Below the pieces are notes generated by a model. That model was not told where the DNA came from and did no database searches. It was given only the letters and a program-made list of their open reading frames with translations. Shown one piece after another: positions 1 through 64,000 of a DNA stretch of 64,000 nucleotides. Made by a program: the position numbers and the translations under genes. How positions within the stretch are numbered: the first letter of the stretch is position 1; every line of letters starts with the position of its first letter. Source of the DNA: Aurantimicrobium sp. MWH-Uga1 (GTDB lineage: Bacteria > Actinomycetota > Actinomycetes > Actinomycetales > Microbacteriaceae); NCBI RefSeq assembly GCF_003325955.1, contig NZ_CP030929.1, positions 1,302,001 to 1,366,000 on the forward strand, read 5' to 3'.

Positions 1-1650
1 CACGCCAAACTTGCCGATGAGGCATATGCCCTCAATGGAACCAACAGTGCTGAAACTTACCTCGTCATCGACAAGCTTCTTGCCGTTGCGCGCAAGTCTG
101 GTGCGAATGCTGTTCACCCCGGATATGGATTCCTTGCTGAGAACGCAGACTTTGCCCGCAGAGTCATTGACGCAGGGTTGATCTGGATTGGTCCCAGCCC
201 CGAAGCAATTGAACAGCTCGGCGATAAGGTCTCTGCTCGTCATGTGGCAGAAAAGGTGGGCGCTCCGCTAGCACCCGGAACTATCAACCCCGTTTCGGGA
301 GCTGACGAAGTTCTTGAATTCGTGGACATTCACGGACTCCCCGTTGCTATCAAAGCTGCCTTCGGTGGTGGTGGTCGCGGGCTCAAGGTTGCACGCAATC
401 GTGAAGAGGTTGCTGAGCTCTTTGATTCCGCCACTCGTGAAGCAATCGCTGCCTTTGGCCGCGGTGAATGTTTCGTGGAGAAATATCTCGACGAGCCTCG
501 ACACGTGGAAACCCAGTGTTTGGCAGATGCTCACGGAAACGTCGTCGTTGTCTCCACACGGGACTGCTCACTGCAGCGCCGTCACCAAAAGCTGGTCGAG
601 GAAGCACCAGCCCCATTCTTGACCCAAGAACAAACAGATGAGCTCTACCGCGCGTCTAAAGCCATCTTGAAAGAGGTTGGTTACCTCGGTGCCGGAACCT
701 GTGAGTTCCTCATCGGTAAAGATGGCACAGTTTCCTTCCTCGAGGTCAACACCCGCCTTCAGGTTGAACACCCTGTCTCCGAAGAGGTGACCGGAATTGA
801 CCTTGTTCGTGAGCAGTTCCGCATCGCCGAAGGCGGCGTGCTGGATTATCCAGACCCAGTTGTTACCGGCCACTCCTTCGAATTCCGCATCAACGGTGAA
901 GATGGTGGGCGCAACTTCCTGCCCGCACCAGGTCCTGTGCACGTCTTTCGTGCCCCGGGCGGCCCCGGTGTTCGCGTTGACTCCGGTGTTACTGCAGGGG
1001 ACGTGATCTCTGGCTCATTCGACTCGCTCCTAGCCAAGCTCATTGTCACCGGTGCCACCCGTGAGGAAGCACTCGAGCGTTCGCGCCGCGCCCTCGATGA
1101 GTTCGAAGTTGCCGGTCTTCCCACGGTGCTTCCCTTCCACCGCAAGATTGTGCGTGATCCCGCATTTGCTCCAGAAGGTGACAAGCCATTCCAGGTGTAC
1201 ACCCGCTGGATTGAAACTGAATTCGTCAACGACATCGAACCGTGGAGTGGCGAGGCTGAAGAAACTCCTTCTCAGGCCAAGCGCCAACACGTCACCATCG
1301 AGGTTGACGACCGCCGTATTGAGGTTTCTCTTCCAGCCAAGCTGTTGCGCGCCAACGCAGCAGATTTGGCCACCCAAGGCCCTGCCCCCGTTCGTAAGGT
1401 AGCCTCTCACGCAGTCGGAGGCGCAAGCGGCTCAACCGTGAAAGCACCCATGCAGGCAACGGTTGTGAAGATTGCTGTCGAAGAGGGACAGAAGGTTGTC
1501 AAGGGTGACCTGATTCTGGTTCTCGAAGCCATGAAGATGGAACAGCCCGTTGAAGCCCACAAAGACGGCATTATTTCTGGCGTCAACGCTGAGGTGGGCC
1601 AGACCGTCTCCAGCGGTCACGTTCTGCTCAATATCGACGACATCGAGTAA
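1..1650 (+). CDS. accA3: Acetyl-/propionyl-CoA carboxylase alpha chain (biotin carboxylase plus biotin carrier), 5' truncated
   Basis: The frame is open from base 1, so the N-terminus lies outside the window and the TTG at 178 is not the true start. The protein carboxylates the biotin of its own carrier domain using ATP and bicarbonate, for malonyl-CoA or methylmalonyl-CoA synthesis by a separate beta chain. Visible parts are the end of the N-terminal biotin carboxylase fold ([10 protein letters not shown]), the ATP-grasp region with a Gly-rich loop (FGGGGRGLK), [12 protein letters not shown], and a C-terminal biotinyl domain with EAMKMEQPV. The biotinylated Lys codon is at 1534-1536. Architecture matches actinobacterial AccA1/AccA3/BccA proteins of about 590 residues. 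The accA3 assignment rests on the neighbouring lpdA, punA, add and sdh genes; another paralogue is possible. Confidence 0.93.
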
Positions 1651-1653
1651 CTC

Positions 1654-1705
1654 ACCTTAACCGTGTGTGGGCCCGCCAGATGGTGGGCCCACACACGGTT
1701 AAGGT
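1654..1705. terminator. Long bidirectional hairpin between convergent genes
   Basis: Arms 1654-1678 and 1681-1705 are complementary over 25 positions with only one G-T pair, the centre being about GA. The stop codon of the carboxylase is 3 nt before it and the stop of the convergent flavoprotein gene is 12 nt after it. The + strand copy runs into TTCTCTTTGTT. It fits a shared terminator for both genes. The arm is unusually long and nearly perfect for an intrinsic terminator. Confidence 0.8.
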
Positions 1706-1716
1706 TCTCTTTGTTG

Positions 1717-3153
1717 CTACTTGCGTTCTACTTGGTGAAGAGCACGAGCCGCATCAACGATGCTTCCCGAGATCGAGGGATAAATAGCAAAGGACTTCGC
1801 CACGTCATCGACCGTGAGGCGATGCTCTACTGCCAGGGCGATGGGGAAGATGAGCTCTGATGCGCGCGGTGCAACAACCACTCCACCGATCACGGTGCGG
1901 GAAGTTGTGGTGGTGATGAGTTTGACGAAACCATCACGAATACCTTGCATCTTGGCGCGGGGGTTAGCCGTCAACGGGAGCTTATAGACCGTGCCTCGAA
2001 TGATGCCCTGTTCAATCTCTGCTTGGCTCCACCCCACTGAGGCAACCTCAGGCTGGGTGAAGATGTTCGCGGCAACGTTGCGCTCGTCAAAAGGCGTGAC
2101 CGCATCGCCAAGAGCGTGGAAGGCAGCGGTGCGTCCTTGCATCATGGCCACAGACGCAAGTGGCAGAGCTGCAGAGCAGTCACCCACACCGTAAATGTTG
2201 GGCACGCTCGAGCGCGCAACACGGTTGACCACGATGCGCCCTGCGTCATCGAGTTCAACCCCGGCGTCTTCAAGGCCTAAGTTCGCGGTGTTCGGAATAG
2301 AACCTACGGCAATCAAACAGTGACTGCCTTCAACGGTTCTGCCATCAGCCAAGGTCACAAAAACGCCGGACTTTGTGCGCTCCACGCTCTGCATGCGTGC
2401 CTTGGACATCAAGGTCATACCGCGGCGGACAAACACATCTTCCAAGACCGCAGCAGCATCAGCGTCTTCACCAGGAAGCACTGTGTCACGACTGGAAACC
2501 AACGTGACTTTAGAACCCAATGAACTGTAGGCAGAAGCAAACTCAGCACCGGTCACACCAGATCCCACCACGATCATGTGTTCGGGCAGCTCAGTGAGGT
2601 TATAGAGCTGTGTCCAGGTGAGAATGCGCTCCCCGTCTGGTTTTGCAGTGTCGAGCACGCGAGGACTTGCCCCCACCGACACAATGATGGTGTCTGCTTC
2701 AACGCGATCAAAATCAGTTCCGCCAGGTCCGGTTGAGGCAATAACAGCATGCGTGCCGTCAAGACGGCCATGACCTGGAATGACATTCACGCCGGCTTCT
2801 TTGAGAGCAAGCTTCATGTCTTCCGAAGTGTCGTGTGCCAAGCCGAGCAAACGCTTATTGACGGTCGCGAGGTTGATGGCAATTTCAGGCTTTTGAGCTT
2901 TCTTATCTTCTCCTGTGACGAAGTATGTGACACCCAGTTCAGAAGAACGCTCCAGCGTTGAGGTGAACTCAGCAGTAGCAATGAGGGTCTTCGAGGGAAC
3001 AACATCGGTGAGCACGGCGGCACCACCAATACCCGATCGTTCGATCAAGGTGACTTCAGCGCCCAGCTGTGCAGCAGCAAGTGCTGCCTCATACCCTCCA
3101 GGGCCACCACCCAAAATCGCAATACGCTGCTTACGTTCAAACTCAAAAGACAT
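1717..3153 (-). CDS. lpdA: FAD-dependent NAD(P)H:quinone reductase, LpdA-like (dihydrolipoamide dehydrogenase family)
   Basis: A 478-residue flavoprotein disulfide reductase fold. It has an N-terminal FAD dinucleotide motif (GGGPGGYEAA), a central NAD(P) motif (GSGVTGAEFAS), a second FAD motif near the C-terminal third (IYGVGDCS) and a C-terminal dimerisation domain. Where true lipoamide dehydrogenases have the CxxxxC redox pair, this protein reads GIGGAAVLTDVVPSK with no cysteine. That matches the M. tuberculosis LpdA (Rv3303c) type, described as a quinone reductase. The start is the ATG at 3153 (MSFEFERK); an upstream extension to 3243 would run into the divergent gene. It is divergent from punA with a 39-nt gap. 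Confidence 0.85.
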   Translation of the reverse strand: MSFEFERKQRIAILGGGPGGYEAALAAAQLGAEVTLIERSGIGGAAVLTDVVPSKTLIATAEFTSTLERSSELGVTYFVTGEDKKAQKPEIAINLATVNKRLLGLAHDTSEDMKLALKEAGVNVIPGHGRLDGTHAVIASTGPGGTDFDRVEADTIIVSVGASPRVLDTAKPDGERILTWTQLYNLTELPEHMIVVGSGVTGAEFASAYSSLGSKVTLVSSRDTVLPGEDADAAAVLEDVFVRRGMTLMSKARMQSVERTKSGVFVTLADGRTVEGSHCLIAVGSIPNTANLGLEDAGVELDDAGRIVVNRVARSSVPNIYGVGDCSAALPLASVAMMQGRTAAFHALGDAVTPFDERNVAANIFTQPEVASVGWSQAEIEQGIIRGTVYKLPLTANPRAKMQGIRDGFVKLITTTTSRTVIGGVVVAPRASELIFPIALAVEHRLTVDDVAKSFAIYPSISGSIVDAARALHQVERK

Positions 3154-3192
3154 ACGCTCATTCTGCCAGTAGAGGGGCAATAGGCTTTGGTT

Positions 3193-4047
3193 ATGCTCAG
3201 CTCTGGTGAGTGGGGTTTCAACCCACTGGAAGATCCCACGCAAAATCCGTCAGATATTGCGAAACAGGCTGCGTTCGAAATTGCGGTCGCAACCGGTATT
3301 GGCCACCACGATATTGCGTTGACACTGGGTTCAGGCTGGGGCAACGTCGCAGATCGCATCGGCAAAACAACAGAAGAAATCCCTGCCGAAGAAATCACCG
3401 GATTTAGTGCCTCAGGCATTCCTGGACACTTAGGGACTATTCGCAGTGTGCTGCTGCCAAACAATAAGCGTGCTCTCGTTATTGGAGCACGGACCCATCT
3501 TTATGAAGGCAATGGCCGTCACGGGTTTGTTCGCCGTGTGGTGCACAGCGTTCGCACTGCAGCAGCAACAGGCGCCACCACCATGATTCTCACCAGCGGT
3601 GTTGGAGGAATACGTCCAGCTTGGAAACCTGGCACGCCAGTGCTCATCAAAGACCATCTCAACCTCACAGGAACCACACCTGTAGAGGGAGCCGAGTATC
3701 TCGACCTCACTGAGGTCTACAGCTCGCGCCTGCGCGGTATTGCCCTCAGCATCGACCCATCATTGGGTCAGGGTGTGCTGGCGCAGGTTTCAGGCCCTCA
3801 ATATGAGACTCCCGCCGAGGTGCAGATGCTGCGTGGTTTAGGAGCAGACCTTGTCGGAATGTCTATTGCCTTGGAGGCAATCGCAGCACGACAAACAGGT
3901 ATGGATGTCCTGGGGCTTTCTCTCGTGACAAACCTTGCTGCCGGCATTTCCGACCACCCCTTATCTCACAAAGAAGTGCTCGAGACGGGTGTCGCAGCAG
4001 AACCACTCATTGGCAATCTGCTTGCGCAGATTATGCAGAAGATCTAG
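3193..4047 (+). CDS. punA: Purine-nucleoside phosphorylase
   Basis: A 284-residue enzyme that splits purine nucleosides with phosphate, giving a free base and (deoxy)ribose-1-phosphate in cytosolic purine salvage. Family motifs of the trimeric type are present: the LGSGWG phosphate loop, GIPGHLG, RTHLYEG, TSGVGGI, GPQYETPAE with the base-binding Glu, and VTNLAAG with the conserved Asn. The ATG at 3193 is preferred; a TTG two codons earlier is possible. It meets add tail to tail, with both stops inside a shared CTAG at 4044-4047. Its deoxyribose product route links it to deoC at the far end of the window. Confidence 0.93.
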   Translation: MLSSGEWGFNPLEDPTQNPSDIAKQAAFEIAVATGIGHHDIALTLGSGWGNVADRIGKTTEEIPAEEITGFSASGIPGHLGTIRSVLLPNNKRALVIGARTHLYEGNGRHGFVRRVVHSVRTAAATGATTMILTSGVGGIRPAWKPGTPVLIKDHLNLTGTTPVEGAEYLDLTEVYSSRLRGIALSIDPSLGQGVLAQVSGPQYETPAEVQMLRGLGADLVGMSIALEAIAARQTGMDVLGLSLVTNLAAGISDHPLSHKEVLETGVAAEPLIGNLLAQIMQKI

Positions 4048-5165
4048 CGAGCGTTTTGCACTGCTTCGATAAATCCCTCAGTGATGGCATCGGCGAGCGC
4101 TTCACGGTCCTCCAGCGGCAAGAAGGCAGAAGCAGCAGCATTCTGCTGGAATGCTTCCAGGTCACTGAGGCCATAGGAGAACGCATCGGCAACCAGCCAG
4201 AGTTCTTTGGACAGGGTTGTTCCACTTTGGAGACGGTTGTCGGTGTTGACGGTAACCGTCATCCCCAGTTGATAGAGCAAATCAAAGGGGTGATCGAGAA
4301 TGTCTGTCCCCCAGGCTGCGATAGCACCTGTTTGTAGGTTTGAACTGGGGCTGAGCTCAAGTGTGATGCCGCGATCTTTGACCCATTGAGACAAGGTGCC
4401 TAAGGTAACGAACGTGGCTTCCGCATCTGATCCGTCAATGGTGATGTCTTCTGCCAGGCGCACGCCGTGCCCCAGACGCAAAGCACGACCGTCATAGAGC
4501 GCGCTTTCAATACTGGGCAAACCATCAGCTTCGCCAGCGTGGATGGTGACCGGGAAGTGTTCCTGAGCTAGATAGTCAAAGGCAGCCTTATGTAGTGAAG
4601 CTGGAAAACCGTGCTCAGCACCTGCGATATCGAATCCAACAACTCCATTGTTGCGGTGCCTGAGAGCCAATTGAGCGATTTCTTCCGACCGATCTGCATG
4701 GCGCATCGCGGTAACCAGCTGACCAATACGAATGGTCTGGCCTTGAGCTGCAGCATCTTCTATGCCTTGTTCAATACCTTCTTGAACATATTCCACGACC
4801 TGATCGAGTGTGAGACCGCGAGTGAGGTGTTGTTCCGGAGCCCACCGAAGTTCTCCATAAATCACACCATCTCGTGCCAGGTCAATGACTGACTCTCGTG
4901 CTACTCGTGTGAGGCCTTCGCGAGTCTGCATCACAGCACAGGTCAGATCGAAGGTCTTGAGATACTCAACGAGGGATCCTGAGTTAGATTGCTCAGCAAA
5001 CCACAGACCAAGTCCGTCAGAATCCAAGACGGGAAGTTCAATGCCCTCGGCTTCAGCGAGCTCAATAATGGTTTCGGGTCTCAGCGACCCATCCAGGTGA
5101 TCGTGAAGCGAAACTTTGGGCAGTGTGGTGACGTCGACGCCGTCCACAAGATATGAGGTGGTCAT
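4044..5165 (-). CDS. add: Adenosine deaminase
   Basis: A 373-residue zinc amidohydrolase that converts adenosine or deoxyadenosine to inosine or deoxyinosine, the substrates of the adjacent purine-nucleoside phosphorylase. Visible metal and catalytic motifs are LHDHLDGS near residue 20 (two Zn-binding His), TIHAGEADG (Zn His and catalytic Glu), LGHGVRL (catalytic His), ELSPSSNLQTGA, and VNTDNRLQSGT with the Zn Asp. Actinobacterial enzymes usually have NTDN where many others have NTDD. It follows manC with an 18-nt gap on the same strand, so the two may be co-transcribed. Confidence 0.93.
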   Translation of the reverse strand: MTTSYLVDGVDVTTLPKVSLHDHLDGSLRPETIIELAEAEGIELPVLDSDGLGLWFAEQSNSGSLVEYLKTFDLTCAVMQTREGLTRVARESVIDLARDGVIYGELRWAPEQHLTRGLTLDQVVEYVQEGIEQGIEDAAAQGQTIRIGQLVTAMRHADRSEEIAQLALRHRNNGVVGFDIAGAEHGFPASLHKAAFDYLAQEHFPVTIHAGEADGLPSIESALYDGRALRLGHGVRLAEDITIDGSDAEATFVTLGTLSQWVKDRGITLELSPSSNLQTGAIAAWGTDILDHPFDLLYQLGMTVTVNTDNRLQSGTTLSKELWLVADAFSYGLSDLEAFQQNAAASAFLPLEDREALADAITEGFIEAVQNAR

Positions 5166-5183
5166 GAGTACTTTCTTTGTCGC

Positions 5184-6308
5184 TTAGAGGACGTCATCGC
5201 GACCAGAGATGCGCAGAGCATCTACGACCGACTTTACTTTTTGAGCTTGTGCTGTGGTGGTCACCAATAGGGCGTCGGGGGTGTCCACAACGACGATGTC
5301 TTTGACTCCCACCAGTGCGATGGTGCGGCCCGTGTCAGTGATTAGGATTCCCGAGGAAGCATCCGAGAGCACGCGTGCTCCTTCGCCCAAGATGGCCAGG
5401 TCTTTTTTATATCCACTGGAGTGCAACTTCGCGATAGAGGCAAAGTCTCCTACGTCATCCCAGTCAAATTCGCCGGGGATAACAACGAGTTTGCCTGCAG
5501 CAGCAGCCGGTTCCGCCACGGCGTAGTCGATGGCAATCTTTTTGAGTGTGGGCCAAATCTTGTCTACTGCGGGTCCACGCTTGGCGTGGTCGTCCCACAC
5601 ATCGGCGAGCGCGAGAAGTCCAGCGTGAAGCTCAGGCTGAGTCTTGGCGAGTTCTTCCAAAAGCACAGATGCCTTGGTGATAAACATGCCCGCGTTCCAC
5701 AGATAGTCACCGCTGTTGACGTATTCCTCAGCGGTGTGGGCGTTGGGCTTTTCCACGAAGGAATCTACTTTCAACGCTGAGGGAGCACCCTCGAGCTCGG
5801 TTTCTTCCGTTGCGTGGATATAGCCAAAACCGATGGCGGGTTCTGTGGGAACGATGCCGATGGTGGCGATGAAGCCAGCGCGGGCTGCTTCCACAGCTTC
5901 GGCGACAGCCATATTGAAAAACCGTGTTCCCTTAATGACGTGATCGGCAGCGAAAGATCCGATGATGACGCCCGGTTCACGCTTTTCCAAAATCGCCGCT
6001 GCTAAACCGATGGCGGCAGAAGAGTCACGGGGCTCGCTTTCTAAAACAACGTTGAGATCAGCCAGTTCTGGGAGCTGTTCTTCCACTGCTGCACGGTGGG
6101 CACGTCCTGTGACAACCATGACACGTTGTTCCCCGGCAAGTGGAGTCAAACGATCCCATGTGTCTTTCAGGAGGGAGCTTCCAGACCCAGTGAGGTCATG
6201 CAGGAACTTGGGGGCATCTGCCCTGGAGAGTGGCCATAGCCGGGAGCCTATTCCACCGGCCGGAATAACTACATAGAAGTCGCTCAGTGGGGTCGATAGT
6301 CGTGCCAT
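5184..6308 (-). CDS. manC: Mannose-1-phosphate guanylyltransferase (GDP-mannose pyrophosphorylase)
   Basis: A 374-residue nucleotidyltransferase that makes GDP-mannose from GTP and mannose-1-phosphate for cell-envelope glycans and glycolipids. The N-terminal signature is VIPAGGIGSRLWPLSR followed by KFL, the typical activated-sugar pyrophosphorylase loop with its Lys. Further family patches are SFAADHVI, SFVEKPN and YLWNAGMFI. There is no fused C-terminal isomerase domain, so it is the single-domain form. The start at 6308 lies 63 nt from the divergent sdhC start, so the short gap must hold both promoters. Confidence 0.9.
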   Translation of the reverse strand: MARLSTPLSDFYVVIPAGGIGSRLWPLSRADAPKFLHDLTGSGSSLLKDTWDRLTPLAGEQRVMVVTGRAHRAAVEEQLPELADLNVVLESEPRDSSAAIGLAAAILEKREPGVIIGSFAADHVIKGTRFFNMAVAEAVEAARAGFIATIGIVPTEPAIGFGYIHATEETELEGAPSALKVDSFVEKPNAHTAEEYVNSGDYLWNAGMFITKASVLLEELAKTQPELHAGLLALADVWDDHAKRGPAVDKIWPTLKKIAIDYAVAEPAAAAGKLVVIPGEFDWDDVGDFASIAKLHSSGYKKDLAILGEGARVLSDASSGILITDTGRTIALVGVKDIVVVDTPDALLVTTTAQAQKVKSVVDALRISGRDDVL

Positions 6309-6371
6309 AAGACCAGACTATCGGGCGTAAAGTTATGAGCAGTTATTGCCCACAACCAAGGAGGGTTGTTC

Positions 6372-6785
6372 GTGTCTACGATCTCGGCACCACGCTCTGA
6401 AAAAACGCCCCGCCCAGGTGGCACGCTATACCGCGGCTACACCGGCATGTGGTCTTGGGTTTTGCACCGGATTACCGGTGTTGCCATCTTCTTCTTCCTG
6501 CTTGTCCACATCTTGGACACCGCGCTTGTCCGCGTGAGCCCTGAGGCCTACAACGCGGTCATGAGCACCTACAAGAACCCCCTCATGGGTCTGGGCGAAG
6601 CAGTTCTTGTAGGAGCTATTGTCTTCCATGCTCTGAACGGTTTGCGCATCATCCTGGTCGACTTCTGGAGCAAGGGCGTGAAATACCAGCGCTACATGTT
6701 CTGGGGAGTCATTGGTGTGTGGGTGGTTCTTATGGCCGGATTCTTGCCACGCCACCTCATGAACGTCTTTAGCGAAGGGCACTAA
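6372..6785 (+). CDS. sdhC: Succinate dehydrogenase cytochrome b556 subunit
   Basis: A 137-residue membrane anchor of respiratory complex II. There are three hydrophobic segments, around residues 27-47, 65-88 and 105-125. The family signature WVLHRITG precedes the first helix, and FHALNGLR carries the likely haem-ligand His. The GTG at 6372 is chosen because a strong AAGGAGGG (6358-6365) sits 6 nt upstream; the TTG at 6366 would overlap that site. It is the first gene of sdhCDAB, with sdhD starting 2 nt after its stop. Confidence 0.93.
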   Translation: MSTISAPRSEKTPRPGGTLYRGYTGMWSWVLHRITGVAIFFFLLVHILDTALVRVSPEAYNAVMSTYKNPLMGLGEAVLVGAIVFHALNGLRIILVDFWSKGVKYQRYMFWGVIGVWVVLMAGFLPRHLMNVFSEGH

Positions 6786-6787
6786 TC

Positions 6788-7240
6788 ATGACGACTATTG
6801 CTGAACCTCGTTCTCCTTACGCACGCTCCCCACGCACAGGCACCAACTGGGAAAAGTGGGGCTGGGTCTACATGCGCGCCTCGGGCGTGATTCTTGTTGT
6901 CCTCATCTTTGGTCACCTGTTCGTCAACCTGATGGTTGGTGAGGGCGTTAAGGCTATTGACTTTGCTTTCGTCGCTGGAAAGTGGGCAACCCCCTTCTGG
7001 CAGTGGTGGGACCTAGCCATGTTGTGGCTGGCACTCATCCACGGTGCAAACGGTATGCGCACCATTGTCAATGACTATTCAAGCTCGGTGCGCCTGGGCA
7101 AGATTCTTCGCGGAGCAATCTATGCCTCTGCCGTCATTCTCATCATCTTGGGCACGCTGGTGATTTTCACCTTCGATCCTTGCCCCTCGGTCAGTCCAGA
7201 TCAGCTCGACTTGCTGCCCTCGTTCTGCCCACCCCAGTAA
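6788..7240 (+). CDS. sdhD: Succinate dehydrogenase membrane anchor subunit
   Basis: A 150-residue hydrophobic subunit of complex II. The N-terminal 20 residues are polar. Three membrane helices follow, around 32-50, 72-92 and 112-132. The motif LIHGANGMRTIVNDYS contains the conserved His and Arg near the haem and quinone site, matching actinobacterial SdhD. It sits between sdhC and sdhA in one operon. The short tail after the last helix holds two Cys residues. Confidence 0.9.
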   Translation: MTTIAEPRSPYARSPRTGTNWEKWGWVYMRASGVILVVLIFGHLFVNLMVGEGVKAIDFAFVAGKWATPFWQWWDLAMLWLALIHGANGMRTIVNDYSSSVRLGKILRGAIYASAVILIILGTLVIFTFDPCPSVSPDQLDLLPSFCPPQ

Positions 7241-7275
7241 TTCTTTAGATCACCCCTACTTACGGAGTTTCACTC

Positions 7276-9090
7276 GTGGCAACTAAGAGCAACGACACAT
7301 ACGAAGAAACAAAACTCATCGATGGCGTCTACTACCACCAGCACGATGTCGTCATCGTGGGTGCCGGTGGTGCCGGCATGCGTGCAGCAATTGAGGCAGG
7401 CCCCAACGCTCGCACCGCTGTGATCAGCAAGCTCTACCCCACCCGTTCACACACTGGTGCCGCTCAGGGCGGTATGGCTGCTGCTCTGGCCAATGTGGAA
7501 GAGGACAGCTGGGAATGGCACACCTTCGACACCGTCAAGGGCGGGGACTACCTCGTTGACCAGGACGCAGCTGAGATTCTTGCCAAAGAAGCCATTGACG
7601 CGGTTATCGACCTGGAAAACATGGGTCTTCCCTTCAACCGCACGCCCGATGGCAAGATTGACCAGCGCCGTTTTGGTGGGCACACACGTGACCACGGTAA
7701 GGCACCGGTGCGTCGCTCCTGCTACGCAGCAGACCGCACCGGTCACATGATTTTGCAGACCCTGTTCCAAAACTGTGTGAAGCTCGGTATCGAATTCTTC
7801 AACGAGTTCTATGTTCTTGATCTGGTGATGACCAAGGTCAAGGGCAAGCAGGTTCCTGCTGGAGTTGTTGCTTATGAACTGGCGACCGGTGACCTCCACG
7901 TCTTCCAGGGCAAGTCCATTGTCTTTGCTACCGGTGGTTTTGGAAAGATCTACAAGACCACCTCGAATGCCCACACCCTCACCGGTGATGGCGTTGGCAT
8001 TATCTGGCGCAAGGGTATTCCTCTGGAAGACATGGAGTTCTTCCAGTTCCACCCCACCGGTCTTGCCGGTTTGGGCATCCTCTTGACCGAGGGTGCTCGT
8101 GGTGAAGGTGCCATCTTGCGTAACGCATCAGGTGAGCGTTTCATGGAACGCTACGCTCCCACCATCAAGGACTTAGCGCCTCGTGACATCGTCTCGCGGT
8201 GCATGGTTCAGGAAGTAGCTGAAGGCCGCGGTGCTGGCCCCAATAAGGATTACGTTCTCCTCGACTGCACCCACTTGGGCGCTGAGGTATTGGAAACCAA
8301 GCTTCCCGACATCACCGAGTTTGCTCGCACTTACTTGGGTGTTGACCCCGTTGTTGAGCCCGTTCCCGTGATGCCAACAGCTCACTACGCCATGGGTGGT
8401 ATCCCCACCAACATCAAGGCAGAAGTGCTCTCTGACAACGACACTGTCATTCCTGGCCTTTACGCCGCCGGTGAATGTGCTTGTGTATCTGTTCACGGAT
8501 CAAACCGTCTGGGAACAAACTCCCTACTCGACATCAACGTCTTCGGTAAGCGTGCTGGAAAGTACGCTGTCGAATATGCCAAGAAGGCAGACTTTGTTCC
8601 GCTGCCTAAGGACCCTGCCGGTCCTGTGCGCGAGATGATCGAAAGCATCCGCAATGCCAACGGCACCCAGCGTGTTCCTGCCCTACGTAAAGAGCTGCAG
8701 GAAGAGATGGACAAGAACGCTCAGGTATTCCGTACCGAAGAGTCTCTCAAGTCGGTCACCAAGACCATTGAGAAGCTGCGTGAGGAATACAAGAACATCT
8801 CCATCCACGACAAGGGCAAGCGCTACAACACCGACCTGCTCGAAGCAGTTGAGTTGGGCTTCCTACTCGACCTCGCCGAAGTGGTTGTCTACTCCGCTCG
8901 TAACCGTAAGGAAAGTCGCGGTGGTCACATGCGCGATGACTTCCCCAACCGCGACGACAAGAAGTTTATGAAGCACACCATGGCGTACCTCACCGGTGAC
9001 GCCACCAGTGACGACGCTGGTGATCACATCAAGCTTGATTGGAAGCCTGTTGTCATTACCAACTACCAGCCGATGGAAAGGAAGTACTAA
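7276..9090 (+). CDS. sdhA: Succinate dehydrogenase flavoprotein subunit
   Basis: A 604-residue catalytic subunit that oxidises succinate to fumarate on the cytosolic face of the membrane. The FAD fold begins with [10 protein letters not shown] near residue 26. His59 in [10 protein letters not shown] is the expected covalent FAD attachment site. Other signatures are [21 protein letters not shown] and [13 protein letters not shown]. The C-terminal helical domain has the usual [12 protein letters not shown]. The GTG start at 7276 follows an ACGGAG site about 8 nt upstream. It is followed by sdhB after 2 nt. Confidence 0.97.
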
Positions 9091-9092
9091 GA

Positions 9093-9848
9093 ATGGCTAC
9101 CGCAGTCGCAACACAGGCAGCAGTACCCGAGGTACAGGCCTTCAACATCACCTTGATCATTCGTCGATTCCTTCCCGAAGTTGATGACGAAGCACGCTGG
9201 GAATCCTTTGACGTTGAGGTCTACTCAACCGACCGTATTCTTGATGCTCTTCACAAGATCAAGTGGGATCAGGATGGCTCGCTCTCCTTCCGTCGTTCCT
9301 GTGCTCACGGTATTTGTGGCTCTGACGCGATGCGTATCAACGGTCGTAACCGTCTGGCCTGTAAGACCTTGATCAAAGATCTCGACATCTCTCAGCCCAT
9401 CTATGTTGAGGCCATCAAGGGTCTTCCCCTGGAGAAGGACCTCATCGTAGACATGGAGCCTTTCTTCGCTGCCTACCGCGAGGTCAAGCCCTTCCTCATC
9501 TCTAACACCACCCCTGAGGCCGGGAAGGAACGTCGCCAGAGCATTGAGGACCGCGAGCGCTTCGATGACACCACAAAGTGCATCTTGTGCGCTGCGTGCA
9601 CCACCAGTTGCCCCGTGTTCTGGACTGACGGTCAGTACTTCGGTCCTGCCGCCATCGTGAATGCACACCGCTTCATCTTTGACTCACGTGACGATGCGGC
9701 CGAGGTTCGCCTCGACATCCTCAATGACAAAGAGGGTGTGTGGCGCTGCCGTACCACCTTCAACTGCACCGACGCATGCCCTCGTGGCATCCAGGTCACT
9801 CAAGCTATTGCTGATGTGAAGCAGGCAGTATTGCGCGGACGACCTTAA
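9093..9848 (+). CDS. sdhB: Succinate dehydrogenase iron-sulfur subunit
   Basis: A 251-residue electron-transfer subunit. The Cys pattern for [2Fe-2S] is in RRSCAHGICGSDAM and the Cys of NRLAC. The [4Fe-4S] cluster is in CILCAACTTSCP, and the [3Fe-4S] cluster uses the later CRTTFNC and ACPRGI cysteines. The ATG at 9093 is used; the frame extends upstream into sdhA but a GGAAAGGAAG site (9075-9084) precedes 9093. It is the last gene of sdhCDAB and is followed by a clear terminator. Confidence 0.95.
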   Translation: MATAVATQAAVPEVQAFNITLIIRRFLPEVDDEARWESFDVEVYSTDRILDALHKIKWDQDGSLSFRRSCAHGICGSDAMRINGRNRLACKTLIKDLDISQPIYVEAIKGLPLEKDLIVDMEPFFAAYREVKPFLISNTTPEAGKERRQSIEDRERFDDTTKCILCAACTTSCPVFWTDGQYFGPAAIVNAHRFIFDSRDDAAEVRLDILNDKEGVWRCRTTFNCTDACPRGIQVTQAIADVKQAVLRGRP

Positions 9849-9866
9849 CGTCAATTTGTGAAACAA

Positions 9867-9899
9867 AAAAGACCCGGCCTGAATCAGACCGGGTCTTTT
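9867..9899. terminator. Hairpin terminator shared by sdhB and ptsI
   Basis: Left arm AAAAGACCCGG and right arm CCGGGTCTTTT enclose a CTGAATCAG-type centre that can pair partly. A-run and T-run flanks give a U-tract in either direction, so it can end both the sdh operon and the convergent ptsI. Confidence 0.88.
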
Positions 9900-9932
9900 G
9901 TATTTCTGCAGGTCGTCTCCCCTGCAGAAGCT

Positions 9933-11576
9933 TTATTCGCTGCCGAGTTTGCGAGCCTGTGCTGCAGTTCGACCACTCAGCGCTCGTGCTGCACGTGCTT
10001 GTGCTTCCTCGAGCGTGACAGTGAGAAGCGCTGCACGCACATCAGCCAGAGCAGCTGGAGTCATACTCAAGGTGGTGACACCAAGACCAACAAGAACTAT
10101 GGCGAGGTTGGGGTCAGCCGCAGCTTCGCCACAGACACCCACGGGCTTGCCTGTTGCTTTACCAGCGTCACCGAGCTGCTTGATTAATCGAAGCACTGCA
10201 GGGTGCCAGGGGTCTTGGTAGGAACCTACTGAGCCGAGCATGCGGTCAGCAGCCATGGTGTACTGAGTGAGGTCATTTGTGCCAATGCTCACAAAGTCAG
10301 CAGATTCCAATACTTGGTCTGCGACCAAGGCGAGTGAAGGAACTTCAGCCATCACACCAGGAACACGAAGTCCCAGTTCACGGCACAGTCCAACGAAGTA
10401 GTCGGTCTCCTCCGCATCAGCAACCATGGGAGCCATGACCCACAGATCTGCTTCTGTTTTGTTTTGTGCGTTGACTAGTGCAGTGAGTTGATCGCGAAGA
10501 ATGTTCTCTTTCACACGCAGGGCACGTAGTCCACGAAGTCCCAGTGCTGGGTTTTCTTCTTTGTCTGCGTTGAGGAATGCCAGAGGCTTATCTGCACCAG
10601 CATCGAGCGCACGAACAACAACCTTTTTACCCGGGAATGCTTCAAGTAGTTCGGTGTATTGGGCTTCTTGTTCTGCGACGGTAGGGGCTGTTTGTGAATC
10701 TAGGAAGAGGAATTCAGTGCGGAACAGGCCAACACCTTCGGCCCCGAGAGCGAGAGCTCCAGCTGCTTCTTTAGGTGAGCCCAGGTTTGCCAGCAAGGGA
10801 ACCTTGTGACCGTCTTTGAGCGCCCCATCAGTGATGGGAGCGTTGGATGCCTCCAGCCATTCGGAACGCTTGATCAGAGCTGCCTCAACTTCTGCCTGGC
10901 TCACGCCCGCAGTGATGGTGGAGGTTCCTGCGTTGACAACAACGAGAGTGTCCTCAGCTAGTTCTACAGCACCGGCGCCCACGCCCACGATGGCGGGAAT
11001 AGATTTTGCTCGCGCGAGGATGGCGGTGTGTGAGGTGGGACCACCGTCACGCGTGACCAAGGCATAGACCTTGGTGAAGTCAAGAAGGGCTGTGTCCGCA
11101 GGGGCGAGGTCGTGAGCGACAAGGATGAAAGGTTCATCAGATTCTGGAACACCTGGTGCGGGTACCCCACGCAGTGAGGCAATAACGCGCTGAGCCACAT
11201 CAGCTAAATCGGCAGCTCGTTCTCCCATATAGCCGCCCATGCTTTCGAGCATTTTCTGGAAAGAAGAGAAGGCGTCAAAGACGGCACGCTCTGCGGTTTT
11301 GCCCGATTCGATCCGCTTGGCAATATCTTTTGCCAATGCAGGGTCGCCGGCCATCAGTGCTTGTGCGTCAAGAACGTCCTTGGCTTCACCGCCGGCCTTG
11401 ACACCACGCTCACGCAACCATTGGCCTACTTCAGCAAGAGAGTGTTGTGCGGCCGCAATTTCTGTTTCAGCATCTGCTGTGCGCTGGATATCAGCTGGTT
11501 CCGCTAGGGGCTCGGGCATCCGTTTGATGGGGCCTGCGGCAATGCCGCGTCCGACGCCAATTCCGGTGAGCTCCAT
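9933..11576 (-). CDS. ptsI: Phosphoenolpyruvate-protein phosphotransferase (PTS enzyme I)
   Basis: A 547-residue cytosolic enzyme that takes phosphate from PEP and gives it to HPr, feeding the fructose PTS encoded opposite. The active-site His183 lies in GGPTSHTAILAR. The C-terminal PEP-binding barrel shows GVGLFRTEFLFLD, RALDAGADKPL, PMVADAEE, SIGTNDLTQYTMA and a GVCGEAAADP loop with the catalytic Cys. Length is close to the usual 550-570. An AGGAGC site precedes the ATG at 11576. It is divergent from fruR across a 226-nt regulatory gap. Confidence 0.95.
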   Translation of the reverse strand: MELTGIGVGRGIAAGPIKRMPEPLAEPADIQRTADAETEIAAAQHSLAEVGQWLRERGVKAGGEAKDVLDAQALMAGDPALAKDIAKRIESGKTAERAVFDAFSSFQKMLESMGGYMGERAADLADVAQRVIASLRGVPAPGVPESDEPFILVAHDLAPADTALLDFTKVYALVTRDGGPTSHTAILARAKSIPAIVGVGAGAVELAEDTLVVVNAGTSTITAGVSQAEVEAALIKRSEWLEASNAPITDGALKDGHKVPLLANLGSPKEAAGALALGAEGVGLFRTEFLFLDSQTAPTVAEQEAQYTELLEAFPGKKVVVRALDAGADKPLAFLNADKEENPALGLRGLRALRVKENILRDQLTALVNAQNKTEADLWVMAPMVADAEETDYFVGLCRELGLRVPGVMAEVPSLALVADQVLESADFVSIGTNDLTQYTMAADRMLGSVGSYQDPWHPAVLRLIKQLGDAGKATGKPVGVCGEAAADPNLAIVLVGLGVTTLSMTPAALADVRAALLTVTLEEAQARAARALSGRTAAQARKLGSE

Positions 11577-11802
11577 TGCTGCTCCTAGTAATCAAGAGGG
11601 ATAAAGACCTAAATTGTCACCCTCAGAATTCAAGGATAACGAGGCACGTCGTGCCCAAGTATGTGGTTGGCCCACACAAAAACGGGCACAAACACAACGA
11701 TACCCCCGTTTTGGGTTGACAAACAAGTGGAATCGGGAGTAAAAAAAGATAAACAAACATTTCTGTTGGTTCTCAACAGAAATACCTCGACGACGGAGTC
11801 CC
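11577..11802. promoter_or_regulatory. Divergent ptsI/fruR control region
   Basis: This 226-nt gap holds the start regions of both PTS transcription units. A TTGACA at 11716-11721 with TAAAAA at 11740-11745 (18-nt spacer) is a possible promoter toward fruR. Several dyads occur: GTGCCC/GGGCAC (11651-11656 with 11684-11689), AAAACGGG/CCCGTTTT (right arm near 11705-11712), and the perfect 10-bp repeat described separately. Assignment of the promoter is tentative. Confidence 0.45.
11759..11783. promoter_or_regulatory. Perfect 10-bp inverted repeat upstream of fruR, probable operator
   Basis: ATTTCTGTTG (11759-11768) and CAACAGAAAT (11774-11783) are exact reverse complements separated by 5 nt, ending 19 nt before the fruR start. 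DeoR-family sugar repressors usually bind sites near their own promoter, so autoregulation by FruR is the likely role. A 5' UTR hairpin is an alternative. Confidence 0.5.
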
Positions 11803-12564
11803 ATGTACGCACCTGAACGCCACCAGGCCATTTTGGCTAAGGCGCGTCACGCAGGTCGTGTGGAAGTCCGCACTCTCGCGGAAGAACTTGATGTCACTCC
11901 CGAAACAATCCGTCGTGATCTCACCGTCTTAGAACGACGAGGCCTCTTGCACCGTGCACACGGTGGAGCTATCCCAGTGGACCGCCTCAGTGTCGAACCC
12001 GACGTGACCTATCGCGAAGGTGTTCTCTCCGCAGAAAAAGAACGCATTGCACGGATGGCGCTCTCCGAAATTCCCGCAGGCGGCTCCATTATCTTGGACG
12101 CGGGAACAACCACCGCACGTCTTGCCGCGCTCCTTCCCCAAGACATCGAACTCACTGTTGTCACCAACTCCATCCCCATTGCTGCAGTTTTGGCCACTCG
12201 ACCCAACATTCAGCTGCATCTCCTTGGCGGTCACGTTCGCCCCATCACCTTGGCCATGGTTGGGTCTTGGCCAGAAGATGCTTTGAAATCCCTCTCCGTT
12301 GATGTTGCCTTTCTCGGCATCAACGGGCTCACACCTGAACGTGGACTCACTACTCCCGACTTGGAAGAAGCGCGCATCAAGAGTGCATTCGTCGATGCAG
12401 CACGACGCACCGTCGTGCTTGCGGACCACACTAAGTTTGGACGTGAAGATTTTGGCCACGTTGCACCGATGAGCCGGATTGATACGGTCATCACCGATAG
12501 CAATATCGACAACGAGCACTTACTCGAAATCGAAATGTCTGGCCCAGATGTGGTGGTGGCATGA
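11803..12564 (+). CDS. fruR: DeoR/GlpR-family transcriptional regulator of the fructose operon
   Basis: A 253-residue repressor with an N-terminal winged helix-turn-helix (residues 1-57), including the DeoR signature LDVTPETIRRDL, and a C-terminal sugar-phosphate sensing domain with LDAGTTTARLA and the DHTKFGR patch. In related actinobacteria such regulators respond to fructose-1-phosphate or fructose-1,6-bisphosphate. It is the first gene of the fru operon and overlaps fruK by 4 nt (ATGA at 12561-12564). A perfect inverted repeat just upstream suggests it controls itself and the operon. Confidence 0.88.
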   Translation: MYAPERHQAILAKARHAGRVEVRTLAEELDVTPETIRRDLTVLERRGLLHRAHGGAIPVDRLSVEPDVTYREGVLSAEKERIARMALSEIPAGGSIILDAGTTTARLAALLPQDIELTVVTNSIPIAAVLATRPNIQLHLLGGHVRPITLAMVGSWPEDALKSLSVDVAFLGINGLTPERGLTTPDLEEARIKSAFVDAARRTVVLADHTKFGREDFGHVAPMSRIDTVITDSNIDNEHLLEIEMSGPDVVVA

Positions 12565-13547
12565 TCATCACTGTGACCGCTAACCCCAGCTTGGACCTCA
12601 CCCTTGAGGTTGAGAAGTTTGAGCAGGGTGAAGTGAACCGTTCAACCAGCAAGCACAAAGACCCTGCTGGCAAGGGAATTAACGTTTCTCGTGCCCTGCA
12701 CAAAAACGGCGTCGACACTGCCGCTGTCTTTCCCGCAGATGCCTCTGTAGGTGTCTGGATTGAAAAGGCCCTGACTGAATCTGGAATCCACACCATCACC
12801 ACTCGAATCAATGATGAGGTTCGCCAGAACATCACCATCGTTGATGCTCAGGGCGACACAACCAAGATTAATGAGACTGGCCCCTTACTCATTGCAGAAG
12901 AAGTCTCTTCACTCCTGGCCCAGATTGCTGGCCTGCTGGAAGCCCAACCAGAGTGGCTCGTTGCTGCAGGAAGTTTGCCTCCAGGCCTGGATGGCTCCTT
13001 CTATGCTGCGTTGGGCAAGCTCGCTCACGAACACGGTGTGCGTTTCGCAGTAGACAGTTCCGGCTCTGCATTCAAGGAAATTGCACACGCGGGTGTAGCC
13101 GATGTGATGAAACCTAACCACGAAGAGTTAGAAGAATTAGCGGGCCGCGAGCTTCCCACCGTCGGAGATGTTGTTGACTTTGCCAAGACCATGCTTGGCA
13201 ACCCAGATGCCGCCATAGTGGTGAGCCTGGGCGAAAACGGGGCCTTGCTCGTGAACAGCCGCGGAAGCATCTGGGCTGGCCACGAACCTGTTACTCCTGA
13301 AAGCACTGTCGGTGCAGGAGACAGCACACTCGCCGGATATCTCAGTGCTGATGTCTCACTTTCGGAAGAAGAATCTGACTCTGAAGCTGGCGATATTGCT
13401 CGTATCTCAACAGCTGTCGCTTGGGGCTCGGCCGCCGTGCAGTTGCCTGCCACCACGGTTCCAGGTCCAAAAGACATTACTATTACGGCAGTTCACACTG
13501 TTGTTAATCCAAGCCACACCACCGCAATTAAGGAGCTCCACGTATGA
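12561..13547 (+). CDS. fruK: 1-phosphofructokinase
   Basis: A 328-residue PfkB-family sugar kinase that phosphorylates fructose-1-phosphate, the product of fructose PTS uptake, to fructose-1,6-bisphosphate. It has the N-terminal TANPSLDLTLEVE, the substrate-binding AGKGINVSRAL near residue 38, and the C-terminal VGAGDSTLAGYL signature with the catalytic Asp. It overlaps fruR at its start and the IIA gene at its end by 4 nt each, so translation is probably coupled. Confidence 0.93.
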   Translation: MIITVTANPSLDLTLEVEKFEQGEVNRSTSKHKDPAGKGINVSRALHKNGVDTAAVFPADASVGVWIEKALTESGIHTITTRINDEVRQNITIVDAQGDTTKINETGPLLIAEEVSSLLAQIAGLLEAQPEWLVAAGSLPPGLDGSFYAALGKLAHEHGVRFAVDSSGSAFKEIAHAGVADVMKPNHEELEELAGRELPTVGDVVDFAKTMLGNPDAAIVVSLGENGALLVNSRGSIWAGHEPVTPESTVGAGDSTLAGYLSADVSLSEEESDSEAGDIARISTAVAWGSAAVQLPATTVPGPKDITITAVHTVVNPSHTTAIKELHV

Positions 13548-13993
13548 GTGCACTAACTACCGAGGACATCGTCATCGTTGGTCTTGTTGCCGAAACCAAA
13601 GAAGACGCAACCCGTCAGTTAGCTGTGAAGCTCGCCAACGACGGCCGAGTCACCGACCTCGATGGTTTCCTCGCCGATGTTCGCGCCCGCGAAGAACAGA
13701 TGGCGACCGGACTTCCTGGGGGCATCGGCATTCCTCACGCACGTTCGGCTCACGTCACCGTACCTTCAGTTGCCGTCGCTACGAGCGTTGACGGCGTGAA
13801 CTTTGGTGCAGCTGATGGACCCGCACACTTGATCTTCTTGATCGCTGCACCAGATGGTGCAGATGACAAGCATCTCCACATCCTCGCTGCGCTGGCTCGC
13901 AAGCTTGTGCACGAAGACTTCCGTCAATCCCTGCGCGACGCCAACTCTGGTGCCGAGATCGCAGCGATTATCACCCGAGAGGTACAGCAATAA
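13544..13993 (+). CDS. PTS fructose transporter subunit IIA
   Basis: A 149-residue cytosolic phosphocarrier. The fructose/mannitol-type IIA active-site His65 lies in GGIGIPHARSAHV, and it receives phosphate from HPr. In many actinobacteria this domain is the N-terminal part of a single FruA protein. Here it is a stand-alone gene: its TAA overlaps the IIB ATG by one base (TAATG at 13991-13995). The symbol is left empty because the usual fruA name covers a fused IIABC. Confidence 0.92.
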   Translation: MSALTTEDIVIVGLVAETKEDATRQLAVKLANDGRVTDLDGFLADVRAREEQMATGLPGGIGIPHARSAHVTVPSVAVATSVDGVNFGAADGPAHLIFLIAAPDGADDKHLHILAALARKLVHEDFRQSLRDANSGAEIAAIITREVQQ

Positions 13994-14424
13994 TGACCAA
14001 AATTGTCGCAGTAACATCCTGCATCACGGGTATTGCCCACACCTACATGGCAGCTGAGGCTCTCGAGCAGGCGGCCAAGAAGGCTGGCTACGAGATCACT
14101 GTAGAGACTCAGGGTTCTGCAGGCTCATCCCCCATGAAGCAGTCCACGATTGACGAAGCTGATGTTGTCATCTTCGCTACCGATCTTGAGGTCAAGGACC
14201 GTTCACGTTTCAACGGTAAGCCTTTTCTTCAGATCGGTGTGAGCAAGGCTCTTGCAGACGCAGAAGGCGTCGTTGCTCAGGCTGTGTCATCCATCGCCAC
14301 CCTTCCCAAGGATGGCGGAGCTGCACCCGCAGCACCGAAAGCTGCTCCTGCAGCCGAAAAAGCACCCAAAAAGGACTCTGGTGACAAGCCTGGTTTCTTT
14401 GGTCGCCTCTTCGGAAGCAAGTAG
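13993..14424 (+). CDS. PTS fructose transporter subunit IIB
   Basis: A 143-residue protein with a fructose-specific IIB domain (residues 1-100). The phosphorylated Cys10 sits in TSCITGIAHT; most family members read CPTGIAHT, so the residue after Cys is Ile rather than Pro. The C-terminal 40 residues are an Ala/Pro/Lys-rich linker ending FFGRLFGSK, resembling the hinge that joins IIB to IIC in fused proteins. That suggests the separate genes came from splitting a fused FruA, by inference. A gap of 80 nt separates it from the IIC gene. Confidence 0.9.
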   Translation: MTKIVAVTSCITGIAHTYMAAEALEQAAKKAGYEITVETQGSAGSSPMKQSTIDEADVVIFATDLEVKDRSRFNGKPFLQIGVSKALADAEGVVAQAVSSIATLPKDGGAAPAAPKAAPAAEKAPKKDSGDKPGFFGRLFGSK

Positions 14425-14504
14425 CAGATTCCCCACAGAGTTCCTGCTGAGACGGCAGGTTCAGTAATACAAATAAAAATGCAATGAGGCATTGGAGGCC
14501 ACAA

Positions 14505-15623
14505 TTGTCTAGTAATTCAGGAACAGGAACACGCATCCGCCAATGGCTGATGACCGGTGTTTCCTACATGATCCCCTTCGTGGCGGCCGGCGGTATCCTT
14601 ATCGCTCTGTCGTTCGCAATCGGTGGTTATGACATCGTTTACCAGGACCAGGGAGAGTTCCTGGCAGCGGGCTTCAACCCACTGTCGGCACACGACTGGG
14701 CCTACGTCATGTTCGCCGTTGGTGCAGCAACCTTCGGCTTCCTTGTACCCGTGCTGTCAGGTTTTATTGCGTACGCAATTGCTGACCGTCCAGGTCTTGC
14801 TCCCGGTTTCGTTGGTGGTGCCATCGCTGGTACCGTTGGCGCCGGATTCCTCGGTGGTCTGATCACCGGTTTCCTCGCAGGTTTCGTCGCACTCTGGCTC
14901 AGCCGCCTCAAGGTTGCTGGCTGGTTCCGCCCCATGATGCCTGTTGTTGTGATTCCTTTGATCGCAACCTTCGTCACCGGTGGTTTGATGCTTGTCATCC
15001 TCGGTGGTCCACTGAAGGCTCTCATGGACTCGCTCAACGCTTGGTTGACCGGTCTTTCCGGTGGAAGCGTTATCCTCCTAGGTATCGTTCTCGGTCTCAT
15101 GATGGCTTTCGACATGGGTGGTCCCGTCAACAAGGTGGCTTACACCTTCGCAGCAGCTGGTCTTACTGAGGCCGGCGCAACCGCTGCTGACGACGACGTT
15201 CGCTTCGTTGTGATGGCTATCGTTATGGCTGCAGGTATGACACCTCCTCTGGGTCTCGCACTCGCGACTGTTCTCCGCAAGAGCGCATTCTCGAACGCTG
15301 AGCGTCAAAACGGTAAGGCTGCATGGGTTCTTGGTGCATCCTTCATCACCGAAGGTGCTATCCCCTTCGCTGCTGCTGACCCCATCCGTGTGATTCCTTC
15401 GATCATGATCGGTTCTGCAACTGCAGGTGCTCTCGTTGGAGCATTTGGCTGCACCCTTCGCGCACCTCACGGTGGTCTGTGGGTATTCGGCCTCGTAGGT
15501 AACTGGCCAATGTACCTGGTAGCTATTGCTATCGGTACCGTCGTTACCGCTCTCCTCGTTCTCGTCGCAAAGAACATCAAGCCTGGTGTATCTGACGAGG
15601 AGCTGGAGGAAGCAGTTGCCTAA
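14505..15623 (+). CDS. PTS fructose transporter subunit IIC
   Basis: A 372-residue membrane permease domain of the fructose PTS. It starts with a short polar tail and TGVSYMIPFVAAGG, followed by about nine hydrophobic segments. The loop AFDMGGPVNKVAY and the EGAIPFAAADP motif are characteristic of fructose IIC and line the sugar site. The TTG at 14505 is preferred over the ATG at 14484 because GGAGG (14494-14498) lies 6 nt upstream of it and would be inside the coding frame of the longer form. The next gene (HPr) starts 8 nt before its stop. Confidence 0.92.
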   Translation: MSSNSGTGTRIRQWLMTGVSYMIPFVAAGGILIALSFAIGGYDIVYQDQGEFLAAGFNPLSAHDWAYVMFAVGAATFGFLVPVLSGFIAYAIADRPGLAPGFVGGAIAGTVGAGFLGGLITGFLAGFVALWLSRLKVAGWFRPMMPVVVIPLIATFVTGGLMLVILGGPLKALMDSLNAWLTGLSGGSVILLGIVLGLMMAFDMGGPVNKVAYTFAAAGLTEAGATAADDDVRFVVMAIVMAAGMTPPLGLALATVLRKSAFSNAERQNGKAAWVLGASFITEGAIPFAAADPIRVIPSIMIGSATAGALVGAFGCTLRAPHGGLWVFGLVGNWPMYLVAIAIGTVVTALLVLVAKNIKPGVSDEELEEAVA

Positions 15624-15891
15624 AGCTCAGAGAACAGTCACCGTTGGTTCGCGTGTGGGACTGCACGCTCGCCCCGCCAGCACTTTTGTGCAGGCAGTGG
15701 CAGCAACCGGTCACAATGTGACGATTACCAAATCAAACGGTGATGACGCAGACGGTGCAAGCATCCTCTCGGTACTCGCTCTGGCAGTTGGACACGGTGA
15801 AGAAATCGTGCTCGATGTCGAAGGCGACAACGCTGAGGCCATTGCAGACGAGCTGGCTAGCCTGCTCACGTCTGACCTCGATGCTGACTAA
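15616..15891 (+). CDS. ptsH: Phosphocarrier protein HPr
   Basis: A 91-residue general PTS phosphocarrier, passing phosphate from enzyme I to IIA. The active-site His17 is in VGLHARPAS, and a Ser at position 49 (ASIL) matches the regulatory Ser of the family. The TTG at 15616 is chosen because GGAGG at 15605-15609 sits 6 nt upstream; no ATG is available nearby. It overlaps the IIC gene by 8 nt and closes the fru operon. Confidence 0.92.
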   Translation: MPKAQRTVTVGSRVGLHARPASTFVQAVAATGHNVTITKSNGDDADGASILSVLALAVGHGEEIVLDVEGDNAEAIADELASLLTSDLDAD

Positions 15892-15909
15892 TCGTTAGCA
15901 GGGCTCTTT

Positions 15910-15950
15910 GGCCCGTGGGTTCCGATAAGGAATCCACGGGCCTTTCCCTT
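15910..15950 (+). terminator. Rho-independent terminator of the fru/pts operon
   Basis: A 14-bp stem with one G-T pair (15910-15923 with 15929-15942) and a 5-nt GATAA loop is followed by TTTCCCTTT. It lies 18 nt after the ptsH stop. Confidence 0.85.
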
Positions 15951-15963
15951 TAAGCTGACAGGT

Positions 15964-16869
15964 ATGAAAAAGGCACTGGTGTGGGCGCAACAGCGACGCC
16001 CCTATCGTGTCTACAAGATTTACAGCGCCGCAGGAGGAAACCTGCTGGCGGCAGGTATGTCATTTCAGGCGTTATTTGCCACCTTTGCTGCTGTGTGGGT
16101 TGGATTTAGCCTGAGCGGGATTTACCTCCACGAGAGACCCGAACTCAAGAACGCCATCATCGATTTCATCAATACTCAAATCCCCGACCTAATTCGATCA
16201 GGCGGACCTATTGATCCACATGTTCTTGATTCAGCTACGAGCCTGGGGTGGACTGGTGGAATTGCCGTTTTAGTGGTCTTGTACACCGCAATAAATTGGC
16301 TCAATTATGTGCGCACGGCGGTCCGTACCATTTTCGCTTTGCCACCATCCAGATTGAATTTCGTTCTGCTCAAGCTCTATGACCTGGTGTTGGCATTGGG
16401 TTATGGAATCTTTGTAGTTCTCACGGCAGCACTGACGGTGGTTGTCACCAATCTGGCAAACCTCATCTTCCCCGCGATTGGAATCATCGATGAAAACGGG
16501 TGGGGGAAAATAGCTTTTCAAATTGGCGGTTTGGTCATCGTTTATTTCTTTGACGTGGTGATGTTAGCTCTGATGATGAATGTTCTCAGTGGCGTTCCCA
16601 TTCCACTTCGCAATCTACGAGATGGGGTGCTTCTCGGCGCACTGGCATTGACACTGTTGAAGGTTGCAGGCTCGTTCATTTTGACAAGAACAGACAGCAA
16701 CCCCCTCCTAGCAAGCTTTACTGTGTTTATCGGGTTGCTGATCTACTTCAATTTCGCCTCTCGAATTTATTTGTTTGCGACCAGCTGGGTTGCATTGAGC
16801 ATGCAAGACGAACAGGTAGAAGTTCGAGACTTAGGGTGGATTGTTCCCCACCGTCACTCCTCTGACTAG
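15964..16869 (+). CDS. YihY/BrkB-family inner-membrane protein
   Basis: A 301-residue protein with about six membrane segments, near residues 25-50, 90-115, 132-165, 178-205, 220-240 and 248-270. The N-terminal motif around AGGNLLAAGMSFQALFA is typical of the YihY/BrkB (formerly RNase BN) family. The molecular role of the family is not settled; it was once wrongly taken to be tRNA-processing RNase BN. The start ATG at 15964 lies 14 nt after the pts terminator. The next gene (xth) begins 16 nt after its stop. Confidence 0.85.
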   Translation: MKKALVWAQQRRPYRVYKIYSAAGGNLLAAGMSFQALFATFAAVWVGFSLSGIYLHERPELKNAIIDFINTQIPDLIRSGGPIDPHVLDSATSLGWTGGIAVLVVLYTAINWLNYVRTAVRTIFALPPSRLNFVLLKLYDLVLALGYGIFVVLTAALTVVVTNLANLIFPAIGIIDENGWGKIAFQIGGLVIVYFFDVVMLALMMNVLSGVPIPLRNLRDGVLLGALALTLLKVAGSFILTRTDSNPLLASFTVFIGLLIYFNFASRIYLFATSWVALSMQDEQVEVRDLGWIVPHRHSSD

Positions 16870-16885
16870 CCCTAGACTTGAAACC

Positions 16886-17725
16886 ATGTCTGTACGCATC
16901 GCCACCGTCAATGTCAATGGCGTTCGTGCCGCCTTCCGGAAGGGAATGGACCAGTGGCTTTCCAGTCGCAATGTTGACATTCTTGCCTTGCAAGAAGTGC
17001 GTGCATCTACCGAAGATCTAGCTGAGCTATTGGGTCCCGAATGGAACATTCTGCATGATGCCGCCAGTGCGAAGGGTCGTGCAGGGGTTGCCTTGGCCAG
17101 TCGCAGCAGTGCAGAGATTCACCGCGTCAGCTTGGGTGCTGACGACTTTGATACAGCAGGTCGCTGGCTTGAAGCAGACTACAAAATTGGCGACAAGATT
17201 CTTACTGTGGTGAGTACCTATGTTCACTCAGGCGAGGTAGACACCCCCAAACAGGTAGAGAAGTTCAAGTTCTTAGAGGCGATGCAAGAGCGCCTACCCG
17301 AGCTCGAAGCACACACTCCCTACGCACTGGTCGTGGGAGATCTCAACGTCGGCCACACCGAGCTTGATATCAAGAACTGGAAAGGCAACGTCAAGCGGGC
17401 AGGATTCCTACCCGAAGAACGCGCCTACTTCTATCGCTTTATGGGCCCCAAGGGTGAGATTGTCACCGGTCCTGACGGTTCCACTGGGACCGGCCTTGGT
17501 TGGGTTGATGTGGGCCGCCAAGCAGTCGGCGACGTGCCTGGCCCCTACACCTGGTGGTCCTGGCGTGGGCAAGCATTCGATAACGATGCGGGCTGGCGTA
17601 TTGATTACCATTTAGCAACACCAGCCTTGGCTGCCCTTGCCTCGAATTACAGTGTTGATCGCGCAGACACCTACGACACTCGCTGGTCAGATCACACTCC
17701 CGTTGTTGTCGATTACAACCTCTAG
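16886..17725 (+). CDS. xth: Exodeoxyribonuclease III (AP endonuclease family 1)
   Basis: A 279-residue Mg-dependent nuclease for base-excision repair, cutting at abasic sites and removing 3' blocks. Family motifs are ATVNVNGVRAA (metal Asn), LQEVRAS (catalytic Glu), VGDLNVGHTELDIKNWK (Asp/Asn), GWRIDYHL and the C-terminal RWSDHTPVVVDY with the catalytic His. The ATG at 16886 is used; the upstream extension overlaps the previous gene and adds no family sequence. trpS begins 6 nt after the stop. Confidence 0.93.
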   Translation: MSVRIATVNVNGVRAAFRKGMDQWLSSRNVDILALQEVRASTEDLAELLGPEWNILHDAASAKGRAGVALASRSSAEIHRVSLGADDFDTAGRWLEADYKIGDKILTVVSTYVHSGEVDTPKQVEKFKFLEAMQERLPELEAHTPYALVVGDLNVGHTELDIKNWKGNVKRAGFLPEERAYFYRFMGPKGEIVTGPDGSTGTGLGWVDVGRQAVGDVPGPYTWWSWRGQAFDNDAGWRIDYHLATPALAALASNYSVDRADTYDTRWSDHTPVVVDYNL

Positions 17726-18745
<1,020 letters not shown>

Positions 18746-18822
18746 CCTCGCACGCTCTCAGCGAATTCACACCCCAGCCTTAGGTGGGAATAACTCTAGG
18801 GAGTAGACTGTTATCTAGAGCA
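18746..18822 (+). promoter_or_regulatory. Probable promoter region for the riboflavin operon
   Basis: This stretch between trpS and the riboswitch carries TATCTA at 18812-18817, about 7 nt before the aptamer start, which fits a -10 box. No convincing -35 box is visible. I see no hairpin terminator for trpS here. Confidence 0.35.
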
Positions 18823-18961
18823 ACGCGCTTCGGGGTCAGTGAAAATCTGAGCCGGCGGTGAAAGTCCGCGACCCTCATGCAAAAGCCACCCGGCTGGAGG
18901 ATGAGGTTGATTCGGTGAAATTCCGAAACCGACGGTTAAAGTCCGGATGGGAGAACGCGCG
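18823..18961 (+). promoter_or_regulatory. FMN riboswitch (RFN element)
   Basis: The aptamer is recognised by conserved blocks: GCTTCGGGG near 18828, GCCGGCGGTGAAAGTCCGCGACC near 18872-18894, a peripheral arm with GGTGAAATTCCGAAACC, GACGGTTAAAGTCCGGATGGGAGA and the closing CGCGC/GCGCG P1 pairing (18824-18828 with 18957-18961). It binds FMN and represses the following rib genes. Downstream, GGGTAG (18962-18967) can pair with CTACCC (19016-19021), and CTCT at 19031-19034 can pair with AGAG in the ribD ribosome site (19040-19047). This points to translational control, though the switching mode is inferred. Confidence 0.95.
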
Positions 18962-19057
18962 GGGTAGGTGTAGTCAGTGACCCCTGCCCAGTTCGGATGT
19001 CATTTTGGCACCCGTCTACCCGAAGCATGCCTCTAATTCAGAGAGAGCACCCGGTAG

Positions 19058-20095
19058 ATGAACGAAAAAGACACCACGCAGGCCGAACAGGCCGCTATGC
19101 GTCGTGCCATCGTGCTTGCCGGGAACGGCCCACACTATGGCGTGAATCCCCAGGTGGGATGCGTTGTGCTCAACCCTGCTGGAGAGATTATTGCCGAGGG
19201 GTGGCACCGTGGTGCCGGCACAGCTCACGCTGAAGTAGATGCGTTAAGCCAGCTCACGCCAGAACAGGCGAAAGGCTCAACCTTTGTGGTCACCTTGGAG
19301 CCCTGTAACCACACCGGCAGAACGGGTCCTTGTGCACAGGCTTTGATTGAGGCTGGCGTAGGACGTGTTGTGTACGCCGCTACAGACCCAGGTCATGACT
19401 CCTCTGGCGGGGCACAGCGTCTGCGTGACGCAGCTATTGAGGTTGTTGGTGGCTTGCTCGAAGCGGAAGTGGAAGAACTTCTCGAAGAGTGGATGCTGGC
19501 AGCTCGCTTACACCGTCCCCACGTCACTGTGAAGTGGGCGTCTAGTTTTGATGGCCGTGCTGCAGCAGCTGATGGTACGAGCCAATGGATTTCTGGTCCA
19601 CAATCGCGCGAGCGTGTTCATCTGCAGCGTTCTGCAGCAGATGCCATCATCGTGGGAACAGGAACGGTTTTGGCAGATAACCCTTCTCTTACTGCGCGCA
19701 CCACCTCTGGCGATCTTCACGAGCACCAACCGATTCCTGTCATTATCGGGAAACGTCAGATTCCTGGAGATGCTCAGATTTATCAGCACCCTCTCGAACC
19801 TCTCGTGATTGGCCACAATGACCTGCATGGCGCATTAAGTGAAATGTTCGACCAAGGTATTCGAACTGTCTATGTCGAAGGTGGCCCCACCTTGGCCAGT
19901 GCATTCATTGCGCAGGGGTTAGCCGATCGTCTCTACATCTTCCAAGCACCTGTGTTGCTTGGCGGCGACAAGCTTGCCCTGGGAGATCTCGGAGTATCCA
20001 CCCTGTCTGAACGTATCGATCTTGAGGTGAGCTCAATTGAGAACTTGGGTGAAGACATTTTGATTACTGCTAAACCACTCAGGAAAGGGGCCTAA
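19058..20095 (+). CDS. ribD: Bifunctional riboflavin deaminase/reductase
   Basis: A 345-residue two-domain enzyme for steps two and three of riboflavin synthesis. The N-terminal deaminase (residues 10-145) has Zn ligands in TAHAEVDAL and EPCNHTGRTGPC. The C-terminal reductase (residues 150-345) begins VTVKWASSFDGRAA and contains VEGGPTLASAF. The ATG at 19058 lies 96 nt after the FMN riboswitch, so expression should fall when FMN is high. It is the first gene of ribD-ribE-ribBA-ribH. Confidence 0.95.
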   Translation: MNEKDTTQAEQAAMRRAIVLAGNGPHYGVNPQVGCVVLNPAGEIIAEGWHRGAGTAHAEVDALSQLTPEQAKGSTFVVTLEPCNHTGRTGPCAQALIEAGVGRVVYAATDPGHDSSGGAQRLRDAAIEVVGGLLEAEVEELLEEWMLAARLHRPHVTVKWASSFDGRAAAADGTSQWISGPQSRERVHLQRSAADAIIVGTGTVLADNPSLTARTTSGDLHEHQPIPVIIGKRQIPGDAQIYQHPLEPLVIGHNDLHGALSEMFDQGIRTVYVEGGPTLASAFIAQGLADRLYIFQAPVLLGGDKLALGDLGVSTLSERIDLEVSSIENLGEDILITAKPLRKGA

Positions 20096-20098
20096 ACC

Positions 20099-20725
20099 AT
20101 GTTCACTGGCCTGATTGAAGAACGCGGAACAATTACCGCAATAGAAACTTTGCCAGATGCGGTGAGACTCACAGTCACCGGACAGAAAGCACTCTCTGGA
20201 GCCCAGCAGGGTGATTCCATAGCGGTTAGCGGAGTGTGTCTGACGGTGATCGAACACGATGCCACCTCGTTCACCGCTGATGTGATGCAACAAACCCTCG
20301 ATATGTCTACCCTTAGTGGCGCACAGGTGGGCTTGGCGGTTAACCTCGAACGCGCTGCTGAGCTTGGTAGTCGCCTGGGCGGCCACATCGTGCAAGGTCA
20401 TGTGGATGGAACCGCAGTGGTTCTCTCCATTACTCCTAGCGAGGATTGGACAGTAATTCGCTTTAGCCTCAGTAGAGAGCTTGCTCCCCTATTGGTAGAT
20501 AAAGGGTCCATCACCGTTGATGGTGTTTCACTCACTGTGAGCAACATCAGTGACCCTTCAGAATCCGACCAATGGTTTGAAGTTTCTCTCATTCCAGAAA
20601 CACTCACAGTGACCACGCTTGGCCTTCGTGCCGTTGGCGATGCAGTCAACCTCGAAACAGACATTATTGCCCGACAGGTCGCACGCATGCTGGCCTTCCT
20701 TCCCCAACAGAATGTAGGTGCCTAA
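20099..20725 (+). CDS. ribE: Riboflavin synthase alpha chain
   Basis: A 208-residue enzyme that dismutates two 6,7-dimethyl-8-ribityllumazine molecules to riboflavin. It begins with the hallmark MFTGLIEERGTI and consists of two lumazine-binding repeats, roughly residues 1-97 and 98-195; the second includes VDGVSLTVS, echoing AVSGVCLTV in the first. It starts 3 nt after ribD and ends 1 nt before the ribBA start. Confidence 0.95.
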   Translation: MFTGLIEERGTITAIETLPDAVRLTVTGQKALSGAQQGDSIAVSGVCLTVIEHDATSFTADVMQQTLDMSTLSGAQVGLAVNLERAAELGSRLGGHIVQGHVDGTAVVLSITPSEDWTVIRFSLSRELAPLLVDKGSITVDGVSLTVSNISDPSESDQWFEVSLIPETLTVTTLGLRAVGDAVNLETDIIARQVARMLAFLPQQNVGA

Positions 20726-20726
20726 C

Positions 20727-22010
20727 ATGGCTCTGACACCCATCCCCGAAGTTCTTGAAGCTCTCAAGGCTGGACGCATCGTGCTTGTGGCCGATGACGA
20801 AGGCCGCGAAAATGAGGGCGACGCCATCATGGCGGCAGAGTTCGCCACCAAAGAATCCATTGCGTGGATCGTAAAAAACTCCTCCGGTTTGATTTGCGCC
20901 CCCATGTCACGCGACGTGGCAGACCGCCTCAACTTGCCCATCATGGTTGAACACAACCAAGACACACGCAAGACCGCATACACGCTCACTGTGGATGCCG
21001 CTCACGGAGTCACGACAGGAATTAGTGCATCAGATCGTGCGCTCACACTCAACGTTCTTGCGAACCCACTCTCCGTCTCCCACGACTTGATTCGCCCTGG
21101 ACACATTCTTCCGCTTCGTGCTGTTGATGGTGGTGTTCTTGAACGCCCAGGACACACTGAAGCAGCCGTCGATCTTCTCCGTATGGCAGGTCTTTCTCCT
21201 GTTGGTGTTATAGCGGAAATCGTTGATGAAGATGGCGACATGATGCGCATGCCCGGCTTGGAAAAACTCGCTGACAAAGAAAACATGCCGCTGACCACTG
21301 TGGCCGCACTGATCAACTACCTAGAAGCTCATCCTCTCCCTGCGCGTATTGAGGGAGAGATGGATAAGGACCGTGTCGTATTTGAAGTGGAGACAAACGT
21401 CCCCACCGAAAATGGCACCTTCCGTATGCGCGGATATCGCGATCGCACCACCGGCACTGACCACGTCGCTATCGTGGCAGGAAACCCCGGCGGTGAAGAC
21501 GTTCTTGTTCGCGTTCACTCTGAATGTCTCACCGGTGAAGCTCTGCATTCACTCAAATGTGAGTGTGGACCGCAGCTCGATGAAGCATTGCGCATGATTG
21601 AAGCCGACCCCAACGGTGGTGTGGTGCTGTATATGCGTGGTCAAGAGGGTCGCGGTATCGGCCTGGTGAACAAGTTCAAGGCCTACCAACTTCAAGAACA
21701 AGGCTTGGATACCCTTGATGCCAACCTCGCATTAGGCCTCCCTGCTGATGCGCGCGATTACACCGCTGCAGCGCGAATGCTCTCAGATATGGGAATTCGA
21801 TCAGTTCGCTTGCTTAGCAACAACCCTGAAAAACAGCGTCAACTCGAAAAATATGGAATCAGAATTAACGGCCTGGTTCCTCTGATCGTTGGTCTAGGTG
21901 AGTTCAACACTGGTTACCTCAACGTGAAGCGCGACCGTATGGGACACCAGTTACCTGGCATCCTTCCAGCAATTGAACCAGCTGTCGCCGCCAAGGAGGT
22001 CACCGCATGA
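20727..22010 (+). CDS. ribBA: Bifunctional DHBP synthase / GTP cyclohydrolase II
   Basis: A 427-residue fusion that makes both riboflavin precursors. The N-terminal DHBP synthase half (residues 1-205) has DDEGRENEGDAIMAAE and RPGHILPLRA. The C-terminal GTP cyclohydrolase II half has the Zn-binding HSECLTGEALHSLKCECGPQL and the catalytic RGQEGRGIGL. The ATG at 20727 is used; the GTG three codons earlier would overlap ribE. It overlaps ribH by ATGA. Confidence 0.96.
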   Translation: MALTPIPEVLEALKAGRIVLVADDEGRENEGDAIMAAEFATKESIAWIVKNSSGLICAPMSRDVADRLNLPIMVEHNQDTRKTAYTLTVDAAHGVTTGISASDRALTLNVLANPLSVSHDLIRPGHILPLRAVDGGVLERPGHTEAAVDLLRMAGLSPVGVIAEIVDEDGDMMRMPGLEKLADKENMPLTTVAALINYLEAHPLPARIEGEMDKDRVVFEVETNVPTENGTFRMRGYRDRTTGTDHVAIVAGNPGGEDVLVRVHSECLTGEALHSLKCECGPQLDEALRMIEADPNGGVVLYMRGQEGRGIGLVNKFKAYQLQEQGLDTLDANLALGLPADARDYTAAARMLSDMGIRSVRLLSNNPEKQRQLEKYGIRINGLVPLIVGLGEFNTGYLNVKRDRMGHQLPGILPAIEPAVAAKEVTA

Positions 22011-22480
22011 GTGGAGCAGGCTCCCCCACAATCTCTGTTGATGCAACAGGACTGAACATTGTTATTGTTGCCGGGCAGTGGCATGACGTCATCACTGATG
22101 CGATGATTGCATCTGCCCAGCGCACCATTGAGGCAAGCGGCGCATCGCATTCACTTGTGCGCGTGGCAGGAAGTTTTGAGCTTCCTGTGGTGTGTAAAGC
22201 AGTCTTGGATGCCGGTGCAGATGCTGTTGTTGCTCTGGGAGTCATCATTCGTGGTGGCACCCCCCACTTTGAGTTTGTCTCCGATGCAGCAACCTCAGGA
22301 CTCACCCGTGTGGCACTCGATACCGGAAAGCCTGTTGGCTTTGGAGTGCTCACCTTGGATGATGAACAACAGGGTCTCGACCGAGCTGGACTACCCGATT
22401 CCACAGAAGATAAGGGTCAAGAAGCGGCACTCGCCGCCTTGGAAACAGCAGTTACCCTTCGAAAGATTCGGAACAAGTAG
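22007..22480 (+). CDS. ribH: 6,7-dimethyl-8-ribityllumazine synthase
   Basis: A 157-residue enzyme that joins the RibBA and RibD products and forms icosahedral or pentameric shells. Family motifs are VAGSFELPVVCK, ALGVIIRGGTPHFEFV (catalytic His) and KPVGFGVLTLDDEQQ. It closes the rib operon; the following gene begins 13 nt later, so read-through is likely. Confidence 0.95.
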   Translation: MSGAGSPTISVDATGLNIVIVAGQWHDVITDAMIASAQRTIEASGASHSLVRVAGSFELPVVCKAVLDAGADAVVALGVIIRGGTPHFEFVSDAATSGLTRVALDTGKPVGFGVLTLDDEQQGLDRAGLPDSTEDKGQEAALAALETAVTLRKIRNK

Positions 22481-22493
22481 CTAGGCTGAGGAT

Positions 22494-22853
22494 ATGGAAC
22501 TTTTAGTCACAATCCTCGTCATCCTTCACTTCATTGGTCTGTCCTACCTTTTGGGTGCATTCCTGCTTCAGATCAAAGACATCGCCAAGGGTAAGGGTCG
22601 CGTTGTTCGCGGCATGCTCGATGGTGCCTACACACAGTTGGTGACCGGTGTCGCACTGACAGGTATTTACTCTGCCGGCCTCATTGAAGGCGAAGAGGTC
22701 AACAACACCAAGATTGCCGTGAAGCTGTCTGTGCTCATTGTGATCATTGTCTTGGCCCTCGTATTCCGCAAGCGTGAGGTTGCACCTTCATGGGCACTAT
22801 GGACCATCGGTGGTCTGACCTTGCTCAACGTTATTCTCGCTGTCGCCTGGTAG
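22494..22853 (+). CDS. Small conserved membrane protein of unknown function
   Basis: A 119-residue hydrophobic protein with about four membrane segments, near residues 3-25, 46-64, 76-92 and 99-118. A basic loop (KDIAKGKGR) follows the first segment. It resembles uncharacterised actinobacterial membrane proteins of similar size, but I cannot name a function. A GAGG site lies just before the ATG. Its position between ribH and an ABC exporter, with gaps of 13 and 10 nt, suggests co-transcription with both. Confidence 0.75.
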   Translation: MELLVTILVILHFIGLSYLLGAFLLQIKDIAKGKGRVVRGMLDGAYTQLVTGVALTGIYSAGLIEGEEVNNTKIAVKLSVLIVIIVLALVFRKREVAPSWALWTIGGLTLLNVILAVAW

Positions 22854-22863
22854 CTAGGACCTG

Positions 22864-24804
22864 ATGAGCTCACCCCGCATGGGTCGTCGTTCATCGGCCC
22901 CTGAAAATTCTTCAACTGCACCCAAAGCCAGCTTTGGGCAGTTGATGCCCTACTTGCTTGAACACAAAAAGGTTCTTTCTTTCGTTATTGTGCTCAGCGT
23001 ATTGGGGGCGGCCGCATCCTTGGCTCAGCCTTTACTGGTTGGTCAAGTAATCAACCGCGTGAGCGCCGGTGAGCTCATGGGCAACCTCGTGTGGTTGCTG
23101 ATCGGCCTTGTTGTTGCCTCTGCGCTGATTAATGGCTACCAGCACTACCTCCTTCAGCGCACCGGTGAGGGAGTGGTTCTTTCCTCCAGGCGTCGCCTCG
23201 TGGCGCGAATTCTGCGGCTACCGATTAGCGAATTTGATACCCGGCGAACCGGTGACCTTGTTTCACGCGTGGGTAGTGACACAACTTTGCTCCGTGCCGT
23301 CTTGACCCAGGGTCTTGTTGAAGCCATTGGAGGTTCACTGACGTTCATTGGAGCCATCATTGCGATGGCCATTATTGACCCCGTTTTGTTGGGACTGACC
23401 GTCTTGGTGGTCTTCAGCGCGATCATCATCGTTACTGTTCTCTCTCGTCGTATTCGCGTCGCAAGCCGAAAAGCTCAAGCTAAAGTAGGCGAACTTGCTG
23501 CTTCTGTGGAGCGAGCTATTTCTGCCGTGCGCACCGTGCGTGCCGCCAATGCAACAGATCGAGAAATCAAGGTCGTTGATGATGAGGCCGAGGGCGCGTG
23601 GCGCATGGGCATCAAGGTTGCCAAGATTTCAGCTCTTGTTGTCCCTGTTGCTGGAATCGCCATGCAGGTAGCGTTCCTCACCGTACTCGGCGTGGGTGGT
23701 TTCCGCGTTGCTTCGGGGGCCATCACGGTAGCTAATTTGGTGACATTCATCTTGTTTTTATTCATGATGATCATGCCGCTAGGGCAAGCCTTTGGTGCGA
23801 TCACCTCAGTGAACTCAGCACTGGGTGCTCTCGGGCGTATTCAAGAAATCATTGCCCTGCCCAGTGAAGGAGAGTTCGATCGTGAACTTGCTCCCCTGGC
23901 AACGTTAGATAACGGTGCACGCGGCGCAGTGAAGAACTCCCCCATCGCAGTGGAGTTTGTGGACGTTCGCTTCTCGTATCCTGTGCTGGTGCTTCCCGTT
24001 GAGGAAGATGAGAGTACGACCGATCCCACCGCCAAAATGTCTCGTGCTGAGAAAGCACGAATCAAAGCTGGTGGCGCAGCAGGTGAAGCTCTCGCCGAGG
24101 AAGCGAAGCCCCTTACTGAGGCTCCCGAGATCCTCAAGGGAGTTTCCTTTAGCGTTGCACACGGAACTCGTGCCGCTCTCGTCGGACCCTCTGGTGCTGG
24201 TAAATCAACCATCCTGGGTTTGATCGAAAGATTCTATGACCCTAGCTCGGGCGAGATTCGTGTCGGGGGTGTCGATATCAAGGCACTCGAGCGTGAAGAT
24301 TTGCGTGCACAGATTGGCTATGTCGAACAGGATGCTCCAGTGCTTGCCGGCTCCCTGCGAGATAACCTATTGCTGGGTTCACCCGACTCAACAGATGAGG
24401 AGTGCATCGCAGTCTTGGCCGATGTAAACCTCACCTCTGTCCTCGAGCGCAGCCCCCTTGGCTTGGATGCTCCCGTGGGTGAAGAAGGTGTCATGCTCTC
24501 CGGTGGTGAACGTCAACGCTTGGCGATTGCTCGCGCCCTGTTAGCTGCACCACCCATTCTGTTGTTGGATGAATCCACCTCAAGCTTGGATGGGGCAAAC
24601 GAGCAGCTCATGCGTGAGGCAATTGACCGTGTTGCACAAGATCGCACGCTGATCATCATCGCGCACCGCCTCTCCACAGTCGTTGATAGCGATCAGATTA
24701 TTGTGCTGGAAAACGGTGCTGTTGTCGGAACGGGAACACATTCCGAACTCGTAAGGACAACTCCGCTATATAAAAACCTGGCCAAACACCAGCTATTGGT
24801 CTAG
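22864..24804 (+). CDS. ABC-type exporter, fused membrane and ATPase domains
   Basis: A 646-residue half-transporter. Six membrane segments lie around residues 35-330 and the ATPase domain occupies residues 360-645. Walker A is GPSGAGKST, the signature is LSGGERQRLA, Walker B is PILLLDEST, and the H-loop is IIAHRLST. Unusually, about 45 charged, Glu/Ala/Lys-rich residues (from VEEDES to LTEAPE) interrupt the ATPase domain between its first strand (VDVRFSYP) and the strand before Walker A. The substrate cannot be inferred; drug or lipid export is typical for this subfamily. A strong terminator follows. Confidence 0.88.
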   Translation: MSSPRMGRRSSAPENSSTAPKASFGQLMPYLLEHKKVLSFVIVLSVLGAAASLAQPLLVGQVINRVSAGELMGNLVWLLIGLVVASALINGYQHYLLQRTGEGVVLSSRRRLVARILRLPISEFDTRRTGDLVSRVGSDTTLLRAVLTQGLVEAIGGSLTFIGAIIAMAIIDPVLLGLTVLVVFSAIIIVTVLSRRIRVASRKAQAKVGELAASVERAISAVRTVRAANATDREIKVVDDEAEGAWRMGIKVAKISALVVPVAGIAMQVAFLTVLGVGGFRVASGAITVANLVTFILFLFMMIMPLGQAFGAITSVNSALGALGRIQEIIALPSEGEFDRELAPLATLDNGARGAVKNSPIAVEFVDVRFSYPVLVLPVEEDESTTDPTAKMSRAEKARIKAGGAAGEALAEEAKPLTEAPEILKGVSFSVAHGTRAALVGPSGAGKSTILGLIERFYDPSSGEIRVGGVDIKALEREDLRAQIGYVEQDAPVLAGSLRDNLLLGSPDSTDEECIAVLADVNLTSVLERSPLGLDAPVGEEGVMLSGGERQRLAIARALLAAPPILLLDESTSSLDGANEQLMREAIDRVAQDRTLIIIAHRLSTVVDSDQIIVLENGAVVGTGTHSELVRTTPLYKNLAKHQLLV

Positions 24805-24809
24805 TCAAT

Positions 24810-24855
24810 AAACACAGAATCCCCCTCCTTCCGAGGGGGATTCCTTATGTGTTTG
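24810..24855. terminator. Terminator between the ABC exporter and the convergent dehydrogenase
   Basis: An 11-bp core stem GAATCCCCCTC/GAGGGGGATTC (24817-24827 and 24833-24843) has a 5-nt loop. Outer AAACACA and TGTGTTT can extend it. It lies between two convergent genes and can serve both. Confidence 0.85.
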
Positions 24856-24859
24856 AAAC

Positions 24860-26332
24860 TTAGGCAAAAGGATTGGGAGTCATGGTGTACTTCACCGAGA
24901 GGTACTCGTTGATACCCTCAAAACCACCTTCGCGTCCCAAACCGGACATCTTGACACCACCAAATGGTGCTGAAGCGTTGGAGATCACTCCAGCGTTGAG
25001 GCCCATCATGCCGGTCTGTAGTTTCTCAATCAGACGCTGACCTCGCTGGAAATCTTCGGTGTAGACATAGCCGATGAGACCGTATTCGGTGTCGTTAGCG
25101 ATCTTGATCCCCTCTTCTTCCGTTGAGAAGGTGGTAATTGAGAGCACCGGACCAAAGATTTCTTCTGTCATGATGTCTGCACCAGGCGTGACACCGGTGA
25201 GAACGGTGGGCTCATAGAAGGTTCCCACACCCTCAATTGCTTGACCACCGGTGAGCACAGTTGCACCCTTCGCAACAGCGTCCTGAACAAGTTCATCTGC
25301 TTTGGCCACAGCCTTTTCATCAATCAGTGGACCAATGCTGACGCCCTCTTCGGTGCCGCGGCCAACCTTCATTGACTTCACACGCTCGGTAACCTTCTTG
25401 GCAAATTCTTCTGCGACAGCCTCGTGGACGATGACACGGTTAGCTGCGGTGCAGGCCTGCCCGATATTACGGAACTTGGCAATCATGACGCCATCAACGG
25501 CCTTATCGAGATCAGCATCTTCAAAGACCAGGAATGGAGCATTTCCGCCAAGTTCCATCGAGGTGCGCAACATGTTTTCAGTTGCGAGCTTCATCAACGA
25601 CTGGCCAACGCCGGTGGAACCAGTAAAGGAAAGCTTACGTAGACGTTTGTCGGTCACTATGGGGTCAGATACAGCTGCGGTGGTGGATGTCGTGAAGACG
25701 TTTACCACACCAGCGGGAACACCAACCTCTTCTAAGATCTTGACGAAATAGAGAGTTGTGAGTGGCGTTAGAGTTGCTGGCTTCACTACGACCGTGCAAC
25801 CGGCAGCTAATGCAGGAGCAATCTTGCGCGTTGCCATGGCCAGTGGGAAGTTCCACGGCGTGATGAGGTAGCTGGGACCGACTGGCATGTGGGTCACGAT
25901 GGTGCGACCTGTGCCTTCAGGGTTAGTGCCGTAGCGACCAGTAATGCGCACTGCTTCTTCGCTGAACCAACGAAGGAACTCCGAGCCATAGTTGACTTCA
26001 CCGATGGCTTCCGCCAGGGGCTTACCCATCTCGAGTGTCATGAGAAGTGCAAACTCATTCTTGAGTTCTTGCACACGATCAAAAGCTTTGCGGAGAATGT
26101 CACTCCGTACCCGTGGAGGAGTTGCTGCCCACGCATCCTGTGCTGCAACGGCAGCGTCGAGTGCTTTCATTCCGTCTGCAGGTGACGCATCGGCAATGTT
26201 TTTCAACACAGCACCTGTTGCCGGGTCGTGCACGGCAACCGTCTTGCCACCTTCAGCATCAACCCACTGACCGTTGATGTACAACTGAGATGGTACCTGT
26301 GCAAGCAGTTCTGATTCGGAAATCGTTGACAT
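24860..26332 (-). CDS. gabD: NAD(P)-dependent succinate-semialdehyde dehydrogenase
   Basis: A 490-residue aldehyde dehydrogenase of the GabD class, oxidising succinate semialdehyde to succinate, which feeds the TCA cycle. The cofactor site PWNFPLAM and KPATLTPL is present. The catalytic general base is Glu260 in MELGGNAPF and the nucleophile is Cys294 in GQACTAANR. Length is typical. The ATG at 26332 follows an AAAAGGTGAAG site. No GABA transaminase gene lies nearby, so the exact aldehyde is inferred from family similarity. Confidence 0.85.
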   Translation of the reverse strand: MSTISESELLAQVPSQLYINGQWVDAEGGKTVAVHDPATGAVLKNIADASPADGMKALDAAVAAQDAWAATPPRVRSDILRKAFDRVQELKNEFALLMTLEMGKPLAEAIGEVNYGSEFLRWFSEEAVRITGRYGTNPEGTGRTIVTHMPVGPSYLITPWNFPLAMATRKIAPALAAGCTVVVKPATLTPLTTLYFVKILEEVGVPAGVVNVFTTSTTAAVSDPIVTDKRLRKLSFTGSTGVGQSLMKLATENMLRTSMELGGNAPFLVFEDADLDKAVDGVMIAKFRNIGQACTAANRVIVHEAVAEEFAKKVTERVKSMKVGRGTEEGVSIGPLIDEKAVAKADELVQDAVAKGATVLTGGQAIEGVGTFYEPTVLTGVTPGADIMTEEIFGPVLSITTFSTEEEGIKIANDTEYGLIGYVYTEDFQRGQRLIEKLQTGMMGLNAGVISNASAPFGGVKMSGLGREGGFEGINEYLSVKYTMTPNPFA

Positions 26333-26485
26333 TCTTCACCTTTTCTACGAATTCCTTATTCTATTCCCAAAATGGGTACGAAATAAAGAGGTCGTTAGGA
26401 CTCAAACGATAATACAAGAAATGCCAGGATGTTGTCCCCGCAAAACCAGAGAAGGGAGAAGTGCGGGAGAAGAACTGACGTTACG

Positions 26486-26561
26486 TGGGGCCGCCTGCGG
26501 GAATTGAACCCGCGACCTATTCTTTACGAGGGAATCGCTCTACCAACTGAGCTAAGGCGGC
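26486..26561 (-). tRNA. tRNA-Thr (anticodon CGT)
   Basis: The minus strand folds as a cloverleaf: acceptor GCCGCCT with AGGCGGC, a D arm with AGTTGGTAGA, anticodon loop CTCGTAA giving CGT for ACG codons, and a T arm with GGTTCAATTC. The discriminator reads C and a CCA end appears encoded (26486-26488 on the + strand as TGG). The anticodon stem ATTCC/AGAAT has a C-A mismatch at the pair next to the loop. Confidence 0.93.
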
Positions 26562-26566
26562 GTGAA

Positions 26567-26579
26567 CCGCCTCAGGCGG
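26567..26579. other. Small hairpin between copC-like gene and tRNA-Thr
   Basis: CCGCC-TCA-GGCGG forms a 5-bp stem with a triloop 26 nt downstream of the copC-like stop. It has no clear U-run, so a terminator role is weak; it could help separate the operon from the tRNA on the same strand. Confidence 0.3.
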
Positions 26580-26605
26580 AACAAGTATCTAGCTTAGTAG
26601 CTTGT

Positions 26606-27196
26606 TTATTTGCTCTGCGAGTTACGACGGCGACGCATCGCCATAAACACAATGACAAGAGCTAACACAACTGATGCGGCTGCGGTGATACCCAAAACTA
26701 GTTGTATTTGAGCTGCAGCAGGATCTTGAACCGATGTGGTGCGCAACATGTCTTCGGTGACTACAGGCTCCTCAACGGGCATGGGGGTTTCAACCGGTGC
26801 GGGTTCAATTACAGAACCCTCGACCGAGAAATCAACCTGACCCGAAGCAGGGTGGCCATCGATGGAAACAATGCGGTAAACAGCGGTGTAACTTCCGTTA
26901 GGCAAGGCGCCCTGAACAATCGGAACTGTCATCGTTGCCCCTGTTGCGTCAAAGGTTGGAGCACCAAGTTCAAAACCAGTTCCGTCTGAAGCGGTCAACA
27001 CAACCTCTGGTGGAAAGCTCTGCTCAACAGGTTCAACGAACGTGAATTGCAGTTCACTGACATCAGAAACTACGGCACCGTTTGCGGGGACAGAGAGAAA
27101 TTCATCACTGTGCGCCGAGGCAACACTGGAGAAACCAAGAACAGCAGCAATACTCAACAGCATGGCGACTAACACTGCGCTAAAACGACGAATCAT
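26606..27196 (-). CDS. CopC-domain copper-binding protein, secreted and membrane-anchored
   Basis: A 196-residue protein. It has a signal peptide (residues 1-27, ending VASA) and a CopC beta-sandwich (28-125). A Pro/Glu-rich spacer, one membrane helix (about 168-190) and a basic tail RRRRNSQSK follow. The mature protein would begin with His (HSDEFLSVP), and a second His occurs in SIDGHPASG with a nearby Asp, matching the Cu(II) histidine-brace arrangement of CopC/YobA proteins. The ATG at 27196 overlaps the preceding peroxidase stop by 4 nt; the longer frame to 27280 lies inside that gene. It is the third gene of a copper/haem-type operon. Confidence 0.85.
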   Translation of the reverse strand: MIRRFSAVLVAMLLSIAAVLGFSSVASAHSDEFLSVPANGAVVSDVSELQFTFVEPVEQSFPPEVVLTASDGTGFELGAPTFDATGATMTVPIVQGALPNGSYTAVYRIVSIDGHPASGQVDFSVEGSVIEPAPVETPMPVEEPVVTEDMLRTTSVQDPAAAQIQLVLGITAAASVVLALVIVFMAMRRRRNSQSK

Positions 27197-28431
27197 GACA
27201 GTAATCCTTCTCCAATAAATCCTCCCGGCTGGCAGCCTGGCGGTAATGCAAACACAGCTGAGCCTATGGGGATAGTCCAAGTATTCAGTAAGTCTAGGTC
27301 AGCCAAGCGTTGCTGCACAGGAACAAACTGGTGACCAATGTCTGCCATGTATGCAGCAAAGAGCAACCCAACGTTCGGTGAACCGTCGGAGTTAATTCCT
27401 TCGTCGTAGTTCAGCGGTCGACGAAGGAACTTCTGGGTTGGATCATCGGTTCGGGCACGACGCAGATGAGCAAAAGAAGGAATGACCGGCAAACCATTGT
27501 CGGATTTCGCCGCAAGGTTCGGTGGATCAAATTCATTGACTCCTGTCAGGGGGGCTCCGTTTGAGAGTTTGCGTCCGACAGAAAGTTCCTTACTTCCCTC
27601 ATCCAGCTTGTCCCAGGTATCCAAGTTCATTGCGATACGTCGCAGCACCAGAGATGTACCACCGTCAAACCAACTTGGTTTCCCCTGCGCCCAAACTTGA
27701 GCATCAAACTCTTCCGAAGTTCGGGGATTAACTGTTCCATCAACTTGGCCGAAGAGATTTCTTCCCGTTTGTCCGTCAGGTTTTGCGCCTGGGGTAGAAG
27801 TAAATCCGCTTTGTGACCAGATAATTGTGGCGAAACTGCGTGCTGTTCTTGTGAGTTGACGGACAGCATGTGAAAGCGTTAGCGGATCATCTGACCCCAC
27901 CTGAATGACTAAGTCGCCACCGGAATACTCGGACTGAAGCTTGTCAATGGAGAAAGCTGGAAGTTCAGCAAAGCCATGGGGAATCTTGGACTCCAAGCCC
28001 AGCTTGGTAAAGAAGCTCGGCCCAAAACCAAACGTTGCAGTTAATCGTGCAGGGTTGAGTGCAAGATAGGGATCGTTATCTGGCAATGCCGGTACGCCCT
28101 GCGTAAGCCGTGCAGCATCATCGGTGAGCAGTCTCATCATCCGAATAGCACCCTCACGGTCAGTCGAGGGTTTCAGGTTCCAGCCCAGAAATGTTCCATA
28201 CGCCTGAGGAGGTGTCTCAATTCCTGCTTGGTGTTTTCCGTAAAACGGAACTTTTTCTTGCCCCAGCTCTCCCGAGGCTGCCCTCTGTGCGGCCTGAGCT
28301 TGAGCTACCGTGTATCCCGTTCCCACCCCAACTGCAGCAACTCCGGTGGCAAGCCCGGCGGAAACAAGGAAACCTCGCCGTGACACGGCACGGCGAGGTT
28401 CCTGTGTTTCTGATGAAGAAAACTTTGACAT
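27193..28431 (-). CDS. Dye-decolorising (DyP-type) haem peroxidase, Tat-exported
   Basis: A 412-residue peroxidase with a twin-arginine signal: SRRGFLVSAG at residues 17-26, then a hydrophobic stretch to about 45. The DyP hallmark GxxDG appears as FGQVDGTVNPR. The family uses H2O2 to oxidise dyes, porphyrins or metals outside the cytosol. EfeB, of the EfeUOB iron system, is one member, but no efeU or efeO is seen here. Neighbours instead are a PCuAC chaperone upstream (29-nt gap) and a CopC protein overlapping downstream, so copper or haem stress is a better guess. Confidence 0.87.
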   Translation of the reverse strand: MSKFSSSETQEPRRAVSRRGFLVSAGLATGVAAVGVGTGYTVAQAQAAQRAASGELGQEKVPFYGKHQAGIETPPQAYGTFLGWNLKPSTDREGAIRMMRLLTDDAARLTQGVPALPDNDPYLALNPARLTATFGFGPSFFTKLGLESKIPHGFAELPAFSIDKLQSEYSGGDLVIQVGSDDPLTLSHAVRQLTRTARSFATIIWSQSGFTSTPGAKPDGQTGRNLFGQVDGTVNPRTSEEFDAQVWAQGKPSWFDGGTSLVLRRIAMNLDTWDKLDEGSKELSVGRKLSNGAPLTGVNEFDPPNLAAKSDNGLPVIPSFAHLRRARTDDPTQKFLRRPLNYDEGINSDGSPNVGLLFAAYMADIGHQFVPVQQRLADLDLLNTWTIPIGSAVFALPPGCQPGGFIGEGLLS

Positions 28432-28460
28432 GTGTCCTGCTTATCAGAGTCAGCTGAGAG

Positions 28461-29015
28461 CTAGTGGCTCATTTCCATCGAACCTTCGGCATCTGCTTCA
28501 GGGTCGTAGGTTTCATTTGCGTTTGCAATTTCACGAGCAATTGCCTCAATGGGCAGAGTTGTTCCGTTGGAGAATTCAAGCGTCAAGGTAATTGTGCTTC
28601 CAACAGGAATGGGCTTGAGGAGATCCCAGTACATCACGTGGTAACCACCTGGCTTGAGAGTTACTGAACCCTTGGCAGGAATAACAATTCCACCCTTGGC
28701 TTCTTGCATCACCATGTCGCCAGCATCATTCTTGACAACCTCGTGAACCTCAAGTGGTGATTCCGTCAAACCTTCAGTGGTGTTTGTCGCACCGACAAGA
28801 GTGATGTCTTCGTCAGAGGGATTTTCCAAAGTCATGAAGACTCCAGTCATTGCCATGCCGTCCATCAGTTCTGGTACTGCTTTGACCCACACATCGGTTG
28901 CGCTGGGGGTGACGGGTTCTGGCGTTGCTGGTGCGCAGCCGACTAAAGCCAAAGCCGCAACGATAATGCTGGCCAGTGAGAGACCGCGCTTGATGGGGAA
29001 AGTTGTTGTGCTCAC
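28461..29015 (-). CDS. Copper chaperone PCu(A)C family lipoprotein
   Basis: A 184-residue lipoprotein. The signal peptide ends in the lipobox LVGC near residue 27, followed by a Pro/Thr-rich linker. The PCuAC domain shows VHEVVKN, a Met-containing stretch and GGYHVMYWDL, corresponding to the HxM metal ligands of the family. The tail SMEMSH could add further Met/His ligands. Such proteins deliver Cu(I) to cytochrome oxidase or collect it from outside. The GTG at 29015 is preferred because AAAGGAA lies just upstream; the frame to 29063 runs through the operator. A BlaI-type operator sits 25 nt upstream. Confidence 0.85.
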   Translation of the reverse strand: MSTTTFPIKRGLSLASIIVAALALVGCAPATPEPVTPSATDVWVKAVPELMDGMAMTGVFMTLENPSDEDITLVGATNTTEGLTESPLEVHEVVKNDAGDMVMQEAKGGIVIPAKGSVTLKPGGYHVMYWDLLKPIPVGSTITLTLEFSNGTTLPIEAIAREIANANETYDPEADAEGSMEMSH

Positions 29016-29039
29016 TTGAGTTCCTTTGTGACGGGTGTA

Positions 29040-29056
29040 TTCTACGTAACGTAGAA
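29040..29056. promoter_or_regulatory. BlaI/MecI-type operator 1
   Basis: TTCTACGTAACGTAGAA is a perfect 17-bp palindrome around a central A. It resembles the TACA/TGTA dyads bound by BlaI/MecI/CopY repressors. It lies just upstream of the PCuAC gene. Confidence 0.75.
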
Positions 29057-29066
29057 GATTCATATT

Positions 29067-29085
29067 ATTCTACATAACGTAGAAT
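29067..29085. promoter_or_regulatory. BlaI/MecI-type operator 2
   Basis: ATTCTACATAACGTAGAAT is a near-perfect 19-bp palindrome with one mismatch and the same core as operator 1, 28 bp away centre to centre. It lies 19 nt upstream of the repressor start, so one pair of sites can control both divergent operons. Confidence 0.75.
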
Positions 29086-29104
29086 AAGCAACGTGGGAGA
29101 GAGA

Positions 29105-29464
29105 ATGACCCCTTCTCGCAATCGAGGAGAGCTAGAGGCAGCCATCATGGACATCCTCTGGGCCTCTGAAACAGGACTCACTGCTAAAGACGTGCAGGCG
29201 AGATTCTCCGAGAATATTCCGGCAATCACAACTTTGATTACCGTACTCGACAGAATGTGCGCCAAAGGCCAAGTTAGTAAATCCGCATCAGGTGGACGTA
29301 GTTTCGTGTTCTCTGCGACATCCAACAAAGTCGATCACGTCACTGGACTCATGAAGAACGCTTTGCTCAGTGCTGATGACCACATGGCGGCGTTACTTCA
29401 TTTCGCCGGGACCCTCTCTGAGGATGATCGAGCGTTCCTGCGTAAAGCAATCGATAATTCCTAA
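29105..29464 (+). CDS. blaI: BlaI/MecI/CopY-family transcriptional repressor
   Basis: A 119-residue winged-helix repressor. The N-terminal DNA-binding domain (residues 1-70) includes ELEAAIMDILWAS and the TTLITVLDRMCAKGQV recognition region; the C-terminal helices dimerise. The family covers beta-lactam regulators (BlaI, MecI) and copper regulators (CopY). There is no CxCxxxxCxC copper motif as in enterococcal CopY. The ATG at 29105 is chosen; a GTG at 29093 is possible. An M56 protease follows after 6 nt, which normally cleaves the repressor on signal. Confidence 0.9.
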   Translation: MTPSRNRGELEAAIMDILWASETGLTAKDVQARFSENIPAITTLITVLDRMCAKGQVSKSASGGRSFVFSATSNKVDHVTGLMKNALLSADDHMAALLHFAGTLSEDDRAFLRKAIDNS

Positions 29465-29470
29465 CTGAGC

Positions 29471-30238
29471 ATGTCTCTTCAGACAATCGTGATTCTCTTT
29501 GGCGTATACGCCATAGTCACGTTGGTAGCTCCGAGAGTGCTTATTGACCCTCAGCTGATGAATAAGCATCCCCGGTTTGTTCTGTTTGCCTGGCTTGCTT
29601 CGCTGGGAGTTGCAGGAATTTCCCTCATCCTCGCCCTCGGTGGCTTGGTTAGTCGTGCTCTCGAACAACATGTTGAAGATCCTGACTATGCCCGAATCAT
29701 TATTCCCATCCTGGATCACGTCTTTGGCTGGATTGCGTTAGCTGCCCTGGGTATCTTGCTCTTTCGCCTCATTGCTGCGGTGGGTGAACTCCGGACTGCT
29801 CGAGCAGAATTGTTGTCGCAATGGAGCATGATTTCCACAAGTTCACAACATCACACAATTGATGGCCACAGTGTTCACGTCATAGATGTGCCAGAAAACA
29901 TATTGATGGCAATCCCATCGGCGCACACCATCGTGGCGAGCACGGGATTGATGCAGGCTCTCTCTCCCAGTGAATTAGCAGCTGCACTCGTTCATGAACA
30001 AACACACATCAATGAACATCACCAGGCCATACGTGAAGCTGGAGTCTTAGCAGTAGCAGTGGCACCCGGATTTTCCGCGAGTGCTCGAATGGCTCAGGCA
30101 ACTCGAATCGCAACGGAGCTTATTGCTGATGATGAAGCAGCAAAAAAGTATGGCCCTGAGGTTGTTTCACATGCCCTCGTGGCTGCCTTTGGTGACTCTG
30201 CCCTGATTGAAGAACGCGTAGCACGACTGCGTGCTTAG
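29471..30238 (+). CDS. M56-family membrane metallopeptidase, BlaR1-like without a sensor domain
   Basis: A 255-residue protein with three clear membrane segments (about residues 3-25, 36-62 and 80-103) and a zinc protease motif HEQTH at 175-179, within LAAALVHEQTHINEHH. A possible fourth hydrophobic stretch lies near 190-205. True BlaR1/MecR1 proteins add an extracellular penicillin-binding sensor; here the protein ends soon after the protease domain, so the signal must be sensed differently. It pairs with the upstream BlaI and overlaps the convergent hydrolase gene by 4 nt at the stops. Confidence 0.87.
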   Translation: MSLQTIVILFGVYAIVTLVAPRVLIDPQLMNKHPRFVLFAWLASLGVAGISLILALGGLVSRALEQHVEDPDYARIIIPILDHVFGWIALAALGILLFRLIAAVGELRTARAELLSQWSMISTSSQHHTIDGHSVHVIDVPENILMAIPSAHTIVASTGLMQALSPSELAAALVHEQTHINEHHQAIREAGVLAVAVAPGFSASARMAQATRIATELIADDEAAKKYGPEVVSHALVAAFGDSALIEERVARLRA

Positions 30239-31749
30239 CACCGTAAATCTCTCGGTGGAACTGTTCCTCTCAGTAGGAAAGAATCGACGGCATCCTTCAC
30301 ACACGAGTTGGACTTGTTATAAGCCGTGTGGCCCTCGCCTACATAGGTGATGAGATGACCACGGTCCAACTGGGCGGCAAGCTCCTGTGCCCAACGATAC
30401 GGAGTTGCTGGATCTCCCGTTGTCCCAACGACAAGAATGTCCCCGGAGCCTGAAGCTGAGACTTCACCGGGGCCCAACACCGCAGGTGCTGGCCATGAGG
30501 CACAGGACTGCTCGCCCCACGCCAAATAAGGGCCAATCACGGGAGCAACTGATTTCAACTTCTCAGCGTTGCGTGCCCACTGGGATTGATCGCTTTCAGT
30601 TGGGTAATCAAGGCAGTTGATAGCGATGAAAGCTTCCGTGGAATTATCTCCATAAACACCCGCATCGGAGCGGTTGTAATACCAATCTGCCGCTGCGAAT
30701 GCAGGATCTGCATCGCCTTCATTTACCGCGGAGAAAATATCGGAAAGATAGCCCCAAGCTTCTTTGTCATAGAGCGGTGCAATGATGGCAGTGACCATGG
30801 CATCAGCACCTAGAAGGCGGCCGTCAGAAGCTTCAAGTGGTTTTCTATCAAGCTGTGACAGCAGCTGTGAAATGGTGGTCATCGCCTGGTCGACGGTGCC
30901 AGTAAAAGGACAAGATGATTGAGTCACGCAGTCGGCAAGATATGCCCGCAAGGCGGCCTCGAAACCCTGCGCCTGTGTCACGGTGACATCAAAACTGGAC
31001 GAGGCTGGGTTAAGTGCCCCGTCGAGAACCATGCGCCCGGCATTACCTGGAAAAGTTTCTGCATAAATCGCGCCCAGAAGAGTTCCATAGGAATATCCCA
31101 GGTAGTTCAGCTGACGATCACCGACCAGATAGCGCAGCATATCGAGATCACGTGCCGCACTGAGAGTGTCAACATGTCCTAACAGTGCTCCAGTTTTTTC
31201 CGCGCAATCCAGGGCAAAAGCTTGTGTTGCCGCGGCCCTCTCAGCAAACCATTCAGGCGATTCGCGAGGAGCATTGATAAAGCCGTAGAGATATTCATCC
31301 ATTTCGGCATCTGAGTCAACACATGTCACTGGGGTGGATTGACCGACACCTCGAGGATCAAAACCAATCACGTCGTAGTTCTTTTGAACGTCTTTACTCA
31401 CCGCATAGTCCAGAGAATTTGCAATGAGATCCACGCCCGAAGCGCCCGGTCCTCCAGGGTTCACGAACAGAGAACCGAGGCGGTCGGTGCTGGAGGCAAC
31501 ATGTCGCACCATCGCCAGTTCCAGTGTCTGACCTTGAGGGTTGCTCCAGTCAATAGGCGCCTTAGCAACCGCGCACTCCATCGCTTCGTAGCAGTCCTGC
31601 CAAGAGATGTCCTGGTTATAAAACGGCGCATACTCGGTTGGGATACTCTCTGGAGGTAAAGAAGGTTTAGGGACCACCGGCGCAGAGCATGCGGACAACG
31701 TCACTGTCAGAGTGGCAACAAGTGCTGTCAGTCGCAGAGAAATTCTCAT
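30235..31749 (-). CDS. Secreted alpha/beta-hydrolase, tripeptidyl-aminopeptidase (TAP-like) family lipoprotein
   Basis: A 504-residue lipoprotein: the signal peptide ends LSACS (Cys21). The alpha/beta-hydrolase core includes the oxyanion region NPGGPGASG, GFDPRGVGQSTPV, and the nucleophile Ser in GYSYGTLLG. The C-terminal TAP-like domain supplies the Asp in GTTGDPATPY and the His in GEGHTAYN. Such enzymes remove short N-terminal peptides outside the cell; Cys residues in the lid may form disulfides. The ATG overlaps the holB stop by 4 nt (ATGA), an unexpected partnership with a replication gene. Confidence 0.87.
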   Translation of the reverse strand: MRISLRLTALVATLTVTLSACSAPVVPKPSLPPESIPTEYAPFYNQDISWQDCYEAMECAVAKAPIDWSNPQGQTLELAMVRHVASSTDRLGSLFVNPGGPGASGVDLIANSLDYAVSKDVQKNYDVIGFDPRGVGQSTPVTCVDSDAEMDEYLYGFINAPRESPEWFAERAAATQAFALDCAEKTGALLGHVDTLSAARDLDMLRYLVGDRQLNYLGYSYGTLLGAIYAETFPGNAGRMVLDGALNPASSSFDVTVTQAQGFEAALRAYLADCVTQSSCPFTGTVDQAMTTISQLLSQLDRKPLEASDGRLLGADAMVTAIIAPLYDKEAWGYLSDIFSAVNEGDADPAFAAADWYYNRSDAGVYGDNSTEAFIAINCLDYPTESDQSQWARNAEKLKSVAPVIGPYLAWGEQSCASWPAPAVLGPGEVSASGSGDILVVGTTGDPATPYRWAQELAAQLDRGHLITYVGEGHTAYNKSNSCVKDAVDSFLLRGTVPPRDLRC

Positions 31750-32915
31750 ACGGATACTTCAGATCGCGAAGCACGAATCAGTAACGCCTCCATAGCAAGC
31801 GCAGGTGAAACATTAGAGTCAATGCGTTCTCGTGCTTGGGCTATTGCTTCCATAGTTGCCAAGGTGTCCTCGGACGGACGTGCTGCGGCCGCAGCGCGGA
31901 GTTCGGTTTCAAACTCAACATTGATGAGATCTTCGTTGACACCCAGTTGGATCCGCAAGACGTCCCGGTAGACCGAGAGCAGGTCCACAAGAATGCGATC
32001 CAATCCATCGCGCAAGCTTCGTGTTGCGCGGCGTTTTTGCTGCTCTTCTAAACCTTTGACGTGACTGCGCAGATTTGCTGGAACAGCGTCGCCTTCGGCA
32101 ATACCCATCGATTTACGCAAGTGCTCGAGTTCTTGAGCATCACGTTCTTCAGTGATTGCTTTGGCGTCATCTGTTGCGATCTCAATCATGCGCGCTGCAG
32201 CCATCACTGCCTCACGAACGGTCATCACATTCAATGCCAGACGGACTGTTTCTTCTCGCCTCGCAGCAGCTTCAGGATTGGTGGCTAAGCGGTGAGCCAT
32301 CCCGATGTGAGATTGTGCGTGCCGGGCAGCTCGCTCTGCAGTCTGAGCATCAACACCATCGCGTGCGGCAATCAATTTCGCCACATCCTCAACACTGGGC
32401 ACACGCAAACGAACAGAGCGAACCCGCGAACGAATTGTCGGAATCAGGTCGGCTTCACTAGGTGCACACAAAATCCATACTGTGCGCTCAGGTGGTTCCT
32501 CAAGTGCCTTCAACAGGACGTTGGAGGTGCGCTCAGCCATTCGATCAGCATCTTCGATCACGATGACGCGATATCTGGAGACCGCTGGTGAATACTGTGA
32601 GCTTTGCACCAGTGCGCGAACCTCATCAATAGAGATAATCACACGTTCAGTGGTCAGCGAAGAAAGATCTGGGTGTGTGCGGGCAGCGACTTGAGTGCAA
32701 TCAGAACAATCACCACATCCCCCCTCGCGACAGAGCAAAGACGCGGCAAACGCATAAGCAAGATTGGAGCGCCCAGAACCCGGAGGGCCTGTCACGAGCC
32801 ACGAGTGCGTCATCGCAGAATCGTGTGTAGCAGAGCTGGCCAGTTCCGCAAGGGATGCAGCACGGAAAACTTCTATGGCCTCTTGTTGGCCAACGAGGTC
32901 ATCCCACACTGTCAT
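31746..32915 (-). CDS. holB: DNA polymerase III delta' subunit
   Basis: A 389-residue AAA+ clamp-loader subunit. Residues 43-51 (GPPGSGRSN) form a P-loop in which the usual Lys is Arg. A zinc-type cluster CREGGCGDCSDC follows near residue 62. Sensor and arginine-finger-like regions appear as VLLKALEEPPERTVWILCA and TIRSRVRSVRLR. It works with the tau/gamma subunit encoded by dnaX at 55341-57311. It lies 39 nt downstream of tmk on the same strand, an order common in bacteria. Confidence 0.92.
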   Translation of the reverse strand: MTVWDDLVGQQEAIEVFRAASLAELASSATHDSAMTHSWLVTGPPGSGRSNLAYAFAASLLCREGGCGDCSDCTQVAARTHPDLSSLTTERVIISIDEVRALVQSSQYSPAVSRYRVIVIEDADRMAERTSNVLLKALEEPPERTVWILCAPSEADLIPTIRSRVRSVRLRVPSVEDVAKLIAARDGVDAQTAERAARHAQSHIGMAHRLATNPEAAARREETVRLALNVMTVREAVMAAARMIEIATDDAKAITEERDAQELEHLRKSMGIAEGDAVPANLRSHVKGLEEQQKRRATRSLRDGLDRILVDLLSVYRDVLRIQLGVNEDLINVEFETELRAAAAARPSEDTLATMEAIAQARERIDSNVSPALAMEALLIRASRSEVSV

Positions 32916-32954
32916 AGTTCAAGGCTACCGCCAGGAGCTGACAGCACCTGTGCG

Positions 32955-33575
32955 CTAGCTGAGCTCTTGGCTAACTCGAGTTCGAATAGCCAAGGCTAAC
33001 TCGCCAATCGGTTGCGTCGCATCGAGTACAAGGAACCTTTTCGGTTCAGCGTGAGCTAAGGCAAGGAAGCCCGCTCGTACTCGGGAGTGAAACTCTGCCT
33101 TCTCGCTCTCCAAACGGTCAAAAGGTTTATCTGCAGCATCCAGTCGGGTTTGTGCAACATTCTCGTCCAAATCCAAAAGCACAGTGACGTCCGGCAGCAA
33201 ACTTTCTGTTGCCCACAACGAGAGGTCCCGAACCTCGGTTGCATCCAAGACTCGTCCAGCGCCTTGATACGCAACAGAGGAATCAAAGTAACGATCTTGA
33301 ATAACAATTTCACCGCGCTCAAGGGCTGGCCGGACCACTGTTGCGATGTGTTGGGCGCGATCTGCGGCATAGAGCAAGGCTTCAGCTCGAGGATCAATGT
33401 GTCCACGATGGTGTAACACGAGGTTGCGAATCTCCACACCAACCTCAGAGCCGCCAGGCTCGCGGGTGCGAACGACAGTGCGACCTTGCTCGGTCAACCA
33501 CTGAGCTAACAGGCCTGCCTGAGTGGACTTGCCCGAACCGTCTCCGCCTTCAAAGGTGATGAACAACCCGGCCAT
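32955..33575 (-). CDS. tmk: Thymidylate kinase
   Basis: A 206-residue enzyme converting dTMP to dTDP. The P-loop is EGGDGSGKST at residues 9-18. The DR(Y/H) motif appears in VIQDRYFDSSVAYQGAGR, and TREPGGSEVG precedes the dTMP site. It starts 4 nt after topA and precedes holB. A separate thymidine kinase gene lies at 47072-47734. Confidence 0.95.
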   Translation of the reverse strand: MAGLFITFEGGDGSGKSTQAGLLAQWLTEQGRTVVRTREPGGSEVGVEIRNLVLHHRGHIDPRAEALLYAADRAQHIATVVRPALERGEIVIQDRYFDSSVAYQGAGRVLDATEVRDLSLWATESLLPDVTVLLDLDENVAQTRLDAADKPFDRLESEKAEFHSRVRAGFLALAHAEPKRFLVLDATQPIGELALAIRTRVSQELS

Positions 33576-33579
33576 GAAG

Positions 33580-36402
33580 CTACTCGCTGGCCTTAGAGGA
33601 AATTCCTGATTTACCCAAAGTGGTCGCAGCCTTCTTTGCTCCAGCTTTCTTCACCACGATGGTATCGCCGACCTTCTTTGTGGTCTTCTTCTTGGCGGCA
33701 GGCTTCTTTGCAGCAGCCTTCTTGCGTACAACGGGTCCTTTGGCGCGCTTGATTGCGAGAAGTTCAACCGCACGGTCGAAGTCAATTTCTTCGGGAACCT
33801 CACCACGAGGAATGGTTGCGTTGGTGGTTCCATCAGTGACATAGGGGCCGAATCGGCCATCCTTGATTTTGATGGGTTTGCCACTTTCTGGGTCTGCATC
33901 AAATTCTTTAATGGCACTGGCAGCCTTGCGTGCACCGTACTTGGGCTGCGCAAACAGTTCTAGTGCTCCAGCTAAATCGATGGCAAAGATTTGGTCTTCG
34001 TTCTCAAGAGAGCGGGTGTCGGTGCCCTTCTTGAGGTACGCGCCGTAACGACCATTTTGGGAGGTGATGACCTCACCGGATTCAGGGTCAACTCCAACCT
34101 CACGAGGAAGGTTGAGCAACTTCAGTGCAGTCTCGAGATCAACCGTTGCAGGGTCCATGCTCTTGAACAGGGACGCTGTGCGAGGCTTGACTACCTCGGC
34201 CTTTGCAACTCGCTTTTTCTTTTTGACCTCAACGACCTCACCGGTAGCAGGATCAATTTCTGCTTCATCCAGGGCAACCTCTGGCTCTGGTTCAAGCTCG
34301 GTGACATAGGGGCCGAAGCGACCGTCCTTGGAAACAACAGTTTTCCCATTTTCTGGGTTGATTCCCAGTACTCGGTCAGTAACGATGGGAGCATCAATGA
34401 GTTCTTGCACCTTTTCAGGAGTGAGCTCATCGGGTGCCAAATCCAGCGGAATGTTCACGATGCGAGGCTTTTCATCCTCGGTGGCATCCGGGTTGGCTAC
34501 TTCGATGTAGGGACCATATTTACCCACTCGGATTGCTGCACCAGTGTCCCCCACAGGGAACGTGTTGAGCTCGCGAGGATCAATATCGCCGATGTTGTCG
34601 AGGATTTCTCGAAGACCGTGGTGGCCAGGCTCACCAAAGTAGAACTTCTTCAACCACTGTGATCCGGTTCCTTCGCCGCCGGCGATCTTGTCGAGGTCCT
34701 CTTCCATTTCTGCCGTGAAGGCATAGTCCACAAGATCCGTGTAGTGCTCTTGCATCAGTCGCACGATGGAGAAGGCAACCCAAGCAGGAACAAATGCGGA
34801 GCCCTTCGGAGTGACATAACCACGGTCAACAATCAGCCCCAAGATAGATGCATAGGTGGAAGGTCGACCAATACCCAGCTCTTCCAGCTTCTTGACCAAG
34901 GTTGCTTCGGTGTAGCGGGGAGGCGGGGTTGTGTCGTGGCCTTTGGCTTCGACCTCCGCGAGGATGAGCTTTTGCCCCTCGGTCATCACCGGAAGCTTTG
35001 CTTCTGCTTGAGCATCTTGAGCGTTGCGTTCTTCGTCAGTGCTTTCCTCATACGCATTGAGGAAGCCACGGAAGGTAATGACGGTTCCGCTGGCGGTGAA
35101 TTCAACACTCTCGCCAGAGGCGGGCGTTGCTTTCACGGTCACAGTTGCAGTCTGCCCCTTAGCATCTGCCATTTGAGATGCCACGGTACGCTTCCAAATC
35201 AGGTCGTAGAGCTTCCACTCGTTACCGCGCAAAACGTTTTCAAGCTCTGCCGGGGTTTTGAAGGTTTCACCGGCAGGACGAATCGCTTCGTGTGCTTCTT
35301 GAGCGTTCTTGCTTTTACCTGAGTACTGGCGGGGAGCATCTGCTACCTGATCAGCCCCATAGAGGGTGGTGGCTTGGGTACGAGCAGCTGCAATAGCTTG
35401 CCCAGATAGTGAAGGAGAATCGGTACGCATGTAGGTGATGTACCCGTTCTCATACAACCCCTGAGCAATGCTCATCGTCTGCTTTGATGAGAACTTCAGT
35501 TTGCGCGAGGCTTCCTGCTGCAGCGTCGACGTGGTAAACGGCGCTGAAGGGCGACGCGTGTACGGCTTAGTTTCCAGTCCAGCGACTGTGATTTCCGTGG
35601 TGGACTCTCGCAATGCAGCAGCGAGTGCAACTGCAGCTTCTTCACTCAACAGGGAAGCCTTGGTGGTCAGCTCACCGTTGTCATTGAAGTCCTTACCCGA
35701 AGCAATTGTGTTTCCACCAATGCGCACAAGTTTGGCTTCAAATTGCGTGCTTGCCTCGGTTGTTGTTCCCAAGGTTGCCAGAAGGTCCCAGTAATTGGCT
35801 GAGGTGAACGCCATGCGTTCACGTTCACGGTCAACAACTAGACGCAATGCAACTGTTTGGACTCGACCAGCTGAAGTTCCGGGCCCTACTCGGCGGCGCA
35901 TCACATCGGACATTTCCCAGCCGTAGAGACGGTCCAGGATTCGACGTGTTTCTTGGGCATCTACGAGCGCTGTGTCGAGCTCTCTAGTGTTTTCTTGAGC
36001 CGCCTGAATGGCTTCCTTGGTGATTTCGTGGAACACCATCCGGTGCACAGGAACTTTAGGCTTGAGAACTTCGAGAAGGTGCCACGAGATGGCTTCACCC
36101 TCACGGTCTTCATCGGTTGCCAGATATAACTCATCAGCGCTCTTGAGTGCCTTCTTGAGCTCAGCAACAGTCTTCTTACTGTTTTCACTCACGACGTAGT
36201 AGGGCTGGAATCCATCTTCCACGTTGACAGCAAACTTACCGAAGGGTCCTTTTTTCATGTCTGCAGGAAGCTCGCTGGGCTTGGGTAGGTCACGGATGTG
36301 GCCGACGGATGCGAGCACTTCGTAGTCGTCGCCAAGGTACTTGCCAATGGTCTTGGCTTTTGCTGGTGACTCTACGATGACGAGCTTTTTGGTGCTAGAC
36401 AA
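33580..36402 (-). CDS. topA: DNA topoisomerase I
   Basis: A 940-residue type IA topoisomerase that relaxes negative supercoils. The TOPRIM domain begins KLVIVESPAKAKTIGKYLG and includes TDEDREGEAI. The active-site Tyr is in ITYMRTDSPSLS. Four short C-terminal repeats around NGRYGAYLKKG or DGRFGPYVT replace the zinc fingers of proteobacterial enzymes, and the last 55 residues are Lys/Ala-rich, as in other actinobacteria. The TTG at 36402 is chosen because GGAGGAA lies 5 nt upstream; the frame open to 36468 adds no family sequence. It begins 62 nt after the tadE-like genes. Confidence 0.95.
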   Translation of the reverse strand: MSSTKKLVIVESPAKAKTIGKYLGDDYEVLASVGHIRDLPKPSELPADMKKGPFGKFAVNVEDGFQPYYVVSENSKKTVAELKKALKSADELYLATDEDREGEAISWHLLEVLKPKVPVHRMVFHEITKEAIQAAQENTRELDTALVDAQETRRILDRLYGWEMSDVMRRRVGPGTSAGRVQTVALRLVVDRERERMAFTSANYWDLLATLGTTTEASTQFEAKLVRIGGNTIASGKDFNDNGELTTKASLLSEEAAVALAAALRESTTEITVAGLETKPYTRRPSAPFTTSTLQQEASRKLKFSSKQTMSIAQGLYENGYITYMRTDSPSLSGQAIAAARTQATTLYGADQVADAPRQYSGKSKNAQEAHEAIRPAGETFKTPAELENVLRGNEWKLYDLIWKRTVASQMADAKGQTATVTVKATPASGESVEFTASGTVITFRGFLNAYEESTDEERNAQDAQAEAKLPVMTEGQKLILAEVEAKGHDTTPPPRYTEATLVKKLEELGIGRPSTYASILGLIVDRGYVTPKGSAFVPAWVAFSIVRLMQEHYTDLVDYAFTAEMEEDLDKIAGGEGTGSQWLKKFYFGEPGHHGLREILDNIGDIDPRELNTFPVGDTGAAIRVGKYGPYIEVANPDATEDEKPRIVNIPLDLAPDELTPEKVQELIDAPIVTDRVLGINPENGKTVVSKDGRFGPYVTELEPEPEVALDEAEIDPATGEVVEVKKKKRVAKAEVVKPRTASLFKSMDPATVDLETALKLLNLPREVGVDPESGEVITSQNGRYGAYLKKGTDTRSLENEDQIFAIDLAGALELFAQPKYGARKAASAIKEFDADPESGKPIKIKDGRFGPYVTDGTTNATIPRGEVPEEIDFDRAVELLAIKRAKGPVVRKKAAAKKPAAKKKTTKKVGDTIVVKKAGAKKAATTLGKSGISSKASE

Positions 36403-36464
36403 ACATTCCTCCGAAAATATGGCGTTCCAAAAGGTCAAGATACACGGCAAATCGGGTTCGTCAA

Positions 36465-36806
36465 TCATCGAAGCATATTTTTAGGTCCTGCTTTTGCTCG
36501 AGTTTCGATCAAAAACCCCAACACGGTGACCTTCATGGTCACTCGTGCACTGAGGTTATCGACACTGCAGGTTTCAAAATTGAGTTGATGCTTCTGGGCC
36601 AGTCTTTCCGCACGATCACAGGGATATCCCGGGATGCGTCCGGAGGCAGCATCTGCTGCTTCTAATGCCGCCTGGTCGGTAACCGCCTGTGCTCTTTCGT
36701 ACATAACGAGGGCACTTCCGCATACAAATAAAAAACTTGTCACCGAAATCACTCCACTGACCAAAATGAGGGTTGCAGAACTGCTCGAGCCACGATCAGT
36801 GCGCAT
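36465..36806 (-). CDS. TadE/TadG-like pilus-associated protein (Rv3654c type)
   Basis: A 113-residue protein with a short N-terminus (MRTDRGSSSSA), one membrane helix (about 11-35) and an extracellular domain. It matches the pattern called helicase/secretion-neighbourhood TadE-like in actinobacteria, with the helix followed by ERAQAVTDQAALEAAD and two Cys (in YPCDRAE and ETCSVDN) likely to form a disulfide. The start overlaps the tadE gene by 11 nt. It is the last gene of the Tad cluster before topA. Confidence 0.8.
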   Translation of the reverse strand: MRTDRGSSSSATLILVSGVISVTSFLFVCGSALVMYERAQAVTDQAALEAADAASGRIPGYPCDRAERLAQKHQLNFETCSVDNLSARVTMKVTVLGFLIETRAKAGPKNMLR

Positions 36807-37134
36807 CAAGAACACACTCTCGAACACGGATCTGGGGAACGATCCATTCCAGTGGACCTGGCCCAATGTTTTGTTGCAGCGTGACACAAATCACATCGCT
36901 TTCCGCACTTTGACGAAAAAGTGCTTTGCTATTTGCGCTATGTAGTGCTCGCGACACGAGAGCCCCGTCAACACCGCGAGCGAGTTCTTGTGCTGCTTGA
37001 CGAGCTAACGAAGCATTACTGAGCTGAGTGCCCAAAGCCGCGATTGCCTGTAGGCAGATTCCTAGTATCAATATGATGACCGGGAGCACCATGGCTAATT
37101 CCGCGGTGACGCTACCCTCCGAACGTGAGTGCAC
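36796..37134 (-). CDS. tadE: TadE-like pseudopilin
   Basis: A 112-residue protein with EGSVTAELAMVLPV followed by a hydrophobic helix (about 12-35), the TadE-type N-terminus in which Glu follows a small residue. The rest is a short soluble domain with two Cys. The GTG at 37134 is the only usable start; it lies 23 nt inside the flp gene, so the two are translationally coupled. It probably forms part of the pilus tip or assembly machinery; this is inferred from the family. Confidence 0.8.
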   Translation of the reverse strand: MHSRSEGSVTAELAMVLPVIILILGICLQAIAALGTQLSNASLARQAAQELARGVDGALVSRALHSANSKALFRQSAESDVICVTLQQNIGPGPLEWIVPQIRVRECVLDAH

Positions 37135-37300
37135 GTCGAACCATGTCAGTCAATATTGCTTTGACTTCATCCCCGCGAAGGATGGCCACAAGTAAACCTG
37201 CAAACCCCACTGCAGCCATGGTTGCGATCGCGTATTCGGCCGTTGCTGCACCTTCTTCCAGTGTGAGGTTGGCCCAGATTTTCTTCAATTGTTTCTTCAT
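37112..37300 (-). CDS. flp: Flp-type pilin, DUF4244 family
   Basis: A 62-residue prepilin-like protein. A basic leader (MKKQLKKIW) precedes EEGAATAEYAIATMAAVGFAGLLVAIL, the Flp/TadE-like segment with a conserved Glu and Tyr and a hydrophobic helix, then a short charged tail. Prepilin peptidase cleavage would be near GAATAEY. No TadV-type peptidase gene is in the window. A strong AAGGAG site lies before the ATG. A small hairpin with a T-run lies 45-70 nt upstream on the same strand. Confidence 0.85.
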   Translation of the reverse strand: MKKQLKKIWANLTLEEGAATAEYAIATMAAVGFAGLLVAILRGDEVKAILTDMVRRALTFGG

Positions 37301-37344
37301 GAGAGTTCTCCTTTCGACACCAAGTAGAGTCCACTCGGTTGCTG

Positions 37345-37372
37345 TAGAAAAACACCTGTATATAAGAGGTGG
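37345..37372 (-). terminator. Possible attenuator between tadC and flp
   Basis: On the minus strand CACCT and AGGTG form a short stem (loop of about 9 nt) followed directly by GTTTTTCT. The stem is only 5 bp, so termination would be partial at best. It could set the ratio of pilin to assembly proteins, or a nearby TATATA-like stretch could be a promoter for flp. Confidence 0.3.
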
Positions 37373-37381
37373 AAAATCTCT

Positions 37382-38290
37382 CTAGTACAAGGTTGTGGAG
37401 GAGATAACACTTGCCACCAACGGGAGCACCCCCACAGCAATAAATGCGGGGAGAACGCACACCCCGAGGGGAATCATGAGCTTGACACCTAAACGCTCTA
37501 TGGCTTCATGTGAGGTGCTTCGTGCACGATCGCGCAACAGTTCTGCGTGAGCATGCAGTAGGTCGCTCAAAGCAACACCTGTTCGTGTTGAAAGCTCCAT
37601 AAATTCATCACACTGCTCAAGCTCGACATGATCAGTGAGATAGTCATTAGCTATTTCTTGAGCACACTGACGTGCATGCCTCAATGAGGCCCCGGAGCGT
37701 AAAGCCATCGCCATTACTTCAGTCGGCATTCCATTAGCCCACGTGGTGTGTTCTGCTGTTGCAACGAGCGAGGCAGACCACGTATGTGCAAGCCACATCA
37801 ACCCGGCCGCCACAACAAGCAAAAACCAGCCCACAGGTTGAAACAATAAAAAAGCGAGCGGGTTGTAGCCGGCAGCCATCCCTCCCACAATCGCAATGCC
37901 CGGCAAAATCATGACCAGTTTGGTCGCAGCTTGTGGCCCTGCAAGTTGGCTTCGAGCTTCGCGAGAATTTCGGGATGCGTGAGCAAGCGCATGCGACAGT
38001 GACACAAGTATGTCTTTCAGCGGTGCCCCAAGGTCAATGCCCAATCGCCACACATCTGCGAGGAAAGCCAGCGGTGTAGGTGGTTTATTGGCGAAGAACT
38101 CTTCGCGCTCAACCCGAGCATGCATAAGTGCTTGATGGGGGCTCAGCCCCGCGACGAGCAGCATGGCTAACAGTTGTGAGAGTGCAGCGACCTCACCCAA
38201 ATCGTCACGAGCTGCCGAGGCGGAGCGGCTGAATCTCGAGTGAATGAGAGTTCCGAGCAAATGTGCCCATTTGTGCAATACGTCGACCAT
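37382..38290 (-). CDS. tadC: Tad pilus assembly membrane protein, type II secretion F family (TadB/TadC-like)
   Basis: A 302-residue inner-membrane platform protein. Two hydrophobic pairs lie around residues 122-175 and near the C-terminus (280-300), with a T2SSF domain between (RSGASLRHARQCAQEIAN and ELSTRTGVALSDLL). Typical Tad systems have two such proteins (TadB and TadC); only one is seen here. The ATG at 38290 is chosen because GCGAGGTG lies 5 nt upstream, although it overlaps tadA by 86 nt. A TTG at 38200 just after the tadA stop is an alternative without a clear ribosome site. Confidence 0.82.
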   Translation of the reverse strand: MVDVLHKWAHLLGTLIHSRFSRSASAARDDLGEVAALSQLLAMLLVAGLSPHQALMHARVEREEFFANKPPTPLAFLADVWRLGIDLGAPLKDILVSLSHALAHASRNSREARSQLAGPQAATKLVMILPGIAIVGGMAAGYNPLAFLLFQPVGWFLLVVAAGLMWLAHTWSASLVATAEHTTWANGMPTEVMAMALRSGASLRHARQCAQEIANDYLTDHVELEQCDEFMELSTRTGVALSDLLHAHAELLRDRARSTSHEAIERLGVKLMIPLGVCVLPAFIAVGVLPLVASVISSTTLY

Positions 38291-39128
38291 GTTCACCTCG
38301 CTCCACATGAACAACAAGGTCGACTGCCCCGTGAACCAAGGTTGTGAGCAACGGCTCACTCAAACCAGAGAGGAAACCGAGTGCTCGCAATCGTGTAGGG
38401 ACATCACTCAATGAGTTGGCGTGTAACGTCATCCCGCCACCAGTGTGGCCTGTGTTCAAGGCGCTAAGCACGGCACCGATTTCACTACCGCGACATTCAC
38501 CAAGGACAAGCCGGTCTGCCCGCATACGCAAAGCCTGTGGCACAAGCTGTTCGAGGGTTAGACCACCCACGCCTTCATTATTTGCTTGCCTAGCCTCCAA
38601 AGTGATGACGTGTGGGTGCCGTATGTGTAATTCAGCCACGTCTTCCAACACGAGAATACGCTGGTGTGGATCGGCATCAGATAAAAGGAGGGCCAACAAA
38701 GAGGTCTTCCCTGCACCTGCTGCACCCGTAATTAGAAGTGTCTTTTGTGAGTGCACGGCTGCCTGAAGATACTCATGCTGCTGAAGGCTGAGATAGCCCT
38801 GTTCCAGGAGCTTTTTCCACGTTAGGTCGTGGTGACGAGATATACGAATAGAGATTGCTGTTCCGTGAGCGGCGACCGGAGCGAGCACAGTATGAACACG
38901 AATACCGCCCTCAAGTCGGACGTCAACACAAGGGTGGGCAATATCTAAGTGACGCCCGCCTCGGTCTATTAGCTCAACAGCGAGCGCTCGGACCTCTTTC
39001 TCTGTTGCCTGCCAGCCAGGAACTAGAATGAGGCCCGATCCTTGATCGACCCACATTCCTGCATTACTCGAGATGAGGATGTCAGTGACGAGGGGATTGC
39101 GAATCTGGGTATCCAACAGGGCAAACAT
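38205..39128 (-). CDS. tadA: Tad pilus assembly ATPase (TadA/CpaF, VirB11-like)
   Basis: A 307-residue secretion ATPase that powers pilus assembly. Walker A is GAAGAGKTSL near residue 134, the Asp box is ILVLEDVAELHI, Walker B is LVLGECRGSE, and the His box reads LNTGHTGGGMTLHAN. It is shorter than many CpaF proteins because the N-terminal forkhead-associated or linker part is missing. GAGG lies only 2 nt before the ATG, and TAATTT ends 6 nt upstream, so a leaderless transcript is possible. The 6C-type RNA lies upstream on the same strand. Confidence 0.9.
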   Translation of the reverse strand: MFALLDTQIRNPLVTDILISSNAGMWVDQGSGLILVPGWQATEKEVRALAVELIDRGGRHLDIAHPCVDVRLEGGIRVHTVLAPVAAHGTAISIRISRHHDLTWKKLLEQGYLSLQQHEYLQAAVHSQKTLLITGAAGAGKTSLLALLLSDADPHQRILVLEDVAELHIRHPHVITLEARQANNEGVGGLTLEQLVPQALRMRADRLVLGECRGSEIGAVLSALNTGHTGGGMTLHANSLSDVPTRLRALGFLSGLSEPLLTTLVHGAVDLVVHVERGEHGRRIAQMGTFARNSHSLEIQPLRLGSS

Positions 39129-39250
39129 GGCCTCAAATTAGAGAAAAAATTCATCAGATGAGAATTTTTGGACCAAATTGGGGGTATTTGTACCCCTTTT
39201 GCCCCTGTGGAGGACAGGTCATGTGTATCCGAAAGACCTCACACACAGAG

Positions 39251-39320
39251 GAAGGCGACACCAGTTGGGGGGAACGGTGTCGCCTTCGTGGCGCCAGATT
39301 GGGGGAATCGGCGGCGCCAC
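39251..39320 (-). ncRNA. 6C-type small RNA (two hairpins with C-rich loops)
   Basis: Read on the minus strand there are two adjoining hairpins. The first has an 8-bp stem (39313-39320 with 39288-39295), an inner GATT/AATC pairing and a CCCCC loop (39301-39305). The second has a perfect 12-bp stem (39276-39287 with 39251-39262), an inner GTT/AAC pairing and a CCCCCC loop (39266-39271). Two hairpins with C-runs in the loops define the actinobacterial 6C RNA. In M. tuberculosis the 6C RNA also lies next to the tad genes, as I recall. The ends of the transcript are not determined, and the core is 70 nt. Confidence 0.8.
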
Positions 39321-39399
39321 CAGTCAGATACGAAGCTCTGAACAATATGAGTGTAAGGCATTTTTCTGAAAATATTCTGTACCCCGAGTACAAAAAGTA

Positions 39400-39415
39400 A
39401 CTTTGTATACAAAGT
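39400..39415. promoter_or_regulatory. Perfect 16-bp palindrome upstream of acs, probable operator
   Basis: ACTTTGTATACAAAGT is a perfect palindrome. It ends 13 nt before TAATCT (39429-39434), a possible -10 box for acs, so it would overlap the -35 position. The TTTG...CAAA half-sites recall operators of several acetate or carbon regulators, but the binding protein cannot be named. Confidence 0.5.
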
Positions 39416-39487
39416 GTGATTTTGGGGGTAATCTCGTATCAGACTTTGATAGAACTTTGTCACCACCCAATGAAGTGAGGTGCTCAA

Positions 39488-41443
<1,956 letters not shown>

Positions 41444-41456
41444 ACGAAGCACGAAC

Positions 41457-41493
41457 ACACTGAACCCCAGGCCACAGGCCTGGGGTTCAGTGT
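41457..41493. terminator. Terminator between acs and the convergent ridA
   Basis: A perfect 17-bp stem (41457-41473 with 41477-41493) and an ACA triloop are followed by TGTTGG. It lies between convergent genes and can act for both. Confidence 0.85.
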
Positions 41494-41506
41494 TGTTGGT
41501 CCAGAA

Positions 41507-41977
41507 CTACGTGAACGAAACGATGATTTCTACTTCAACGGGAGCATCAAGTGGCAAAACAGCGACACCAACCGCTGAACGAGCGTGAATTCCTGCATCT
41601 CCGAAGATTTCTCCGAGGACCTCAGATGCACCGTTAATCACACCGGGCTGTCCCGTGAAAGCAGGGTCACTGGCGACAAAGCCCACAACCTTGACCACGC
41701 GGGTGACACGGTTAAGGTCACCGAGTACTGACTTAACTGCGGCGAGCGCATTGAGTGCACAGGTGCGTGCATACTCTTTAGCGTCGGAGGCAGGCATGAG
41801 GCCGTGGCCTTCACCGACTTTGCCAGTGGCAGGAAGTGCACCAGAGACCATTGGCAACTGGCCTGATGTGAACACCAGGTCACCCTGAATGACCGCCGGA
41901 GTGTAGGCAGCAACCGGGGGGACGAGATCAGGGATATCAATGCCGAGCTCAGCAAGGCGGTCGTCAATGTTTGCCAT
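41507..41977 (-). CDS. ridA: RidA family (YjgF/UK114) protein
   Basis: A 156-residue member of the Rid family; RidA itself hydrolyses reactive enamine/imine intermediates made by PLP enzymes. The N-terminus contains YTPAVIQGDLVFTSGQLPM, and the C-terminal half has the trimer core with RSAVGVAVLPLDAPVEVEIIVSF. Many RidA proteins have Arg in R(S/A)xV; here HARSAVGVA keeps it. It is longer than classical RidA (about 130) by an N-terminal extension common in actinobacterial homologues. Its neighbour upstream on the same strand is the small DUF4177 gene. Confidence 0.88.
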   Translation of the reverse strand: MANIDDRLAELGIDIPDLVPPVAAYTPAVIQGDLVFTSGQLPMVSGALPATGKVGEGHGLMPASDAKEYARTCALNALAAVKSVLGDLNRVTRVVKVVGFVASDPAFTGQPGVINGASEVLGEIFGDAGIHARSAVGVAVLPLDAPVEVEIIVSFT

Positions 41978-42009
41978 GTTGTGTCCTTCGTTTGTGGCTC
42001 GAGTTGAGT

Positions 42010-42171
42010 CTATTCAGCAAGTGGTCGTTTGAGATAGGCGACAAGTCCGCCTTCAGGTCCAGTCACTATTTGGACGAGTTCCCAGCCCTCAGTTCCCCAC
42101 GTATTGAGGATGGCAGTGGTGTTGTGAATCAGAAGTGGAGTGGTGGTGTACTCCCATTTTGTGGCGCTCAT
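42010..42171 (-). CDS. Small DUF4177 family protein
   Basis: A 53-residue ORF on the minus strand: it starts MSATKWEYTTTPLL, contains NTWGTEGWELVQIV and ends KRPLAE. The WEY...GWELV pattern is typical of DUF4177 proteins, which are short beta-strand proteins of unknown role. In related actinobacteria a gene of this type sits between ridA and a class A PBP, as here. It ends 32 nt before ridA, so both may form an operon, and is divergent from the PBP gene by 48 nt. Confidence 0.82.
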   Translation of the reverse strand: MSATKWEYTTTPLLIHNTTAILNTWGTEGWELVQIVTGPEGGLVAYLKRPLAE

Positions 42172-42219
42172 GGCTCTCCGTTCGGTAGTTTCTCAGAAAT
42201 CCGGGATAAATTAGAGTCT

Positions 42220-44805
42220 ATGTTTGCCAAGAAGCCCTCGAAGTCAGGACTGGTCGGAGGACTGCTCGCGTTTGTCGGCATGAGTGCCGTTGCGTCAGTA
42301 CTTATTGCAGCCGCTGTAACCCCCGCTATCGCGGTTACCGGCCTCACCACCAACAGTGCTTTGGGTGTCTTTGACGAGTTGCCCGAATATTTGAAAATTA
42401 ACCAGCTCGCGGAAAAGACCAGTATCTACGCCAAAGCATCAGATGGTTCTGATGTTCTTCTTGCATCGTTCTACGCCCAGAACCGTGTCACGGTTCCTCT
42501 GGATGAAATTTCTCCCTACGTCATTGACGCAGCAATCGCGACCGAGGATCCCCGCTTTTATGAGCACGGTGGCGTTGACCTCATTGGTACCGCTCGTGCA
42601 ATCCTCTCGAACGCATCCGGTGGGGATGTTCAAGGCGGTTCATCCATCAGCCAGCAGTACGTCAAGAACATTCTGGTTCAGCGTGCTGAGGAGCTCGCAG
42701 ACCCCGACGCTCGTAAGGCTGCCTACATCGCTGCTACCCAGACCAGCATTGAGCGCAAGCTCAAAGAAATGAAGCTGGCTATCAGCATTGAGTCGAAATA
42801 CTCGAAAGAGGAAATTCTCAATGGTTATTTGAACATTGCTTCTTTCGGTGGTCGTACTTACGGAATCGAAGCAGCAGCTCAGTACTACTTTGGCGTAAAG
42901 GCGAAAGACCTCACACTTGCTCAGGCAGCAAGTTTGATTGCCACGGTAAATAACCCAAACAACCTCCGTATTGACTACGAAGAAAACATTCAGGCAAACA
43001 CTGACCGTCGAAACTACGTTCTAGAGCGAATGCTTGCCGAAGGCAAGATCACGCAGAAGGAATACGCGGCTGCTGTTGCAGAACCTGTGACCCCTGTCAT
43101 CACACCACCCAGCACTGGTTGTCAGACTGCTGGTGGAGCTGCATTCTTCTGTGACTACGTCACCTGGGTGATCAAAAACGACAAAGCCTTCGGCGCAACT
43201 GAGGATGAGCGTTGGAACAACTTCCAGCGTGGTGGATACAAAATCATGACCACCCTCAACCTGGACGTTCAGGCAGCAACCAATGCTGCTATTGACGAGC
43301 GCGTTGCCAAAGTGGTTGATGAAGGAAACATCGCTGCAGCCTCTGTCTCGGTAGAGGTAGGAACAGGACGCATTTTGGCGATGGGTCAAAGCAAGGATTA
43401 CTCCGCTGATCCTGAGGTGGTTGCAACTGGAGCTAACTACACCTCCGTGAACTACAGCACTGATTCGCGTTACGGAAGCTCCACCGGGTTCCCTGTGGGT
43501 TCGACCTACAAGGTCTTCACTCTCACTGAATGGCTGAAGAACGGTCACGGCCTCAACGAAATGGTTGACGGCAAGAACCGTATTTGGACCGGTAAAGAGT
43601 TCACCAACAGCTGTGAAGGTGTGGGAGATCTCAACAACTGGAACCTACAAAACTTCGACGGTCGTGGAACTGGTCGTGTCTGGTCTGCTCTGCAGTCTCT
43701 GATCAACTCGTGGAACACCAACTTCATGATGATGGCGTCCAAGCTGGACCTGTGCAAGATCCGCAAGACTGCCGAAAGTTTTGGTGTTCACCGCGCTGAC
43801 CTGAATACACTCACCAGCAACCCCATGGCTGTGTTGGGATCTAACGAAATTGCACCATTGACTATGGCCGTGGCAGCTGCGGGCTTCGCCAACAATGGCA
43901 AGGTATGTACCGCAATTGCCATCGATGAAATCACAGACCGCAATGGCAAGAAGGTTGATCCGCCTAAGTCCAAGTGCAACCAGGCTGTTCAACCCAACAT
44001 CGCCAACACTGTCGCATATGCCATGTCTCGAGTTATCGAAGGATCGGCTCGATGGGCTTCTCCTAACGACGGCGTTCCTTTCATCTCTAAGACCGGTACC
44101 TCGGATAACTCCGAGCACAACTGGATGATGGGTACCACCACTAAGGTCTCCACCGTCTCCTGGATTGGTAACGTAACCGGCCACACGAACGTGGGTGAGT
44201 ATGTCTTCCCTCCTTATGTCTTCGTTCAAGGCATTTGGCGCCAAGTGATGGCAACCGCCAATAGCATTTATGGTGGAGATGCCTTCCCGGCACCAGATCC
44301 CAATTTGATGAAGGGTAAGTCTGTTGCCGTCCCAGCAATTGACGGCCTGACCCTCAAGCAAGCTCAAGAACTCATTGAAAGCGTTGGCCTGACCTTCAAA
44401 GACGGCGGCGAGATGGACTCTGAGAAGCCCAAGGGAACCGTCGTCAAATCAGATCCACCTTCGGGTGAAAACACCGCTGTGGGTGCTGAAATCACGGTTT
44501 ACACCAGTAACCAGTCACTTGTAGCTGGCCCTGGAACTACGCTTGGCATGACTCAAGCTGCCGCAACCAGTAGCCTGCAATCTGGTGGTTGGGTTGTCCA
44601 AGTTATCTTGGCTCCAAGCCCCACACCAACGCCTTGTCCTAGCACCCCTCCTGTTGACCCCAACAACCCCAATGTGATTCCGGCTCCAGTACAAAGCACC
44701 TGTCCTGCACCACCAAGTCCAAATGTGGGCAAGGTCATTGCTCAGGACATAGTGGGTGGTTTTGTGAAACCTGGTGCCACTGTGACAATTACGGTTCAGC
44801 AATAG
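42220..44805 (+). CDS. ponA: Class A penicillin-binding protein (transglycosylase/transpeptidase) with PASTA domains
   Basis: An 861-residue bifunctional peptidoglycan synthase. A short cytosolic tail and one membrane helix (about 9-35) precede the GT51 transglycosylase (EDPRFYEHGGVDLIG; GGSSISQQYVKN). The transpeptidase has SxxK as Ser428-Thr-Tyr-Lys431, SWN, and KTGT at 624-627. A C-terminal PASTA domain follows (VPAIDGLTLKQAQELI to VYTSNQ). A second, divergent PASTA repeat is interrupted by a Pro/Thr-rich insert with two Cys. The ATG at 42220 is used; the longer frame from 41971 overlaps the DUF4177 and ridA genes. Confidence 0.93.
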   Translation: MFAKKPSKSGLVGGLLAFVGMSAVASVLIAAAVTPAIAVTGLTTNSALGVFDELPEYLKINQLAEKTSIYAKASDGSDVLLASFYAQNRVTVPLDEISPYVIDAAIATEDPRFYEHGGVDLIGTARAILSNASGGDVQGGSSISQQYVKNILVQRAEELADPDARKAAYIAATQTSIERKLKEMKLAISIESKYSKEEILNGYLNIASFGGRTYGIEAAAQYYFGVKAKDLTLAQAASLIATVNNPNNLRIDYEENIQANTDRRNYVLERMLAEGKITQKEYAAAVAEPVTPVITPPSTGCQTAGGAAFFCDYVTWVIKNDKAFGATEDERWNNFQRGGYKIMTTLNLDVQAATNAAIDERVAKVVDEGNIAAASVSVEVGTGRILAMGQSKDYSADPEVVATGANYTSVNYSTDSRYGSSTGFPVGSTYKVFTLTEWLKNGHGLNEMVDGKNRIWTGKEFTNSCEGVGDLNNWNLQNFDGRGTGRVWSALQSLINSWNTNFMMMASKLDLCKIRKTAESFGVHRADLNTLTSNPMAVLGSNEIAPLTMAVAAAGFANNGKVCTAIAIDEITDRNGKKVDPPKSKCNQAVQPNIANTVAYAMSRVIEGSARWASPNDGVPFISKTGTSDNSEHNWMMGTTTKVSTVSWIGNVTGHTNVGEYVFPPYVFVQGIWRQVMATANSIYGGDAFPAPDPNLMKGKSVAVPAIDGLTLKQAQELIESVGLTFKDGGEMDSEKPKGTVVKSDPPSGENTAVGAEITVYTSNQSLVAGPGTTLGMTQAAATSSLQSGGWVVQVILAPSPTPTPCPSTPPVDPNNPNVIPAPVQSTCPAPPSPNVGKVIAQDIVGGFVKPGATVTITVQQ

Positions 44806-44812
44806 CTCGCTG

Positions 44813-45748
44813 ATGGACAAGTTTGTTCGTGATGCGCTCCTCGGAGTAGGTGTCGCCGCTGCCGGCGCCCTGGTCTGGGGGACGCTCATTGAACGGAACC
44901 AGTTCACCCTTCGTGAAGTCGAAGCCAAAGTTCTCGAGCCTGGTGCACAACCTCTTCGTGTTCTTCACATTTCAGATCTGCATCTTGCCCCCTGGCAAAA
45001 AGGGAAGATCGAGTGGATCAAGTCATTAGCTGCATTGTCCCCCGATCTTGTAGTGGACACCGGTGACAACCTCGGTCATATCAATGCTCTACCTGCCGTA
45101 GAAGAGGCACTGTCTGCCTTCCGGGGCATTCCTGGAGTGTTTGTTAATGGTTCCAACGACTACTTTGCTCCCGAGTTCAAAAATCCTTTCACTTATTTCG
45201 CTGGCCCCTCACAGGCGAAGACCCATGCGACTGTGCTGGACACAGCAGGACTGCAGCACTTCCTAACCACCGATTTAGGTTGGGCAAACCTCAACAACAA
45301 AGCTGCCTCCATCCAAATCGGTGATCGCCGGTTAGATTTCATGGGTGTTGATGACCCCCACCGCAACTTTGACTCACTTTCTCGCATGGAACGCGCATTA
45401 GAAAGCCTGCAGTCGGAAGACATTTTTGAAGAAACTGCACCTGAGCTCACAATCGGTGTGGCACACGCTCCTTATCAACGCATTCTGAACGAGTTCGTTG
45501 CCCAGGGTGCTCAAGTGTTGTTTGCTGGCCACACCCACGGAGGTCAGGTTTGCGTTCCAGGATTTGGAGCATTGGTGACAAACTGCGATATCCCTCGTGA
45601 TCAAGTCAAGGGATTAAGCACTTGGCGCCACGGCGCCCACACAGCGGCTTTGAACGTCTCGGCAGGCCTAGGAACATCCATTTATGCTCCCGTGCGATTT
45701 GCGTGCCCTCCTGAGGCTTCTTTAGTCACTCTCAGCCCTAGAGACTAG
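44813..45748 (+). CDS. Metallophosphoesterase, membrane-anchored
   Basis: A 311-residue protein with an N-terminal hydrophobic stretch (about 6-22) and a calcineurin-like phosphoesterase domain. Metal motifs are HISDLHL, VVDTGDN, NGSNDYF (the usual GNHD, changed to GSND), GVAHAPY and AGHTHGGQV. It follows the PBP gene after 7 nt, an arrangement seen in many actinobacteria; a role in envelope phosphate chemistry is plausible but unproven. It ends immediately before the stop of the convergent ugd gene. Confidence 0.87.
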   Translation: MDKFVRDALLGVGVAAAGALVWGTLIERNQFTLREVEAKVLEPGAQPLRVLHISDLHLAPWQKGKIEWIKSLAALSPDLVVDTGDNLGHINALPAVEEALSAFRGIPGVFVNGSNDYFAPEFKNPFTYFAGPSQAKTHATVLDTAGLQHFLTTDLGWANLNNKAASIQIGDRRLDFMGVDDPHRNFDSLSRMERALESLQSEDIFEETAPELTIGVAHAPYQRILNEFVAQGAQVLFAGHTHGGQVCVPGFGALVTNCDIPRDQVKGLSTWRHGAHTAALNVSAGLGTSIYAPVRFACPPEASLVTLSPRD

Positions 45749-47062
45749 TTAGGGACGCCCCAGGCTGCTGTAATGGAAGCCTGCGGCTCTCCACCTGTCA
45801 GGATCTAAAACATTTCTGGCGTCCACGATCCGTTTGTGAGCCATCAAATCTCCAGCTGCCCGAGGGTCTAATCCAACAAACTCAGGCCACTCAGTGACCA
45901 AGACGGCGATATCCGCACCCACCAGAACTTGCTCAAGAGTGTCTGCGACGTTGAGTTCGGGGAATCGCTGCAACGCAGGTCCGTGAGCTTGAGGGTCATA
46001 AGCAACAACATCTGCTCCTGCCGCACGTAAACCGTGAGCAACATCCAAAGCTGGCGAGTCACGAACGTCATCTGAGTGGGGCTTGAATGCCAGCCCCAAC
46101 ACTGCCACTCGCAGGCCTACGACATCCCCTCCAGAATCGGCAATAACACGGGCAATAACTCGCTCACGCTGCCGGAGGTTAATGGCATCCACTTCATCTA
46201 AGAACGCGACCGAGGATCCTAGGCCGAGTTCATGAGCACGAGCAGAGAAAGCTCTGATGTCCTTGGGCAAACACCCGCCACCAAAGCCCACTCCAGCGTT
46301 AAGAAATTTCCTGCCAATCCGCGCGTCAAAACCTATGGCATCTGCAAGCTCGGTGACATTTGCGCCCGTTGCTTCAGCAATCTCGCTCATGGCGTTGATG
46401 AAACTAATCTTTGTTGCCAGAAACGCATTAGCTGCGGTTTTGACCAGCTCTGCGGTGGCAAGGTCTGTCTCCACAACCGGCGTTCCAGAGGCAATCGCTT
46501 GTGAGTACACATCCCTAAGTGCAACGCGTGCCTGCTGTGCACCAGGGCCCGCTCCATAACCAAAGACCAAACGGTCTGGCGAGAGAGTGTCCTTGATGGC
46601 GAAGCCCTCACGTAAAAATTCTGGATTCCAAGCCAGGGTCGCCGAACTGCCTGCTGATAGAAGCTTGAGCGCTAAAGCTTCTGCTGTGCCAACCGGAACG
46701 GTGCTCTTTCCCACAATGACATCTGTTGATCCCAGATGAGGAATCAGAGAATCTAAAGCTGCGTGTACATAGCGAAGATCTGCCGCGCCACTGTTCTCAC
46801 TTTGGGGTGTTCCCACAGCAATGAAGTGCAGCGATGCCTCCTCAACTTCACTGATGTCTGTTGTGAAACGCAGCCGCCCAGAGGCTAAAGATGAGGCAAG
46901 TATTTCAGGCAAACCCGGTTCAAAGAAGGGCGGTTTACCGTGAGCAAGTGCATCAATTTTCGCCGAGTCAACATCCACGGCAATAACCTCATGCCCAAGA
47001 TCGGCCATGGCTGTTGCATGCACTGCACCCAGATAGCCGCAACCGATGACTGAGATGCGCAT
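45749..47062 (-). CDS. ugd: UDP-glucose 6-dehydrogenase
   Basis: A 437-residue NAD-dependent enzyme that oxidises UDP-glucose twice to UDP-glucuronate for surface polysaccharides. The Rossmann motif is VIGCGYLG (residues 5-12). The central segment includes NPEFLREGFA, and the catalytic Cys264 is in GFGGGCLPKD. The C-terminal UDP-binding domain begins VAVLGLAFKPHSDDVRDSPA. It starts 9 nt after tdk, at the end of a minus-strand cluster that begins with a two-component system. GDP-mannose dehydrogenase is a less likely alternative. Confidence 0.88.
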   Translation of the reverse strand: MRISVIGCGYLGAVHATAMADLGHEVIAVDVDSAKIDALAHGKPPFFEPGLPEILASSLASGRLRFTTDISEVEEASLHFIAVGTPQSENSGAADLRYVHAALDSLIPHLGSTDVIVGKSTVPVGTAEALALKLLSAGSSATLAWNPEFLREGFAIKDTLSPDRLVFGYGAGPGAQQARVALRDVYSQAIASGTPVVETDLATAELVKTAANAFLATKISFINAMSEIAEATGANVTELADAIGFDARIGRKFLNAGVGFGGGCLPKDIRAFSARAHELGLGSSVAFLDEVDAINLRQRERVIARVIADSGGDVVGLRVAVLGLAFKPHSDDVRDSPALDVAHGLRAAGADVVAYDPQAHGPALQRFPELNVADTLEQVLVGADIAVLVTEWPEFVGLDPRAAGDLMAHKRIVDARNVLDPDRWRAAGFHYSSLGRP

Positions 47063-47071
47063 GGTGAAAAA

Positions 47072-47734
47072 CTAGCTAAAGTCGGGGTCTGGCTCGAAAG
47101 AATAGGCAACAGGCCACTGACGACGGCCGGCGTTGAGAACACCGTTGCTCTCGATGAGGTAGCAGTTTCCGCACAAAGGCTCATAAGTGACTGCGACGCC
47201 ATCAATGGCAAGCTGATCGCCGTCAAAGATAAAGCGGTCGTTATATTTGCGAGCGTTAAAGATTGCTTTTTTACCGCAGCGACAAATGGTCTTCAATTCT
47301 TCAATTTCGTGGGCGATTTCTAGCAATCGTCGAGAGCCTGGGAATGCAACCGTTTGGAAGTCTGTACGAATTCCAAAGGCCAATACAGGAACGTCTTCGA
47401 GTAAAGCGATGCGCAGAAGATCATCGACTTGAGCTTCGGAAAGGAACTGCGCCTCGTCTACCAGTAAGCAACGGACGTCAGCACCTGTTCGACGGATGAC
47501 CTCATCACGTTGGTGCTGAAACAACCCATACAGGTCACTGTCTGCACCAATGACAAAATCAGTCCTGCGATTGATGCCCAAACGTGAAAGAACACCCTGA
47601 TCGCCCTTGATGTCAATTGCGGGCTTACACAACACCACATTGTGTCCACGTTCTTCGTAGTTGTGGGCGGCTTGCAACATCAACGTACTCTTACCGCTGT
47701 TCATCGCACCATAACGGAAATAAAGCTTGGCCAT
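47072..47734 (-). CDS. tdk: Thymidine kinase
   Basis: A 220-residue type II thymidine kinase for dThd salvage. The P-loop is GAMNSGKSTLML near residue 10. The catalytic/Walker B region is CLLVDEAQFLSE. The zinc site is formed by CRCGKKA and PLCGNCY, and the lasso that holds the base includes FDGDQLAIDGVAVTYEPL. Its ATG overlaps the response-regulator stop by one base (TAATG). Confidence 0.94.
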   Translation of the reverse strand: MAKLYFRYGAMNSGKSTLMLQAAHNYEERGHNVVLCKPAIDIKGDQGVLSRLGINRRTDFVIGADSDLYGLFQHQRDEVIRRTGADVRCLLVDEAQFLSEAQVDDLLRIALLEDVPVLAFGIRTDFQTVAFPGSRRLLEIAHEIEELKTICRCGKKAIFNARKYNDRFIFDGDQLAIDGVAVTYEPLCGNCYLIESNGVLNAGRRQWPVAYSFEPDPDFS

Positions 47735-48390
47735 TAGGTCAAATATCCATCCTCGGCTGCACGCCGAACCAAATCAGCCCGCCGAGACGCGGGTCTTCCT
47801 GCTCTAGCGTACTTCTCACGGACCCGTCTGAGGTACGTTTTGGCCGTCTCAAACTGAACATTCATGGCTTGGGCGACATCTTTAGTTGCTAAACCTTGGC
47901 AATACAGCATTAATGCCTGTTCTTCCCCGGCACTCAAACGAGGCTTGAACACCTCTTCGGCGTGTTGATGAGGCTCACCCGGGGCGTTCGAATGCATGGC
48001 AGGCATTCCCAGTAACTGGCGCATTGTGGCAGCAATGACACGCATCGACGTTGCTTTATCGAAGTATGCATCAGCTCCAGAAGCGTTGATGCGTTCCTCA
48101 AGCTCAGTGCCACCAAGAGCACTGATCACCACGACCTTGGCCCCGGCAGCTTTACACGTGAGCACACGTGCCTCAATAGAGACGTTTTCTGCCAACTGGT
48201 AGTCCATCAACACCATATCGGCAGGAAAAGCAGGGTTCCCTAAACACCCCGCCCACGAGGTTTCACTACAAACCACGTCGAAATCTGGAGCGTTTTCAGA
48301 AAACCAACTCGTGATGCTTTCGACCAACAGCCCGTGGTCATCCAAAATTGCCAACGTCGCAGGCGCTCTGCGTCCCCCATTACTGTGCAT
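47734..48390 (-). CDS. Response regulator, receiver plus LuxR-type HTH
   Basis: A 218-residue NarL/FixJ-type regulator. The receiver domain (residues 10-130) has acidic Asp17-Asp18, phospho-acceptor Asp63 in VLMDYQL, and Lys112. The C-terminal LuxR-type HTH (150-215) shows LSAGEEQALMLYCQGLATKDVAQAMNV. It overlaps the upstream kinase-like gene by 11 nt and the downstream tdk by 1 nt. Its target is unknown; the cluster with ugd suggests an envelope-related signal, by inference. Confidence 0.88.
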   Translation of the reverse strand: MHSNGGRRAPATLAILDDHGLLVESITSWFSENAPDFDVVCSETSWAGCLGNPAFPADMVLMDYQLAENVSIEARVLTCKAAGAKVVVISALGGTELEERINASGADAYFDKATSMRVIAATMRQLLGMPAMHSNAPGEPHQHAEEVFKPRLSAGEEQALMLYCQGLATKDVAQAMNVQFETAKTYLRRVREKYARAGRPASRRADLVRRAAEDGYLT

Positions 48391-49489
48391 AGTAGAACAA
48401 CACCTTCACTTCCCCATCTTGTTCAATCATGCGCACATCGTGAAACACGACGTACATCACACGCAGATAAGGGGCGAGTTTGATTCGCAAACGGTAGCTG
48501 GCGGCATTTCGTTCGCCATGGTCTTTCCCTAAGACCACGCAGGAAAGTCGACCAGTTACCGGATCTGACCGCAAGGACACGGTGATTGATCGAACTCCGT
48601 TATCTCTCAAGCCAGTGATCAAGGCCGAAATGCTTGATTGGGAAGAGAGGTCAAATCGTCCCAACAATTTTTCTGGATCGTGCAGCTCACAGCCAATCCG
48701 CTCAACCCAGGTACGAGTGGAGAGGCTGAGAAGCTCTCCACGAATTTCAGCTGAGAGTTGCCGTGCTTTTTCGACGTCCTCCGCATTCACACGACCTGTT
48801 TCGAGAAATTCTACGTAAAAATGTTTCACCTCGTCAATGAAAGGTTTTGTGACGTCAACAGTCACGGCACTTTGCGGTTGAGATGGTGGCTGCGTTTGTT
48901 CGCTCAAGGTTGCATTCCACGCTCTGAGAACACTGGTAGCTTTCTGGGTGTAGCTGGCCTGGCCTAGGACAACGATGCCGATGAGCGTTATTCCAGACAC
49001 AGCAAAGTATGCCGGTCCGAACGGGATGTTCAGATTCAGGCTAGTCAAAGCGAGTAGGCCACCAACTGACAGGACTGCGGCCAGACCTGCGTAATACTGA
49101 TCCGAAAGTGGACGATACCCGCTCGCGCTTGCAAAGAGCAATGCCAGTGCTATTGGCCCCCATTCGAGAAAATATCCTGTGACGTGGGTATCCATTGCCG
49201 AGACTTGAAAACAGGCCGCACTGATGGCAAAGAACACCACGATGGCGTAGCTCCACTTGCCATATGGGGCATGACGAGGAGCAGCAAACCAGAGATGCAG
49301 CCCAAGTGAAATTGTCATAAACATGACTGCCAAAGCCATCAGTGCGATGTGCGAAACATGCGCCAAAGAGCTAATCGTGGCAAGGACGACGTAAACCCAC
49401 GTCACGAGAACAATGATGATGGCTGCTTCCCAGCTCGTGGCAGCGGTAAGCGGATCAATTTGTTGCAGGCTTCTGCCTCTATCGCTCAT
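48380..49489 (-). CDS. Membrane protein with degenerate histidine-kinase-like cytosolic part
   Basis: A 369-residue protein. There are six or seven membrane segments (about residues 20-185) and a cytosolic part with a helical stretch (FIDEVKHFYVEFL; NAEDVEKARQLSAEIRGELL) and a C-terminal alpha/beta region. No HD-type phospho-acceptor motif, N-box or GxGxG box is visible, so it is unlikely to be an active kinase. Its layout mirrors the upstream kinase, and it lies between that kinase and the regulator, overlapping each by 11 nt. It may be a partner subunit. The ATG at 49489 has GGAGG 6 nt upstream. Confidence 0.7.
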   Translation of the reverse strand: MSDRGRSLQQIDPLTAATSWEAAIIIVLVTWVYVVLATISSLAHVSHIALMALAVMFMTISLGLHLWFAAPRHAPYGKWSYAIVVFFAISAACFQVSAMDTHVTGYFLEWGPIALALLFASASGYRPLSDQYYAGLAAVLSVGGLLALTSLNLNIPFGPAYFAVSGITLIGIVVLGQASYTQKATSVLRAWNATLSEQTQPPSQPQSAVTVDVTKPFIDEVKHFYVEFLETGRVNAEDVEKARQLSAEIRGELLSLSTRTWVERIGCELHDPEKLLGRFDLSSQSSISALITGLRDNGVRSITVSLRSDPVTGRLSCVVLGKDHGERNAASYRLRIKLAPYLRVMYVVFHDVRMIEQDGEVKVLFYYAQ

Positions 49490-50687
49490 CACTCACCTCC
49501 GTTTGGAACTGCATCATGATTGCGGTACCTTGATTTGGATTCGCCCATATTCGAACAGAGCCACCCGCCTTTTCAATACGTTCCCGAACTGAAAGCCTCA
49601 GGCCCAACCGGTCTTCAGGGACCGCTTCAACATCAAAACCCACACCACCATCAATAACTGTGATGCTCACGTGCGAGGAAACTCCCAAGAGAACAATTTC
49701 GGAGTTCCTCTGACCTGAATGAGCTAACACATTGGCTAAACACTGGGTGAGTGCTGCAGCAACTGCAGAAATCTGATCATCTGTCAGGCTTTCTAAAGAA
49801 GCAAGATCCCCACTGAGGTTGATCACGAGTCCGTTTCGCTCCGCTTCAATAAGCGCCTGTGAAACTAAGCTCACGCGTTGATGATTTTCTGAGCCGTTGC
49901 CCTGTGCAGCAGTTGTCTGTCGAGTAGTCGCGAGTTCACTCTTTTCCAGACGTGCAAGTTGCGCCTCGATTGATTCACGAACATCCTGCTGAAGCATTCC
50001 AGGTTTTGTTTGCGCAATCAGGGCTAGGTTAGCCAGCAACGTGTCATGCAAGTGCGCGGCAATATCTTTAGCAGAGGCAACAACCTCAGCATCCTGTGAA
50101 ACAAAATCCATGCTCTTATCAAGTGAAGGCTGAATCTTGCTTTGTGAACGCAGCATTCCTGGAGTGAGGGAAACTGCGATTACTACAATCACAAACCCCG
50201 CAAACAGCCTCAGATCAAATTCAAAAACACCCCCGGCAATCTGTGCTCCCACAAAAATTGCCACATTCGCCATCAGATATCCCAAGGTTGCCCAGAACAA
50301 TCTGTCCCGAACACGAGCAGCAACACCGCAGGTAGTAATCAGGGCAAATCCCAGCAGGCTAAATGGCAGAAACTTTGTCGACACCACATCTGGCATCGTT
50401 GCGAGCACAGCCCACGTAGCAATGACTAAACAGGTACTTAAGAACACCAAATACAGGGATGCCGAGAAGGGTGACAGCGGTGAAAACATAAGCCACCACA
50501 GCACAAAACCAGGAAAGCCGACCAAGAACCCTGCCCACAAAACAGCAGCATTGCCCTCATGCCAGCCAGCGAGCAAAAGTAGAACTTCAGCAAAGATGAC
50601 TGAGTAGGCCGAGTACACCAAGAACAGGCGTGAGAGTGCCTGAGCAAACAAGACAGGCGCGAGTTTGGCAGGAATACCGATCTGCAT
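49479..50687 (-). CDS. Two-component sensor histidine kinase (HisKA_3 type)
   Basis: A 402-residue kinase with about six membrane segments (residues 10-175) and no large extracellular domain. The phospho-acceptor His214 lies in AAHLHDTLLANLA. The ATPase domain has an N-box with LANVLAHSG, a G1 box DGGVGFD and a second box RLGLRLSVRERIEKAGG, typical of NarL-partner kinases. It is the first gene of an overlapping run leading through a kinase-like protein, the response regulator, tdk and ugd. The signal is not evident. Confidence 0.88.
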   Translation of the reverse strand: MQIGIPAKLAPVLFAQALSRLFLVYSAYSVIFAEVLLLLAGWHEGNAAVLWAGFLVGFPGFVLWWLMFSPLSPFSASLYLVFLSTCLVIATWAVLATMPDVVSTKFLPFSLLGFALITTCGVAARVRDRLFWATLGYLMANVAIFVGAQIAGGVFEFDLRLFAGFVIVVIAVSLTPGMLRSQSKIQPSLDKSMDFVSQDAEVVASAKDIAAHLHDTLLANLALIAQTKPGMLQQDVRESIEAQLARLEKSELATTRQTTAAQGNGSENHQRVSLVSQALIEAERNGLVINLSGDLASLESLTDDQISAVAAALTQCLANVLAHSGQRNSEIVLLGVSSHVSITVIDGGVGFDVEAVPEDRLGLRLSVRERIEKAGGSVRIWANPNQGTAIMMQFQTEVSDER

Positions 50688-50730
50688 TCTCGCTCCCCCT
50701 CACACACATGGTCGTAAAGACCAGTCTTCC

Positions 50731-52206
50731 CTATGTGGAGAGTTTGAGAGCCTGAGCTGAAGCTGCAAAAGACTTCTTCGCGGTCGCAGGGTTGTCAGAC
50801 AAACGTGTTCCGTAACTGGGAATCATTTTCTTGATTTCTGGCTCCCACCCAGCAAACTCCGCGGGGAAGCAGCGCTTGAGTACGTCCAACATGACAGGCA
50901 CGGACACAGAAGCACCTGGCGAGGCACCCAACAGGCCAGCAATGGTGCCGTCCGCAGAGGCAATGACCTCCGTACCAAACTGAAGCACACCCACCTTCTT
51001 GGGGTCAGACTTCATAACTTGAACGCGCTGACCGGCAGTGATGAGCTCCCAGTCTTCGTGCTGTGCTTCAGGGAAGAATTCACGCAACGCATCGAGCTTC
51101 TTTTGCGGGCTCGCCATTAATTCGCCGATGAGGTATTTCAACAAGTCAAGGTTGGTCGCTCCGACGGCCAACATGGGGAAAATGTTGTTTAGGCGAATTG
51201 AACCAGGAAGATCGAACCAGGAACCCTCTTTGAGGAACTTGGGTGTAAATCCTGCGAACGGTCCAAACAACAGTGACTTTTCGCCATCAACAACACGGGT
51301 GTCTAAGTGAGGAACGGACATTGGAGGCGCACCAACAGATGCCTTGCCATAGACCTTGGCTTGGTGGCGAGCTACGAGGGCGGGATTGGTGGTGCGCAGG
51401 AACTGTCCGGAGATAGGGAATCCACCGAAGCCCTTGGCTTCTTTGATTCCCGCGCTTTGGAGCAGTGACAAAGCGCCACCACCGGCACCCACAAAGACAA
51501 ACTTGGCCGTAATGGAATGCGGGGTGTTGCCGACCATGTCACGCAAGCTCAAGCGCCAGTGCCCGTTGTGAAGCTTCTTTACGGATGTCACCTGAGTTCC
51601 TGTGCGCAGTTTTGCACCGTTGTCGGTGATGTACGTGAAAAGCTGCTTGGTAAGTGAACCGTAGTCAACGTCAGTACCAGACGTAATTCGAGTTGCGGCA
51701 ATCGGTTCGTCACCGGTGCGGCCATCCATGAGAAGTGGTGTCCACTGGGCAATGACTTCTGGATCTTCCGAATACTCCATGCCGGCAAACAGCGGCTGAT
51801 CTTTGAGCACCGCATAGCGCTTGCGCAAATATTCAACGTTTGCTTCTCCCCAGACGAACGTCATGTGAGGGGTTGAGTTAATGAAGGTGGTGGGCGCATC
51901 AAGCATCTTGGAAGCGACCATGTATGCCCAGAACTGGAGTGATACCTGGAATTGCTCATTAATCGCAACTGCCTTAGAAGGCTCGACAGAACCATCAGGA
52001 GCCTCAGGCATATAGTTCAATTCACATAAGCCTGCGTGACCGGTTCCCGCGTTGTTCCAAGGGTTTGAACTTTCCTGAGCTACTTCGCCCAGACGCTCAT
52101 AAACTTGGATGCTCCAGTCAGGTTGCAGCTGTTTAATGAGTGCGCCCAGGGTGGCGCTCATAATTCCGCCACCAATCAGGGCGACGTCAACTGTCTTTGC
52201 ATTCAC
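50731..52206 (-). CDS. mqo: Malate:quinone oxidoreductase
   Basis: A 491-residue FAD enzyme that oxidises malate to oxaloacetate and passes electrons to quinone, a membrane-linked alternative to malate dehydrogenase. The FAD motif is VALIGGGIMSATLG at the N-terminus. Family patches are NNAGTGHAGLCELNYMP, FVFVGAGGGALSLLQ, GFPISGQFLR and SPGASVSVPVML. The GTG at 52206 gives the usual length; a GTG at 52233 with GAGGG upstream is an alternative. A small hairpin TGGTC/GACCA (50709-50723) lies between its end and the sensor kinase gene. Confidence 0.94.
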   Translation of the reverse strand: MNAKTVDVALIGGGIMSATLGALIKQLQPDWSIQVYERLGEVAQESSNPWNNAGTGHAGLCELNYMPEAPDGSVEPSKAVAINEQFQVSLQFWAYMVASKMLDAPTTFINSTPHMTFVWGEANVEYLRKRYAVLKDQPLFAGMEYSEDPEVIAQWTPLLMDGRTGDEPIAATRITSGTDVDYGSLTKQLFTYITDNGAKLRTGTQVTSVKKLHNGHWRLSLRDMVGNTPHSITAKFVFVGAGGGALSLLQSAGIKEAKGFGGFPISGQFLRTTNPALVARHQAKVYGKASVGAPPMSVPHLDTRVVDGEKSLLFGPFAGFTPKFLKEGSWFDLPGSIRLNNIFPMLAVGATNLDLLKYLIGELMASPQKKLDALREFFPEAQHEDWELITAGQRVQVMKSDPKKVGVLQFGTEVIASADGTIAGLLGASPGASVSVPVMLDVLKRCFPAEFAGWEPEIKKMIPSYGTRLSDNPATAKKSFAASAQALKLST

Positions 52207-52275
52207 ATCCGCAAGTTTACGTGGCAAAGCCACTGAGCAGTGCCCTCGGTGCTTCCATCTACCGGGAGGAACACT

Positions 52276-52307
52276 GAAGGCCACCAGAAGCTCTCCTGGT
52301 GGCCTTC
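52276..52307. terminator. Terminator hairpin downstream of asd
   Basis: GAAGGCCACCAG (52276-52287) pairs perfectly with CTGGTGGCCTTC (52296-52307). It lies between the asd stop and the mqo start on the same strand. The U-run is weak. Confidence 0.7.
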
Positions 52308-52325
52308 GTGAAATGGTGAAGAGAA

Positions 52326-54649
<2,324 letters not shown>

Positions 54650-54741
54650 GGTTTGAAACTCCTGAAAGAAGATGCTCACGGCTTCGTTTCACGCGAGCTG
54701 GAAACTCTATTCTACGGGGAGTTTCAGGGCGCTTTTGACGC

Positions 54742-55338
54742 TCAGGAGACGGTGCGACGGCCTTCAAAGGCGCGGCCGAGGGTCACTTCGTCGGCATATT
54801 CCAAATCGCCACCAACAGGAAGACCGGAAGCTAGACGCGAGACCTTAATTTCTAGAGTCTTCAACAAACGAGAAAGATACGTCGCGGTTGCTTCGCCTTC
54901 GAGATTGGGGTCGGTGGCGATGATGACCTCAGTGACTGTGCCATCCGCTAGACGCGTCATGAGTTGGCGAATACGAAGGTCATCCGGCCCAATGCCATCA
55001 ATGGGGCTAATTGCTCCGCCCAGTACGTGGTAGAGCCCGCGGAATTCTCGGGTGCGCTCAATAGCAACGACGTCTTTGGCTTCTTCCACGACACAGATGA
55101 ACGTCGGGTCACGCCTGGGGTCACGGCAGATAGCGCAGGTCACTTCTTCAGATACGTTTCCGCAAATCTCACAGAACTTAACTTTTTCCCGAACTTCCAA
55201 CAACACTGCTGACAGGCGGGTCACATCGAAAGATTCTGTTTGCAGAATATGAAACGCGATGCGCTGAGCTGACTTGGGTCCTACACCGGGAAGTCGGCCC
55301 AATTCATCAATGAGCTCCTGAACTATGCCGTCATACAT
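54742..55338 (-). CDS. recR: Recombination protein RecR
   Basis: A 198-residue DNA-repair mediator of the RecFOR pathway. It has an N-terminal HhH ([15 protein letters not shown]), a C4 zinc finger (CEICGNV and CAICRDP) and a TOPRIM domain ([26 protein letters not shown]). It starts 2 nt after dnaX, the standard bacterial pair. A 92-nt gap separates it from lysC. Confidence 0.96.
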
Positions 55339-55340
55339 GC

Positions 55341-57311
55341 CTAGTCCTCAGCAGAAATAACGGGAGTGGGGGCAGTGACCTCTTCAGAAATAAACTTGGC
55401 ATCCAAGATTTCCCGAACTACTGCTTCACCATAACGGCGGTCTTGAAGCTCTGCTTCCTCGGCGCTGAGTTGAGAACCAGTGTCAGCCACGTCAGGCTCG
55501 GATGTGGCCTTCGAATCTGAAGATGATTCATCATCGAGAACTGCTGGAGTTCCTGACGGGATTGCAACAACATCCCAGCCATCATCGGCTTGCACATCTA
55601 CTGGAGGTTCTTCTGCAAGATCAGCTGGTGGTTCCTCCGGAAGAGGAGGCTCCTCTTCTGCGGGAGCTGGGGTTGCAAACTCTCGCGGTGCGTTGTGAGC
55701 GGATCTCCCAGCATCTGTTGTTGTGCTGACTTTGTCGATAGGTGCGGTCGCACTGGAGTCACTGGAAACTTTGAAGCTCACGCGAACACCAACGGTATCC
55801 AGGATTGCTTGACGCAAAATTTCGTGGACACCGCCGGGAACACCCTTTTGTGGGCGGAAAGACGCAGCATCTGCTTCGTTACTAAATACGAGCGTGAGTA
55901 CTTCATCTTCAAGAGAGCGAACTTGCGCTGCAACAACGACGAGCCAGGCTGCACGGGACGTCGCCTGGATTTTGTCCAATACAGCAGGCCATGCTTCAAG
56001 AAGTTCACGTGTTCCCACCGGCCCTGCAGGAACCACCTTGGATTCTTCCTTCATTGGCTCAGTGGCAGGTGCAGGCTTTTCAGCCTTTGGTGTTGGTGCA
56101 GAAGCAACTGCAGTTGCAGGTGCTGGAGCTGGGGCTTCCTTTTTCTGTGCAGCAGGCGCAACAGCCGGTGCGGATGCAACTGGAGCCACAACCGGACCAG
56201 AACCACTACCGGTTGCACGAACAAGCAGACGGGCAATCATCAATTCAAGATGGAGACGCGGTGAAGTTGCACCGGTCATCTCAGTTAGTGAGGAGTTGAC
56301 CACATCTGCGGCACGAGAAAGATCCGCGGCACCAAAATTCTGAGCCTGTGCCTGCATATGCTCGAGTTCATCTGAAGGAATACCGCGCAGTACCGCGTTT
56401 GCGTTTGCTCCGGTTGCGGCAACAAGAATGAGATCACGCAGTCGTTCCAGAAGATCTTCCACAAAACGACGAGGATCTTGACCTGTCTGAATCACTCGAT
56501 CGACGGCAGCAAATGCTCCTGCGGAATCTCCAGCGGCGAGCGCATCAACGGCTTCATCAAGCAGTGCGGCGTGGGTATATCCCAGGAGGGAAACAGCACG
56601 CTCGTAGGTGACGGCATCATTTTCAGAACCGGCAATGAGTTGATCGAGCAAGGAGAGAGTGTCGCGGGCAGAGCCACCGCCCGCACGAACAACCAATGCC
56701 AGCACCCCTGGTTCAACCGAGATATTTTCTGAGGCGCATAAGCTCTCGCAGTATTCCAACATTTGAGCTGGAGGAATCAAGCGGAAGGGGTAGTGATGGG
56801 TGCGCGAACGAATCGTGCCGATAACCTTTTCAGGTTCCGTAGTAGCGAAAATGAACTTCACATGCTCGGGTGGTTCTTCGACGAGCTTGAGCAAGGCGTT
56901 GAAGCCCTGCGGGGTGACCATGTGTGCTTCATCGAGAATGAAGATTTTGTAGCGGTCACGCGCAGGAGCAAAGACCGCACGCTCACGTAAGTCGCGTGCA
57001 TCATCAACGCCGTTGTGGCTGGCAGCGTCAATTTCGACCACATCGAGAGATCCGCCACCCTCACGAGAAAGCTCGACACAACTGGGGCAGACGCCACAGG
57101 GAGTATCAGTTGGTCCTTCGGCACAGTTCAAGCATCGAGCGAGAATTCGAGCAGAGGTTGTCTTACCGCAACCACGAGGACCGCTGAAAAGGTAAGCGTG
57201 GTTGACCCGATTTGTTCTCAGAGCCGTCATCAACGGTTCGGTGACATGGGATTGCCCAATTACGTCAGCGAAGGATTCAGGCCGATAACGGCGATACAGT
57301 GCGGTAGCCAC
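55341..57311 (-). CDS. dnaX: DNA polymerase III gamma/tau subunit
   Basis: A 656-residue clamp-loader ATPase. Walker A is GPRGCGKTT (44-52), a zinc module CLNCAEG...CGVCPSC follows, Walker B is ILDEAHM and sensor 1 lies in FATTEPEKV. The N-terminal 370 residues are the conserved core. A Pro/Ala-rich linker (about 370-440) and an acidic Pro/Glu-rich tail complete the tau-like form. I see no strong frameshift signal for a separate gamma. The SRP RNA gene lies about 65 nt upstream on the same strand. Confidence 0.95.
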
Positions 57312-57375
57312 AGTTCAATAGTACGCGTCAGAGCCGACATCCAGACCACTACGTCAACGCTGTGAGCGCAATAAA

Positions 57376-57470
57376 AAGGACCCCCCGCGCACCCGCCAGA
57401 GCCCGGTTACCCTTGCTACGTTTCCGTCCTGGGGGAGTTGGCCTGGATGGCGCCACGCGAGGAGCCATTC
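57376..57470 (-). ncRNA. ffs: Signal recognition particle RNA (small bacterial 4.5S type)
   Basis: The minus strand contains the conserved SRP apical domain: CCCCCAGGACGGAAACGTAGCAAGG, including the GGAA tetraloop and the asymmetric loop AGCA. The outer stem pairs GGCTCCTCGCG at the 5' end (57466-57456) with CGCGGGGGGTCC at the 3' end. TTTTTATT follows at the 3' end. It guides Ffh to ribosomes making membrane proteins. The neighbourhood (dnaX on one side, tRNA-Ser on the other) matches other actinobacteria. Exact ends are estimated. Confidence 0.85.
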
Positions 57471-57542
57471 AACATTCTAAAGCACTGAACTGTATGGCAC
57501 ACCCTCGGTTCGTCAGCACCAGTGTTGAGCAGTTAGAATGTT
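57471..57542. promoter_or_regulatory. Divergent promoter region for SRP RNA and tRNA-Ser
   Basis: An inverted repeat AACATTCTAA (57471-57480) / TTAGAATGTT (57533-57542) places a TAGAAT hexamer on each strand at the right distance from each RNA gene to be a -10 box. No clear -35 boxes are visible. The rest of the gap to 57577 shows nothing else. Confidence 0.45.
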
Positions 57543-57577
57543 CAAGTTGTCCTCTTGCGTAAGCAGGCGGGCCATCA

Positions 57578-57665
57578 GGAGGATTCGCCTAGTGGCCTAT
57601 GGCGCACGCTTGGAAAGCGTGTTGGGTTAACGCCCTCGGGGGTTCGAATCCCCCATTCTCCGCCA
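57578..57665 (+). tRNA. tRNA-Ser (anticodon GGA)
   Basis: An 88-nt tRNA with a long variable arm. The acceptor GGAGGAT pairs with ATTCTCC (one G-T), the anticodon loop CTTGGAAAG gives GGA for UCC/UCU codons, the variable arm runs TTGGGTTAACGCCCTC, the T arm contains GGTTCGAATC, the discriminator is G, and CCA is encoded. Confidence 0.96.
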
Positions 57666-57668
57666 CCA

Positions 57669-57704
57669 AAAATGACCGCCCTACGTGGCGGTCATTTTCT
57701 TTGT
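57669..57704 (+). terminator. Rho-independent terminator of tRNA-Ser
   Basis: AAAATGACCGCC (57669-57680) pairs perfectly with GGCGGTCATTTT (57687-57698) around a 6-nt loop and is followed by CTTTGTT. Confidence 0.92.
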
Positions 57705-57760
57705 TACGTCCCCCATTTGTTGTGATGAACGAGAGCCCCCGCCTCCAGTAGTGTGTGGCC

Positions 57761-58162
57761 ATGGTTAATTCCCTCTTTGTGAATCTCCCCATCGCAAACC
57801 TCAAGAAATCTGTTGAGTTCTTTACTGCACTGGGTTTCACCTTCAACCCCCAATTCACGGATGATCAATCAACCTGCATGATTGTCAACGACAACATCTT
57901 CATCATGCTGCTCGAACACGCAAAGTTTGAAAGCTTCATTGAGAAGAAGATCGCCCCCAGAGACACCGCTGAAGCTATTTTTGGACTGTCGTGTGACTCT
58001 GCTGACAAAGTACGCGAGCTCTGCGAGAAGGCATTTGCCCAAGGTGCACGTCAGCTGAATGATCCTGAAGATATCGGCTTCATGTTCAGCTGGGGTTTTG
58101 AAGATCTCGATGGCCACCTGTGGGATGTGTTCTGGATGAATCCAGAACACATTATTTCCTAA
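57761..58162 (+). CDS. VOC (glyoxalase/bleomycin-resistance fold) family protein
   Basis: A 133-residue protein made of two beta-alpha-beta-beta-beta modules. The N-terminus FVNLPIANLKKSVEFFTALGF is typical of the VOC superfamily, and the C-terminal FEDLDGHLWDVFWMNP carries the usual second-module DGH. Substrate cannot be inferred; many relatives are uncharacterised. The ATG at 57761 is preferred to the GTG at 57755. It is followed by an unknown gene after 25 nt. Confidence 0.83.
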   Translation: MVNSLFVNLPIANLKKSVEFFTALGFTFNPQFTDDQSTCMIVNDNIFIMLLEHAKFESFIEKKIAPRDTAEAIFGLSCDSADKVRELCEKAFAQGARQLNDPEDIGFMFSWGFEDLDGHLWDVFWMNPEHIIS

Positions 58163-58187
58163 ACACATTTCGCAAGAAGGAACTCCT

Positions 58188-58658
58188 ATGCCAACTCCCA
58201 TTGATTTCACCACCGTTTCAACTCACGGCGTGGAATCTTCCCCGCACTCTGAGGCGCTGGCGGGACTTCGCGCCAATGAAGCTCGCTATTTCAAGAACAA
58301 GTACGACATCGTTTTCGAAACCACTCCAGCCAGTGAGGCACCTCAGCTCGTGGATTACGTAGCTAAGGTGTTACTCGAAAGAGACATTGTTGTATCGTCT
58401 AAACCGCTGGAAGTCACCCAAATGATGGTTGACACTGCGGATGGCCTCGTGAGATGGACCTATGTTTTTTATGAAAGCGGGCTTGCCATCAACGTTCTCT
58501 ACACCGTCAACGACAACAAAAAACGTGCTGTCGGCTTCAAGCTCTCTGACGGCATGGACGTTCCAGAGGAACTAAGCAGTTTCAAGTTCGCACGGATGAA
58601 GTCCAAGCTTGCCGGAACGATTCGTGGCAGTTACTTCGTTGTAAAAGGTGAGTACTAG
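58188..58658 (+). CDS. Hypothetical protein
   Basis: A 156-residue soluble protein that I do not recognise. It has an N-terminal polar stretch, then mixed alpha/beta sequence (for example PQLVDYVAKVLLERDIVV and LVRWTYVFYESGLAINVLYTV) and a basic C-terminal third. There is no signal peptide, membrane segment or clear motif. An AAGAAGGAA-type ribosome site precedes the ATG. It probably shares a transcript with the VOC gene. Confidence 0.7.
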   Translation: MPTPIDFTTVSTHGVESSPHSEALAGLRANEARYFKNKYDIVFETTPASEAPQLVDYVAKVLLERDIVVSSKPLEVTQMMVDTADGLVRWTYVFYESGLAINVLYTVNDNKKRAVGFKLSDGMDVPEELSSFKFARMKSKLAGTIRGSYFVVKGEY

Positions 58659-58666
58659 TCACCCAC

Positions 58667-59095
58667 TTACCAAGGTGATGGGCGCTCGTGATCTCTCGTG
58701 GCATCGTGCGGGTAGCTGGTGAGCTCACCTGCACCAGCACGAATGCAAATCCACCGCAATTGACCATCGCTTTCAGGTAGTGCTCGCCAGGTTCGCCACA
58801 CGTCCTGTCCCACGCGAACGACAGAACCGGCAGTGACATCAACAATGTCCTCATCAAGACCCATCTGCCCTGAGCCTTCAAGAAAGATGTAGAGCTCTTC
58901 GATCTCGGAATGGGTATGCCAGTATCCGGCTTCTTCACCGGGTTCATAGGCATTAGCCGTCATACCAATAAATTGGTTTGTCATTTCATGATCGACGACC
59001 CTCCGACCCTGACGTGTCGTCTGGGGCACGAAGCCGCCAAGGTGGTCGCGCCATGTTTCCGGCGCACCTATGTTCGTGATTTCGTAACCGCTCAT
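58667..59095 (-). CDS. Cupin-domain protein
   Basis: A 142-residue single-domain cupin. Motif 1 is GYWHTHSEIEELYIFLEGSG, with two His and a Glu available for metal. In motif 2 (AGSVVRVGQDVWRTWRA) the usual last His is replaced, so a metal site would be incomplete or altered. It is convergent with the unknown gene at 58188. Function is unknown; sugar or small-molecule binding is common in this fold. Confidence 0.8.
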   Translation of the reverse strand: MSGYEITNIGAPETWRDHLGGFVPQTTRQGRRVVDHEMTNQFIGMTANAYEPGEEAGYWHTHSEIEELYIFLEGSGQMGLDEDIVDVTAGSVVRVGQDVWRTWRALPESDGQLRWICIRAGAGELTSYPHDATRDHERPSPW

Positions 59096-59133
59096 GCTGT
59101 CACGCTAGCAACCGCCCGCGATCAAGGGAAGGA

Positions 59134-59577
59134 CTAATTCGCCACCAAGAAAAGCATGTATTGCCCTCCACCAGAAGTGATCTGGGTACTCACTGAGAAA
59201 TCGGGCGCATATCGCGAGAGACGATCTAGTAACCACTCAGATGCTTGTTCAGCATCCTCCTGGCTCGGGCAGCGAGCTATCACTTCACGTCCACCCTTAC
59301 GTTGCAAACGGTCAACGGTTGCCACAATCGGAGATGGGTCAACGACTAACAGTTCAGGACCCCAGGGCACAACGGGAGCTTTTTTGCCCTTCATCGTGTT
59401 GCAATCGCGATGAGCCAAACGTTCAACAGTGACAACGTTCTTCTTCGACTTGGCCACTGAGTAGCTATCAACACTAGGGCCCCGGTCCGAGTTCACTGAG
59501 GCGTCAGGGTCTACAGGGGTGTCACACAACCAGCAGATCCAGTTGTCGCGTTCTCCTACTTCGTTCAAATCGCTCAT
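59134..59577 (-). CDS. HNH-like zinc-containing protein
   Basis: A 147-residue protein. WICWLCDTPVD near residue 13 gives one CxxC, and ERLAHRDCNTMKGKK near residue 55 resembles the end of an HNH nuclease motif (H...CN) and could complete a zinc site. The central catalytic His of a classical HNH is not obvious, so activity is uncertain. The C-terminal 80 residues show no known motif. It could be a small nuclease or only a zinc-ribbon protein. Confidence 0.6.
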   Translation of the reverse strand: MSDLNEVGERDNWICWLCDTPVDPDASVNSDRGPSVDSYSVAKSKKNVVTVERLAHRDCNTMKGKKAPVVPWGPELLVVDPSPIVATVDRLQRKGGREVIARCPSQEDAEQASEWLLDRLSRYAPDFSVSTQITSGGGQYMLFLVAN

Positions 59578-59673
59578 GACATCAGGCTACGCGAAAGCCT
59601 TCTCTTCCAGGAAAACAGCAGTTTGCGGTTATAGACTCTCTCAATCCCTCCAGTAAGAACAGCAGTGCAATAA

Positions 59674-60084
59674 ATGAGCGAATACCCTATTGATCACCTC
59701 AGCGATGAAGAATCCTGGGACGTCATACAGACCAACCACATTGGTCGGATTGCCAGTGCACGCGAGGGTGCCCCTGACATTTATCCCGTGGCATACGTCA
59801 CCCACAACTGGAAGATCTACTTCCGCACCGGTGCCGAATCACGACTGCGCAAAGAAACGGACGGTCGGCTCGTAGCTTTTGAAGCTGCACACCAAATGAT
59901 GCGCCACTTTTCCAGCACGGTTGCACTTGGCCTTGTGAGAACGTTGACCAGTGCCGAGGCAGCTCAGGTTCTCGACGAACTTCCCATCGTGGAATTCGCA
60001 CCCAATAGTGAATATGTCTGGATGGAGTTCACACCCAACGAGGTACGTGGCAGACGACTCAACGTCCTAGACCCGCACAGATAA
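59674..60084 (+). CDS. Pyridoxamine 5'-phosphate oxidase-fold flavin-binding protein
   Basis: A 136-residue split-barrel protein. It has LSDEESWDVIQTNHIGRIAS at the N-terminus, then PDIYPVAYVTHNWKIYFRT and the characteristic segment before VAFEA, as in F420- or FMN-binding PNPOx-like proteins of actinobacteria. The substrate is unknown. The start ATG at 59674 has only a weak upstream site (AAGAACAG). Confidence 0.8.
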   Translation: MSEYPIDHLSDEESWDVIQTNHIGRIASAREGAPDIYPVAYVTHNWKIYFRTGAESRLRKETDGRLVAFEAAHQMMRHFSSTVALGLVRTLTSAEAAQVLDELPIVEFAPNSEYVWMEFTPNEVRGRRLNVLDPHR

Positions 60085-60091
60085 ACCTGAC

Positions 60092-60451
60092 TTAGAACAC
60101 CATATACATCGCAAGAATCAACAAGATTCCGGCGAGAACAATGCTGGGTATAGCACCTTTGTTGTCTTTGAACCGCAGGTGATACACCGCGGCACCAATC
60201 ATGAGTATGGCCAAACACAGTGCCGCAATCAGAGGAATCAGCAAGCCAAGTCCAACGATTCCGGGTAAGACCAGGCCCAGACCACCTGCGAGTTCTGCAA
60301 AACCAATGAGGCGAACTGTTCGCTTGCTGAATGTGTTCACCCACGGCATCTGGCCAGCTAGTTCAGGAATAGGACGGAAAGCTTTTTTCGTTCCCACAAA
60401 AACAAAAAGAACCGCAACAGCCAAGTTCAAAATCGACAGCACAATAGCCAT
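60092..60451 (-). CDS. DoxX-like small membrane protein
   Basis: A 119-residue protein with four membrane helices, near residues 4-22, 46-65, 68-88 and 100-118. The loop KAFRPIPELAGQMPW followed by RLIGFAELAGGLGLVLP is typical of the DoxX-like family. Function is not established; relatives have been linked to redox or detoxification. It is convergent with the PNPOx-fold gene with 7 nt between stops. Confidence 0.8.
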   Translation of the reverse strand: MAIVLSILNLAVAVLFVFVGTKKAFRPIPELAGQMPWVNTFSKRTVRLIGFAELAGGLGLVLPGIVGLGLLIPLIAALCLAILMIGAAVYHLRFKDNKGAIPSIVLAGILLILAMYMVF

Positions 60452-60585
60452 AAATACTCCTCAGTAACGCAGGAACTTTATCGCTCCCCCACACACAGAA
60501 TATCTTGTGCCACAACAGGTCAGAATCAGCCGACAACAGTTGGGATACTCTCCGTTCAGTATTGCGGGTGAGCTAGATTGGTGCC

Positions 60586-61218
60586 ATGCGCCTTCATGTT
60601 GCTGAACACCCACTCATCACACACAAGCTCACCGTTCTTCGTGACAAGAACACTCCTTCTTCAGTGTTCCGTTCACTGGCAACAGAACTTGTAACCCTGC
60701 TGGCATATGAAGCAACCCGTGATGTACGTGTAGAGAAGGTAGATATAGAAACCCCCGTGACAACAACTACGGGAGTCATGTTAAGCCAACCTCGACCTTT
60801 GGTCGTGCCCATTTTGCGCGCAGGTTTAGGAATGCTTGACGGCATGGTGACCTTGCTTCCCTCGGCTGAAGTTGGGTTCCTTGGAATGGTTCGTGACGAA
60901 GAAACCCTTCAGCCCAGTACATATGCGGAGCGTTTACCAGAAAATCTCTCAGGCAGACAGTGCTATGTTCTCGACCCCATGCTTGCTACCGGAGGATCGC
61001 TCATCGCAGCGATAGATTTCCTCTTTGCGCGAGGGGCCACAGACGTGACTTGTGTGTGCCTACTTGGTGCACCTGAAGGTGTTGCCGCTGTTGAAGCAGC
61101 TACAGCGGGTAAGAACGTCACCCTTGTTTTGGGTGCACTCGACGAGCGCCTCAATGAGCACGGGTATATCGTTCCCGGTCTTGGGGATGCCGGTGACCGT
61201 CTCTACGGAACGGTCTAA
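60586..61218 (+). CDS. upp: Uracil phosphoribosyltransferase
   Basis: A 210-residue enzyme converting uracil and PRPP to UMP. It contains the N-terminal [16 protein letters not shown], the flexible [10 protein letters not shown] loop, the PRPP-binding [13 protein letters not shown] and the C-terminal uracil-binding [16 protein letters not shown]. Length is standard. It adds to the nucleoside salvage genes in this window and lies tail to tail with the deoC/aldehyde dehydrogenase operon. Confidence 0.95.
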
Positions 61219-61225
61219 GCCGCCC

Positions 61226-62083
61226 TTAAATCAGGCTCTTTGTGTGCCACACCGTCTTTACTTCAGTAAAGGTTGTGATTCGATTCAGCGACAATCCAGG
61301 TACTCCTTCAACTGGGGAACTGGTTCTCATCAGCGTTTCAGCTGCAGCAATCTGAAGTGATGCCCAATCCAAAGATCCCGCCCCGGCAAGATCAAGTGCA
61401 TTGATATCTGCGTGGGAGGCCATCCAGGGAGCCAGCTCTGCTGGGCTTCCGGTGATCACATTCACCACACCACCAGGAACATCACTGGTGGCCATGACTT
61501 CAGCGAAGCTAATGGCCGTCAATGGCGCATCCTCGCGAGGAACAACGACGACAGTGTTTCCAGAAACCAGGATGGGGGCAATGGTGGCAACGAGCCCCAG
61601 TAAAGAACCTGAGGTCTGTGGCGCAATAGCGCCCACAACTCCGGTGGGTTCGGGAACAGAGAGATTGAAGTAGGGACCAGAGACAGGGTTGGCCTGTCCG
61701 GCAACCTGGGTGTACTTATCCGCCCAACCGGCATACCAAATCCAGGTGTCGATGGCGGCATCTACTTGTGCTGTGGCTTCCTTTGCAGAGGAGCCTTCCA
61801 CCAACATGATCTCTTCAATGAACTGTGCTTTGCGGCCCTCGAGGACTTCCGCGATGCGGTAGAGCACTTGTCCGCGGTTATATGCGGTCGCACCACTCCA
61901 GCCTGGCTGCGCGGCTCGAGCGGCAACAACAGCATCACGCAGGTCCTTGCGTGAACCTTGAGCGGCGTTGGCGACAAACTCTCCGGAAGGGGAGTTCACT
62001 TCGTAAACGCGTCCTGATTCACTGCGGGGGAACTTTCCGCCAATGAAGAGCTTGTAGGTTTTGGGGACAGCGAGACGGTTCAT
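61226..62083 (-). CDS. Half-length aldehyde dehydrogenase-like protein, probably catalytically inactive
   Basis: A 285-residue protein aligned only with the N-terminal, NAD-binding half of aldehyde dehydrogenases (FIGGKFPRSESGRVYEV; PTGVVGAIAPQ; ISFAEVM; GGVVNVITGSP). The usual PWNFP is APQTS, the cofactor Lys in VLKPAE is Arg (VVVVPRED), and the catalytic Glu (ELGG) and Cys segments are absent. The ATG overlaps the full-length dehydrogenase stop by 4 nt, so it is co-translated. It could be a structural partner, resembling the inactive second domain of ALDH16 proteins. A decayed gene is less likely, because the reading frame is clean. Confidence 0.75.
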   Translation of the reverse strand: MNRLAVPKTYKLFIGGKFPRSESGRVYEVNSPSGEFVANAAQGSRKDLRDAVVAARAAQPGWSGATAYNRGQVLYRIAEVLEGRKAQFIEEIMLVEGSSAKEATAQVDAAIDTWIWYAGWADKYTQVAGQANPVSGPYFNLSVPEPTGVVGAIAPQTSGSLLGLVATIAPILVSGNTVVVVPREDAPLTAISFAEVMATSDVPGGVVNVITGSPAELAPWMASHADINALDLAGAGSLDWASLQIAAAETLMRTSSPVEGVPGLSLNRITTFTEVKTVWHTKSLI

Positions 62084-63522
62084 GCTGCACCACCTTCCAG
62101 ATAAGCAGCCAATCCGGAAAGGCCGCCTTCGCGTCCGTAGCCGGACTCTTTGTAGCCTCCGAAGGGACTTGCTGGATCGAACTTGTTGAAAGTATTGGCC
62201 CAGATCACGCCAGCTCGGAGCTTGTCCGCAACGGCCAAGACGCGGCTGCCTTTCTCGCTCCAGATTCCGGCAGAAAGTCCATAAGGAGTGTTGTTTGCCT
62301 TTGTAATTGCTTCAGCAGGTGTACGGAAAGTAAGCACCGACAAGACGGGTCCAAAGATTTCTTCACGAGCAATGGTGTTACTGGGAGAGACACCCGTAAA
62401 CACGGTTGGTGCAAACCAGAAACCCTGAGAGGGAATCTCACACGCCGCACTCCAACGCTCTCCACCCTCGCTTTCACCCTGGGCAGCCAGAGCAGTTATT
62501 CGGTCCAACTGTTCGCGAGAGTTAATTGCACCGATGTCGGTGTTTTTATCTAGGGGGTCGCCCAGGCGCAGAGTGGACAGACGAGCCTTAAGGCGGTCCA
62601 TCACTTCGTCATGGATGTTCTCTTGCACAAGCAATCGACTTCCTGCACAGCACACGTGGCCTTGGTTGAAGAAGATGCCACTGACAATTCCTTCAACGGC
62701 TTGATCGAGGGCGGCATCGTCGAAGACAATGTTGGCGCCCTTGCCACCCAGCTCGAGCGTGAGCTTTGTGCTGCTGCCGGCGACTGCGCGAGCAATCTCA
62801 CGTCCCACAGCGGTTGAACCGGTAAAGGCGATCTTGTTGATATCTGCGTGGTTGACCAGTGACTTACCTGTGTCACCTGCACCGGTGATGATGTTGACGA
62901 CACCAGCTGGAAGATCTGCCTGCTGGCAGATCTCAGCGAAGAGCATTGCCGTTAGTGGAGTGGTTTCTGCAGGCTTGAGTACGACAGTGTTTCCTGCGGC
63001 GAGTGCGGGAGCGATCTTCCAGGCGAGCATGAGGAGTGGGAAGTTCCAGGGGATGACCTGTGCGGCTACACCAAGAGACTTGGGGTTTGCTCCCAGGCCG
63101 GCGAAATCGAGCTTGTCAGCCCAACCTGCGTAGTAAAAGAACCAAGCAGCTACGAGAGGGATGTCCACATCGCGGGTTTCCTTGATGGGCTTGCCGTTGT
63201 CGAGAGTCTCAGCAACCGCGAGTTCACGTGAGCGCTCTTGAATCAGGCGTGCAATGCGGAACAGGTACTTTCCACGATCAGCGCCAGACATCTGTGACCA
63301 CACCGTGTCATAGGCGGCGCGTGCTGCTCGAACAGCTACGTCAACGTCTGCCTCATTGGCACTGCTGAAGGTTGCAATGGGGGCCTCAGTTGCTGGGGAG
63401 ATACTGATGAAGTTCTCACCTCTGCCGGCGACAAATTCTCCATTGATAAAGAGGCCGTAATGCTCGTTGAGGTTCAGAATCCCGGTGGATTCTGGTGCTG
63501 GTGCGTAGTCCATGAATGACAT
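62080..63522 (-). CDS. Aldehyde dehydrogenase
   Basis: A 480-residue enzyme with a complete active site. Motifs are IPWNFPLLM and LKPAETTPL for NAD, FTGSTAVG, catalytic Glu257 in LELGGKG, and the nucleophile Cys291 or Cys292 in GHVCCAG. The gene lies 8 nt downstream of deoC, so its likely substrate is the acetaldehyde (or a related aldehyde) released from deoxyribose-5-phosphate. This is inferred from context only. Confidence 0.9.
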   Translation of the reverse strand: MSFMDYAPAPESTGILNLNEHYGLFINGEFVAGRGENFISISPATEAPIATFSSANEADVDVAVRAARAAYDTVWSQMSGADRGKYLFRIARLIQERSRELAVAETLDNGKPIKETRDVDIPLVAAWFFYYAGWADKLDFAGLGANPKSLGVAAQVIPWNFPLLMLAWKIAPALAAGNTVVLKPAETTPLTAMLFAEICQQADLPAGVVNIITGAGDTGKSLVNHADINKIAFTGSTAVGREIARAVAGSSTKLTLELGGKGANIVFDDAALDQAVEGIVSGIFFNQGHVCCAGSRLLVQENIHDEVMDRLKARLSTLRLGDPLDKNTDIGAINSREQLDRITALAAQGESEGGERWSAACEIPSQGFWFAPTVFTGVSPSNTIAREEIFGPVLSVLTFRTPAEAITKANNTPYGLSAGIWSEKGSRVLAVADKLRAGVIWANTFNKFDPASPFGGYKESGYGREGGLSGLAAYLEGGAA

Positions 63523-63530
63523 GTGATTCC

Positions 63531-64000
63531 CTAATCGAGAGTGACGTAATCGGCACTCGAGTAGTGACCCGAGGCAAGTTTTTGGCGTTGCAGGAGAACA
63601 TCGTTAAGCAGGCTTGAAGCGCCAAAACGGAAGAGGTGTGGCACTAGCCACTCCTCCCCAACAGTCTCTGCCACGACGACAAGATACTTAATGGCATCCT
63701 TGGTGGTTTTGATACCACCGGCAGGCTTCACGCCGATGCGTTGGCCCGTTGCGACATACCAGTCACGCACTGCTTCCAGCATGAGCAAAGTGACCGGCAA
63801 GGTTGCTGCGGGAGTTACTTTGCCCGTTGAGGTTTTGATGAAGTCTCCTCCAGCGAGCATGGCGAGCCAAGAAGCTTTGCGTACGTTGTCATAGGTGACA
63901 AGTTCGCCGGTTTCGAGAATCACCTTGAGGTGAGCGTGTGATCCATCGGCACGACGGCATGCTTCTTTCACCGCAACAATCTGTTGGAAGACAGTCCACC
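63531..64000 (-). CDS. deoC: Deoxyribose-phosphate aldolase, 5' end outside the window
   Basis: The 3' part of the gene, open through the window edge (the frame continues beyond the apparent GTG at 63971). The enzyme splits deoxyribose-5-phosphate into glyceraldehyde-3-phosphate and acetaldehyde by a Schiff base. The catalytic Lys lies in FIKTSTGK, LKVILETG precedes it, and GVKPAGGI follows. The extended C-terminus (RFGASSLLNDVLLQRQKL) is typical of longer DeoC proteins. It leads an operon with two aldehyde dehydrogenase genes. Confidence 0.93.
   Translation of the reverse strand, partial: WTVFQQIVAVKEACRRADGSHAHLKVILETGELVTYDNVRKASWLAMLAGGDFIKTSTGKVTPAATLPVTLLMLEAVRDWYVATGQRIGVKPAGGIKTTKDAIKYLVVVAETVGEEWLVPHLFRFGASSLLNDVLLQRQKLASGHYSSADYVTLD

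Follow-up and report, generated by a model that had tools for sequence, protein, structure and literature searches.

A genuine copy of the 6C RNA, a class already known from actinobacteria, lies upstream of tadA on the minus strand of the 64,000-nucleotide stretch of Aurantimicrobium sp. MWH-Uga1 analyzed here (contig NZ_CP030929.1, positions 1,302,001 to 1,366,000; hereafter the window). We observed its structure, the conservation of that structure, the match to the RNA family, the synteny of the locus and a loop of five cytosines. Its transcription, mechanism and targets are what we infer, and we consider it highly probable that the locus encodes a small RNA of ~97 nt with its own promoter, which pairs through its loops with G runs elsewhere and is not the leader of tadA. 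The earlier note on this DNA, made from its letters alone, had assigned the locus to the 6C class, and this assignment was supported by a match to the whole Rfam model and, across Microbacteriaceae, by structure, covariation and synteny. The adjoining hairpins of the class, whose C-run loops are conserved and whose stems vary, were present, as were an actinobacterial host and a position upstream of the tad/ssd locus, with tadA as the next gene in Aurantimicrobium. Of the six or more C typical of both loops in the class, loop 2 has six and loop 1 has five.

The search with the Rfam 6C model that the earlier note had proposed as a check was carried out as a permissive scan of 38900-39700. The core matched over the whole model (RF01066, model 1-75 of 75) at 39247-39321 on the minus strand, which was the strand expected, with 45.3 bits and an E-value of 1.3e-4. 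The score was 1.7 bits short of the gathering score of 47, which is the curators' threshold and not a biological trait. Therefore, the default scan of the window at the gathering threshold lists no 6C, and reports an FMN riboswitch, two tRNAs and the SRP RNA. No other match to 6C at E ≤10 was found in this 1.61-Mb single-contig genome. The comparison set comprised 60 genomes (this one and relatives), of which we take 37 to be the Microbacteriaceae, the family of Aurantimicrobium. Matches to 6C at E ≤1 were found in 36 of the 60, and 31 of these, this genome included, scored under the gathering score. Only five genomes reached the cut-off; scores slightly short of it are the norm in Microbacteriaceae, where a single one of the 37 (G032) passes. 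We guess that the covariance model may lean to high-GC sequences. Another family, the stress RNA CcsR1 (RF02791) with its conserved CCUCCUCCC, also has hairpins with C-rich loops and gave a weak full-length match. It was rejected on score (31.4 bits, with 65.3 required); moreover, the loop here reads UUCCCCCCAA, whereas the CcsR1 model has CCUCCUCCC.

The two adjoining hairpins occupy 39251-39320 of the minus strand and carry a C5 and a C6 loop, each closed by UU/AA, on stems of unrelated sequence. The minimum free energy of a 111-nt stretch was -48.3 kcal/mol compared to a mean of -31.5 (sd 3.45) for 200 dinucleotide shuffles (z -4.9), and none of the 200 shuffles equaled it. In the single-sequence fold, hairpin 1 (39288-39320) bears the loop CCCCC at 39301-39305, closed by GAUU/AAUC, and hairpin 2 (39251-39287) bears CCCCCC at 39267-39272, closed by UU/AA (GUU-C6-AAC) and followed by a weak T tract. 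The stems are not quite uninterrupted, because hairpin 1 has a two-base CC bulge on its 5′ side and hairpin 2 a single U bulge on its 3′ side. Thus, the loop design that the earlier note saw in common between two minus-strand hairpins was recovered, with each C run closed by U-U/A-A, and the stems are unrelated as it had said. The perfect pairing of the stems was not confirmed, and no A-bulge side of the loops appeared in the fold, where the only bulges are the CC and the U.

The remark that one loop is C5 and not C6 also held, and it extends to the genus, where loop 1 was C5 in all eight members. In the remaining 20 family sequences loop 1 was C6 in 18. The C runs of loops 1 and 2 were (6,6) in 15 of the 28 family members, (5,6) in eight, which are the genus, (6,5) in three and (5,5) in two. 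Both loops had runs of 6 to 11 C in 30 class loci viewed. Six C per loop is typical of 6C and not strict, the wording in the relevant passage of PMC4046766 being "typically."

An alignment of the acsA-tadA intergenic region from the eight genus members showed that the RNA core and the preceding 22 bases are its most constant stretch; the RNA and its 5′ extension were nearly invariant within the genus, and the flanks varied. The genus sequences were too alike for covariation, and therefore family sequences were added. The resulting set of 28 consisted of 24 copies found by Rfam and four found by a C-run pattern upstream of tadA (G009, G014, G017, and G020), and all 6C matches from other families were left out of the alignment. 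G009 and G014 had weak Rfam matches away from tadA, and a clear 6C was seen upstream of tadA in both. Two C-loop hairpins upstream of tadA were found in 28 of the 37 Microbacteriaceae genomes, which is a lower bound, since in the other nine only 3 kb around one tadA match start was viewed by pattern. At the default Rfam cut-off, almost every 6C RNA of the sampled Microbacteriaceae is thus overlooked: one of 37 genomes passes, and at least 28 carry one. The Rfam matches L027 and L029, which come from other families, showed no two C-loop hairpins by eye and were not used. Separately, two hairpins resembling 6C, with a C6 and a C5 loop, were seen by eye in L053 (G025:C29), ~930 bases before the locus end; they have no TT/AA closing pairs, were found neither by Rfam at E 1 nor by the C-run pattern, and stand outside the 28.

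All 28 sequences formed two C-loop hairpins in single-sequence folds, with the loop-adjacent pairs open in the minimum-free-energy structure of four (L011, L025, L030, and L060). Over the 20 pairs of the lower stem and stem 2, 94.9% of cells were paired in the 28 sequences, compared to 31-57% in slid-alignment controls. Changes on both sides occurred in 13 of the 20 pairs (55 cells), a value that none of 500 shuffles reached, although these shuffles ignore relatedness and eight of the 28 sequences are close kin. L059 and L062, which were misaligned by MAFFT, were kept in the pair counts and dropped only from a listing of eight pairs. In the lower stem of hairpin 1, both partners had changed in six of the seven pairs counted across the family. 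Both closing pairs of loop 1 are able to form in all 28 sequences, and at loop 2 the first closing pair holds in 28 and the second in 26. The loops and closing pairs are constant and the stems vary, which is what a function carried by the loop would predict. The dense non-coding conservation and another 16-bp palindrome nearby might also suggest an element that works only as DNA, namely a pair of inverted repeats serving as a protein-binding site or as a boundary of the tad locus. We regard this as extremely improbable, because G-U replaces G-C in the stems (columns 14/44: 11 GC, 10 GU), which RNA tolerates and which is not expected of a DNA palindrome. Moreover, the constant part is the single-stranded loops.

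The next gene downstream, 119 nt from the 6C core and on the same strand, is tadA, which encodes a TadA-family ATPase (38205-39128, minus strand; TIGR03819, 344 bits with a cut-off of 373, E 7e-103; PF00437). The nearest named relative of this TadA is that of Aurantimicrobium minutum MWH-Mo2, with 59% identity. Past tadA the order of minus-strand genes is a tadB/tadC-like T2SSF membrane protein (37382-38359, profile match), a TadE-like gene (36796-37134; NF041390, 35.4 bits, cut-off 40) and an Rv3654c-like TadE-like gene (36465-36887; TIGR03816, 64.5 bits, cut-off 51), and then a DNA topoisomerase. On the other side of 6C lies the divergent acsA for acetate-CoA ligase (39488-41443, plus strand; TIGR02188, 944 bits). 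Among the 28 family loci, tadA was found by tblastn in 26 and acsA in 23; the two loci without a tblastn tadA are stretches fetched up to the tadA match start.

A class sample of 148 genomes gave 89 6C matches in 86 genomes. A same-strand tadA lay within 8 kb downstream for at least 77 of the 89, counted among tadA matches listed to about E 3e-49 and only in genomes with a 6C match. The distance between 6C and tadA among the listed matches was under 400 nt in four, 1.1-2.5 kb in 71 and ~7 kb in two. The 12 unlinked 6C matches include genomes whose tadA is not among the matches listed or is on another contig, and in one of them (G110) tadA is nearby on the opposite strand. The adjacency to tad genes, which the earlier note gave for M. 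tuberculosis, holds here with tadA as the next gene, and the tad neighborhood is common across the class.

Weinberg et al. in 2007 reportedly placed 6C upstream of chromosome-partitioning-like and pilus genes, and we take Rv3660c to be the ssd gene of the tad locus. The homologue B11 of Mycobacterium lies in the Rv3660-Rv3661 intergenic region, according to a passage of PMC12395582. In a full-text literature search on 6C and pilus, the passages returned from PMC5784534 stated no link between the two. The gene between 6C and tadA, examined by NCBIfam in one case, was Ssd/CpaE (355 bits, cut-off 154). By Pfam, seven intervening proteins, this one included, comprised five without a family and two with ParA-like domains. 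Ssd scored above its cut-off in 11 of 23 genomes from the remaining families of the order, as against none of the 37 Microbacteriaceae. The simplest reading is that Microbacteriaceae lost ssd, or that ssd diverged beyond recognition, and that 6C thus came to lie against tadA. In this order of events, the place of 6C upstream of tad would probably be ancestral, and 6C would have stayed when ssd left the locus. The tie between 6C and the tad pilus locus is class-wide and persists though ssd was not found in Microbacteriaceae.

The 22 bases preceding the core form a 5′ extension, GTTCAGAGCTTCGTATCTGACT (39322-39343, minus strand), which is invariant in all eight genus members. In all eight, six bases separate it from the end of an upstream TAnnnT element (TACACT in six, TAAACT in one, and TATAGT in one). 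On the genus alignment we predict TACACT at 39350-39355, minus strand, as the -10 of the 6C promoter, and the start of the transcript is predicted near 39343 on the basis of this -10 and of the 5′ extension in C. glutamicum. No TTG -35 was present at the usual distance from this -10 in any of the eight genus members. TTG-N17-21-TAnnnT was found upstream of the RNA in 15 of the 20 non-genus family loci, compared to a mean of 1.6 and a maximum of 7 in 1000 single-base shuffles. A consensus scan of 39080-39500 found neither a sigma-70 promoter nor an intrinsic terminator, and the longest T run past hairpin 2 was 2-3 in the genus versus 2-7 in the other 20 loci. At tadA, a candidate -10, TAATTT (39135-39140, minus strand), was read from the genus alignment six bases before the ATG. 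TAnnnT-N6-ATG is kept in all eight genus members while the six intervening bases vary; judging from this layout, the tadA mRNA may be leaderless, with its own promoter at the start codon. The family promoter and the TAnnnT at tadA both point to a separate small RNA. This single 6C gene of the Aurantimicrobium strain would probably be transcribed from its own promoter, TACACT, and would probably not be a leader for tadA, whose own promoter seems to lie at the start codon.

A different arrangement would make the hairpins the 5′ leader of the tad mRNA, starting at ~39343 and running into tadA, with control in cis as in a riboswitch or an attenuator. The shared strand and the short distance to tadA would fit this, as would the same-strand tadA downstream of most listed class matches, the Rfam typing of 6C as Cis-reg and the lack of a terminator found past hairpin 2, where the T tract in the genus is short. 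Since the scan found no terminator or promoter and the T tract is short, some read-through into tadA is possible. We consider a tad leader unlikely all the same, given the TAnnnT before the tadA ATG in the whole genus and a spacer between 6C and tadA that varies more than 6C does. The homologues are also free RNAs. In passages of PMC12395582, the mycobacterial homologue is a free RNA of 93 nt, and the -10 of B11 is TATAGT. Passages of PMC4046766 describe C. glutamicum 6C as a transcript of ~100 nt by Northern, extended by 27 nt at the 5′ end. B11 acts on other genes, and further 6C copies lie elsewhere in mycobacterial chromosomes and on plasmids, as stated in passages of PMC9569102.

As a separate small RNA, the product would be ~97 nt long, with two C-loop hairpins and a 22-nt single-stranded 5′ end. 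Its C5 and C6 loops would probably base-pair to G runs in mRNAs from elsewhere, at the ribosome binding site or close to it, and so block translation, which has been shown for B11 of mycobacteria. Mai et al. in 2019 reportedly dealt with 6C targets. In M. abscessus, B11 can use either of its C loops to repress eccB4 via a six-G tract, as compensatory mutation demonstrated (passages of PMC10470900); for M. marinum, passages of PMC12395582 describe pairing of the terminator loop with G tracts close to ribosome sites. The RNA described here and its homologues B11/6C of Mycobacterium and cgb_03605 of Corynebacterium glutamicum are alike in the adjoining C-loop hairpins, the short 5′ extension, the TAnnnT promoter element (predicted here) and the position upstream of the tad locus. 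The Aurantimicrobium copy is unlike known 6C RNAs in its Rfam score below the gathering score, in a locus without ssd where tadA comes next, and in its short T tract. The loops also differ: loop 1 here has five C and loop 2 six, compared to 6 and 7 in M. abscessus (passage of PMC10470900) and 8 and 8 in C. glutamicum (passage of PMC4046766).

The C5 of loop 1 is common to the whole genus, and it is therefore either tolerated or fitted to its targets. It might instead be taken for the mark of a relic, an RNA weakened by the shortened loop and being lost in these small genomes. Both loops are C5 in two other genomes of the family, and G-tract leaders were not enriched in a 464-kb sample. Passages of PMC10470900 judge a change of loop 1 from C6 to C5 in M. 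abscessus to be possibly hypomorphic, maybe partly impaired; in isolates with this change the complementary motif was absent in most affected genes and the colony form was largely restored. We think decay of this kind quite improbable, as the 6C core and its 5′ extension are the best conserved intergenic part in the eight genomes and the stem changes remain pairable.

Targets of the small RNA were sought in a sample of 464 kb, which consisted of the window and twenty 20-kb stretches, with 400 genes called crudely. Upstream of 396 called genes, G5 runs were no commoner than C5 runs (6 versus 5). Nor were loop-complementary G-run words enriched in the 30 bases upstream of these genes, with 10 6-mers (controls 8 and 8) and three 7-mers (controls 0 and 2). 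Over the whole sample, complementary matches of at least 11 to 6C numbered 16, fewer than the 24 of the reversed-sequence control, and those of at least 13 numbered two, equal to that control; a complement control is the same test as the reversed-sequence control.

One leader stood out. It contains TTGGGGGAATCGGC, which is perfectly complementary over 14 nt to loop 1 with its 5′ flank/inner helix and ends 45 nt before the coding start of a 1202-aa protein (leader at G000:C1 ~1574880-1574955, or L120:14880-14955, minus strand). Four bases ahead of the ATG, the same leader has a G5 run, the presumed ribosome site. The protein has carboxypeptidase-regulatory-like (beta-sandwich) repeats and a hydrophobic N-terminal stretch. 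Three of 200 dinucleotide-shuffled 6C sequences reached a 14-nt match in leaders. For duplexes with loop 1, this leader ranked first of 385 (-28.1 versus -19.3 kcal/mol for the next), and for loop 2 it ranked second of 385 (-21.1 versus -21.3). By whole-molecule duplex energy, a measure that proved uninformative, it was outside the top 12 of 388. The exact 13-base site was found in the 6C gene of all eight genus genomes and otherwise only at the candidate locus in this genome (G000) and in a sister genome (G007). With one mismatch there were 26 matches, eight of them 6C itself, compared to 6 for the reversed pattern, and those viewed besides 6C lay mostly within reading frames.

In G007 the candidate leader (G007:C1:1468960, L140) is identical at 95 of 100 positions, which is only slightly better kept than its surroundings, because the 1.5 kb upstream is 91% identical. 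Past the start codon, DNA similarity between the two genomes ends after 13 bases, and the proteins share 26% identity over 234 residues. The two genomes thus share the leader and 1.5 kb of DNA before it but have dissimilar genes after it, for two different, apparently secreted proteins, which gives the appearance of a cassette-like variable locus.

On sequence grounds, the leader of the 1202-aa protein is a good candidate for a 6C target and is no proof of one. A tentative and somewhat doubtful extension is that the Aurantimicrobium 6C could have become a regulator of this variable, apparently secreted giant protein through the TTGGGGGAATCGGC and G5 sites of its leader. If true, the C5 loop with its GAUU helix would reflect a fit to one target rather than wear of a 6C loop. 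With this finding, a naturally occurring C5 loop and a single testable candidate target are available in a freshwater genus. Other candidates were rejected. That at gatA overlaps the apparent coding end of the preceding gene, and its G5 is absent in one of seven relatives. A pknB-like leader was found in three of seven relatives; G4-G5 is kept in these three and may be a plain ribosome site. The matches ATGGGGGAATCGG and TTGGGGGAATCGT lie inside open reading frames.

Several other elements were observed in the window. A perfect 16-bp palindrome, ACTTTGTATACAAAGT, lies at 39400-39415 between acsA and the 6C promoter. It was present in all eight genus members, in none of the 20 other family loci and once in the 464 kb, and is possibly an operator of acsA or of 6C. 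An octamer, GGGGTACA on the minus strand, lies on either side of 6C (39189-39196 and 39378-39385) and is conserved in the genus alignment. It occurred five times in the 464 kb in either orientation, the two 6C-flanking copies included, and one further copy, as TGTACCCC, is in the predicted target's leader. The idea that these octamers are regulator sites was dropped: at least one copy was at the locus in all eight genus members and in only five of the 20 other family loci. Furthermore, the window contains an FMN riboswitch at 18821-18962 (93.6 bits) and, on the minus strand at 57373-57469, a bacterial small SRP RNA that adjoins a tRNA at 57578-57662.
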